Source: a candidate division WWE3 bacterium RIFOXYB1_FULL_43_24
GTDB taxonomy: Bacteria; Patescibacteriota; WWE3; UBA101185; UBA10185
DNA: 40,287 bases
Assembly: GCA_001773135.1 (NCBI GenBank)
Contig: MEVX01000015.1
Span: 1 to 40,287, forward strand
Direction of reading: 5' to 3'
Positions 1 through 40,287 of this stretch are shown here, piece by piece (position 1 is the stretch's first letter; each line of letters begins with the position of its first letter). Made by a program: the position numbers and the translations under genes. The notes under the pieces were generated by a model. The model was not told where the DNA came from and searched no databases. It was given only the letters and a program-made list of their open reading frames with translations.

Positions 1-16
1 TAGGAAGGAAAATACT

Positions 17-784
17 GTGAGCAAACTTCTAATAGGATATTTGTACAAAGAAGACCTGAATCTTTACGGAGACAATGGAAATGTTGAGGTTCTGCAGGCA
101 AGATGTTCCAGGAGAGATGTTGAGTGCGAAGTTATTTTAATTGATAAAGGAAAACTTACTTCCCACAATCGTTTGTCAGAGATAAATTTATTATTTATGG
201 GGGGAGGTCCTGATTCGTCTCAAAAATCCATCTACGGGGATTTTTTGGAAGAAAAAGAACCCTTTATCAGGGACTACGTCTCCTCAGGAAAGACAGGTCT
301 TTTTGTTTGCGGTTCATATCAGTTGATGGGCGATTATTACAGAGCTTCTGACGGCGAAGAATTAAAGGGCTTGGGTATTTTTAAAGCACACACAATTCAT
401 TTTGGTAAAAACAAACCAAGATGTATAGGTAATGTCCGGGCAACTCTGACGGGAAAAATTTCTTCCGATCCTGTTTTCAAAAATGTAAATTTTTTGGAAG
501 ATGGGATTGTGGGTTTTGAAAATCACGGGGGCAGGACATACTTGGATTCCGGCGCGGAACCTTTCGCGCGCGTTACTTATGGCCACGGTAACAATTCCGA
601 AGATGGCACCGAAGGAATCCTTTTGGGAAATTGCATCGGTACTTATTTTCACGGACCCCTACTTGCAAAAAATCCTCATTTGGCGGATTATCTAATTGCA
701 AAAGCTTTGAATGTACAGGAACTGCCTAAGTTGAACGATAGGTTCACAACCGCTTCTTACACTGCCTCAAAGAAGCTGAGGTAA
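17..784 (+). CDS. gatD: Lipid II isoglutaminyl synthase, glutaminase subunit GatD
   Basis: GatD-type class I glutamine amidotransferase. In the known GatD/MurT complex it releases ammonia from glutamine, and MurT uses it to amidate the D-Glu of lipid II. The nucleophile elbow FVCGSYQ puts the catalytic Cys at residue 98. The partner His is probably H212 in GTYFHGPLL, and GFENHGG near residue 170 is also family-typical. The length of 255 residues is normal for the family. The start is GTG at 17, preceded by an AGGAAGG Shine-Dalgarno, so this gene is leadered. MurT would be expected just upstream, outside the window. The stop abuts the next ATG with no gap, which suggests an operon with the O-antigen-ligase-like gene. 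The family call is firm; the presence of MurT is inferred. Confidence 0.93.
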   Translation: MSKLLIGYLYKEDLNLYGDNGNVEVLQARCSRRDVECEVILIDKGKLTSHNRLSEINLLFMGGGPDSSQKSIYGDFLEEKEPFIRDYVSSGKTGLFVCGSYQLMGDYYRASDGEELKGLGIFKAHTIHFGKNKPRCIGNVRATLTGKISSDPVFKNVNFLEDGIVGFENHGGRTYLDSGAEPFARVTYGHGNNSEDGTEGILLGNCIGTYFHGPLLAKNPHLADYLIAKALNVQELPKLNDRFTTASYTASKKLR

Positions 785-2002
785 ATGAAGAAGATAATTA
801 TCTCAAAAATATTGTTTTTTGCTTTGATAGCAGTTTTACCTGTAAATCTCGGTAAGCATTTTGAGTTTTCAGGTTCTTACGTTTACGGGAATCTTGTCGA
901 CTATCTGGTCCCCACTTTATATGTTCAAGACATCTTAGCTCTCGCTCTTTTAATTGCAATTATCTTTGAAAAAAAGAAAATAAGTTTGCACGGGCCGGTT
1001 AAAAAATTAGGTATTTTTTTAGGAATATTATTTTTGTCTTCTCTTGTTGCTTCGAGAACACTTCCTTCTTTGTGGTTTCTGTTCAGGGTATTTCTTTATT
1101 CTATGGCGGCAGTGTACGCGTATTTTTGGATAGATTTAAAAAAAGACGCCTACGTTTCGCAGAAGATTATAATAGCCCAATTTTTATTTATCAGTCTCTT
1201 GGCTATAACGCAGTTTTTTATAAAAGGCTCCGTTTTTGATAATTATCTTTTTTTAGGGGAGCAGCCTTATTCAACAAGTACCCCTCTAATTACAAAGGAG
1301 TTTTTCTTCGGTGCTACAATTCTTCCGCCGATGGGATTATTCCGCCATCCCAATATTTTGGCAGGGTACTTGGCAGTAATGCTTATTCTCACTATTTTTT
1401 GGATCCCGAGAAGCAAGCTAAGTTTAGTCTCTTTTTGTCTTGGATTAGTGGCGTTTATAATGACCTTTAGTTTATTTACATGGGGGGCTTTATTTCTAAC
1501 CTTGGTTTTATACAAAATCCTTCCCGACAAAAAACACATCATGTATTTTTATCTTTTTGTAACATCCCTGATATTGTTAATTCCGTTTTTTCCCTTCTCT
1601 TACGACAGCGCCTCTTTTTATAGAAGGGACAGCCTGTTAGGGGCAAGTTATCGTATAGCAGGGGAGTTTCCGGTGCTAGGTGTCGGGGCCAATAATTTCA
1701 CTTCGTACGTGGATGATTATCAAGTTACGGATGACATCCGGTTTACCCAGCCCGTGCACAACGTGTTCGCTTTAATACTCGCGGAGTCAGGTGTTTTTGC
1801 ATTCATTTTGTTTTTACTGATTTTTTTCGAAGCGTACGCAGGTGTATTTCGGAAAAAGGCAGTGCCTATGTTTCTTTGTATGTCCGTGCTTCTTCTGCTC
1901 ATGAGTTTTGACCACTATTTCTGGACAATGCACCAAACGCTACTCTTGCTTTTCCTTGTCATGGGCTTCTCGTGGAAGTATGCCTATGGACAAAGAAATT
2001 GA
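785..2002 (+). CDS. O-antigen ligase/polymerase-like membrane protein (Wzy/WaaL type)
   Basis: Polytopic membrane protein of 405 residues with roughly ten hydrophobic segments. Family marks are FRHPNILAGYLA near residues 187-198, GVGANNF near 299-305, and HNVFALILAESG near 323-335. These match the usual 'G-x-G-x-N' and 'HN...E-G' signatures of the O-antigen ligase superfamily. Such proteins transfer or polymerise undecaprenyl-linked glycans at the outer face of the cytoplasmic membrane. The ATG directly follows the gatD stop, with GAGG just before it, so translation is probably coupled. In a CPR cell without an outer membrane the product is more likely a surface polysaccharide or glycoprotein glycan than LPS; that is inference. 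The acceptor cannot be told from sequence. Confidence 0.8.
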   Translation: MKKIIISKILFFALIAVLPVNLGKHFEFSGSYVYGNLVDYLVPTLYVQDILALALLIAIIFEKKKISLHGPVKKLGIFLGILFLSSLVASRTLPSLWFLFRVFLYSMAAVYAYFWIDLKKDAYVSQKIIIAQFLFISLLAITQFFIKGSVFDNYLFLGEQPYSTSTPLITKEFFFGATILPPMGLFRHPNILAGYLAVMLILTIFWIPRSKLSLVSFCLGLVAFIMTFSLFTWGALFLTLVLYKILPDKKHIMYFYLFVTSLILLIPFFPFSYDSASFYRRDSLLGASYRIAGEFPVLGVGANNFTSYVDDYQVTDDIRFTQPVHNVFALILAESGVFAFILFLLIFFEAYAGVFRKKAVPMFLCMSVLLLLMSFDHYFWTMHQTLLLLFLVMGFSWKYAYGQRN

Positions 2003-2010
2003 TATTTATA

Positions 2011-2016
2011 TATAAT
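2011..2016 (+). promoter_or_regulatory. -10 box (TATAAT) of the solute-binding lipoprotein gene
   Basis: TATAAT with a -35-like TGGACA at 1987-1992, an 18 nt spacer. The ATG begins only 7 nt after the box, so transcription should start at or next to the start codon, giving a leaderless mRNA. Confidence 0.65.
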
Positions 2017-2023
2017 TCTTTTA

Positions 2024-3337
2024 ATGCGCAATAAGCTAATACTGACTGCCCTAATAATCGCCATCCCATTTTTGCTTACAGCTTGTACTCTTCAAGACTT
2101 ACCTGTGGTTGGAAAATTCTTCAAAAGCGGCGGTATTTTGCCCGGAGGGCCCGTTACCTTAAACGTATGGGGACTGTGGGAAAATCCCGAGGTAATGCAA
2201 GAATTGATAGCCAAATATAAGGAAACACACCCTAACGTGGATATAAAGTACGACGACAGGTCCATTATGAAAGCTTCCCAGTACAAAGAGACTTTACTGG
2301 GGAGAATAGGCCAGCCTGATGTTGCTGATGTGGTATTAGTTCACAACACATGGGTGCCTACACTGAAAGGTGCACTTGCTCCCGCTCCTTCTAAAGTTTT
2401 AAGTGGCGATCAGTATGCAGAGAGGTACTATCCGGTAGCAAAAGATAGCGCTGTTTTCGACGGTGATGTGTATGCAGTTCCGATGTATTACGACGGAATA
2501 GCACTCGTTTATAACAAAAAACATTTCGAGGAGGAAGGACAGCTGTCGCCCCCGACTTCGTGGGAAGAATTCAGAAGACTTGCCTTTAATTTAACTAAGA
2601 GAGACGAAAAAGGCGTTGTTACAAGAGCAGGTGCTGCGATGGGTACTGCTAATAACATTGATTTCTTCTCCGATATTTTAGGGGTGTTTTTCGCGCAGGC
2701 AGGTGTAGAGGTTCCCGGAGGGATAGACAGTAAGCCTGCGAGAGATGCCCTGGCTTTCTACGTTCTTTTCAGCAAGTCAGACAAAGGTTGGGACGACACC
2801 TTTCCCGAAGCATCCGCAGCCTTTGGTCAGGAAAGAGTCTCAATGATTTTCGTGCCCAGCTGGAACCTGCTGGACATTTTAAAAGCACGTCCTAACTTGC
2901 AGATCGGCGTTGCTCCGGTTCCTCAAGCCACACTTGAAACTCCCGTCTCCTGGGCAAGCTTTTGGATGTACGCAGTTCCTGCGGTCAGCCCCAACAAAGA
3001 CGCGGCTTGGGAATTTATAAACTTTATCGCCCAGGAAGACTCACAATTGGCGATCTTCAACGCTGCTGCGAGGTACAGAACTTATGGAGCCCCGTTCAGT
3101 ATGGTTTCTTTAAGAGATCAGGTATCTACAGGCCCCTATGGATTATATCTAAAGCCTATATTGGAGACAGCAACCTACGCTAAAACCTCCCCGTTTGCGT
3201 CCCGCGCAGGTAACGATACTTACGTTAACGCCCTTAAGGCTGCTGTGAACTCGGTTCTGAACTCGAGAGAGGACATAAAAGTTGCAAGCGAGGTGGCTCT
3301 TAAAGAGGCGAAAGCACAGATAGTTACCCCCAGATAA
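2024..3337 (+). CDS. ABC-type sugar-like solute-binding lipoprotein
   Basis: Extracellular solute-binding protein, family 1-like, 437 residues. It has a lipoprotein signal peptide with lipobox LLTAC, so Cys21 would carry the lipid. The mature part starts with a short linker and then LNVWGLWENPEVMQELIAKY, the usual first strand and helix of sugar-binding proteins. Later segments such as YYDGIALVYNKKHF and SWEEFRRLA also fit the family. No permease or ATPase gene sits next to it: tsaD follows after a 47 nt gap. Its own TATAAT lies 7 nt before the ATG. The ligand is unknown. It may serve a transporter encoded elsewhere or act as a sensor or adhesin. Confidence 0.85.
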   Translation: MRNKLILTALIIAIPFLLTACTLQDLPVVGKFFKSGGILPGGPVTLNVWGLWENPEVMQELIAKYKETHPNVDIKYDDRSIMKASQYKETLLGRIGQPDVADVVLVHNTWVPTLKGALAPAPSKVLSGDQYAERYYPVAKDSAVFDGDVYAVPMYYDGIALVYNKKHFEEEGQLSPPTSWEEFRRLAFNLTKRDEKGVVTRAGAAMGTANNIDFFSDILGVFFAQAGVEVPGGIDSKPARDALAFYVLFSKSDKGWDDTFPEASAAFGQERVSMIFVPSWNLLDILKARPNLQIGVAPVPQATLETPVSWASFWMYAVPAVSPNKDAAWEFINFIAQEDSQLAIFNAAARYRTYGAPFSMVSLRDQVSTGPYGLYLKPILETATYAKTSPFASRAGNDTYVNALKAAVNSVLNSREDIKVASEVALKEAKAQIVTPR

Positions 3338-3384
3338 ACGCCACAGGAGTTTATATCCGCGCCTTTTTAAGGTATTCTTTCCCC

Positions 3385-4416
3385 ATGAAAATATTGGCCA
3401 TAGAGTCTTCCTGCGATGAGACAGCGTGCGCTATTGTTGAAGACGGTACAAAAGAACTGGTTTCGGTCGTAGCATCCTCAAAAGATTTTCACGAAAAAAC
3501 AGGCGGTGTTGTGCCTGAAGTTGCTTCAAGAAAACAGTTGGAATTTATATTCCCTGTATTGGAAAGGACAATTGAAGATTACTGCGAAAAGATCGGCTGT
3601 TCCGATAAGGAAGAAGCTGTTGCTTCAATTGATGCTTTAGCCGTAACGGTAGGGCCGGGATTAGTAGGCTCTCTGGTTGTTGGGGTAACTGCTGCTAAAA
3701 CTTTATCGATGGCATGGAAAAAACCTCTCATTCCGGTAAATCATCTGGTAGGACACATTTACGCAAATTTCCTCGGGGATCCTTCGGAAATAACTTTTCC
3801 GGCGGTATGCTTGTTGGTAAGCGGAGGACACACAGATCTGGTTTTAATGAAAGGCCACGGAGATCTTGCTTATCTTGGGGGAACCGTGGACGATGCAGCA
3901 GGAGAGTGTTTCGACAAAGTTGCAAGAATGATGGGTATCTCACGGTATCTTGGGGGTGCTGTGCTCTCGAAAAGAGCTTTGGAATGTAAGAACCCTGGCG
4001 CGGCCAAGTTGCTTCCCCGCCCAATGCTAGATCAGGACAACTATGACTTTTCTTTTTCCGGTTTGAAAACAGCGGTGAAGAGGTACCTGGAGGGAGCCCC
4101 GCGGGATATTTCCTGTACCGCGCGGGAATTTGAAGAAGCGGTGGTGGATGTACTCACGGTTAAAACTATAAAGGCGGTCAATCACTTTGGAGTTAAAAGT
4201 TTGTTGGTAGGGGGAGGGGTTTCTGCAAATACCCGGCTCAGGGAAAGTCTTAAAAATGCCACAGAAGCTGCGGGGGTAAAACTGTTTATTCCGGAACCAA
4301 GGTTATGCACAGATAACGCAGTCTATATTGCGTCAGCTGCTTACTTCAACAACGTCACAAAAGATTTAAGTGAAATAAGGGCTGAACCGTCGCTGAATAT
4401 AATGGGACTAACTTAA
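3385..4416 (+). CDS. tsaD: tRNA N6-adenosine threonylcarbamoyltransferase TsaD
   Basis: TsaD transfers the threonylcarbamoyl group from TC-AMP to A37 of ANN-decoding tRNAs, together with TsaB and TsaE. The ASKHA-fold start MKILAIESSCDETA is diagnostic. The metal site HLVGH has H120 and H124, with the third ligand probably the Asp of LCTDNA near the C-terminus. SGGHTDL and GGGVSANTRLR are the nucleotide-binding loops. At 343 residues it is full length. A TATTCT box at 3373-3378 ends 6 nt before the ATG, and TTTATA lies 17 nt further upstream, so a leaderless start is likely. The gene runs convergently into proS, and the two stop codons share bases. Confidence 0.97.
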   Translation: MKILAIESSCDETACAIVEDGTKELVSVVASSKDFHEKTGGVVPEVASRKQLEFIFPVLERTIEDYCEKIGCSDKEEAVASIDALAVTVGPGLVGSLVVGVTAAKTLSMAWKKPLIPVNHLVGHIYANFLGDPSEITFPAVCLLVSGGHTDLVLMKGHGDLAYLGGTVDDAAGECFDKVARMMGISRYLGGAVLSKRALECKNPGAAKLLPRPMLDQDNYDFSFSGLKTAVKRYLEGAPRDISCTAREFEEAVVDVLTVKTIKAVNHFGVKSLLVGGGVSANTRLRESLKNATEAAGVKLFIPEPRLCTDNAVYIASAAYFNNVTKDLSEIRAEPSLNIMGLT

Positions 4417-5660
4417 GACAGTTTCTGCAGTAGTTCTTCCAGAGTCAATAAGTCGGATTTTTCTTCGCCCCTCTTTTTAAGCTCTATCTTCGTACCGTTT
4501 TTCTTTGAAACTACAGCTCTGTAGGGAATACCCACAAGATCGGCGTCAGAGAACTTAGTGCCTGCAGTGGTATCCTCGCGGTCATCGAAGAGAACTTCAA
4601 TTTTCTTCTGAAGAAGTGTGTCGTATACTTTTTCGGCAATCTCGGCTGTTGCTTCGTCTTCGAGATTTAAGCCCACGAGGTGCAGTTTTGCAGGAGCGAC
4701 GCTCTCCGGCCACACAAGTCCTTTGTCGTCCCCGAACAGTTCCACTATGGTTGCCATAAGCCTTGCAGGCCCTATTCCATAGGCGCCCATAATCACAGGT
4801 TTTCTCTTTCCTTCTTCGTCTGTAAAGAAAAGTCCGAGAGGTTCGGAAAATCTGGTCTTCTGTTTGAAGATATTACCGACCTCAATCGCCCTTACTTCTT
4901 CTAAATCTTCTTTTTTAACACCGAGGTCGTTTAGTACTTCGTCGGTCAAAACCTCTTTGTTAATCCCGATTTTTTTCTTTCGGTCGAGATAGATGGTGTC
5001 TTCTCCCGATTCGCACACGGTTTGAAATTCGTGGCTATACTTGCTGAAAGTACCGCCGCTAGCGAAGGTGAGGTACGTTTGTTCACCGATTCCCGCGCGG
5101 GAAAATATCTTGAAATATGCCTCAGTAGCTTTCCCGTAAAAGGCATCGAGCTCTTCTTCGTTTGAATTAAAGGAGTAGAGGTCTTTCATTAAAAATTCGC
5201 GGGTTCTTAGCAGCCCGTTTTTTGCCCTTACTTCGTTTCTGAATTTGGTCTGAATTTGAAAAGGGTACGACGGGAGGTCTTTGTAGGAGTTAATTTGTCT
5301 GGACATTAGCGCCGCTAAAGGCTCTTCGTGTGTGGTTCCCAGCCCTATTTCGGTGTTGTTCTTTAGCTTTGTTTTGAACCAGATGTCATAAACATCGTCT
5401 CCCCACCTTCCGGATTTTTTCCAGGAATCGGGGTTTTGCAAAGCGGTCATCTGGAGTTCCTGGCCCCCGACAGCTACAATTTCTTCCCGGATAATTTCAA
5501 CTATTTTGTTCAAAACCCTTAATCCTAATGGAAGAAAAGCGTAGACTCCGGCCATTTCTTTATTGATGAAGCCGGCTCTGGTTAAAAGCTGGGCGTTTTT
5601 ACTTATTTCATCTTTTGGGGCTTCTTTTAATGTTTTGCCGATTGTTTGGCTGTAACGCAT
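4413..5660 (-). CDS. proS: Prolyl-tRNA synthetase, short form without editing insert
   Basis: Class II aminoacyl-tRNA synthetase charging tRNA-Pro. Motif 2 is seen in RTREFLMKDLYSF and motif 3 in MGAYGIGPARLMA; the anticodon-binding domain follows and ends in SDLLTLEELLQKL. Between motifs 2 and 3 there are only about 75 residues, so the roughly 180-residue INS editing domain of bacterial ProRS is absent, as in mitochondrial and alphaproteobacterial forms. I place the start at the ATG of MRYSQTIG (5660). An upstream ATG at 5678 is in frame, but a TATAAT box (5672-5667) lies between the two, exactly 6 nt before 5660, so transcription should begin at this codon. It is divergent from valS. Confidence 0.95.
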   Translation of the reverse strand: MRYSQTIGKTLKEAPKDEISKNAQLLTRAGFINKEMAGVYAFLPLGLRVLNKIVEIIREEIVAVGGQELQMTALQNPDSWKKSGRWGDDVYDIWFKTKLKNNTEIGLGTTHEEPLAALMSRQINSYKDLPSYPFQIQTKFRNEVRAKNGLLRTREFLMKDLYSFNSNEEELDAFYGKATEAYFKIFSRAGIGEQTYLTFASGGTFSKYSHEFQTVCESGEDTIYLDRKKKIGINKEVLTDEVLNDLGVKKEDLEEVRAIEVGNIFKQKTRFSEPLGLFFTDEEGKRKPVIMGAYGIGPARLMATIVELFGDDKGLVWPESVAPAKLHLVGLNLEDEATAEIAEKVYDTLLQKKIEVLFDDREDTTAGTKFSDADLVGIPYRAVVSKKNGTKIELKKRGEEKSDLLTLEELLQKLS

Positions 5661-5727
5661 TGCCATATTATATACCATTTTTTGATTGAGCTACTAAGTT
5701 TTTTGTGATAATCTCAGGCAATAAACC

Positions 5728-7977
5728 ATGGATAAAAGGTACGAACACAAAATAAAAGAGCCCGAAGTCCTCAAAAAATGGGAGGACGCCGACGCTTTCA
5801 AAGCAGACTCAACTTCAGGTAAAAAACCCTACACTATAATACTTCCTCCCCCGAACGCCTCCGGAAAGATGCACGTCGGAAACGCTTTGATGATTGCCAT
5901 CGAGGATTTACTAATACGCTGGAAAAGGATGCGCGGGTACGAGGCTTTGTGGGTTCCCGGAACGGATCACGCAGGTTTTGAATCCCAGACCACATACGAA
6001 AGGGAGCTTAAAAAAGAAGGGAAATCCCGCTTTGATTACGACCGCAACACTTTCTACAAGATGATGATGGAGTTTGTTTTGAACAACAAATCATTGATAG
6101 AGGAGCAGATTAAAAGTATGGGAGCGAGCGTTGACTGGTCCCGTTACACTTTTACCCTCGAAGAAAGATCTATAAACACCGTCGTGAGTACATTTGAGAA
6201 AATGGTAAAGGACGGACTCATCTACCGTTCCGACTATGTTGTTAATTATTCTTTTAAGTACGGAACTACTTTTTCGGACGCCGAAATTGTGATGAAAGAG
6301 AGAACTGACCCGCTTTATTATATTAAATACGGACCCTTGACGGTTGCTACGGTGAGACCTGAGACTAAACTTGGGGATACAGCGTTAGCAGTAAATCCTG
6401 AGGACATCCGTTATAAGGACTACATCGGAAAGGAAATCGTTTTCGAAGATGTTACCGGAAAAAACAGTTTACCCGTGGTAGGGGATTCCTACGTGGATCC
6501 TTCTTTTGGAACTGGTGTCTTAAAAGTTACTCCGGCACACGACAAGAACGATTATGAAATAGGGCTAAGGCACGGGCTGGAGGTAAAACAGGTCATAGGA
6601 ATCGATGGAAAAATGACTGAGCTGGCAGGCAAATACGCGGGCATGAAAGTATTGGATGCGAGAAAACAAATAATTGAGGATCTCGAAAAGATGGGGGCGA
6701 TGGAAAAAATTGACTCCTCTTACACGCACCCGGTTCCTGTAGATTACAGAAGTGAGGACTATATCGAGCAGTTGGTTTTACCCAACTGGTTCATAAAAGT
6801 GGAAAGACTTAAAAAAGCCGGTTTGGAAGCTGTGGAAAAAGGGGATGTAAAGATCTTCCCGAAATGGCAGGAAATAACTTACACGAGGTGGATGGAAAAT
6901 ATGAGAGATTGGGCGATTTCCCGCCAGATAGTTTGGGGGATAAGAGTTCCTGCCTGGTACAGTGTTGATGAAAATCCCGACTTGTTCGTAACCTTTATTA
7001 AAGATGGCAAGGCTACCTCGGGTAAAGTGGCCGAACTTTTACAGGAACACAAAATAGGCGAGATTTCCTCCGGGCTCCAAGCTTTGTTCGCGCCGAACAC
7101 CGCAAAATATGTTATTCAAAAAGATTCCCCGGGAGAAAGATTTTTACCGGAAACCGATACTTTCGATACATGGTTTTCCAGCGGACAGTGGCCTTTGATT
7201 ACTTTAAGCTATCCTGACTCAGACGACTTTAAACATTTTTATCCCACGGATGTTTTAGAAACAGGCTGGGAGATAATAACACGATGGGTGTCCAGAATGA
7301 TAATGTTCGGAATTTACCTTACAGGTAAAGTGCCCTTTAAAGATGTGTACCTTCACGGCAGAGTAATGGCCTTGGATGGCAAAAAGATGAGTAAAAGCTT
7401 GGGAAATGTTATTAACCCCGAAGAATACCAGAATGAGTTCGGTACCGACGCTTTAAGGATGGGGTTGATAAGCGGGACAGCTAACGGCAAAGATTTTGCT
7501 TTTCCGAAAGATAAAGTAGTAGCTTACAGAAATTTTTCTAACAAAATTTGGAATATGGTTAGGTTCCTATTTATGTTAACGGAACAGGAAAATTTGACCC
7601 CGGAAGATTTGAAAAGCTTTAAACACGGCAATCTGGCAAAAGGTTCTACGGACCTGGAAATGTACGAAGACTTTAAAGAGCTGGTAAATTCTGTCGACAA
7701 GTCTCTGGGCAAATACAGGTTTTCGGATGCCGGTGACGCCATTTACCACTATATGTGGGACAAACTGGCTTCTACTTATATCGAGGATGTTAAATCACGC
7801 GAAGACTCTGAGGCTAAAAGAATGGGGTTAAAGAACCTTTCTTATTTGCTCGTCGGTTGCCTGAAAGTTTTGCACCCATTTATGCCTTTTGTGACGGAAA
7901 CAATTTGGGGAGAGTTTGTAGAAAAGGGTTTGGTAAACGAACCTTTGTTGGCGAAAGCGCCGTGGCCGGGGGTTTGA
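5728..7977 (+). CDS. valS: Valyl-tRNA synthetase
   Basis: Class Ia synthetase charging tRNA-Val. The HIGH region is PPPNASGKMHVGNAL near residues 39-53 and the signature KMSKS is in DGKKMSKSLGNV near residue 551. A CP1 editing domain is present (residues about 190-340, with TVRPETKLGDTA). The anticodon-binding domain follows. At 749 residues it is about 200 shorter than E. coli ValRS, mainly because the C-terminal coiled-coil arm is missing; this is common in compact CPR genomes. A GATAAT box at 5707-5712 (extended TGTGATAAT) would give a leader of about 8 nt with no Shine-Dalgarno. The stop is TGA, which argues for the standard code. Confidence 0.97.
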   Translation: MDKRYEHKIKEPEVLKKWEDADAFKADSTSGKKPYTIILPPPNASGKMHVGNALMIAIEDLLIRWKRMRGYEALWVPGTDHAGFESQTTYERELKKEGKSRFDYDRNTFYKMMMEFVLNNKSLIEEQIKSMGASVDWSRYTFTLEERSINTVVSTFEKMVKDGLIYRSDYVVNYSFKYGTTFSDAEIVMKERTDPLYYIKYGPLTVATVRPETKLGDTALAVNPEDIRYKDYIGKEIVFEDVTGKNSLPVVGDSYVDPSFGTGVLKVTPAHDKNDYEIGLRHGLEVKQVIGIDGKMTELAGKYAGMKVLDARKQIIEDLEKMGAMEKIDSSYTHPVPVDYRSEDYIEQLVLPNWFIKVERLKKAGLEAVEKGDVKIFPKWQEITYTRWMENMRDWAISRQIVWGIRVPAWYSVDENPDLFVTFIKDGKATSGKVAELLQEHKIGEISSGLQALFAPNTAKYVIQKDSPGERFLPETDTFDTWFSSGQWPLITLSYPDSDDFKHFYPTDVLETGWEIITRWVSRMIMFGIYLTGKVPFKDVYLHGRVMALDGKKMSKSLGNVINPEEYQNEFGTDALRMGLISGTANGKDFAFPKDKVVAYRNFSNKIWNMVRFLFMLTEQENLTPEDLKSFKHGNLAKGSTDLEMYEDFKELVNSVDKSLGKYRFSDAGDAIYHYMWDKLASTYIEDVKSREDSEAKRMGLKNLSYLLVGCLKVLHPFMPFVTETIWGEFVEKGLVNEPLLAKAPWPGV

Positions 7978-8015
7978 ACTAGTTAACGGGAATTAGCGGT
8001 TAGCGCCGGAAAAAC

Positions 8016-8705
8016 TTACTTATCTTCCTTCTTTTCTTTCTTTTCCTTACCTTCTTCGTCTTCTTCGCCCTCTTCAGCTGTCGTTTCTTCCGTGGCTTCA
8101 ATCTTTTCAAGAGCCTCCTCTTCACTTACCGGAGCCTCTTCTTCTACCTGTTCCTCTATCTTATCCAGCTTGATTACCATGTCCCCGGCTTCCAAATCGA
8201 CTAGGCTCACTTTTGAGGTATCGTATTTAAGTTGTCCTGCAGTAACCACGTCTCCAATCTGCATGTCAGACACGTCAATTTCAAATGCGTGCGGAAGGTC
8301 CGTAGGTAAGGCTTCTACGGCTATTTCATTGGCGAGTATCAGGACTATCGCTCCGCCGGTCTTTAAGAATTCGTTGTTTTCTTCGCCGATAATCTCGACC
8401 GGTACCTGAGCTTCTGTCAATTCCTTAAGGTTCGGTTTATAAAAGCCAACGTGGATGATTTTTCCGCTAAGGGGGTCTTCCTGCACTTCTTTAAAAAGGA
8501 CTTTTTCGGTCTGATTGCCTATTTTTATGTCTATAAGGGTAGTTTCTCCTCCGGCGTTGTAGGCCTTTTCAACCTCTACCTGAGGAACGGTTATAGACAG
8601 GGATTCCAGAGCCTTCCCGAATATAACGGCAGGCATTAAGCCCTTCTTCTTCAGGCTTTTCGACGCTTTACCAAGTTTTTCTCTTTTTTCTGCAATAAGT
8701 TCCAT
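8016..8705 (-). CDS. rplY: Ribosomal protein bL25 (Ctc/TL5 form)
   Basis: bL25 binds 5S rRNA in the central protuberance of the large subunit. The start MELIAEKREKLGKASKSLKK is typical of the family and fixes the start codon. Residues about 1-90 form the 5S-binding domain; GLMPAVIFGK is the usual loop. A second beta-rich domain (about 95-185, TEAQVPVEIIGE...) makes this the long Ctc/TL5 form. The last 45 residues are a Glu-rich, Lys-ended acidic tail. The first 55 nt lie inside the 3' end of the upstream zinc-ribbon gene in another frame, so the two genes are almost certainly co-transcribed and may be translationally coupled. Confidence 0.94.
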   Translation of the reverse strand: MELIAEKREKLGKASKSLKKKGLMPAVIFGKALESLSITVPQVEVEKAYNAGGETTLIDIKIGNQTEKVLFKEVQEDPLSGKIIHVGFYKPNLKELTEAQVPVEIIGEENNEFLKTGGAIVLILANEIAVEALPTDLPHAFEIDVSDMQIGDVVTAGQLKYDTSKVSLVDLEAGDMVIKLDKIEEQVEEEAPVSEEEALEKIEATEETTAEEGEEDEEGKEKKEKKEDK

Positions 8706-9010
8706 ATACGGTCTTTTTTCAGGGCAATGTGGAGGTCCAAGACCTCATCATAACTTACGGACTTTATTCCGACAAATTTTTTAAATTCCGTACCTTTAAG
8801 GTCGGATTGTACCGGCACTATTCCGTTGCCTGTTGGTGTAATGGTTACCATACTTTCCGCTTTACATTTAGGGCAGACGGCGTGCGCGACCCAGACGTTG
8901 CTAGCTTCGTTTGAAATGGGCACGATTTCGGCTCTCTCTAAACTCGCACCGCATTTGTAGCAGAGGGTCTTCCGTAGGTTGTCCCGAATATACTTTTCTT
9001 TGGTCATCAT
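8651..9010 (-). CDS. Small zinc-ribbon protein of unknown function
   Basis: 119 residues with two CxxC knuckles, CYKCG near residue 17 and CPKCK near residue 48, giving a treble-clef or zinc-ribbon fold. The rest (SVSYDEVLDLHIALKK...) is helical and ends in a Lys/Arg-rich tail, so nucleic-acid or ribosome binding is possible. I do not recognise a named family. It starts at ATGATG after AGTAGGATG, with a TAGAAT box about 21 nt upstream, so it may have a short leader. It overlaps the bL25 start by 55 nt, and this tight link to bL25 hints at a translation-related role; that is inference. Confidence 0.75.
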   Translation of the reverse strand: MMTKEKYIRDNLRKTLCYKCGASLERAEIVPISNEASNVWVAHAVCPKCKAESMVTITPTGNGIVPVQSDLKGTEFKKFVGIKSVSYDEVLDLHIALKKDRIWNLLQKKEKNLVKRRKA

Positions 9011-9130
9011 CCTACTTAAGCAACTGGTATTCTACTGACTCTCCCCAATAAGGTCAATGACTTAATTGAGGCAGTAAGCAGACAGTTACGACTATAGCTC
9101 TAAATACTACAGGTCTTTAAGAATGGCCGC

Positions 9131-10936
9131 TCAGTTCTGAGCTTCCAAAATAAGGGTCATAACCTTGCTCCCGTTGAGAAGGTATATTGTACTCTCGTCG
9201 GAAGTTACAGTTATATCTTTAAGTGAGTCCCACGATACCTGAGGTTCGTGTGTGTATTGCTTTATGAGTACGCCGTCGGTGTTCAGTACGACGACTCTTT
9301 GATTCAACGGATCAAGGATATAAATGTTATCAAAATCTATATCGGTAATTACTTTTGTAGCCCCCGCAAGAGTGCCATTTACTCCTTTTATTTCGAATGT
9401 ATTTTTATTCCCGCTTGTATATTTTGTAAGTTCTCCGTTAGCTGTGAGTAAGTAAATGCTGTAAGCAACTGTGAGAGAACGCGCGTCTTTAAATTCCGCG
9501 GATTGTCCCCACAACGTTTCGGAATACTGTGCGCCTTCCTTTTGGTATCTGTTTAGTTTGTCACCTGTTATTCCGTACAGGTAGTCTGAGTATGTATTTA
9601 TAATTTCCACTCCGGGCATATCGAAAGAAGTGACGCCAGCGGGGTCCTCGGGAGAGTAAGAGAAAAACTTATTATTTTGCAGGAAGCCTACTTTTCCGTC
9701 GGTGTTTATCAGAGATTTAATTCCGGGATATGCGGTTGTTTCTGCGTCGAATTTCGCGACATCCGTACCCGACTTATAAACTTTTCCCGATGTAGGATCG
9801 GTCACAATGAGATGTTCTCCGACGGAAACTATTTCATTAGGCTCCGCACTTTGGTCAGTAATTTTTATGTCATAAAAAATCTCGGGTGTTACACGTAGCA
9901 CTTTATATTGGCCGTCGTCTTTAGTAATTTCTGCTACATCTATAGCCTGTTCTTGAGGTTGGGTTGGTTCCACAGGGATTTCGTTCTGAACTTGTTGTGC
10001 CGGGGCTTCGTCTTTTTTCTTTCCGGAAAGTTGCCAGACTAACGCTCCAATTAATAGCAGTCCTAATACAGGTAGTAGAAATACAACCTTTTTATTTATT
10101 TTCGTACTCTGTTTTTTGTTAACCCCCGAGGTGTCGATCCTTGAAACTGTTTGTTTCTTTTTTGCAAAAAGGCCGGTGAATTTTTTAGCTAAGGGCACCG
10201 CTTTTTCAACACCTTTTCTTGCTCCTAATATTATTTTTTCAACCTGTTCCCTTTTTCTATTCCTACTAGCCTGTTTTTCGAGGCCAAAATCAATTGCTTC
10301 ATCTTCGGTAAAAGAAGTATCGATAATAAACTTCAAAAGTATGCACGCTTCATTTTCTTTTAAATTTTGTTCGGCGATTCTTATGGATAGCAATTTTTGC
10401 GGAGGGTAGTTTTTAGAAAACTGTTTTGAGCAAAGTATTACCACATCCTCATCCTTAACAATTCCTGACGCTGCGGTAAAGGTGCCTTCACTTACTGCTT
10501 CGATCGGTTTTACCCCGCCGTCCCGCATAAGATAACTATCAGCGTCGCCTACCCCCACTGCGTAAAATACGTTTCCCCACAAAACTCCGGCAGTAACATT
10601 CAGCTGTACTCCCGCAGGTTCTGCACTTAGCGCGTCGTTTGAGAGTTGTAATATTTTTTCTTTTGCTTCGACGATTGCCTTTTCCAGAGATTGAATAGGG
10701 GAGATGTTGTCCGATTGAAAATAACTGTTGTGAAGGATATCGCGTAGAACACGGTCTGTAAGCGCGGTGTCGAAATTGGCTGTTCCTGTAATTTCGTAGA
10801 CGGCGTAAATACTTCCTTTTTTAAGTAGAGTTTCTTTGGATTCCGGTTCTATTACTACACACTGTGCAAAAGAAGTAGCAAATTGTTGTAGAGAGGGATT
10901 TATTTCTTGGATTTTGGCGGTTAGTTTCTTTTTCAT
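9131..10936 (-). CDS. PP2C-like pseudophosphatase with membrane helix and outside beta-propeller-like domain
   Basis: 601 residues in three parts. Residues about 20-215 resemble a PP2C-type phosphatase: GVGDADSYLMRDGGV matches the family's GDSR-Y-L motif, and KDEDVVILCSKQF matches 'D-LLLCSDG'. The metal-binding Asp residues are not seen, because the DGMGG position reads AVYEITGTANF and the SDG position reads SKQ. It is therefore probably inactive. One helix (about 281-303, VVFLLPVLGLLLIGALVW) follows a basic segment. The C-terminal 250 residues, after a Pro/Gln/Glu linker, contain repeated strand units such as DNIYILDPLNQRVVVLNTDG, like a six-blade NHL/WD propeller. It sits 2 nt after the two-helix protein gene. 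It may be a sensor scaffold; the substrate is unknown. Confidence 0.7.
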   Translation of the reverse strand: MKKKLTAKIQEINPSLQQFATSFAQCVVIEPESKETLLKKGSIYAVYEITGTANFDTALTDRVLRDILHNSYFQSDNISPIQSLEKAIVEAKEKILQLSNDALSAEPAGVQLNVTAGVLWGNVFYAVGVGDADSYLMRDGGVKPIEAVSEGTFTAASGIVKDEDVVILCSKQFSKNYPPQKLLSIRIAEQNLKENEACILLKFIIDTSFTEDEAIDFGLEKQASRNRKREQVEKIILGARKGVEKAVPLAKKFTGLFAKKKQTVSRIDTSGVNKKQSTKINKKVVFLLPVLGLLLIGALVWQLSGKKKDEAPAQQVQNEIPVEPTQPQEQAIDVAEITKDDGQYKVLRVTPEIFYDIKITDQSAEPNEIVSVGEHLIVTDPTSGKVYKSGTDVAKFDAETTAYPGIKSLINTDGKVGFLQNNKFFSYSPEDPAGVTSFDMPGVEIINTYSDYLYGITGDKLNRYQKEGAQYSETLWGQSAEFKDARSLTVAYSIYLLTANGELTKYTSGNKNTFEIKGVNGTLAGATKVITDIDFDNIYILDPLNQRVVVLNTDGVLIKQYTHEPQVSWDSLKDITVTSDESTIYLLNGSKVMTLILEAQN

Positions 10937-10938
10937 TT

Positions 10939-11178
10939 TTATAAATTAAGCAAGGCGGCGAGCAGTAAAATCAACGCCGCAAAAAAGTGTAAGCGTCCGA
11001 AAAAAGTGAACACACCTCCGAGAGGAGTGGAGAAACTTTTATTCATCAGTTTTATTTGTTTCATTAGCAGAAATGAGAAAACAGTGTAAAGAGCCACGAA
11101 AATAAAAACCACAACATCGGTAATTGCGATAATGCCGGCTTCGGGCAATAGGTTTTCTAAGTTAGGCATTGTTTCCAT
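10939..11178 (-). CDS. Small two-helix membrane protein
   Basis: 79 residues with two hydrophobic helices, at about 16-40 (ITDVVVFIFVALYTVFSFLLM) and 56-78 (FFGRLHFFAALILLLAALL), joined by a short polar loop. I do not recognise the family. The gene sits between the PH-domain protein and the PP2C-like protein with almost no spacing, which points to a shared membrane complex. A second ATG, three codons in (11169), overlaps the upstream stop as ATGCCTAA and may be the true coupled start. Confidence 0.7.
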   Translation of the reverse strand: METMPNLENLLPEAGIIAITDVVVFIFVALYTVFSFLLMKQIKLMNKSFSTPLGGVFTFFGRLHFFAALILLLAALLNL

Positions 11179-11722
11179 AGTGTTTTACCTTTGCAACTAA
11201 ATCGGATAAGACATCCCGTATTCTTGAAGGGTCTTCCACCCCGTGGAACTCAAATTCTCTTTTTTCTGCTGCGGTTTGTATAAAAAGGGAACCGATATTG
11301 AATGCAACGCCAAACGCCCCGGAAACATTTGAAGTTACGTCTTCAATATTATTCAATGTGGTTTCTGAAATATTTTTATAAAGGAACCCGGTGAAATCTA
11401 TATCTACAATTTTTTTATTCGTAATTATGAGTATATTGAAAAACCAGCCACAAGCGTTTTGAAGAAAAAATCCGAAAGAGAAGAGGTACCAGAGGACAGT
11501 GACTATTAGTACAGAACCCGCGTCGAGGAGAACCGGAGATCCTTCGGGGAGGAAACTAAAAACAAAAGGCACTAACAAAGGAAGGACAAAGAGGATTGCG
11601 GTTGCAGCTAACCAGGGAATGGTCAGGAGTGCGGATTTTCTTATCACGTATTTTATTCTCTCGTCGTCGTCCCTTCCGTCATAAGAGGTGGCTTTAGGGT
11701 TTTCCTGAAGTGATCCGAGCAT
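11162..11722 (-). CDS. Membrane protein with bacterial PH domain (YdbS/YdbT-like)
   Basis: 186 residues. After a polar N-terminus come two helices (about 30-55 and 65-95), then a bacterial PH-like beta domain. That domain includes IITNKKIVDIDFTGFLYKNI and LNNIEDVTSNVSGAFGVAF, the strand pattern of the bPH family, with the closing helix VEDPSRIRDVLSDLV. The role is unknown; such domains bind lipid headgroups or proteins. It is the first gene of a three-gene minus-strand operon. A perfect TATAAT (11734-11729) ends 6 nt before the ATG, so the operon mRNA should be leaderless. Confidence 0.78.
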   Translation of the reverse strand: MLGSLQENPKATSYDGRDDDERIKYVIRKSALLTIPWLAATAILFVLPLLVPFVFSFLPEGSPVLLDAGSVLIVTVLWYLFSFGFFLQNACGWFFNILIITNKKIVDIDFTGFLYKNISETTLNNIEDVTSNVSGAFGVAFNIGSLFIQTAAEKREFEFHGVEDPSRIRDVLSDLVAKVKHYGNNA

Positions 11723-11766
11723 GTTGCAATTATAGCATTACGGTGACCGACTTTGTGCTGTGCGGG

Positions 11767-13608
11767 TTAGTTTCTTTTCTCGAGGTCAAACAACCTACTT
11801 CTTATAGCGACGTAGCCGGGAGCCCGTAAATTAAAGACTGTCTTGAACGTGTCTCCATTAAGGGTAACTGTTCCATTGTCCGTTCCGAGTGGGACTTTGG
11901 AAGTATACCCGCCGTTGCTAATATCCACGTCAACAGAGGTAACCTTCGAGTATTTTTTGCCGTATTTATCAGCTTTCGAGGCCATTTCATCGAGAGAGTA
12001 CGGATCCCCGCCCCAGCAGCTTGTTGTAACCGGAGAGATGTGGTCTTTTTCGTCTCCCGTTCCGTTACTCCAAACTACATAAGCATTGAGAATGTCGGCC
12101 ATTTCTTTTTCTGAAAGCCATGGGTGGCTGTGACCGCAGGTGTCGTTGCTGCTGTAACTTTTTGTGTACCAGGCTTTGTAGAACCAGGGCGAGCCGGCTT
12201 TCTTTTCATAAGCATTTCCAGGCCAGCTTCCGTATGTGTCCCAGCCCACATTTTCAATGTAACCTCCTGTAGTAGAAGAGTAGTAAGTAACAACCCCATC
12301 GCTTACAATAATGCCTTTTGTGTCATCGACAGCATCTCTCCATTTTGAAGGGGGATTCTCACTTTTACTTTTCAGGAAAACCTGGCAGCTTTGTGTTGTA
12401 CAAATGCAGCTACCCTTTTTCTGGTACCTGTAAGCGTAGGATCTTGCCGCGATAGCCTGAGCTTTTAGAGCCTCTTTGTGCCAATCGCTCGGCATTTCCG
12501 CTATACCATAAAGGTACTTCTGAAAATCCATATCTCCCTGACCTTCTACACACAGCTTGTCGGGAAACCCACTTACCTTATCGACGCCCGTTTTGTAATA
12601 AAACTTTATAATATCCTCATAGCTTTTGCCGGAATCCGCGCGCCCTTTTGCGCCGTATTGGCTCATACCTTTGTAATGTGTGTAGGCTCCATAACTGAAC
12701 GCCGCGTAAGCAGGTTTAAAAGGGGGATCGGGAGTTTTTGATCCGGGGGGTTCGTAATCTCCCACAGAGCCGTATTCATCCCCATACTTTTGTTTCAAAA
12801 TACTTTGTTGTTTTTCGGACAATTCAGAAATCTCCTCTTCAAGATCTTCAAGTTTATTCTGGTAACCCGACTCCTTTTGTGCTACCTCACTTAACTCTCC
12901 CTGCGCAGAATTTTTCCGTGCATCCAGCTCAGCCTTTGCAGCTAAAAACTCTTTTTGTGTATCTTCAAGCTCTCCCTTCAATTTTTCTCCTTCGGCCTTA
13001 TCTTTTTCGTAGCTGTCTATTTCAGAATTTAATCCTGTAATTATTTTTATTGTTTCGTCGGTTACCGCAGTATTAAAAGCCTGGGATAGGGTAGCGAACT
13101 GAAAACCGTTTAAACCCGTGGAAGTGTTTGTTACCAAAAAAGTTTCAATGTCGTTTAGCAGGTGTCTTTTAGAATAAGTACGCACCACTTTGTTTCTAAG
13201 AGATATTTTTTCGGCAAGAGAAGTTTTTCTATCGGCAAGTACTGCATTTATTTCATCAAGCTGTTTTTTGATTTTAGTGATTTCATTTTGAAGGTCATCG
13301 ATCTCTGCTTGAGTAACGCTGATCTGGCTAAGAAGCCCGGAGATTTTTTGTGTTATCTCGTTTTTTGTTTCGCGGATTTGTGAGAGTTTGCTGCTTGTGG
13401 ATTGATATTCGTCTTCTTTTTCTTCGATTTGTTCGGCGTAACATGCGGCTTTGTCGTCGAGATCCGAGATGTTTTTGCAGGGGTCGTCGGCGAGGGTGGG
13501 AAATGCCAACAGTGCTACAACAAGAGAAAAAAATAAAATACGCTTGGCAAGCGCGGGTATTTCTGTATTTTGTGTGCTTGCCAGAACTCTTTTTTGCGGT
13601 GTGGGCAT
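11767..13608 (-). CDS. Exported coiled-coil protein with SpoIID/LytB domain
   Basis: 613 residues. A signal peptide or anchor covers about 23-41 (RILFFSLVVALLAFPTLA). A long coiled coil follows (about 50-280, rich in Glu/Lys/Gln/Leu), similar to the EnvC/PcsB N-terminal hairpin that regulates peptidoglycan hydrolases. The C-terminal half is a SpoIID domain, shown by YLYGIAEMPSDWHKEALKAQ followed by AIAARSYAY. SpoIID proteins are lytic transglycosylases acting on denuded glycan strands. The fusion suggests envelope remodelling, perhaps around the adjacent pilus-like genes. TATAAT (13622-13617) lies 8 nt before the ATG. It is divergent from the first pilin-type gene. Confidence 0.85.
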   Translation of the reverse strand: MPTPQKRVLASTQNTEIPALAKRILFFSLVVALLAFPTLADDPCKNISDLDDKAACYAEQIEEKEDEYQSTSSKLSQIRETKNEITQKISGLLSQISVTQAEIDDLQNEITKIKKQLDEINAVLADRKTSLAEKISLRNKVVRTYSKRHLLNDIETFLVTNTSTGLNGFQFATLSQAFNTAVTDETIKIITGLNSEIDSYEKDKAEGEKLKGELEDTQKEFLAAKAELDARKNSAQGELSEVAQKESGYQNKLEDLEEEISELSEKQQSILKQKYGDEYGSVGDYEPPGSKTPDPPFKPAYAAFSYGAYTHYKGMSQYGAKGRADSGKSYEDIIKFYYKTGVDKVSGFPDKLCVEGQGDMDFQKYLYGIAEMPSDWHKEALKAQAIAARSYAYRYQKKGSCICTTQSCQVFLKSKSENPPSKWRDAVDDTKGIIVSDGVVTYYSSTTGGYIENVGWDTYGSWPGNAYEKKAGSPWFYKAWYTKSYSSNDTCGHSHPWLSEKEMADILNAYVVWSNGTGDEKDHISPVTTSCWGGDPYSLDEMASKADKYGKKYSKVTSVDVDISNGGYTSKVPLGTDNGTVTLNGDTFKTVFNLRAPGYVAIRSRLFDLEKRN

Positions 13609-13738
13609 ACCCCCATATTATACCAGCTTAAGAAGTCTAAATTTATGTATAGCCGTTTAACTAAACCAGTAGTGAGGAAATCGCGATAAAATTTTTGTGG
13701 ATTTTTAACTGAATTGCTGGTAGATTTTATACAGTAGT

Positions 13739-14809
13739 ATGAAGAGTCTCTATAAAAAGGAAATGCACAACTTACATAATTTGTCGGAAATGCCAAAGCA
13801 GTGGTTGTCTACAGGCTTATTTTTACTGCTTATGTTGGGTTTTTCGCAGGGAGCATACGCTCAGTGCGGAGGAGCATCAGAACCTTGTTGTGACAACACC
13901 TTGCCCCCATCAGCGGGGGAAACTGCGTGTCTTTCCGGGACTCTCCCCGCTACCTGTGTGTGCGATTCCGGCCTTTTTTGTGTTATTGGGCCCGCGAATC
14001 CGTTGGTTAGCACGTGTTCTAAGTGTTCGGACGCAGGAGATAGTTGTTGCTGGAATTGGAGCGCTGATTCGTATGTATGCCAGGGGGATACAATCCATTG
14101 CGATCAAGAGTCGAATAAATGTGTCGCTAATAGTTCGTTGCCAACATGTTCAAACGTTGGGGATTCCTGCTGTGTCGCTTTTGGTAGTACAAGGTACTGT
14201 GAAACAAATATTATACCGAACTTGGAGTGTAATTCGGCAACGGGATTCTGCTACATTCCCGATCAAACTTGTGGAACCGCACCGTTGAAATGTTGTCTCG
14301 ACCCGGTCGACCCTGTCCTTAACCCGGGAACCTGTTTGGGAACAGATGTTTGCGATGCTACAAAAGCAGATGCCGCAAGCTCAAAAGGTTATTGTATTGC
14401 TCAGGGCACTTGCGGCGGTCTTGACGAAATTTGCTGTACTACCGGAGATCAGTGCAACGATCCTTCGTGGAAATGTACCCTGGGATTTTGCCGCAACGAC
14501 GTGCCCGACGACTTTGGCGATTCTAGTTACTTCGGGTTTAAGACATATACAGGCCCCATAATAACCGACCTCGCCGGTTTACTAGCCCCAATTTTTAAAA
14601 TCCTCTTTTATACCGGCGTTTTTGTCGGAATTTTGGGTATTATTTACTCAGGTTATCTGCTTATAGCTAGTGAGGGAGACCCGGGAAGGGTAAAAGAAGG
14701 TAAGGACCAGTTTACAGCTGCTATATTAGGCACCCTTTTCGTGTTGTTGTCAGTATTTATACTGCGGGTTATAATTAACAATATCCTGGGGGTTAACTCA
14801 GGATTGTAG
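13739..14809 (+). CDS. Cys-rich secreted protein with C-terminal VirB2/TrbC-like pilin helices
   Basis: 356 residues. A signal peptide (to about residue 41, ...GAYAQC) is followed by about 215 residues with many Cys in repeats of the form 'C-x-x-x-G-D-x-C-C'. These occur at SDAGDSCCWNW, SNVGDSCCVAF and GLDEICCTTG and suggest disulfide-rich modules exposed outside. The C-terminus has two helices, FKILFYTGVFVGILGIIYSG and AAILGTLFVLLSVFILRVII, separated by the polar turn SEGDPGRVKEGKDQ. That helix-turn-helix is the VirB2/TrbC pilin layout also seen in the next three genes. TATACA at 13728-13733 ends 5 nt before the ATG. It could be a pilus tip or adhesin subunit; that is inference. Confidence 0.7.
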   Translation: MKSLYKKEMHNLHNLSEMPKQWLSTGLFLLLMLGFSQGAYAQCGGASEPCCDNTLPPSAGETACLSGTLPATCVCDSGLFCVIGPANPLVSTCSKCSDAGDSCCWNWSADSYVCQGDTIHCDQESNKCVANSSLPTCSNVGDSCCVAFGSTRYCETNIIPNLECNSATGFCYIPDQTCGTAPLKCCLDPVDPVLNPGTCLGTDVCDATKADAASSKGYCIAQGTCGGLDEICCTTGDQCNDPSWKCTLGFCRNDVPDDFGDSSYFGFKTYTGPIITDLAGLLAPIFKILFYTGVFVGILGIIYSGYLLIASEGDPGRVKEGKDQFTAAILGTLFVLLSVFILRVIINNILGVNSGL

Positions 14810-14849
14810 ATGATTTTTTTGAGGGAGGTGTAGAAACTAAATAATTTAT

Positions 14850-15179
14850 ATGAACTTATTATCTTTATTAGAAACTAGGGTATACGCAATTGAACCCATG
14901 CAAACCGATCCTATACAAGGTATGCAAATAGAGTCAGTAACGTCACTCGTTACACTTATCACAAATATCATTATTATAGTAGGGTTGGCGTTAGTAGTGC
15001 TTTTCCTAGCTATAGGGTTCGTTAAGTATGTCACCTCAGGTGGGGACAAAAATGCAGTCGATTCTGCACAGAAAACTCTTACCTACGCAGTTATAGGAGG
15101 TGTCGGTTTGTTGTTGGTCTACGGAATAAGAGCTTTAATCCTAGGTTTGATGGGCGGTGCCGCTGTCCCTGAGTACTAA
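14850..15179 (+). CDS. VirB2/TrbC-like pilin protein
   Basis: 109 residues. Two hydrophobic helices, LITNIIIIVGLALVVLFLAI and YAVIGGVGLLLVYGIRALIL, flank the turn TSGGDKNAVDSAQKT. This is the standard form of VirB2-like proteins found in tandem in CPR genomes. A conventional signal peptide is not obvious; the first 35 residues could be a short leader cleaved after the VYA of TRVYAIEP. It lies 40 nt after the previous gene. A purine-rich GAGGGAGGTG at 14821-14830 is too far away for a normal ribosome site, and a TAAATA box lies 6 nt before the ATG. Confidence 0.75.
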   Translation: MNLLSLLETRVYAIEPMQTDPIQGMQIESVTSLVTLITNIIIIVGLALVVLFLAIGFVKYVTSGGDKNAVDSAQKTLTYAVIGGVGLLLVYGIRALILGLMGGAAVPEY

Positions 15180-15198
15180 TCACGGGGCCACCGCTTTA

Positions 15199-15240
15199 GT
15201 TTGTTGCTAAGTGGGCCCGGTAGGCCCGGGCTCCTGTTTT
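15199..15240 (+). other. GC-rich intergenic hairpins between pilin genes
   Basis: The otherwise AT-rich spacer contains GC-rich inverted repeats (GGGCC/GGCCC and CCCGG/CCGGG around 15212-15231), followed by CTCCTGTTTT. They could be a leaky terminator or an mRNA-stabilising hairpin that sets different levels of the flanking pilin genes. The stem is short and the T-tract weak. Confidence 0.4.
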
Positions 15241-15261
15241 AATTTCGGACACACTATATAA

Positions 15262-15573
15262 ATGGATCCTTTTGAATGGACAAAAAGTACTGTTTCTCAA
15301 GTACAAACAGCTGTAGATACGAATAAGCAAACGGATTTGGCGGGACTCGCCACTATGTTTGCTAATATAGCCATAATCATAGGTTTCGGCCTCGCTCTTA
15401 TAGGAATGGCTTATTCTTTTGTCATATTTGTAACGGGAGGAGGAGACCCCAAGACCGTACAAAGGGCTAAGAGGTCCCTTACCTGGAGCGTAATAGCACT
15501 CTTAGTATCGGCGGGAGCGTGGGGAATTAAGTATGTCTTTTTCACTTTATTGGGTATTGGAGACCTAAGCTAA
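15262..15573 (+). CDS. VirB2/TrbC-like pilin protein
   Basis: 103 residues with the same two-helix layout: FANIAIIIGFGLALIGMAYSFVIF, turn VTGGGDPKTVQRAKR, then SLTWSVIALLVSAGAWGIKY. There is no clear signal peptide, and the N-terminal 30 residues are polar and amphipathic. TATATA runs directly into the ATG, so the promoter/start arrangement is unclear here. The gene is third of four in the array, and its stop is 15 nt before the next start. Confidence 0.74.
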   Translation: MDPFEWTKSTVSQVQTAVDTNKQTDLAGLATMFANIAIIIGFGLALIGMAYSFVIFVTGGGDPKTVQRAKRSLTWSVIALLVSAGAWGIKYVFFTLLGIGDLS

Positions 15574-15588
15574 ATATTTAGGAAAAAT

Positions 15589-16077
15589 ATGCTCGATTTT
15601 TTAAACAAACCAAGTACAAAACTTATTTTAGGGTTTTTGATTTTAGGGGTGCTGTTTTACGTTTCATCGATCCGGGGGACTTTTGCTGCAGAATCTATCG
15701 GAGACCCCTATGGATCTACCCCTGCCGGAGAAACTGTAGATATGGACAACCCTACTTGGGATAACTTTGGGAATGTCCTTGTAAGGATATTGAACTGGGC
15801 GGTATACCTTGTGGGCATAGTTTTCGTTTTGGTTATAGCTTACGGCGCTTGGAAGGCTTCTATGGCATTGGGGGACCCCCGTGGTCTTGATTCTGCCAAA
15901 AATACATGGACCTACGCTTTGTTCGGAGCCCTCATAATAGGAGGCTTTTTCGCAATCTTTACCATAGTCTCAGGATTGTTTGGATTTAAAATTGGATTTG
16001 CGGACATTTTCTCGGGGATTATCGATGGTATTAAGGACTTTACAGAAGTTTCCACCCCGCCCCCATCGACGCCTTAA
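15589..16077 (+). CDS. VirB2/TrbC-like pilin protein with signal peptide
   Basis: 162 residues. An N-terminal hydrophobic segment ending about residue 32 (GVLFYVSSIRGTFAAES) looks like a signal peptide. Two helices follow, LNWAVYLVGIVFVLVIAYGA and YALFGALIIGGFFAIFTIVS, with the family turn ALGDPRGLDSAKNTWT. The C-terminus is polar and Pro-rich (STPPPSTP). Upstream TTTAGGAAAAATATG offers a weak Shine-Dalgarno. It closes the array and converges on the next, minus-strand gene; a G-rich run and ATTTTT at 16082-16096 may form a weak terminator. Confidence 0.74.
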   Translation: MLDFLNKPSTKLILGFLILGVLFYVSSIRGTFAAESIGDPYGSTPAGETVDMDNPTWDNFGNVLVRILNWAVYLVGIVFVLVIAYGAWKASMALGDPRGLDSAKNTWTYALFGALIIGGFFAIFTIVSGLFGFKIGFADIFSGIIDGIKDFTEVSTPPPSTP

Positions 16078-16104
16078 TTAATCGGGGGGATTTTTCGTTA
16101 TTCT

Positions 16105-16707
16105 CTAATACGCGGTTTCATCAGGGGTATCTTGAAACTGTTCTGAAAATACTTGCTTGAATTTGGTTAAAGGCATTATTTCAAAATTGATTACGTAGTA
16201 AACACCTCTGGAAACTTCATTAAATACGATTGCCACACCACTATCAGGGTATACATATACGGTTCCAATGCTGGAGCGGGTAGGATACATGACACTGCCC
16301 GGGGTGCCGAGGCCCAGGTTTTTTAACAAATCGTCCACATTTCTTTCAATTTCCGATACAGGGGTTCTAGTCATAGATAAAACTTTTCCTCTTTCGTCAG
16401 TAATTATTTGTACCGCTGTATTGTTTTTACTATCGCGGAAGCGTGACAAGGTTAGTCCGCCCCTCAAAGCCTCTGTTCCCTTGAGCTCGAGTTCCGGGGT
16501 AGCTTCTTCTACGTCTACCAGGTTTTTACCTATCGAGCTGTCAACGGCAATTGTTTCTACAAATTTTTGTTTTTCGGTAGAAAACGTTGCCGGAGTACCT
16601 GTGGGTTTTGGTTTTTTGGTTCCGTAAATTGAAAGAAATAAAACACCTACAATCAGTAGACCTATGTAGGGGTAGTATTTTTTTAGGCTCTTAAAATATT
16701 TGTTCAT
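16105..16707 (-). CDS. Single-pass membrane protein of unknown function
   Basis: 200 residues from the chosen ATG. One N-terminal helix (about 12-28, YYPYIGLLIVGVLFLSIYG) is followed by a Thr/Pro linker and an outside domain of about 150 residues. That domain has strands such as GTVYVYPDSGVAIVFNE and VYYVINFEIMPLTKF. I do not recognise a family. A longer in-frame ORF reaches 16791, but it overlaps the upstream gene. A TATAAT at 16725-16720, 12 nt before 16707, supports the shorter start with a leader of about 5 nt. The position inside the pilin/peptidase cluster suggests a role in the same surface system. Confidence 0.65.
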   Translation of the reverse strand: MNKYFKSLKKYYPYIGLLIVGVLFLSIYGTKKPKPTGTPATFSTEKQKFVETIAVDSSIGKNLVDVEEATPELELKGTEALRGGLTLSRFRDSKNNTAVQIITDERGKVLSMTRTPVSEIERNVDDLLKNLGLGTPGSVMYPTRSSIGTVYVYPDSGVAIVFNEVSRGVYYVINFEIMPLTKFKQVFSEQFQDTPDETAY

Positions 16708-16726
16708 CTCTTTACTCAAATTATAC

Positions 16727-19700
16727 CTAATTAGTGAATCCCCATATGAAATCACGGTGTAGTGGGTACGAGTTCCAAAACGCGTCTTCACTACTTGTGT
16801 CTGCGCCGCCCCCGGCGCAAGTCCCGAAGGTATTAATGTTCACCCAGTCTCCTATTGTTTCTGCGAAATCCTCCCAAATGTCGTTGCCGGGGCCGCAGTG
16901 GTAGTCATAGGTTGGTAGAGATCCCTCGCTGAACGCTGTATTAAACTCTACGGGTATGCCTAGGCGGTAATCGTAGATGTGCCCCAATTCGTGAGCCAGG
17001 AGGTAGTTTATCTTGGGTTGGCTCGTATAGTAAGAAACGCAGGTGTCGCCGAATGTAATTGTGTTGTTTCTGTACGCGCGCCCGCAGTCCTCCCCGGAAA
17101 TTCTTCTTAAAGTGACGGTTCCGGCGGCACCGCATACTTTTGGTAAGAAAGACCCTGTTTTCTGCGAGATAATTATAAGGGCGTTTTCAAAAAATGGTTG
17201 TTCAGTTCCCGATATGTTCTCAAAAACAAAACAGTCCAGAGGTATTGCTGGAGTGCCTATGCGTACGTACCTGATAAAAGACACTTCTTCCTCAGGGATA
17301 GCTTCAAAGTTCGGTGTTGTCACTGATATTTTGTTTTTAATTAAGGAATCTTCATAAGTAGCTCCCGCGAGTGTGATAGGCCCAAAAGTTACTTCTGTGG
17401 TAATCCCCGCTACATATGATGGTGCAACTTCTATTTGTGTGGGACCCTGCACAGGAGCTTCTCCATCTTTTAACATTGTCACGGTGTCTGTTACGACTAT
17501 AGGAGCGTCGGGTATGTCCATTTTGGGTGTAATTTTGATAGTGTAAGTCAGTTGAATTCCGGCGGTTAATTCCTCGTTAGGTATGCTTGTAGTTGCATTT
17601 AAAGGGAAATCGGGCGCACCGGAGAGAAAATTTATAATGACATCTTTTTCAATTTTAATTAAGGCGTTTTCACCTTGCGGTAAACCACCCCCGGCGTAAT
17701 CGCCACCATATCCCCCATTATCTCTTGTCGGGTCTATAGGAGAAATTGAGCTTAGGACTGTGCCAAAAAGTCCGTAAACAAGTATGTAAATCATTATTAA
17801 CGGAATTCCAATAACGTACATAGAAAACTTAACGACTTGCGCGATCTCTTTATCGACTTGAGCCATTGCTTTACTAAGATCGCCCTGTGCCAAAGCACCA
17901 ACGAAATTTTGTGAAAATTCAACAGCTTTTCTCGTTATAAAACGTATAAGGGGTTTTAAAACTTTTTCTATTAGTTTGTCGAAGATCACAGTACCACCGC
18001 CCGTCAGTACGTGCAGACCCTTTGTTGCCAACGCCGCGAGTACATCTGCTGTTAACTTCGAAACTTTTTCCGCGATTATAGTTTTTAATTGAAGTGCGGG
18101 GCGTATAAACTTTTGAAAAACAGGATTCCCGAATAGTTTGTGCTGAAGTTTGTTTAGTGCCATCCCCAGCCTTTGTATGTAACCTGCGTACTGGGTTGTG
18201 ATGTTTAGTGATCCGTAGAAACCATCTTCCTTTCTCAATGCCTTGAATAACTCGAACAGTTTTTCTTCGTCACCTTCTTTTAGATGATCAATGTCTATTC
18301 CGAAAGGCTTTGTTGCTCTCAGCCACTCTCTGTAATTTTCTATCTGTCTGTGTATGTACCTTCCCTGGTACGGATCTTTTGTCCACCACCCGACTACCTT
18401 ATTCTTAAACTTTTCTATCACGTTACCGTCTGCATCAAAAAGATTTTCTTTGCCTGATAGGATATCTTTTATATCCTGGGCACTTAACCCGTTATCTAAA
18501 TCTGCTAAAAAGCCGGAGTAGGTACCAATGAAGGCTAGTCTTGAATCCCCCAAGAATTTCTGTTTTTCCCCATCCAAGTCAATACTGAATTTGTATCGGA
18601 AAGCGCTATTAAAAACCTCGCTGTTTTTCAACTTTTTTGAAACTTGAGAATCGTCAATCACAAGGCCAAAATAGCCTACCTTTGCCAGTCTGTTTTGCAG
18701 AAGTTCTCCGGGAGTGTATCCCACAAGTTTTCTGGAAATTCTGTTCCAAACGAACCTCTCCATAAACTTACCTTGAGTTACTGCGTCGTAAAATTCTTCG
18801 ATGGCATAAGATCCTCTGTCCAGCTCAAGTCTGCTCGCAACCATACGTGCCTGGTTCCCAAAAAATCCCTTGTATGCCGGTAGACCATTTTCCTCAAATA
18901 ATTTCGCAATTTTTAAATTTCCGTTTTCATCCTGTTCGGTAGCAGCAAGAGTTTCGAGTTTCGAGAGGTAGGCACCTATTTGAAGCCTTTTCTCGTACTT
19001 CCCAAATTTTCCCGGCAGTGTTACATCACTATCTATTTTTCTTAGGAGATCTCGCTGGATGCTGGGGTCAAAAAGTCCGCCGCCTGTTAGTTCCTTACCA
19101 TTTACTTTGATGTTACTGATAATGTTTAAAAGTTCCCGTTCAGATATTTTGTTAACATTTTTTACAACCCCGTTTTTTATTTCCTTGCCTTCAAACTTAT
19201 TCAAAGCATCCCAAACTTGTTGTAGGTACTCCTTGTAAGCATCCCCCGATTTTTTTAGGTCGTCCGCAATAACTGCCAAACCCTTGTCTTTCAAGTCAAT
19301 TTTTCTCAATTCCTCTGAAATACTATCTATGCCCCCTTTTCCGGTAGCGACTCCAAGATCATTAATTCCAATGTGCTTTTGCAGGTCTGTTTTCAGAAAT
19401 AAAAGTCTGTCCTGGAATCTTGTTAATCCGCTTTCCGCTACAGTATCATCTCCTCTTTTTTTCGCCTCGGGATGTCCGGAGTAACGCGCCTCGAGAAATC
19501 CCTTTAGACCGTAATCAGCAAATATAGCTGTTCGGCTACTACCCATCTTCGACGCCATTTCCTGCTTGGCAGATAATGCTGCAGCTGCTTTTTTGAAATT
19601 CTCTCTTTCTGTAGAATCCTCAAAGAGTTCCCCGAATAAATCCTTTCGCGTCTTTGCTACAAACGCTTTTTTTCCATCTAGTTCTGCCCCCTGTTTTAGT

Positions 19701-20527
19701 CTGTCACCGCTCTCACCCAGCTCCGGTATTTTTCCGTCTAACTCTTCTGCCAGCGCCCCCGCGAGTGCCCCCAAGAACGTGTCGTGTTTCGAGTCTCTTT
19801 TAGGGCCTGCTTTGATGTATCTTTCAACTTCCACGGCATTTTTCGCCATTTCCTGATAACCACGTTTACCACTACTTACTACGTAATCGGCGTCCTTGAA
19901 GTTAAATACCCCCGATCCCTGCGCTCCGTCTCCTGCCATCGCTCTTGTAGTAGCAGCAATTGCGCGCCCTCCCGATACTCCCAGCTCGCTCATCTCTCCT
20001 TCTTGTTGGATTCCAAGCGCAGCTTTCCATAGGGCGGTCCTAACGTTGTTATCATAGTCGGTAAGGTCAATTGGTGAGGATTCCAGACCCCAACCCTCTT
20101 TTTTAAATCTCAGCCCGGTGCCCGCCTTTATCCAGCTTTTAACCGTGCTATCGACGACTTTACCCGGGTCTTTCCACTCGGTTGGGTCGAGAGAAAGACT
20201 CACACTTGTAACTCCCGGCATGACGTCTTGGTCGTAATCATCCATTTGTTCTACAGGGATATTTTCCACGCTGTAGATTGCTCTCATATTGCGTTTGAAA
20301 TCGTCGACGTATCTATCTAAAAACCACTTGGGAATATTGCCGGTATCTATGGACATTTGATCCAACTGCTCCAGCCAATAATCTGCGTAATATTGGTAAC
20401 CGCTAAGAAAATTTCCTCTAGGGGGTCTGTAGGCTTTCTGCCCTTCAAGATATCCCGGAAAGAGCGGGTTTACTGACTCGCCTTCTTTTCTCGGTATTGA
20501 CCCTGGAAATAGGGGATTGTCTGCCAT
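16727..20527 (-). CDS. Giant membrane protein with C-terminal HELGH metallopeptidase domain
   Basis: 1266 residues. The N-terminus repeats NPLFPG twice (residues 4-9 and 20-25), with no signal peptide. About 870 residues of mixed helical sequence follow that I cannot assign. A transmembrane helix lies at about 899-926 (MYVIGIPLIMIYILVYGLFG), then a Gly-rich linker. A beta-rich domain (about 940-1110, ending some 70 residues before the zinc site) resembles the Ig-like DUF11 surface repeats, for example LTYTIKITPKMDIPDAPIVV. At the C-terminus LLAHELGHIYDY gives the zinc site H1179/E1180/H1183. WEDFAETIGDW about 40 residues on carries a plausible third ligand Glu, and six or more Cys suggest disulfides. 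TAGAAT lies 8 nt before the ATG. It is a candidate membrane-tethered surface protease. Confidence 0.75.
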   Translation of the reverse strand: MADNPLFPGSIPRKEGESVNPLFPGYLEGQKAYRPPRGNFLSGYQYYADYWLEQLDQMSIDTGNIPKWFLDRYVDDFKRNMRAIYSVENIPVEQMDDYDQDVMPGVTSVSLSLDPTEWKDPGKVVDSTVKSWIKAGTGLRFKKEGWGLESSPIDLTDYDNNVRTALWKAALGIQQEGEMSELGVSGGRAIAATTRAMAGDGAQGSGVFNFKDADYVVSSGKRGYQEMAKNAVEVERYIKAGPKRDSKHDTFLGALAGALAEELDGKIPELGESGDRLKQGAELDGKKAFVAKTRKDLFGELFEDSTERENFKKAAAALSAKQEMASKMGSSRTAIFADYGLKGFLEARYSGHPEAKKRGDDTVAESGLTRFQDRLLFLKTDLQKHIGINDLGVATGKGGIDSISEELRKIDLKDKGLAVIADDLKKSGDAYKEYLQQVWDALNKFEGKEIKNGVVKNVNKISERELLNIISNIKVNGKELTGGGLFDPSIQRDLLRKIDSDVTLPGKFGKYEKRLQIGAYLSKLETLAATEQDENGNLKIAKLFEENGLPAYKGFFGNQARMVASRLELDRGSYAIEEFYDAVTQGKFMERFVWNRISRKLVGYTPGELLQNRLAKVGYFGLVIDDSQVSKKLKNSEVFNSAFRYKFSIDLDGEKQKFLGDSRLAFIGTYSGFLADLDNGLSAQDIKDILSGKENLFDADGNVIEKFKNKVVGWWTKDPYQGRYIHRQIENYREWLRATKPFGIDIDHLKEGDEEKLFELFKALRKEDGFYGSLNITTQYAGYIQRLGMALNKLQHKLFGNPVFQKFIRPALQLKTIIAEKVSKLTADVLAALATKGLHVLTGGGTVIFDKLIEKVLKPLIRFITRKAVEFSQNFVGALAQGDLSKAMAQVDKEIAQVVKFSMYVIGIPLIMIYILVYGLFGTVLSSISPIDPTRDNGGYGGDYAGGGLPQGENALIKIEKDVIINFLSGAPDFPLNATTSIPNEELTAGIQLTYTIKITPKMDIPDAPIVVTDTVTMLKDGEAPVQGPTQIEVAPSYVAGITTEVTFGPITLAGATYEDSLIKNKISVTTPNFEAIPEEEVSFIRYVRIGTPAIPLDCFVFENISGTEQPFFENALIIISQKTGSFLPKVCGAAGTVTLRRISGEDCGRAYRNNTITFGDTCVSYYTSQPKINYLLAHELGHIYDYRLGIPVEFNTAFSEGSLPTYDYHCGPGNDIWEDFAETIGDWVNINTFGTCAGGGADTSSEDAFWNSYPLHRDFIWGFTN

Positions 20528-20535
20528 ATAATAGT

Positions 20536-20545
20536 ATTCTATAAT
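20536..20545. promoter_or_regulatory. Overlapping divergent -10 boxes
   Basis: The 10-mer ATTCTATAAT contains TATAAT on the plus strand (20540-20545), for the VirB6-like gene, and TAGAAT on the minus strand (20541-20536), for the giant peptidase gene. Polymerase can hardly occupy both at once, so the two genes may exclude each other's transcription. Confidence 0.6.
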
Positions 20546-20584
20546 TAGGGGGACAAAAAGGAAACCATTTATTTAGAGGAATTA

Positions 20585-21907
20585 ATGATTAAACCAACTA
20601 AAACTTTATTATCCACTGTGATTTTTTCGTTGATGTTTCTTCTTGGAATAAATAAAGTACTTGCAGCCGACCCATGCTTAGTCGAACAGAATATGTTCGA
20701 CAAGAACTTGCTTAGCGACATAATCGGAATCCCCCTTACTACAAAAGATTTTGTTACATCGGTTGCGACGTCAGCTTACAGTACTGTTTCGGGGTACGGT
20801 GTTACTGAGACAGTAGGTTGCTCACAGTATGTTTTTAATACGCTCGGTGTTGAAGGGGAATCGCAATTTACACAATGCGGCGGTACCGCGGATCAAACAT
20901 GCCAGGAGATTACAAACACACTTCCGGGTCCAACAGGGAGTACCTGGCTCGACAAACAATATGCCAACAGAAGTTCGGGCACTCTTTTAGGATTGGCTTA
21001 TATGGCTGAGGATTTTACACACAATGAGCCGTTGCCAGCTAACTTAGCTTTTTATGTGAACGATACTATATCCAGAATTCCTATAATAAATAAAACTTAC
21101 GCCGCCCAGGTTGATTATGGGCACAGTTTGCTAAATTCAATTCTCAATGCATGGAAAGTATTCCGTAACCTTGCTTACGCGGCAATGGCTTTGATACTTC
21201 TGTACACAGGGATAATCATTATTCTTAGACGAAAAATAAACAGCCAGTTGGTAGTGAGTGTACAGTACGCATTACCTAGGATAGTAATTGCAATAATATT
21301 GATAACCTTCAGCTATCCGATTGGCGCAACTCTCGGAAGTTTGGGATGGACGCTGTTTAAGAGTAATTGGGCTATTGCCGGAAGTATGTTCGTCGATACT
21401 TTGAGAGACACCGATGCTGCAGCGTTTGTGGATGCGGGATCTCTAAAAATGTGGGCATTATTAATACCTTTGCACGTATTAGTAGCCAACGGACCTTTGT
21501 TTTTGCTCGTCATCCTTTTAGTTATAATTATCTATCTGGTTGCGGGCCTTATTTATAATTTCAAAGCAATTATTTTGTACCTGAAGATTGTTTTCTCCAT
21601 ACTTACGGCTCCTATAGAATTTGCACTTGCAGCAGTGCCGGGCAATGACGATAAGTTTAAAGGGTGGTTTTTACGAATGTTCAAATACGTTATAACTTTA
21701 TTTGGTATGGGTATCATCGTGCCCCTGGGGACTATAATCGCAATTTTGGTAATTGAGGGATATTCTACGGAGCTGGCAGGAAACGGCGGGGTACTTTTTG
21801 CAATGGTAGCCCCGGTATTTATAATCCTTTACTGTTTCGGTATTGGTATAGGGATGGAAAAAAGAGTTGAGGAGTTCCTCGGAACCGGACAGCAGAAGAG
21901 AAGATAG
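20585..21907 (+). CDS. VirB6/TrbL-like polytopic membrane protein
   Basis: 440 residues. A signal peptide (to about residue 27, VLAADPC) is followed by a 170-residue outside domain with several Cys. The rest contains six or so helices, for example LAYAAMALILLYTGIIIILR, LFLLVILLVIIIYLVAGLIY and VIVPLGTIIAILVIEG-like segments. The conserved-looking patch APIEFALAAVPGNDDKFKGW lies in a cytoplasmic loop, as in VirB6-type inner-membrane channel subunits of type IV secretion. It has a leader with a good ribosome site, AGAGGAATTAATG, unlike most genes here. It may form the pore that assembles or exports the adjacent pilin-like proteins. Confidence 0.72.
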   Translation: MIKPTKTLLSTVIFSLMFLLGINKVLAADPCLVEQNMFDKNLLSDIIGIPLTTKDFVTSVATSAYSTVSGYGVTETVGCSQYVFNTLGVEGESQFTQCGGTADQTCQEITNTLPGPTGSTWLDKQYANRSSGTLLGLAYMAEDFTHNEPLPANLAFYVNDTISRIPIINKTYAAQVDYGHSLLNSILNAWKVFRNLAYAAMALILLYTGIIIILRRKINSQLVVSVQYALPRIVIAIILITFSYPIGATLGSLGWTLFKSNWAIAGSMFVDTLRDTDAAAFVDAGSLKMWALLIPLHVLVANGPLFLLVILLVIIIYLVAGLIYNFKAIILYLKIVFSILTAPIEFALAAVPGNDDKFKGWFLRMFKYVITLFGMGIIVPLGTIIAILVIEGYSTELAGNGGVLFAMVAPVFIILYCFGIGIGMEKRVEEFLGTGQQKRR

Positions 21908-22010
21908 TTTTTAAGATAAAAATTTACAAAACCTTCCCCCTTTTATATACGTCGTTTGCAATTGAATAATCTGTGTTGTGCGCGTGTTTTAGTAGGAGTT
22001 TTGCGGCTAC

Positions 22011-25000
22011 TTACCGATAGCACGCATTCCACAGAGCACTCTTTTGACTCCACCAGGCACCCCCGTCTTCAGGGGATCCGGCGCCGGCCGTACCGAATGC
22101 AAGCTGTTCAATTTTGGGGAAGGCAGTACTCCAATCCCATCCTTGGCATGAACCGCTTCCGTTAGCTAGGGAGGCTGCTGCCGCAAACGTAGCATCAAGG
22201 AAATTGCATCTGGAAGCTATTTCTGCTCTTCCATCGGACAGCCCTGCAAAAGCATTTTTATAGGAATCCAATGCGATAGTATTGTTAAACCAAGTTAATA
22301 TCCAGTCGTATGGACCGACCGCAGCCCCGTTACTGTCATCACATTGGGGAAGTCTGCCGTACCAGGGTAAGCTACCGTCTAACAACATCGCCTCCCCTGA
22401 AAGTGAGAAAAGCTGCTGGTATAAGGGTATTTTAGTTTTACCGATAACGCTTAAATAAGTAAGTATCGAGGCTGCCGGCACCTTAAATTTATCTGCCGCA
22501 GCATTTACAATGCCGATAAAAGCGGGAGAAAGGGCCCCTATGCTTCCTGTGTCATCAAACTTAATCTGGCAGTCACCGATATTAGCGGGCAACGTACACG
22601 ATGCATCCAGATTAGAAGTAAGGGTACCAAAATCGATTATCGGCGGTTCAGGTACCGGAGCGAGAGAGCAGTCCCACGTACCGAACCAACCTTTTTCATT
22701 GTTATTACAATGGTAAAAAATATCTTCTCCGCCTGTGAAGTAGTTGACATACAGTGCGTGCGCGGAGATCATTTTGTATTCGGGGGAGGCTCCTCCAAAA
22801 CCTGCTATATCTTTGTTTCTGTTGGTGTTCTTGTTGTCGGTGCCGGCTGGGGTTACAGACGTATCAGCAGAAGAAAAGGCTAGAGTTCCATAAGTTTTGT
22901 TTCCGGGCCTTGCCAGTTTTTTCCAAATTTCATTGTTGATAAGAACTGTACTGTCTACATTGTAGGTTTCTCCTTCGTATCCTCTTAATATTTCTTGAGT
23001 TTGTTTAAAATTCGAGTCTTTATCTATGTCTGCAGAGCATGCGTAAGGACCGGCGTCCTCCATGTTACAAGCGGGGCCTATTTTGGCAATACCGGCGTCT
23101 ACCCAACAAGATATAGACATAGCGTCGTCAGGGCATTTGAAAGCAGTATTTCCGTCGGGGCATATATATTCAGCGCAAGGCACTTCGGCTGTTGGGGCTG
23201 TAACAAGTAGCGCGCCCTCCCAATATGCCGTGCTTCCAAGCCCCGGGCACCCGTTACTTTCGGTTACTTTAAAACCATAATTATCTTCTATGCAATCTTC
23301 ATCAGGACCGCCGACGCAATCAATTTTCTTTTGAGCACATGCAAGGCTAAATGGAGTACTCGTTCCTTCAATCAAATCGGTTGCTTGGCAATCGCGGATT
23401 ACTGATGTGGAAACCTTAGGTTCAGATGTTTCTATCCCACCGCCCGATATTCTGCAAGAGTAAGTTTCTTTATGTTCAAAAACGCCACAACTTTCAACCC
23501 TGCAAGTACGGTTAATATCGCCGCTATCGTCGGTAAATCCCAACCTTTCATAGCATTTCCTCCCCGAATCGATTGGGTTCCAGGGATAGCACAGGTCGTT
23601 ACCCCACATATCCCATGTTACATGTCCTACGCTGGGTTGTTTGAAAATATCCACAAAATTATCCTCGCTCAGATTAAACGTTACTGTTAAATCGTCTCTT
23701 CTTTCACCATCTTCTAATGGGTAATCGTTTTTTCTATCAAAATAAGATTTTCCCGTGTCGCTAGTGCCCGGCCAAAGGTATTGTATTGCTAGTTGGAACA
23801 ACGCGTCCCCCAAGGTTTGGTCATAGGAACCATCCCCGTGGGCAGTAGTTAGGAGACTGTCATACGCGTCGAATCTGTTGATAGTAAAGGAGTTGGTTTC
23901 CAATGCTTGTGTTCTGTTAACGCCCGCTGTTGTCCTAAATATAGTTGTAGTGGCGGTTTGAGGACTTTTATCAGGTAATACGAAATCTACCAAAGATTGG
24001 AAATAGTGGTCCGGGTTTCCTTGAAACAGGTTATTTATAAGTAATGACGCTTGATTCGCTAGTGTGAACTCTTCCAGGTTTGAGGTGTGTTGGGGGTTGA
24101 CATTCGAGTTTTCGCAGTAGGCTAAAAGATTTGAACCCGCATCCTCTATTTTTATTGACCCCTGTTGATATATCGCTTTATCTGCTGATGTTTCCCCCGG
24201 GCGTTGAAGAACATATGCTAACGGACGTTTTATACCGTCAGCCTCTGCAGTCACTGCTAATTCTGTGGATAATATCCCCCCGCTCATGGGCGTCAGTCCG
24301 TTATTTAATGAGTAGTTGTTATCTGAGTAATAAGTTCCTCCCTTAACGGGAATTCCTGCTTTTTCGTTCCCCATGGTGAAAGCTATTTGGTTAGCGTTTG
24401 CAGATGCCCCGGGAGCCCAGTAAGTATCGTTTATTCCCTCAAAACCGTACCCCATCTTCATGGAGGTTCCTTTTATACCGTAGAAGTAAGCAAATTCCGG
24501 ATTCCAGTATGTCTTATCTAATGTGTAGGAGCAGCCGGCCGTTCCCAACCGGCAATAATCCCAGGGAGGCTGAATATCTTTTATTTTAATCTTTTTTCCT
24601 ACATTTGTGCACACCTCAGTTTCCATAACGGTACCGCCCGGATTTAGATACGCGTCTGACTCCGAACGTAAAATGGCAGGGTTGGCTAAGTTTCTTGCGG
24701 GTCCTGCGCTATACTGTCTGTTTCTGTAATCCCCCTCATATCCTGACGACGCGGTATTGCACGATCTCAGTTCTGCACAATCAGGAAGAGTATTTGTTTT
24801 ATCAGGATCGGTAAACTTTCTAAGGTAGACGCTTCCCTTACAATTACTGAATATAGTGTGAAGCAGTTGGGCGGGGGCGGTAGGGTTTTGAGCGTAACTC
24901 ACAACGTCTTGGCGGGCTGTCAAATCTTTGAAAAAAAGTAAGGTGTTTTTTATTGGTATGTTTGGAAGAAAATTCATGGTTGTAAAACGGGGCTCTGTGT

Positions 25001-25895
25001 ACAGAGCCTGTTCATAGGTATTTAGATCATCATCAGTAGGGTTTGTTTGACTTGGGCGTAGGCAAAGTTGGCTGACCTCCGGCCAATCTTTGTAAACTGA
25101 AAGACAGTCTTGATAATAGAAGGCTCCTTTATCGGGGACGTATTGGTCCGGGTTTAGTAACCTATCCGTGAAGTATCCGAAAACACTACCCCTCGTTGTG
25201 TATCTCGAATCTGCTGCTTTCACTCCCAACGTGAAGTTATACTCCACTTGAGGTTGTAGCTCCTTTCCGAAGTACCCTTCGAAAGAAACCGGGGAGTCAG
25301 TAGCCAGGGGATCCGGCCGTTTTATATCACAACTTAAAAAAGAACCCGGTGCTACAGGATCTAAAAATTCTCCGGGAGCCTTGTATGTGGAGGTTTCCGG
25401 GCATTTAAGGGGGGCATTCAGCACAAAGCTTTGAAAAGAGGGAACTTTGTAGAGACCCGCGAGCTTGCTATCGCAAACGAAAGCAAGGTATCTTATTTGG
25501 TTACCTCCAATTCTTCTCATAGTGATGTTGTAATATCCATTTTCGTCCGTTGACGTAGAGGAAAAAGGATGCGTTAAATTACCATTCTTTTTACACGTGG
25601 TGTAGTTGGGGTCACACTCATAAACGTAAACAGAAACCCCTTTTGCGGGGGCGTTGGGGTGTGTCGCGGCTCCGCTTCCTGTAGTTACCTCCCGCGGAGT
25701 TGCACTTCTTACCACCCCGCACACTACTGATAGACGTGGATCATTGTCAGGATTAATGCAGGTCGTGCCCGGTTCAAAAAGATCCATGGAAGTTCCGGTC
25801 AGCTGCGCATAGGTGGGTGTCCTTCCTATTATTAACACAAAAAGTATTAACAAAAAGGAATAAATATATTTTCTGACCAGATATTTGTACCTCAT
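22011..25895 (-). CDS. Very large secreted Cys-rich protein with carboxypeptidase-regulatory-like domain
   Basis: 1294 residues. A signal peptide ends near residue 30 (TPTYAQ). Residues about 57-125 look like a transthyretin-like carboxypeptidase regulatory fold (VSVYVYECDPNYTTC ... TDENGYYNITMRR). The remainder is polar, rich in Asn, Thr, Gly, Tyr and Cys, without recognisable enzymatic motifs. A dense Cys region near 830-990 (CRVESCGVFEHKETYSC; CPDGNTAFKCPDDAMSISC) suggests disulfide-bonded modules. There is no C-terminal anchor. TATAAT (25913-25908) lies 12 nt before the ATG, giving a leader of about 5 nt. It is probably a fibre or adhesin linked to the pilus-like cluster; that is inference. 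Confidence 0.7.
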   Translation of the reverse strand: MRYKYLVRKYIYSFLLILFVLIIGRTPTYAQLTGTSMDLFEPGTTCINPDNDPRLSVVCGVVRSATPREVTTGSGAATHPNAPAKGVSVYVYECDPNYTTCKKNGNLTHPFSSTSTDENGYYNITMRRIGGNQIRYLAFVCDSKLAGLYKVPSFQSFVLNAPLKCPETSTYKAPGEFLDPVAPGSFLSCDIKRPDPLATDSPVSFEGYFGKELQPQVEYNFTLGVKAADSRYTTRGSVFGYFTDRLLNPDQYVPDKGAFYYQDCLSVYKDWPEVSQLCLRPSQTNPTDDDLNTYEQALYTEPRFTTMNFLPNIPIKNTLLFFKDLTARQDVVSYAQNPTAPAQLLHTIFSNCKGSVYLRKFTDPDKTNTLPDCAELRSCNTASSGYEGDYRNRQYSAGPARNLANPAILRSESDAYLNPGGTVMETEVCTNVGKKIKIKDIQPPWDYCRLGTAGCSYTLDKTYWNPEFAYFYGIKGTSMKMGYGFEGINDTYWAPGASANANQIAFTMGNEKAGIPVKGGTYYSDNNYSLNNGLTPMSGGILSTELAVTAEADGIKRPLAYVLQRPGETSADKAIYQQGSIKIEDAGSNLLAYCENSNVNPQHTSNLEEFTLANQASLLINNLFQGNPDHYFQSLVDFVLPDKSPQTATTTIFRTTAGVNRTQALETNSFTINRFDAYDSLLTTAHGDGSYDQTLGDALFQLAIQYLWPGTSDTGKSYFDRKNDYPLEDGERRDDLTVTFNLSEDNFVDIFKQPSVGHVTWDMWGNDLCYPWNPIDSGRKCYERLGFTDDSGDINRTCRVESCGVFEHKETYSCRISGGGIETSEPKVSTSVIRDCQATDLIEGTSTPFSLACAQKKIDCVGGPDEDCIEDNYGFKVTESNGCPGLGSTAYWEGALLVTAPTAEVPCAEYICPDGNTAFKCPDDAMSISCWVDAGIAKIGPACNMEDAGPYACSADIDKDSNFKQTQEILRGYEGETYNVDSTVLINNEIWKKLARPGNKTYGTLAFSSADTSVTPAGTDNKNTNRNKDIAGFGGASPEYKMISAHALYVNYFTGGEDIFYHCNNNEKGWFGTWDCSLAPVPEPPIIDFGTLTSNLDASCTLPANIGDCQIKFDDTGSIGALSPAFIGIVNAAADKFKVPAASILTYLSVIGKTKIPLYQQLFSLSGEAMLLDGSLPWYGRLPQCDDSNGAAVGPYDWILTWFNNTIALDSYKNAFAGLSDGRAEIASRCNFLDATFAAAASLANGSGSCQGWDWSTAFPKIEQLAFGTAGAGSPEDGGAWWSQKSALWNACYR

Positions 25896-25950
25896 AAAGT
25901 CCCTTAAATTATACCATCAACACTGTCGAAAACCTGTTAAAATAGGACCT

Positions 25951-26415
25951 ATGGGAGACTATGTTCTAGCAAAGAATAGAAAAGCTTTGTACAACTTTTC
26001 GGTCATTGAGACCTATGTTGCAGGTATTGTTCTAAAAGGCTATGAAGTTAAAGCTCTCAGGGAAGGAAAGGTCAGTTTTGAAGGTTCTTACGTTGAAGGT
26101 GAGGGCGGCGAGCTTTATGTGGTCAACTTATACATCGGCCGATACTCAAAACAGTCCAAAAACTTTGTTGAGGAGGATGCCAAAAGGAGTAGAAAGCTAC
26201 TACTTAATAAAAACGAAACATCAGAGGTATTACGGGACATTTCTGAAAAGGGTAAGACGGCTGTTCCTTTAGCTCTGATTTTGAAAAACGGGTTAGTAAA
26301 GCTGGAGTTTGCTGTAGCTAAAGGCAAAAGGGAGTTTGAAAAGAAGGTAGTAACCAAAGATCGGCAGATACAACTGGACCTCGCCCGGGAGTCAAAAGAG
26401 ATAATGTCCCGCTAA
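25951..26415 (+). CDS. smpB: SsrA-binding protein SmpB
   Basis: 154 residues. SmpB binds the tRNA-like domain of tmRNA and delivers it to stalled ribosomes. Family marks are LAKNRKALYNFSVIETYVAG, then GYEVKALREGKVSF, LYVVNLYI and the basic C-terminal tail DRQIQLDLARESKE. The track of in-frame codons extends upstream to 25885, but I start at MGDYVLAKN. A TAAAAT box at 25938-25943 lies 7 nt before that ATG, and the family begins there. The gene is 57 nt upstream of ssrA, so the two partners of trans-translation are encoded together. It is divergent from the large secreted protein. Confidence 0.96.
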   Translation: MGDYVLAKNRKALYNFSVIETYVAGIVLKGYEVKALREGKVSFEGSYVEGEGGELYVVNLYIGRYSKQSKNFVEEDAKRSRKLLLNKNETSEVLRDISEKGKTAVPLALILKNGLVKLEFAVAKGKREFEKKVVTKDRQIQLDLARESKEIMSR

Positions 26416-26447
26416 TCCTATAGTTATTAATTCCTTCATTTTCGTGG

Positions 26448-26453
26448 TAAAAT
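26448..26453 (+). promoter_or_regulatory. -10 box (TAAAAT) of ssrA
   Basis: TAAAAT lies 19 nt before the mature 5' end of tmRNA. The -35 is weak (TTATTA-like about 17-18 nt upstream). A short 5' leader would be removed by RNase P. Confidence 0.45.
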
Positions 26454-26472
26454 ACCCGTGTACTTTAAAAAA

Positions 26473-26862
26473 GGGGATGCACAAGGATTTGATTGAGTCC
26501 AATTTCGTGCAGTTGCAAGCAGGGAAGCTGAACCCTTAAATTTAGCAAAACCATAAATGCCGATAAAGAAGCATTTGTAGGCGTGCCAGCAATGGCCGCC
26601 GTAGCAGCTTAATTTATTAACGCTGTGGATCCCGTTGCTTTTGCCCGGAAGGGCTTTCGGGGTCTAATAAATCCGGGAAAAGGTCATATCCGTGGTAGCC
26701 CTACGGATACACCAAGGATGAAAGATCCGAAGATTTTGGCTTGCGTTAGGGCAGAAAAGGTACTTCAAGCACCCGGCTCTATCTAAGATAAGCTTGGATA
26801 CGCTTGTAGAGGCTGTATGAAAAGTTCTCAAGACGGGGGTTCGATTCCCCCCATCTCCACCA
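26473..26862 (+). ncRNA. ssrA: tmRNA (one-piece, CCA encoded)
   Basis: The tRNA-like ends pair: GGGGATG at the 5' end with CATCTCC before ACCA at the 3' end. The T-arm is GGGGG-TTCGATT-CCCCC. The internal reading frame gives a tag ending in VPAMAAVAA and a TAA stop. Read back in frame, the tag begins (S)KTINADKEAF, so the resume codon would be AGC or the following AAA; GCA, the usual choice, is out of frame by one base. The length of 390 nt is normal. It follows smpB. Its last 21 nt recur downstream (see the next entry). Confidence 0.95.
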
Positions 26863-27011
26863 GAAAATTTTTAAGGCTGCTTAATGCAGCCGTAAAATTT
26901 TGTAGGAGTTACGTAGGAGTCGAATGCCACAGCGAACGAAGGTGAGCGAGGCGGGGTCGACGGGCGTGTCAGCAGACACGAACCGGTGACCGATTCCCCC
27001 CATCTCCACCA
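26863..27011 (+). mobile_element. Mini-element downstream of tmRNA ending in a copy of its 3' end
   Basis: A 149-bp unit. The last 21 nt of ssrA (26842-26862, from CGA of the T-loop to CCA) recur exactly at 26991-27011. The unit starts with a hairpin with an A/T-rich outer stem (GGCTGC/GCAGCC, 26875-26891) that can act as a terminator. A second hairpin has a GAAG loop (26932-26947). A third, extended hairpin runs from 26955 to 26991 with loop AGCA and ends in GTGACC just at the copy. Positions 26921-27000 align with 30131-30207 behind tRNA-Arg. There is no ORF. I read it as a non-autonomous insertion at an attachment-like site; an RNA regulatory role is the alternative. Confidence 0.6.
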
Positions 27012-27050
27012 AAAAATATTGAGGTCACCGTGAGGTGGCCATATTTTTTG
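27011..27050. terminator. Bidirectional rho-independent terminator
   Basis: Stem AAAAAATAT (27011-27019) pairs with ATATTTTTT (27041-27049) around GGTCACC/GGTGGCC. It directly follows the second CCA, so it is probably the original ssrA terminator. It would also stop minus-strand transcripts of the glycosyltransferase gene. Confidence 0.75.
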
Positions 27051-27151
27051 TAGAAGTCGAAAGGTGCCGATTACTCCTTTATTTTAGTTTCGATACCAAG
27101 AATCTTCTTCCGTCTGTAATCACTATTTCTGTGTAAACGGCAGAACCTTTT

Positions 27152-28345
27152 TCATTTTCTTAACCATGCCGGATTTTTCAGAAATATAAACCCCGTTCCC
27201 AGCATCACAAGTGTGATTAACCACTCAAGATCGGCGAGGGAGTACCAAGGCAGCACTATGAGAACAAGTAACAAACCGGTGGCTAATAACCAGCGTTTGT
27301 TGTTTAACAAAGTACCTACAATTAATGCAAGAGGGGCTAAATGTACAAGCAGGTCCGTGTGCATTGTGTGCACATTCAATAACGGTAAAAACAAGCAAAC
27401 TAGTCCGAAGAGATGTTCCTGGGAGAAGGATGCCCTTTTTTTATAAATCACTAGCAACGTAAAAACGTTAAGTGCTACAACAGCTCCAATTGCCGCCCAG
27501 GTATTTTGGGCTATTCCCAGCCATTTTTGAACAGAGTAGATAAAGGCGGTTATGTTCGTGTTATTTATAAGGTCAGTTCCGTGGTTCTCGTTCTCACTGC
27601 TAAATAGGTATGGCACGTAGGTTTTGATAAAACTAGTTCCAAAAAGTGCGGTGTTCATAGCTACTAAGAGCAACATAGTAGCTATGAAATGTAGGGCAAA
27701 GGAAACCAGCTGTTTTCTATTTTTTGTTAAGAGAAAAGCAAAGGGCACAAACAGTAGAAAAGTCGGTTTTAGGAAAAGAAATCCCGTAAGCACTCCTGCG
27801 AAACCGGGACGGTTGTGTTTTAAAGCCGTAAAAGCTGAGGCTATTATCAGCAATAACACTCCGTTCGGGTGCCCCCCGATTAATGTCATCCAAAAAGCCA
27901 GGAAAAACGTTGCTATTGTGCTGATCACACAAGTTTTTACAAAGGATCCGCTAAGTAAATAAATAGCAGTAACGATACATACCGAGTTGATAAGGACGAC
28001 AATCCAGAAAGATTTCACAGGGTCTTCTATAGGAAGGAGAGAATACAGCACCGCCGTAATAGGAGGGGTTCTAAAAGCCAATATTCCTGTAACGAGTGTG
28101 GCAGGAACTGTGTTTGAAATGGAACGTTGATAACTTCTTTGCGTTTCGTAGTCGTACAGGTGAGTTATCTTTCCTTCCTGCACAATCCTTGCTCCGGTGA
28201 GGTACATCAGAAAATCAGACGGTTGCTCGGGGTCTTGTAATCTGACATCCGAAAACTGTGCCAGTAGGAAATATACAATACCCCAGGCGACCAAAGGAAA
28301 AATTAAAATATAGAGCACCCAAGGCTTGTTTTTGATTGTCCCCAC
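27152..28345 (-). CDS. GT87-like (DUF2029) membrane glycosyltransferase
   Basis: About 397 residues with around ten hydrophobic helices. The first outside loop carries PSDFLMYLTGARIVQEGKIT and LYDYETQ, then FRTPPITAVLYSLLP, the order seen in polyprenyl-phosphate-mannose-dependent GT87 enzymes (catalytic Asp in the first loop). It would add sugar to a lipid-linked or surface glycan at the membrane. The in-frame ATG at 28363 lies upstream of a TATAAT (28357-28352). That box ends 6 nt before the in-frame GTG at 28345, so I favour a leaderless GTG start; the ATG remains possible. The 108-nt spacer to the terminator shows no other gene. Confidence 0.75.
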   Translation of the reverse strand: MGTIKNKPWVLYILIFPLVAWGIVYFLLAQFSDVRLQDPEQPSDFLMYLTGARIVQEGKITHLYDYETQRSYQRSISNTVPATLVTGILAFRTPPITAVLYSLLPIEDPVKSFWIVVLINSVCIVTAIYLLSGSFVKTCVISTIATFFLAFWMTLIGGHPNGVLLLIIASAFTALKHNRPGFAGVLTGFLFLKPTFLLFVPFAFLLTKNRKQLVSFALHFIATMLLLVAMNTALFGTSFIKTYVPYLFSSENENHGTDLINNTNITAFIYSVQKWLGIAQNTWAAIGAVVALNVFTLLVIYKKRASFSQEHLFGLVCLFLPLLNVHTMHTDLLVHLAPLALIVGTLLNNKRWLLATGLLLVLIVLPWYSLADLEWLITLVMLGTGFIFLKNPAWLRK

Positions 28346-28503
28346 CTTAGGATTATAGCTCATTCTATTGTCGCTAGAGAAAGGGGGGTTTCAAAATGCC
28401 GGGGAAGCCCTATTATTACTACAGGGTCCAGATATATATAAGCTATGGGGTATAGGCGTCCAAAGAGTTGATCTGGCAATATAATATCTATTGTGGATAA
28501 CAT

Positions 28504-29232
28504 ATGGAAAACATTCTGAAATACTTATTTCCTCCAAAATGCATATTTTGCGGCGTTCAGGGGGATATTTTTTGCGAAACGTGCCTGGCCGAGTGTTCTT
28601 TGCTAACCTCCCAATATTGCCTGGTTTGTGATTTACCTTCAGAAAACGGGAACACCCACGAGAGGTGTCTAAAAAGGTTCGGGGGATTGGCTCCGGCCCG
28701 GCTCCTCTGTGCTTACTCTTACTCGGGGAAAGTCAGGGATTGTATTAAATTTTCCAAATATGGGGCAAGACAATTTCTGAGTCTAAGGAAGCTATGTATG
28801 GAGGCTACTTCTGTTTGTGCCGAGATATGGGGAAGTGTGGCCGCAGATTTATGTTTACCCATACCGTCCAGTCCGAAGAAGCTTTCATATAGGGGATTTA
28901 ATCAGGCTAACATGGTAGCGGAGGAAGTCTCGAGAAGTTTCAAAATCCCTTTAAGGAAAGATCTTTTGGTGAGAAGTAGAAATACCGAGGCTCAGCATAC
29001 TCAAAGTAGGGAAGGTAGGCGTGAAAATGTTAAGGGTTCGTTTGCTGTGACTGACAGGCGTGAACTTGCGGGCAGAAAAATTTTACTGGTTGACGACATA
29101 AGCACAACCGGAGCCACTTTTTTGGAATCAGCTAGGGTTTTAAACGAAGCGGGGGCGGCGGAAGTTCAGTGTTTTGCCCTAAGTAAACGCGAAAAAGTTT
29201 GTTATAATAGTCCGGCGTATGCTCGAGCATAG
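28504..29232 (+). CDS. comF: ComF family phosphoribosyltransferase-like protein
   Basis: 242 residues. The N-terminal zinc knuckles CIFCG...CETC and CLVCD...C come first. A type I PRTase fold follows, with the PRPP-binding loop ILLVDDISTTGAT near residues 194-206 and SYRGFNQANMVAEEVS, the hallmark ComF motif. ComF is needed for DNA uptake in naturally competent bacteria, although its reaction is unsettled. In this lineage it may support import of environmental DNA. A TATAAT at 28480-28485 would give a leader of about 11 nt. Its 3' end holds the promoter of the following tRNA-Ser. Confidence 0.92.
   Translation: MENILKYLFPPKCIFCGVQGDIFCETCLAECSLLTSQYCLVCDLPSENGNTHERCLKRFGGLAPARLLCAYSYSGKVRDCIKFSKYGARQFLSLRKLCMEATSVCAEIWGSVAADLCLPIPSSPKKLSYRGFNQANMVAEEVSRSFKIPLRKDLLVRSRNTEAQHTQSREGRRENVKGSFAVTDRRELAGRKILLVDDISTTGATFLESARVLNEAGAAEVQCFALSKREKVCYNSPAYARA
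29203..29208 (+). promoter_or_regulatory. -10 box (TATAAT) of tRNA-Ser(GCT) inside comF
   Basis: TATAAT lies in the last codons of comF, 31 nt before the tRNA. No good -35 is seen. It allows the tRNA to be transcribed independently of comF. Confidence 0.5.
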
Positions 29233-29239
29233 TGGCCGC

Positions 29240-29327
29240 GGAGGGTTGGCAGAGCGGTAATGCAGCGGCTTGCTAAGCCGTGACGGTTAATTGCCGTCCA
29301 CAGGTTCGAATCCTGTACCCTCCGCCA
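29240..29327 (+). tRNA. tRNA-Ser(GCT)
   Basis: The acceptor stem GGAGGGT pairs with ACCCTCC, discriminator G, CCA encoded. The anticodon loop TTGCTAA gives GCT (AGC/AGU codons). It has a long variable arm and T-loop GGTTCGAAT. It lies 7 nt after comF. No second 3'-end copy is found downstream. Confidence 0.95.
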
Positions 29328-29403
29328 GAAATTAAACTTTCCTAACAGTAGCAGAATACCCAATTTTATTGCGTTCTATCGGTAAAAAAACTATTATTGA
29401 ACT

Positions 29404-29985
29404 ATGCAAATACCCTACTCAAAAATATTGGACTTTTTCGGAATATCTAACGAAAAACCTTCCGATACTAAAAGACCTGACGGTTTCGACCCTCAAACTC
29501 TTGGGCCGAAAGAAGTGTATGTTGTGTGGGACTCTGTGGTTAAGGCAGAAATAAAGGAGATGAACAAGAGATTTTCGAGGACCTTTATAATTATCGCCGT
29601 CGTAATAGCTTTACTGCTGGTAGTTATGCAGGAATTTGGGTTAATTTTTGTTGTAGCAAGCTTAATCTTTTTTGTACTCTCGTTAAACAGACTTCCTGAA
29701 CACACTATTCACGTCGAGGTCTCGAGCCACGGTATTAAGTATGGTGACACTATGTACTATTGGCACGAACTCAAACAGTTTTTCTTTAAAGAGGTCGCCG
29801 GTGCGGAGGTAATGATGGTTGACACCTACACATATCTCCCGGGCAGGTTGTTTTTTAGCTTTAATGAAAGTGACAAGTTTAAAATTAAGGAGTCCTTGGA
29901 CAAGCACATAAATTTTGTTTCTGTGGCTCCGATGTCTTTTCTCGATAAGTTTTTCGAGAACGTTAAAAGCAAATTTAATATATAA
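29404..29985 (+). CDS. Two-helix membrane protein with PH-like C-terminal domain
   Basis: 193 residues. A soluble N-terminus of about 55 residues (DGFDPQTLGPKEVYVVWDS) precedes two helices at about 59-75 and 78-95. The C-terminal part has alternating strands (HTIHVEVSSHGIKYGDTMYYW, LKQFFFKEVAG) and a closing helix, which resembles a bacterial PH domain. I do not recognise a named family. TATTAT at 29392-29397 ends exactly 6 nt before the ATG, with no Shine-Dalgarno. It stands between two tRNA genes, and its function is unknown. Confidence 0.7.
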   Translation: MQIPYSKILDFFGISNEKPSDTKRPDGFDPQTLGPKEVYVVWDSVVKAEIKEMNKRFSRTFIIIAVVIALLLVVMQEFGLIFVVASLIFFVLSLNRLPEHTIHVEVSSHGIKYGDTMYYWHELKQFFFKEVAGAEVMMVDTYTYLPGRLFFSFNESDKFKIKESLDKHINFVSVAPMSFLDKFFENVKSKFNI

Positions 29986-30000
29986 TCACCCTGTAAATAG

Positions 30001-30076
30001 GCACCCGTAGTTCAGAGGATAGAACGCAGCGTTGCGGACGCTGAAGTCGGGGGTTCGAGTCCCTCCGGGTGCGCCA
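30001..30076 (+). tRNA. tRNA-Arg(GCG)
   Basis: Acceptor GCACCCG/CGGGTGC, discriminator G, CCA encoded. The anticodon loop TTGCGGA gives GCG (CGC/CGU). T-arm GGGGG-TTCGAGT-CCCTC. The last 21 nt plus TG recur exactly at 30198-30220. Confidence 0.95.
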
Positions 30077-30220
30077 TGTGAGCGGCGGTCATCGGAGATG
30101 GCCGACGGTCACATGGTACTAATGGGACGAGAATGGCGCAGGCACGACGGTGCCGAGCCGGGGCCGAGCGGATCGCCAGCAGGCGAGAACGCGTGACCGA
30201 GTCCCTCCGGGTGCGCCATG
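30077..30220 (+). mobile_element. Mini-element downstream of tRNA-Arg(GCG) ending in a copy of its 3' end
   Basis: The 23 nt at 30056-30078 (T-loop CGA to CCA plus TG) recur at 30198-30220, a 142-bp period. The first hairpin includes the tRNA's own CCA (CCATGTGA 30074-30081 with TCACATGG 30109-30116), with an inner stem GGTCATC/GATGGCC. A second hairpin, GGCAC-GACG-GTGCC, lies at 30141-30154. The third runs 30162-30198 with loop AGCA (30178-30181) and ends in GTGACC at the copy. It is visibly more GC-rich than its surroundings. It is homologous to the unit behind tmRNA, with compensatory stem changes. The apparent ORF on the minus strand is not a gene. Confidence 0.6.
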
Positions 30221-30287
30221 AATTTCGGAAATAGTCGTCGCGCTGTTTATTCCCAAACCAACCCAATTGCCTTAAACTAATGAATAC

Positions 30288-31994
30288 ATGAATATTTTTG
30301 CCGAACTAAGCTTGGTACTTGTTGTAGCTGCCGTTTTATCCGGAATAATGAGAATACTCAAGCAGCCCCTGGTTGTAGGTTATGTTTTGACAGGACTTTT
30401 GGTTGGCCCGCATATGCTGGGTTTCGTTAAGACAGGAGAAGAGATGTCGATTTTTTCCGAAATGGGAATAGCGATCCTATTGTTTATTGTCGGACTCCAT
30501 CTTAATCCAAAGGAACTCAAACATTTTGGCAGTGCTTCAATACTAATCGGTCTTTTCCAAATTCTTTTCACAACACTATTCGGATTTCTGATATCCCAAT
30601 TTTTAAATTTTTCAATTACGGAAAGTTTATATATTGGGTTGGCCTTATCTTTTAGTAGCACTATCGTTGTTTTAAAATTTCTTTCCGACAAAAAAGATCT
30701 GGAAAAGTTGTACGGCCGCCTTGCAATAGGCGCTCTTCTTTTAGAAGACGTCGCTGCAGCCTTGGCTTTGGTTGCAGTTTCGGGAATTGCGGGGGGTGAC
30801 GCCGGAACAGCATCATTTCTACTTCTTGTAATCAAAGGCCTCGCTTTGTTGTTGGTGGTTTCGCTTGTAAGCTACTATGTTCTTCCGAAGCTTGCTCCCT
30901 TTTTTGCGCGTTCGCAGGAGTACCTGTTTTTATTTGCCCTGGCGTGGGGGTTTGGTTTTGCAACACTTTTTGGTTTATTAGGATTTTCGGTTGAGATCGG
31001 AGCTCTGATCGCAGGAGTTTCCCTTTCGATTTTGCCTTACAGTGCGGAAATAAGTTCACGACTCAAGCCGCTTAGAGATTTTTTTATCGTCATGTTTTTT
31101 ATCTTTTTGGGTTTTCAAATTTCGTTCGACAGCATTTCAAAAATGTTAGTTCCTCTGGGGATTTTCACCGCATACGTCTTCTTTATCAAACCTCTCGTGT
31201 TTGCCGTGTGGACCGAAATTCTAGGTTATTCAAAAAAAACAGCATTTCTTGTTGGTACTAGTCTTGGGCAGATAAGCGAATTTTCCCTGATATTTGTACT
31301 GTTGGGTTTTAAAGTCGGGCATGTGTCGGAAGATGTTGTAAGCCTGATAACTGTATTAGGTTTCGTAAGCATAGCTCTATCTTCATACCTTATTGCATAC
31401 GCCGAAAAAGTTTACCCGGTGTTTATACCTTTGTTGAGAATCTTTGAGAGGAAAGTGCCCAACAATGAAGTAGATTCTACAAAAATATATGATACAGTTT
31501 TGTTCGGTTGTAACAGAGCCGGATACGATTTTATAAAAATCTTCAAGGAATTCGGTACTCAGTTTCTAGCTGTGGATTTTGATCCGGATATCATCAAAGA
31601 ACTTACAACAAAAGGGATTAACTGCATCTATGGGGATGCAGAGGATGCGGAATTTCTTGAGGAAATATCAATAGAAAAGGCAAAGATTGTAATATCCACA
31701 ATCCCGGAATTCGAAACCAACAATTACTTGTTGGAAAAAATTCGCGCGGTGAACGAAAACTCTCTTGTTCTGTTGCTTTCTTATAACATCGACGACGCGA
31801 TAAAACTTTATGAAAACGGCGCTACTTACGTAATTTTGCCTCATTTTGTCGGCGGGGAATTTGCAGTAAAAATCATTAGCGACGCTGGTTTTGATGTACA
31901 AAAGCTTGGGGTAAAGCGGGGGGAACACGTGGCATACCTAAGAGAGAGAAGAGCATTAGGCCACGCGCACCCTGTTTGGAATCACAACAAGTAG
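30288..31994 (+). CDS. Kef-type cation/proton antiporter with TrkA-N domain
   Basis: 568 residues. About twelve helices of the CPA2 Na+/H+ exchanger fold come first (PLVVGYVLTGLLVGPHMLG; EMGIAILLFIVGLHL; LSFSSTIVVLKFLSDK, with family motif GLHL and SS-T). From about residue 400 there is a cytoplasmic RCK/TrkA-N domain: DTVLFGCNRAGYDFIKIF is the Rossmann glycine loop, and LAVDFDPDIIKEL and GDAEDAEFLEEI complete it. It probably exchanges K+ or Na+ for H+ under nucleotide control. TAAACT at 30273-30278 lies 9 nt before the ATG. It is complete, with no frameshift. Confidence 0.92.
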   Translation: MNIFAELSLVLVVAAVLSGIMRILKQPLVVGYVLTGLLVGPHMLGFVKTGEEMSIFSEMGIAILLFIVGLHLNPKELKHFGSASILIGLFQILFTTLFGFLISQFLNFSITESLYIGLALSFSSTIVVLKFLSDKKDLEKLYGRLAIGALLLEDVAAALALVAVSGIAGGDAGTASFLLLVIKGLALLLVVSLVSYYVLPKLAPFFARSQEYLFLFALAWGFGFATLFGLLGFSVEIGALIAGVSLSILPYSAEISSRLKPLRDFFIVMFFIFLGFQISFDSISKMLVPLGIFTAYVFFIKPLVFAVWTEILGYSKKTAFLVGTSLGQISEFSLIFVLLGFKVGHVSEDVVSLITVLGFVSIALSSYLIAYAEKVYPVFIPLLRIFERKVPNNEVDSTKIYDTVLFGCNRAGYDFIKIFKEFGTQFLAVDFDPDIIKELTTKGINCIYGDAEDAEFLEEISIEKAKIVISTIPEFETNNYLLEKIRAVNENSLVLLLSYNIDDAIKLYENGATYVILPHFVGGEFAVKIISDAGFDVQKLGVKRGEHVAYLRERRALGHAHPVWNHNK

Positions 31995-32058
31995 AGTTGG
32001 ATTTTCCGGCGGTATAAGGTACTATTGGCACGTTGCTTCAGTTGTTTTAGCTGCACGG

Positions 32059-32134
32059 GGGCCGTTAGCTCAGTTGGTAGAGCGCCGCATTCGCATTGCG
32101 GAGATCAGCGGTTCGACTCCGCTACGGTCCACCA
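32059..32134 (+). tRNA. tRNA-Ala(CGC)
   Basis: Acceptor GGGCCGT/ACGGTCC with discriminator A and encoded CCA. The anticodon stem-loop CCGCA-TTCGCAT-TGCGG gives CGC (GCG codon). D-arm GCTC...GAGC; T-arm AGCGG-TTCGACT-CCGCT. It converges with the alkyltransferase-like gene 11 nt away. No second 3'-end copy. Confidence 0.95.
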
Positions 32135-32145
32135 GAAAAAGTAGG

Positions 32146-32454
32146 TCAGACAAAATAAGCTTTGGAGACACTAAAATCTTCCCCAACGTTAATCCCGTCC
32201 TCTTCCAACAGTCTTTTCTGTTCTAGTGCCGGGATTTCGTTGTGCTTTATACTTATGTAACCTTTTGTATTGATAATTCTCCACCAGGGGGTATCTTCTT
32301 CATCTCCCCAGCGGTTGAGTATCCACCCGACTTCTCTTGCCCCTCCGGGTTTTCCTGCAAAAAGGGCGATCTGACCGTAGCTTGCAACCCGGCCTTTTGG
32401 GATTTTCCGCACTTCGTGTAACACCTTGTCTTTAAAGCTCGTTTGTGCCTCCAT
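32146..32454 (-). CDS. Alkyltransferase-like protein (ATL), Trp in place of the catalytic Cys
   Basis: 102 residues, only the DNA-binding half of O6-alkylguanine-DNA alkyltransferase. The helix-turn-helix with the Arg finger is in GGAREVGWIL (R40), and GRVASYGQIA is the family's recognition segment. The active-site PCHR reads PWWR, with W57 where the alkyl-accepting Cys should be, so it cannot repair DNA itself. ATL proteins such as S. pombe Atl1 and E. coli YbaZ bind O6-alkylguanine and hand it to nucleotide excision repair. TAGAAT (32469-32464) lies 9 nt before the ATG. AlkD is encoded about 0.9 kb away. Confidence 0.9.
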   Translation of the reverse strand: MEAQTSFKDKVLHEVRKIPKGRVASYGQIALFAGKPGGAREVGWILNRWGDEEDTPWWRIINTKGYISIKHNEIPALEQKRLLEEDGINVGEDFSVSKAYFV

Positions 32455-32496
32455 GATGCCTTTATTCTACCAATGCTGTATACTTTATTCGACTTT

Positions 32497-32587
32497 GGAG
32501 GGATACCGAAGTGGTCATACCGGGCTGGTCTCGAAAACCAAGCGTGGGGCAACTCACACGTGGGTTCGAATCCCACTCCCTCCGCCA
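32497..32587 (+). tRNA. tRNA-Ser(CGA)
   Basis: Acceptor GGAGGGA/TCCCTCC, discriminator G, encoded CCA. The anticodon loop CTCGAAA gives CGA (UCG codon). Long variable arm; T-arm GTGGG-TTCGAAT-CCCAC. The last 13 nt plus GC recur at 32712-32726. Confidence 0.94.
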
Positions 32588-32726
32588 GCAAAAAGTGGCC
32601 GGCGTTTACCGCCGGATATTTTTTGCTTGAGGGAAGTTGATTGAACAGCGGAGCAGGTTCGAATAACACTATTATGCGAGTGTAACGAGCAGAATTGCTT
32701 TGCGGAGCAAAACTCCCTCCGCCAGC
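32588..32726 (+). mobile_element. Mini-element downstream of tRNA-Ser(CGA) ending in a copy of its 3' end
   Basis: The 15 nt at 32575-32589 recur at 32712-32726, a 137-bp period. Like the unit behind tmRNA, it opens with a terminator-like hairpin right after CCA (GCAAAAA...CCGGCG/CGCCGG...TTTTTTGC, 32588-32626). It contains a T-loop-like GGTTCGAAT at 32657-32665 and a small hairpin TTGCT/AGCAA just before the copy. Sequence similarity to the other two units is weak (ACAGCG, GTGT..AGCAGA), so shared origin is inferred mainly from layout. Confidence 0.5.
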
Positions 32727-32757
32727 CCCTGGCCAACCCCACCAGGGCTTTATTTTT
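32725..32757 (+). terminator. Rho-independent terminator after the second tRNA-Ser 3' end
   Basis: CCCTGG (32727-32732 with one bulged C) pairs with CCAGGG (32742-32747), followed by CTTTATTTTT. It follows the second CCA, so it is probably the original terminator of the tRNA-Ser(CGA) gene. Confidence 0.7.
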
Positions 32758-32824
32758 CCCATATTACTGATACAATCCACAGCTAAGAACGCAAATACCC
32801 TGAATTCTATTGAAGGAGAGAGAG

Positions 32825-33331
32825 ATGGATATCAAGGCTATTGCAAAGGAGGCAATTTTTAAAGGACCTGTTACTGCGGTATACCAACCAAAGGTAGTTC
32901 GCCCTCTGTGCGCGTCAGCTTACTATAAACACAGTAGAGGGTGTCCGAATTTAGGAGTTAAGTTAGGTTGCCCTCCCCGCGCACTCTTGTTCGCCAAAGT
33001 TTTCGATCCCGAAGTCTACGTCGCCGCGATTAGGTTTGACTTCAGAGGGTACGTGGAGGAAAAAAGGTACGAGCATCCGGACTGGACACTTCGTGCTTTA
33101 GAGAATCCGAGGCATTGGCAAGGCCACGTTCGTAGTATTCTGAGGGACTTGTGTCTGGAGAAGTGTAAAGATTTTCCGGGCTATGTTACTCTCACGAACG
33201 CTGAAGCAATGGGTGTAAATCTCACTGAAACTTGCAGCAGGGTGGGAATAATCCTTGAGTGGCCTCCGAGACAATCTGTATACCAGGTGTCGCTTCTTGC
33301 GAAACCAAAGAAATGCCCCCAAAACGGTTGA
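32825..33331 (+). CDS. DUF2284-like Cys-rich putative metal-binding protein
   Basis: 168 residues. Cys29, Cys40 and Cys49 occur in CASAYYKHSRGCPNLGVKLGCPP, and further Cys in LCLEKCKDF and ETCSRVG. The CPP after a Cys cluster and NAEAMGVNLTETCSRVGI near the end resemble the DUF2284 predicted metal-binding family, which suggests an Fe-S or zinc site. A TTG at 32810 is also in frame, but the ATG at 32825 has a clear GAAGGAG ribosome site 6 nt upstream. It is therefore one of the few Shine-Dalgarno genes here. Its stop lies inside the following terminator hairpin. The function is unknown. Confidence 0.65.
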   Translation: MDIKAIAKEAIFKGPVTAVYQPKVVRPLCASAYYKHSRGCPNLGVKLGCPPRALLFAKVFDPEVYVAAIRFDFRGYVEEKRYEHPDWTLRALENPRHWQGHVRSILRDLCLEKCKDFPGYVTLTNAEAMGVNLTETCSRVGIILEWPPRQSVYQVSLLAKPKKCPQNG

Positions 33332-33356
33332 AATAATCGTCCGGGGGCTTTGTTTT
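33315..33356 (+). terminator. Rho-independent terminator
   Basis: GCCCCC (33315-33320) pairs with GGGGGC (33343-33348), followed by TTTGTTTT. The stop codon of the DUF2284-like gene is in the loop. Confidence 0.75.
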
Positions 33357-33371
33357 GATAAAATTAAAATT

Positions 33372-34106
33372 ATGAAAAAAGAAATCGTAGGGACTTTAAG
33401 TAAAACTCAAATTGTTCCTCATATTAGAACCCAGCTTAAAAAAAATTCAGACGCCAAAACCCGCGCAAGTTTTCAAAGGTTTTTTAAACAGACTGTTTTG
33501 TGTCACGGAGTGAAATCCGAAACTGTCGGAAAAATTTCTAAAGAGAATTATACTCACGTAAGTAGTTTAAGTAAGAAAGAATTATATTCTGTTGCCGAAG
33601 ATCTTTTTAAATCAGGTTACTGTGAAGAATCGTGGATTGCAGCGGGTTGGGTACACCGAAAAGGAGATTATGCCGAAAGTGACTTTTCCTTCTACGAACG
33701 CTGGATTAATAAATATATCGACAATTGGGCAGAATGCGACACCTTTTGTAACCACACCGTCGGCGCCTTTATAGAAAAATACCCGAAGTACACATGTAAA
33801 CTAAAAGTTTGGGCGAAAAGCAAAAACCTCTGGTTGCGCAGGGCAGCTGCCGTGAGCCTGATAATTCCCGCGAGGGAAGGGAAATTTTTGAAAGACGTTT
33901 TTGAGATATCAGACATTATGTTGTTGGACAAGGGGGATATGGTACAAAAGGGGTACGGGTGGTTGCTCAAAGTAGCGAGTCACAAACACCAAAAAGAAGT
34001 GCTGGGCTACGTTTTGAAAAATAAGGATAAAATGCCGAGGACTGCTTTGAGGTACGCAATAGAGAAGATGCCCGAAAGTTTAAGAAAAAAGGCGATGGCA
34101 AAATAA
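33372..34106 (+). CDS. DNA alkylation repair protein (AlkD-like HEAT-repeat glycosylase)
   Basis: 244 residues of helical HEAT-like repeats. WINKYIDNWAECDTFCNHTVG matches the AlkD 'W-x-x-x-x-DNWA-CD' core with the catalytic-site Asp and Trp. KNLWLRRAAAVSLIIPA and MVQKGYGWLLKVASHKHQ are the next repeats and match the family. AlkD excises N3- and N7-alkylpurines without flipping the base. An in-frame extension reaches 33255, but it overlaps the previous gene and its terminator. I start at MKKEIVG because TAAAAT (33359-33364) ends 7 nt before that ATG. It shares a neighbourhood with the ATL gene. Confidence 0.9.
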   Translation: MKKEIVGTLSKTQIVPHIRTQLKKNSDAKTRASFQRFFKQTVLCHGVKSETVGKISKENYTHVSSLSKKELYSVAEDLFKSGYCEESWIAAGWVHRKGDYAESDFSFYERWINKYIDNWAECDTFCNHTVGAFIEKYPKYTCKLKVWAKSKNLWLRRAAAVSLIIPAREGKFLKDVFEISDIMLLDKGDMVQKGYGWLLKVASHKHQKEVLGYVLKNKDKMPRTALRYAIEKMPESLRKKAMAK

Positions 34107-34126
34107 TTTTCTGCACGCCGACTTGT

Positions 34127-34132
34127 TATAAT
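34127..34132 (+). promoter_or_regulatory. -10 box (TATAAT) of the ManC-like gene
   Basis: Perfect TATAAT in TTGTTATAATAAATTATG. Only 5 nt separate it from the start codon, and no Shine-Dalgarno can fit downstream of a start site, so the mRNA should be leaderless. Confidence 0.65.
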
Positions 34133-34137
34133 AAATT

Positions 34138-35217
34138 ATGAAATTTATTGTCAGCGCCGGAGGCCAAGGCACAAAACTATGGCCATATAGCAGAGAGAAC
34201 AATCCCAAGCAATTTCAGAAAATCTTAAACGGAGAATCGCTTTTTTCATACAACGTAAAAACCCTTCTCAGAAAATATCCCGCCAGTGACATACTTATTT
34301 CCACAAAAGAGAGGTATGTAAAAATTGCGCGCGAACAGGTTCCGCAAATACCTTTGGAAAATTATATTTTAGAACCGGACTCGCCGAAAAACAGAGGTCC
34401 CGCTGACGGATTAGCAGTTGTTTATGTTGATGTTAAATTTCCGGGCGAGGCTTTTATGATAGTTCAGTCGGACTGTGTAAGAATTCCCGAAAATAATTAC
34501 CTACTGTTGCTAGAAACTGCCGAAAAGCTTGTAAAAGAACATAAAAAATTTATTTCCGGCGGAATCGCCGTAACATACCCCGACCTTGGGGTGGATTACT
34601 TGAAGCTGGGTAGAAAAATACATTCTTACGGAAATATAGATGTTTTTGAAGCGAAAGAGTTTGTGGACCGCCGCTCAAATTATGCCGAAACGAAGGAGAT
34701 GATCGAGAATTTTAATGTTGTAAAGCACAGCAACCACAATTGTTGGTACCCCCAGCTATTGTTGCAAGCTTACGAAAGGTACAAACCCGATTGGTATTCG
34801 GCTTTAATGCAGATTAGAAAAATTATAAGTGAGACAAACAGTCTGGATGGGGTTGCAGCAATTTATCAGGGGATGGAAGCCGGAGCAACCGAAATTGTCA
34901 CGCGCCACCTATTTAAAGACGCGCTAATTCTGCAACTTAACTATAACTGGGTCGATATAGGGACGTGGACTTCGCTTTACGAATACGTTGCACGTAAAGA
35001 TCAGGTTTATAAAGAAGGAAATGTTATAGCCTTGGATTCAAAAAGCTCTTTAATTAAAAGCGATAACCCCGACAAATTAATCGCGGTGTTTGGACTAAAG
35101 GATATGGTAGTGGTAGATACAGAAGACACACTATTGATAGTGCCCAAAGATAAAACCGACAAGATTAAGGATATTCAGGACGAGCTGCGTAGCAAAAAAC
35201 TTGATAAGTATTTATAG
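34138..35217 (+). CDS. Mannose-1-phosphate guanylyltransferase-like nucleotidyltransferase
   Basis: 359 residues. The nucleotide-binding start SAGGQGTKLWPYSRENNPKQF is the GDP-mannose pyrophosphorylase signature (GG-x-GT-LWP-SR...PKQF). EPDSPKNRGPADGLAV corresponds to the EP...N-x-GPA motif. NYNWVDIGTWTSLYEY is the WxDxGTW region near residue 277. It would make GDP-mannose from GTP and mannose-1-phosphate, feeding the GT87-like transferase and surface glycan genes in the window. There is no C-terminal isomerase (ManA-type) domain. A related hexose-1-phosphate guanylyltransferase specificity cannot be excluded. Confidence 0.87.
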   Translation: MKFIVSAGGQGTKLWPYSRENNPKQFQKILNGESLFSYNVKTLLRKYPASDILISTKERYVKIAREQVPQIPLENYILEPDSPKNRGPADGLAVVYVDVKFPGEAFMIVQSDCVRIPENNYLLLLETAEKLVKEHKKFISGGIAVTYPDLGVDYLKLGRKIHSYGNIDVFEAKEFVDRRSNYAETKEMIENFNVVKHSNHNCWYPQLLLQAYERYKPDWYSALMQIRKIISETNSLDGVAAIYQGMEAGATEIVTRHLFKDALILQLNYNWVDIGTWTSLYEYVARKDQVYKEGNVIALDSKSSLIKSDNPDKLIAVFGLKDMVVVDTEDTLLIVPKDKTDKIKDIQDELRSKKLDKYL

Positions 35218-35303
35218 AACAGGGTTTATAGGGTAGGGCGGTTCAGGTTTGTGTTAAAATCAAGGCTGTTCGCAGGTCTACGTGCGTGTTTGTGCGCTCC
35301 TTT

Positions 35304-35393
35304 GGAGGGATGCGAGAGTGGTCTAATCGGCTCGCCTGGAAAGCGACGCGTCGCGAAAGCGGCACGAGGGTTCGAACCCCTCTCCCTCCGCCA
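35304..35393 (+). tRNA. tRNA-Ser(GGA)
   Basis: Acceptor GGAGGGA/TCCCTCC, discriminator G, encoded CCA. The anticodon loop CTGGAAA gives GGA (UCC/UCU). Long variable arm; T-arm GAGGG-TTCGAAC-CCCTC. A TAAAAT box at 35255-35260 is the likely -10. No second 3'-end copy. Confidence 0.95.
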
Positions 35394-35423
35394 GGAATTT
35401 TCCTAATTATCAAAAACAGACGC

Positions 35424-35469
35424 AAAAAAACGCCCTAAAACATACCAAATTGGTACACTCTAGGGCGTT
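35424..35469 (-). terminator. Rho-independent terminator of the lipoprotein gene
   Basis: Read on the minus strand, AACGCCCTA (35469-35461) pairs with TAGGGCGTT (35437-35429) around an inner TACCAA/TTGGTA palindrome, followed by a run of T. The stop codon of the gene is part of the stem. Confidence 0.8.
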
Positions 35470-36290
35470 TGAGGCATTTCAAGTACATCTAATAAAACCA
35501 CATACCTGAAATATGAATAGTTGTTATCAGGACCCCATCCACAAAAGTTAAGCATAATTCCGTGCTTGTTATTTTTTGCGATATCGAAAGGAATCCTGTC
35601 TCCGATGACGGCATATTTTTCATCGGTTACTATATCCAGAACTTTTTCCGGATACAATTGAATTTCTGTTGCCGCAGCACTGTCTACACGAATTGCTGCT
35701 ACAACACTTACATTCACCTCGATGCCATCTACTTTCAATACACCATTACTTCCTAAAGCTCGTCCGAGTTTATCTAACACAGCTTTGTCAGAAGCTCCCC
35801 ATTGTTCAAAGTAAAAGCGGAGAGGCTCTGCCTGAAGTGGGGTATCTTTGTAGTAGCCGGAGTGAAAGCCCAACAAGATGTTTCCATAATTATCTGCTCT
35901 GGAAACACCAATTCCTGTGCCTAAGCTAAGTCCTTCAGAGGTATTTTCATAATCCCCCGTGTTCAAAGGACTTATTAATTGTGCGGATATTTCTTCAACT
36001 TTAGCAAGGGCTCCTTCGTCGAAACGTAAAGAAAACGAGCCGGTCGAAATATCCAAGTCAAAATCACCTGCGTCGAAGATGTAAGGATTTACCTTCGGTG
36101 CGGGTGTTGCCGCGATCGTTGGTTCCCTAACAACGGTTGCTTGAACAGTGGGCGTAGCCTCGAGTGTTTCAAGTGTTACCGTAGGGGAAACAACGGTCGG
36201 TTTAATCTCTTCGGCGCTGCTAACGGGTAAATTACAAGACACCGTTACCAGCACGTACAGCACTATTACAAGTAGTCCCAATCTTTTCAT
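35460..36290 (-). CDS. Lipoprotein of unknown function
   Basis: 276 residues. The lipoprotein signal peptide ends in VTVSC (Cys19). A Thr/Val/Pro/Glu-rich linker (about 25-65) leads to a globular domain, for example YIFDAGDFDLDISTGSFSLRF and IQLYPEKVLDIVTDEKYAVIG. I do not recognise the domain. It has a textbook ribosome site, AAGGAGGTTCCAATG, unlike most genes nearby. It is downstream of, and probably in one transcript with, the Thr-rich surface protein, since a long hairpin lies between them. An anchored outer-surface role is likely; the ligand is unknown. Confidence 0.75.
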   Translation of the reverse strand: MKRLGLLVIVLYVLVTVSCNLPVSSAEEIKPTVVSPTVTLETLEATPTVQATVVREPTIAATPAPKVNPYIFDAGDFDLDISTGSFSLRFDEGALAKVEEISAQLISPLNTGDYENTSEGLSLGTGIGVSRADNYGNILLGFHSGYYKDTPLQAEPLRFYFEQWGASDKAVLDKLGRALGSNGVLKVDGIEVNVSVVAAIRVDSAAATEIQLYPEKVLDIVTDEKYAVIGDRIPFDIAKNNKHGIMLNFCGWGPDNNYSYFRYVVLLDVLEMPQTP

Positions 36291-36315
36291 TGGAACCTCC
36301 TTAAGTAAAAGGTAG

Positions 36316-36358
36316 GGGGAGACGCTAAGAAAAATTGCTTTTAGCTTGGCGTCTCCCC
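36316..36358 (-). other. Long intercistronic hairpin
   Basis: GGGGAGACGC (36316-36325) pairs perfectly with GCGTCTCCCC (36349-36358), with further inner pairing GCTAA/TTAGC. No T-run follows on the minus strand, so it is a weak terminator at best. It may stabilise the upstream mRNA or lower expression of the lipoprotein gene. Confidence 0.6.
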
Positions 36359-36365
36359 GATAGAT

Positions 36366-37124
36366 TTAGTGCTTTTTAAACACTACAACCGCCACACCTG
36401 ACATAAGAACGAGTGCAAACAACCAGAGGGTTGGTCGCTCTTTTGTTGGTGCCCCGCCGCCCAAAGAAGGTTCCGTGGGGGTGGGATCGGCTGGAGGAGT
36501 GTTCGTTACCGTTACGGTGGTTGTCGGTGCATCCGTTATAGTCGGCGTACCGGTTACCGTTTCGGTAGGAGTCTGTGTGATAGTTTCGGTAGGTGTTTGG
36601 GTTACTGTCTCAGTCGTAGTGACCGTCTGAGTTTCAGTCTCTGTCGGTGTATTCGTTACAGTAACTGTCTCAGTCGGAGTCTGGGTCACAGTTTCCGTAA
36701 CTGTTTCTGTTACTGTAATGGTCGGTGTGGGAGTGTCTGTGCTGCCACAAGGTCCGTGGGACAGGTTGAAATTTCCCATCCAACCTTCGTAGATATAAGT
36801 AGTCGCGCTTTCTACACGACTACCCAGGTTTGACGATGTCGCGTAATGCGCCATCCCGCCCGATGTAACCTTCTGTAAAGGCACATCTTCCTGGCTACCG
36901 TTTGCCCATACAACGTGTATAGATGCCGGCGCTAAAGAAGGTGAAGACAGTTGGTTAATGATGAAGTGCCACTCAGACTCAGTGCTATCGCACCCGTGGT
37001 TTTCTAAACTTCCGTCATTAACACTGACCAACATTTCGCCAACCTGCGCTTGCGCGGAGGAAGCGGCAGTGCCAAGCACTGCAAAAACCATGACCAACAC
37101 TATAACTACCGAAAACCTTTTCAT
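36366..37124 (-). CDS. Surface protein with Thr-rich stalk and C-terminal membrane anchor
   Basis: 252 residues. The signal peptide ends near residue 27 (SSAQAQ). A 100-residue head contains two Cys (C45, C126). A stalk (about 131-219) is made of degenerate TVTETVTQTPTET-like units, very rich in Thr, Pro and Glu and a likely O-glycosylation target. The C-terminus is a helix (about 233-249) followed by KKH, which anchors it; no LPxTG motif is present. The ribosome site GGAG precedes ATG by 5 nt. The promoter is the most canonical in the window and gives a leader of about 60 nt. The head domain is unassigned. Confidence 0.78.
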   Translation of the reverse strand: MKRFSVVIVLVMVFAVLGTAASSAQAQVGEMLVSVNDGSLENHGCDSTESEWHFIINQLSSPSLAPASIHVVWANGSQEDVPLQKVTSGGMAHYATSSNLGSRVESATTYIYEGWMGNFNLSHGPCGSTDTPTPTITVTETVTETVTQTPTETVTVTNTPTETETQTVTTTETVTQTPTETITQTPTETVTGTPTITDAPTTTVTVTNTPPADPTPTEPSLGGGAPTKERPTLWLFALVLMSGVAVVVFKKH

Positions 37125-37189
37125 TTCGTCTCCTTTTTATTAATGATTTCAAGGTGCAATGGAGGTGCGGCCAATTAAAGGCTCCTAGC

Positions 37190-37218
37190 ATTATAACACC
37201 CTATAGCATTGATGTAAA
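37190..37218 (-). promoter_or_regulatory. Consensus promoter of the Thr-rich surface protein gene
   Basis: TTTACA (37218-37213), a 17 nt spacer, and TATAAT (37195-37190) on the minus strand. The predicted start lies near 37183, leaving about 60 nt of leader with a Shine-Dalgarno, in contrast to the leaderless pattern elsewhere. Confidence 0.75.
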
Positions 37219-37326
37219 GTACTATAGGACTTCGACCGCATTGTCCGTAAAGGTCTTTCGAACAGCGTTTATCGCTTGTTTGGGTTTTGTTTGTGATTTA
37301 ATCCGAGGTATGCTATACAAAGAACA

Positions 37327-39093
37327 ATGGACACGATTAACGAGATCAAGCAGAAAATAGACATTGTCGACCTGGTCGGTTCCTACGTAAGTTTGAAAAA
37401 GGCAGGCCGTAACTATAAGGGCATCTGTCCTTTTCACTCCGAGAATACCCCTTCTTTTATGGTCTCTCCCGAGCTCCAGATTTTTAAGTGTTTCGGTTGC
37501 GGTGAAGCGGGGGACATCTTTAAATTTGTCGAAAAAATCGAAGGTATAGAATTTTCTGCAGCCTTGGAACAACTGGCGGCAAAGGCCGGAATAAAGCTTG
37601 AGAAAAAAGACTACGATCCGGAATCAGCTAAAAGAAAAGAGCTTTATCAGATAAACAATCTGACCGCAAAGTACTACCACTACGTTTTGACCAAACATCC
37701 TGAAGGAAAAATAGGGCTTCAGTATCTCACTGAGAAAAGAAAACTAACTCCCGAAACGATAGATTTTTTTCAGATGGGGTACGCCCCGGATACCTGGGAT
37801 TCTTTACATAAATTTTTAAAGAAACAAGGAATACACGAGAACGAAATGTTGGATGCCGGTGTAATTTCCGAAAAAAGTTCCGGTGGCGGTTACATAGATA
37901 AGTTCCGCGGGAGAGTAGTTTTTCCCTTCAAGGGAATAGACGGTAATGTTGTCGGTTTTAATGGAAGAACTATTCTGGATCGCGAACCCAAGTATATGAA
38001 TACTGCTGAAACCGCCGTATTTCACAAGAGCACCTTCCTTTTTAATTTGGCAAACGCCAAAATAGACATTAAAAAGCTCGGTGCCGTGATAGTTGAGGGG
38101 CAGATGGATGTTATAAGTGCTTATCAGGAAGGAATAAAGAACGTTGTGGCCTCTTCCGGGACTGCGTTAGCCGAATCCCAGCTCAAAATTCTGCAAAGGT
38201 ACACCAACGATCTTACATTTTGTTTTGATGCTGACTCTGCGGGCGTGCATGCAGTTTACCGCGCGGTAGAGATAGCCGAAAAGCTGGGTTTTAACATAAA
38301 AGTGACCGTAATCCCTTCTCCTTACAAGGATTTGGACGAGGTTCTTAAAGCCGACCCGGAAAAAGCCAAAACTGCCATCCGCGACGCTGTGGATGTTTAT
38401 GATTTTTACATTTCAAGTACGCTAAAGGCTAATAGCAAAGAGTCGGCGCTTGGGAAAAAACTTATACTGGAAGCTTTAGTCCCTGTTTTTTCGAAGATAA
38501 ATAATCCTGTAATTGTGGACCACTATTCAAAAATGCTGGCAACAGAACTTGGTTTGTCCGAAGATACTGTAACCACAATGTTTAAGGGAGGGTCTCTGGG
38601 AGGCTACAACGACGGTGCCGGCGAAGACGACCAAAGATTGCCGCTTTTATCCAGGGATAACCCAGAAGGTTACTTCCTTGCACTTTTATTGAAAGCGGAT
38701 ATTGACATAATGCGTGAATACGCGTATAAAATGGACGTTGAGGATTTCTTAAACCCTATAGTGGTTAATATCTATGAGGCCTTAGTTGCCTACTTAAAAG
38801 AAGACAGAAAATCCTTCAACATTAAACAAGTCATAAAAAAGGCCGAAGAAGGCCATCATGACAACATTTCGGAACTTTACCTTTGGGATTTTGATGGTAT
38901 TATTGAGGTTAACTCCCCTCAGGTACTTGAGAGGGAAATCGATAGTGTCTTTAAACGTATTAAAAAAGATTCTGCCAAAAGAGCAGTTAGAGTCTTAACG
39001 GAGAAAATCAAAGTTGCGGAACTGGAAAAAGATTGGGATCTGGTTCTAAAACTTACAAAAAAAGTAGAAAGACTTAAAAAAATGTTTTTGTAG
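37327..39093 (+). CDS. dnaG: DNA primase DnaG
   Basis: 588 residues. The zinc-binding domain has CHC2 ligands C34, H37, C55 and C58 (GICPFHSEN...FKCFGCGEAGD). The Toprim core is VIVEGQMDVISAY near residue 255 and FCFDADSAG near 300, followed by the family's KDLDEVL. A C-terminal helicase-interaction region is present but divergent. It makes RNA primers at the replication fork. TATACA (37314-37319) ends 7 nt before the ATG, so a leaderless start is likely. rpoD follows 34 nt later, the classic dnaG-rpoD pair (macromolecular synthesis operon) without rpsU. Confidence 0.97.
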   Translation: MDTINEIKQKIDIVDLVGSYVSLKKAGRNYKGICPFHSENTPSFMVSPELQIFKCFGCGEAGDIFKFVEKIEGIEFSAALEQLAAKAGIKLEKKDYDPESAKRKELYQINNLTAKYYHYVLTKHPEGKIGLQYLTEKRKLTPETIDFFQMGYAPDTWDSLHKFLKKQGIHENEMLDAGVISEKSSGGGYIDKFRGRVVFPFKGIDGNVVGFNGRTILDREPKYMNTAETAVFHKSTFLFNLANAKIDIKKLGAVIVEGQMDVISAYQEGIKNVVASSGTALAESQLKILQRYTNDLTFCFDADSAGVHAVYRAVEIAEKLGFNIKVTVIPSPYKDLDEVLKADPEKAKTAIRDAVDVYDFYISSTLKANSKESALGKKLILEALVPVFSKINNPVIVDHYSKMLATELGLSEDTVTTMFKGGSLGGYNDGAGEDDQRLPLLSRDNPEGYFLALLLKADIDIMREYAYKMDVEDFLNPIVVNIYEALVAYLKEDRKSFNIKQVIKKAEEGHHDNISELYLWDFDGIIEVNSPQVLEREIDSVFKRIKKDSAKRAVRVLTEKIKVAELEKDWDLVLKLTKKVERLKKMFL

Positions 39094-39127
39094 AGTATCA
39101 ATTTTCCTAATTATTAAACTTTAAACA

Positions 39128-40287
39128 ATGAAAAAAAAATCTAAAGAACCAGAAGAAAAAAAAGGCAAAGGCGCAATAAGTGACGCAGTAATTTCCCGAC
39201 TTGTGTCTAAAGGAAAAAAGCAAGGATTTTTAACACTGGATAATATACTTGAGTTGTTTCCACAGGCCGAAGAAGAACTTGAAACACTCGATTTCCTGTA
39301 CGAGAGGTTGGTAGACGCCGGAGTCGACGTGTTCGATGTAGCTTCGGAAAAAGAGGCTGAGAAAATTCACAAGTTTGAAGACATCGACCTTACCCAAATA
39401 AAACTTGATAAGACCGTAAGTTCCGATCCTGTGAGAATGTATCTCAGAGAAATAGGTAATTACAGCCTTCTAACATCTCTTGAGGAAGTGGATTTGGCGA
39501 AAAAAGCGGAGGTAATTAGATACAAAAAGACTGTTAAGGAAATGCAGCACGCCGGGAATAAAAAACCCAGCGCAAAAGATATTTCTAAAGAGATGGGTCT
39601 TAAAGAAAAAGAAGTGAAAGAAATCGAGGCGTTCTCTCACGGTACCAACGACAGAGAAGGAGCACGTGCTCACGAAATGTTAATAAAAGCCAATACACGT
39701 CTCGTTGTTTCGATAGCCAAAAAGCATATGGGCAGGGGACTTCAATTCCTCGATCTTATACAGGAGGGAAATATGGGTCTTATGAAAGCCGTTGATAAAT
39801 TCGACTGGCGCCGGGGTTTTAAATTCTCAACTTATGCAACTTGGTGGATCCGACAGGCTATCACACGAGCTATTGCAGACCAGGCCAAGACGATAAGAGT
39901 TCCCGTTCATATGGTCGAAACAATCCACAAGTACAAAAAAATTGAGCGCGAACTGGAGCAAAAATTTGAAAGAACGCCGACCCCGGAAGAAGTAGCCAAG
40001 GTTATGGGTATAGAGCCCGAGAAAGCTCACGATATTGTAAAAATTGCGCAGGATGTTACATCTCTTGAAACCCCTGTGGGAAAAGAGGAAGATACGCGAC
40101 TTAAAGAGTTCATTGAGGATGAAACAACACTGTCTCCATTCGAGGCAGCTAGCCGGGAATTATTAAAGGGGCATATTGACGAAGTTTTACAGTCGTTAAA
40201 TCCAAGAGAAAGAAAAGTTTTGGAACTAAGGTTCGGATTAAAAGACGGGCGTACCCGCACACTTGAGGAAGTGGGAAAAGAGTTCGG
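39128..40287 (+). CDS. rpoD: Primary sigma factor RpoD (cut by window end)
   Basis: 386 codons are visible and the frame is open at the window edge. The N-terminus is Lys/Glu-rich, followed by a short region 1.1. Region 1.2 is [17 protein letters not shown]. Region 2 includes [20 protein letters not shown], then [14 protein letters not shown] and [20 protein letters not shown], which recognises the -10 box. Region 3 is [17 protein letters not shown]. Region 4 begins [15 protein letters not shown] and ends inside the helix-turn-helix (EEVGKEF). The large non-conserved region between 1.2 and 2 is short. TAAACT (39115-39120) lies 7 nt before the ATG. It is the factor expected to read the TATAAT boxes noted here. 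Confidence 0.96.

What the first reader, a model, noticed from the sequence alone, without database searches (positions are those of the whole stretch)
16727..20527. 1266-residue membrane-tethered HELGH peptidase inside the pilus-like cluster
The protein joins about 890 uncharacterised residues, one helix, Ig-like beta sequence and a C-terminal zincin site (H1179, E1180, H1183, with EDFAE about 40 residues on). The N-terminus repeats NPLFPG twice. A surface protease fixed beside pilin genes could process pilins or the 1294-residue secreted protein, or attack a host cell. I know of no described family with this architecture.
Basis: partly seen in the sequence, partly recalled or inferred. Interest (0 to 1): 0.6.

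Follow-up and report, generated by a model that had tools for sequence, protein, structure and literature searches.

The report
Swappable protease head on secretion-system hydrolase
A large membrane protein beside pilus genes in an uncultured tiny bacterium ends in a zinc protease that sits where its relatives carry cell-wall-cutting enzymes, so it most likely opens a cell envelope for a type IV secretion machine that was thought to lack such an opener.

Summary
The 1266-residue ORF lies on the minus strand of a WWE3 (Katanobacteria) contig, with one transmembrane helix (about 903-921) and a C-terminal HExxH domain. H1179, E1180, H1183 and E1219 are invariant in all 10 aligned zincin sequences. 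AlphaFold (pTM 0.87) plus Foldseek give a Pro-Pro-endopeptidase-like zincin fold.

Relatives change the interpretation. In 22 of 26 other genomes of the family the gene keeps the same place, between a VirB6-like gene and four T4SS pilins, but the catalytic domain differs: zincin, CHAP, M23 or C39, and in one case none. The types are interspersed on the N-terminal tree. In another CPR order the same zincin is fused to SLT-like and M23-like domains and encoded directly after VirB4. The next gene (204 aa) changes family together with the enzyme.

Best reading: a VirB1-like, T4SS-linked envelope hydrolase with an exchangeable head and matched membrane partner. Pilin processing is not supported. 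Whether the target is the cell's own wall, the host's wall or a wall protein is open. Substrate and activity are untested; a characterised zincin effector, VgrG2b, did not cut peptidoglycan. Mur ligases were not found in this genome, although PBPs and FtsW/RodA are present.

The parts
16727..20527 (-). 1266-aa T4SS-linked envelope hydrolase ('BIG')
   Evidence: ORF; homologues in same syntenic place
20453..20518 (-). two NPLFPG motifs at the extreme N-terminus, residues 4-9 and 20-25
   Evidence: [NS]P.[YF]PG conserved, one or two copies, in most homologues
17822..20527 (-). N-terminal region, residues 1-902, mostly helical, predicted cytoplasmic, no Cys
   Evidence: no fold match
17765..17821 (-). 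transmembrane helix, residues about 903-921
   Evidence: hydropathy
17243..17695 (-). Ig-like beta-rich spacer, residues about 945-1095 (missing in several homologues)
   Evidence: sequence comparison
16730..17242 (-). zincin domain, residues 1096-1266
   Evidence: alignments A1/A5, model, Foldseek
16979..16993 (-). HELGH, H1179 E1180 H1183
   Evidence: invariant H, E and H in 10 of 10
16859..16873 (-). EDFAE; E1219 is the likely third zinc ligand (aligned with PPEP-1 E185)
   Evidence: invariant in 10 of 10; alignment to PPEP
16105..16707 (-). companion gene, about 200 aa, one TM plus exported domain
   Evidence: present in all 9 zincin-type loci; other families in other types
20585..21907 (+). 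VirB6-like polytopic membrane protein
   Evidence: syntenic in nearly all loci; the VirB6 name is inferred, no Pfam hit
13739..14809 (+). T4SS pilin with Cys-rich N-terminal part
   Evidence: PF18895 5.7e-6
14850..15179 (+). T4SS pilin
   Evidence: PF18895 6.3e-5
15262..15573 (+). T4SS pilin
   Evidence: PF18895 1.7e-6
15589..16077 (+). T4SS pilin-like
   Evidence: PF18895 0.0015
11767..13608 (-). secreted coiled-coil plus SpoIID domain (lytic transglycosylase family)
   Evidence: PF08486 1.8e-19; syntenic
22011..25895 (-). 1294-aa Cys-rich secreted protein
   Evidence: syntenic in most loci, absent in several

Best explanation
The protein is a VirB1-like accessory of the WWE3 type IV secretion/pilus machine: a cytoplasmic region of about 900 residues with an N-terminal motif (possible docking), one membrane span, and an exported peptidase head that locally opens a cell envelope so that the machine can be built or can reach through. 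The head is an exchangeable module. Relatives carry CHAP, M23 or C39 peptidases in the same place; here it is a zincin of Pro-Pro-endopeptidase-like fold using H1179/E1180/H1183/E1219. The downstream 204-aa membrane protein is a matched partner (inhibitor, activator or substrate guide) that changes family with the head. Shown by sequence: the module swap, the synteny, the conserved ligands, the fusion of the same zincin to SLT-like/M23-like domains next to VirB4, and the partner linkage. Inferred: envelope peptide as substrate, docking to the T4SS, and the partner's role.
For: Head swap at a fixed locus. CHAP: E 6.8e-6 and 5.6e-5; M23: 1.7e-24 in L055, 0.005 in L045, and profile A3 matches only M23 chains in PDB; C39_2: 1.1e-8. 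The N-terminal tree needs 8 changes of type, and zincins as one clade are rejected, p-AU 2e-5. Zincin fold and ligands. In another CPR order, TM+SLT-like+zincin (L065, L079, L082), with M23-like added (L081), encoded right after VirB4 (PF19044, up to 1.6e-27) and PrgI. SpoIID gene in the same cluster. Companion family follows head type: 9/9 zincin, 7/7 divergent M23, 4/4 CHAP, none for C39 or headless. Cys asymmetry fits an exported head.
Against: No activity data. Characterised zincins of related fold cut proteins (PPEPs, PMC12828418), and the zincin effector VgrG2b showed no peptidoglycan hydrolase activity (PMC6899460). SLT matches are below Pfam's cut-off (E 0.005-0.06) and the SLT profile found no SLT in PDB. 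VirB4 is about 70 kb away on the same contig. One homologue (L036) has no catalytic head.
Confidence: 0.6

Rival explanations
1. It is a surface protease of the PPEP kind that trims proteins on its own surface (pilins, the 1294-aa secreted protein or adhesins).
For: Nearest solved folds are PPEP-1/2/3 (TM about 0.6, prob 1.0); PPEP-1 cleaves adhesion proteins (PMC11460543). The window's fourth pilin ends in STPPPSTP.
Against: CHAP, M23 and C39 heads replace it beside the same pilins. The Pro-Pro pilin tail is only in four same-genus loci and absent in the other five zincin loci. The zincin is fused to SLT-like and M23-like domains elsewhere.
Confidence: 0.2
2. It attacks the wall or envelope of a partner (host) cell, as part of an episymbiotic penetration device, rather than its own wall. 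(This overlaps with the best explanation: same enzyme class, different target cell.)
For: No Mur ligase was found in this genome and at most one or two in family members, against 4-5 in some sister families. A pilin-bearing T4SS is essential for epibiotic growth in Southlakia epibionticum (PMC10633639).
Against: PBPs and FtsW/RodA are present, so the cell may build a wall from imported precursors. The head is tethered to the cell's own membrane.
Confidence: 0.35
3. The C-terminal domain is a polymorphic toxin-like effector and the downstream 204-aa protein its immunity factor; the protein is a delivery platform.
For: Variable C-terminal enzyme plus co-varying downstream gene, as in effector-immunity pairs; VgrG2b/PA0261 is a zincin-immunity pair (PMC6899460).
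Against: Heads are wall-hydrolase types kept one per genome. The companion for M23 types is TM plus Big_5 and recurs near VirB4-linked hydrolases. The m204 family also occurs in G175 after an M23-bearing protein beside PrgI. No release or processing site was noticed.
Confidence: 0.12

Closest known systems
VirB1-like hydrolases of monoderm T4SS (TraG of pIP501, PrgK of pCF10; SLT plus CHAP)
   Same: T4SS-encoded hydrolase with peptidase heads including CHAP and M23
   Different: About 900-residue N-terminal region, zincin head, no SLT in the window protein, lies beside VirB6-like/pilin genes and not next to VirB4
Pro-Pro endopeptidases PPEP-1/2/3
   Same: HExxH plus downstream Glu, predicted fold (TM about 0.6)
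   Different: 10-18% identity, extra conserved cysteines, tethered multidomain protein, Pro-Pro specificity unknown
VgrG2b C-terminal zincin effector of Pseudomonas aeruginosa
   Same: Periplasm-acting HExxH domain at the end of a secretion-machine protein, with a partner gene
   Different: Only a very weak sequence match (E 1.6), T6SS not T4SS, no shared architecture
Patescibacteria T4SS described in PMC12102498
   Same: VirB4, PrgI/VirB3, VirB6 and pilin arrays
   Different: That survey found VirB1 homologues mostly not associated with virB4 and suggested that pilus biogenesis may not need VirB1; this module may fill that role

Membership tests
VirB1-like T4SS hydrolase | Encoded with T4SS genes | tested here: met
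   Between VirB6-like and pilin genes; VirB4 on the same contig
VirB1-like T4SS hydrolase | SLT (lytic transglycosylase) domain | tested here: not met
   No SLT in the window protein; SLT-like domain only in zincin relatives of another order, sub-threshold
VirB1-like T4SS hydrolase | Peptidoglycan cleavage | not testable with these tools
   Inferred from CHAP/M23 heads of homologues
Pro-Pro endopeptidase (PPEP) | HExxH plus downstream Glu ligand | tested here: met
Pro-Pro endopeptidase (PPEP) | PPEP fold | tested here: inconclusive
   Best Foldseek hits, prob 1.0, TM 0.61, but E 5e-3 and rmsd about 5 A
Pro-Pro endopeptidase (PPEP) | Pro-Pro cleavage | not testable with these tools
   No assay
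Pfam ATLF (PF07737) | Profile match above the curated cut-off | tested here: not met
   No hit for the window protein; E 0.017, below cut-off, for relative L078
Effector-immunity pair | Neutralising cognate partner | tested here: inconclusive
   Companion co-varies with the head, but neutralisation was not tested

The most novel reading that the evidence does not exclude
WWE3 bacteria carry a T4SS-bound envelope-opening arm whose catalytic head and matched membrane partner are exchanged as a block (zincin, CHAP, M23, C39). In cells without Mur ligases it works on a partner cell's wall, making an interchangeable wall-breaching tip of episymbiosis.
Probability: 0.3. Interest if true: 0.8.

Novelty: new variant of a known kind. 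Interest (0 to 1): 0.6.

Why it matters
Surveys of Patescibacteria T4SS found few VirB1 hydrolases near virB4 and asked whether the pilus needs one (PMC12102498). A large, profile-invisible protein with a swappable peptidase head at a fixed place beside VirB6-like and pilin genes offers a concrete candidate, and the enzyme-partner co-variation makes its regulation testable. It would also put a zincin into a role normally held by CHAP or M23 enzymes.

Tried and rejected
Pfam and NCBIfam gave nothing meaningful for the 1266-aa protein and PADLOC gave nothing. The N-terminal model (pLDDT 67.9, pTM 0.67) has no fold match in PDB. Viral fold search gave only weak matches, for example phage minor capsid proteins. 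Pilin Pro-Pro tails as a general substrate: rejected, not conserved. First thought that the cells have no wall because Mur ligases are missing: withdrawn after PBPs and FtsW/RodA were found. Strict zincin-only use of the m204 family: weakened by a relative after an M23-bearing protein in G175. The 204-aa family resembles BamE/SmpA by eye only; profile search found nothing useful.

Full report
Observation. The ORF at 16727-20527 is on the minus strand, 1266 aa with an ATG start. It carries NPLFPG at residues 4 and 20, HELGH at 1179-1183 and EDFAE at 1219-1223, and one hydrophobic segment at about 903-921. The first 900 residues contain no cysteine; the part beyond the membrane holds six. The same asymmetry is seen across the family, as expected for a cytoplasmic N-terminus and an exported, disulfide-bonded C-terminus. 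Pfam shows no match and NCBIfam only an E 0.05 chance match. The window lies in a 778-kb, 95% complete genome; close homologues belong to candidate division WWE3.

Zincin domain. The 9 zincin-type sequences align with invariant HExGH, ED, four cysteines and a PTY motif. Adding a distant sequence from another CPR order leaves H1179, E1180, H1183, E1219 and D1220 invariant. AlphaFold gives pLDDT 86.8 and pTM 0.87. Foldseek ranks Pro-Pro endopeptidases first (6fpc: E 5e-3, prob 1.0, TM 0.61), with other zincins behind. A profile search of PDB sequences also puts PPEPs first (E 0.08) and aligns the downstream Glu; in PPEP-3 the third ligand is a Glu on a C-terminal helix (PMC12828418). E1219 is therefore the likely third ligand. 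Model coordinates could not be inspected, so ligand geometry is inferred.

Head swap. Homologues occur in 22 of the 26 other genomes of the family. The locus order is nearly constant: smpB, secreted protein of about 1300 aa (absent in several), VirB6-like, this protein, a small membrane protein, four pilins, SpoIID protein. After the membrane span the homologues differ: zincin in 9 genomes including the window, CHAP in 4 (one with an added C39_2), C39 in 1 (L048), nothing in 1 (L036), and M23 in the others. M23 is clear in L055 (1.7e-24), weaker in L045 (0.005), and the profile of the divergent M23 group matches only M23 chains in PDB (E 0.006-0.09). The CHAP group is supported by Pfam E 5.6e-5 and 6.8e-6. 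On the N-terminal tree the types are interspersed: 8 changes, one-clade zincin rejected with p-AU 2.3e-5, and zincin L040 is sister to M23-type L039 with 99% SH-aLRT. Several branches are long, so the exact number of swaps is uncertain.

Zincin elsewhere. A profile search found the domain in another CPR order. There it sits in TM+SLT-like+zincin proteins (L065, L079, L082; L077 partial), with an M23-like domain added (L081), or as zincin plus M23-like (L078). SLT matches are below Pfam's cut-off (0.0047-0.064), but a Glu in the expected place and a Gly-x-Met-Gln motif are conserved. In the loci examined the gene lies directly after a VirB4-type ATPase gene (PF19044, 1.6e-27 to 2e-23 in the three tested), with PrgI upstream (5.1e-7, tested in L088). 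This is the position and build of a VirB1-type hydrolase. In the window's genome VirB4 lies on the same contig about 70 kb away, with a PrgI-like gene upstream and no such hydrolase downstream.

Companion gene. The gene after the hydrolase is a small single-span protein in most loci, but of different families: the window's type in 9/9 zincin loci (at least 228 bits; at most 17 bits for the best non-zincin neighbour), TM plus Big_5 in 7/7 divergent-M23 loci, and a third type in 4/4 CHAP loci. L048 (C39) and L036 (headless) have none. Zincin and companion trees share their main split, which the N-terminal tree also allows. Only 2 independent pairs on supported branches (4 on all) bear on this, so the linkage is consistent but not statistically proven. 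A distant member of the window's companion family in G175 follows an M23-bearing protein and precedes PrgI, so the family goes with T4SS-linked wall enzymes, not strictly with zincins.

Target. This genome shows no Mur ligase (PF08245) and most family members show one short match, against 4-5 in some sister families. PBPs (three) and FtsW/RodA (one) are present. The cells may therefore assemble a wall from imported precursors, or use these enzymes otherwise. The hydrolase could act on its own wall, on a host wall, or on an envelope protein. VgrG2b, a periplasm-acting zincin effector, lyses cells without cutting peptidoglycan (PMC6899460), so wall peptide as the substrate is inference.

Conclusion. 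The function is better explained by the slot than by the zincin alone: a T4SS-linked envelope hydrolase with an exchangeable catalytic head and a matched partner. It is not a VirB1 family member by sequence, since the window protein has no SLT domain, but it probably works like one. It bears on the suggestion that Patescibacteria pilus biogenesis may not need VirB1 (PMC12102498).

Noticed in passing
G000 whole genome; family f1: No Mur ligase (PF08245) in this genome and at most 1-2 in the family, while three PBP transpeptidases and FtsW/RodA are present: a wall polymerisation kit without the usual precursor ligases.
   Followed up: partly
11767-13608: Secreted coiled-coil protein with a SpoIID domain, syntenic with the T4SS cluster in most family loci; a possible glycan-cutting partner of the peptide-cutting head.
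   Followed up: partly
13739-14809: First pilin carries a Cys-rich N-terminal part; total length varies widely among homologues (82-620 aa).
   Followed up: no
L045, L046, L041, L050-L053 C-termini: Divergent M23-like group lacks the usual first His ligand near the Asp and has an invariant upstream HG motif instead.
   Followed up: no
L043:6104-10489: One homologue carries C39_2 and CHAP domains in tandem.
   Followed up: no
L036:8779-11865: Homologue that ends after the spacer with no catalytic head and also lacks the companion gene.
   Followed up: partly
L091:6534-12736: PrgI-like, VirB4 and dnaN genes lie close together near the likely replication origin, in line with a report for other Patescibacteria (PMC12102498).
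   Followed up: no
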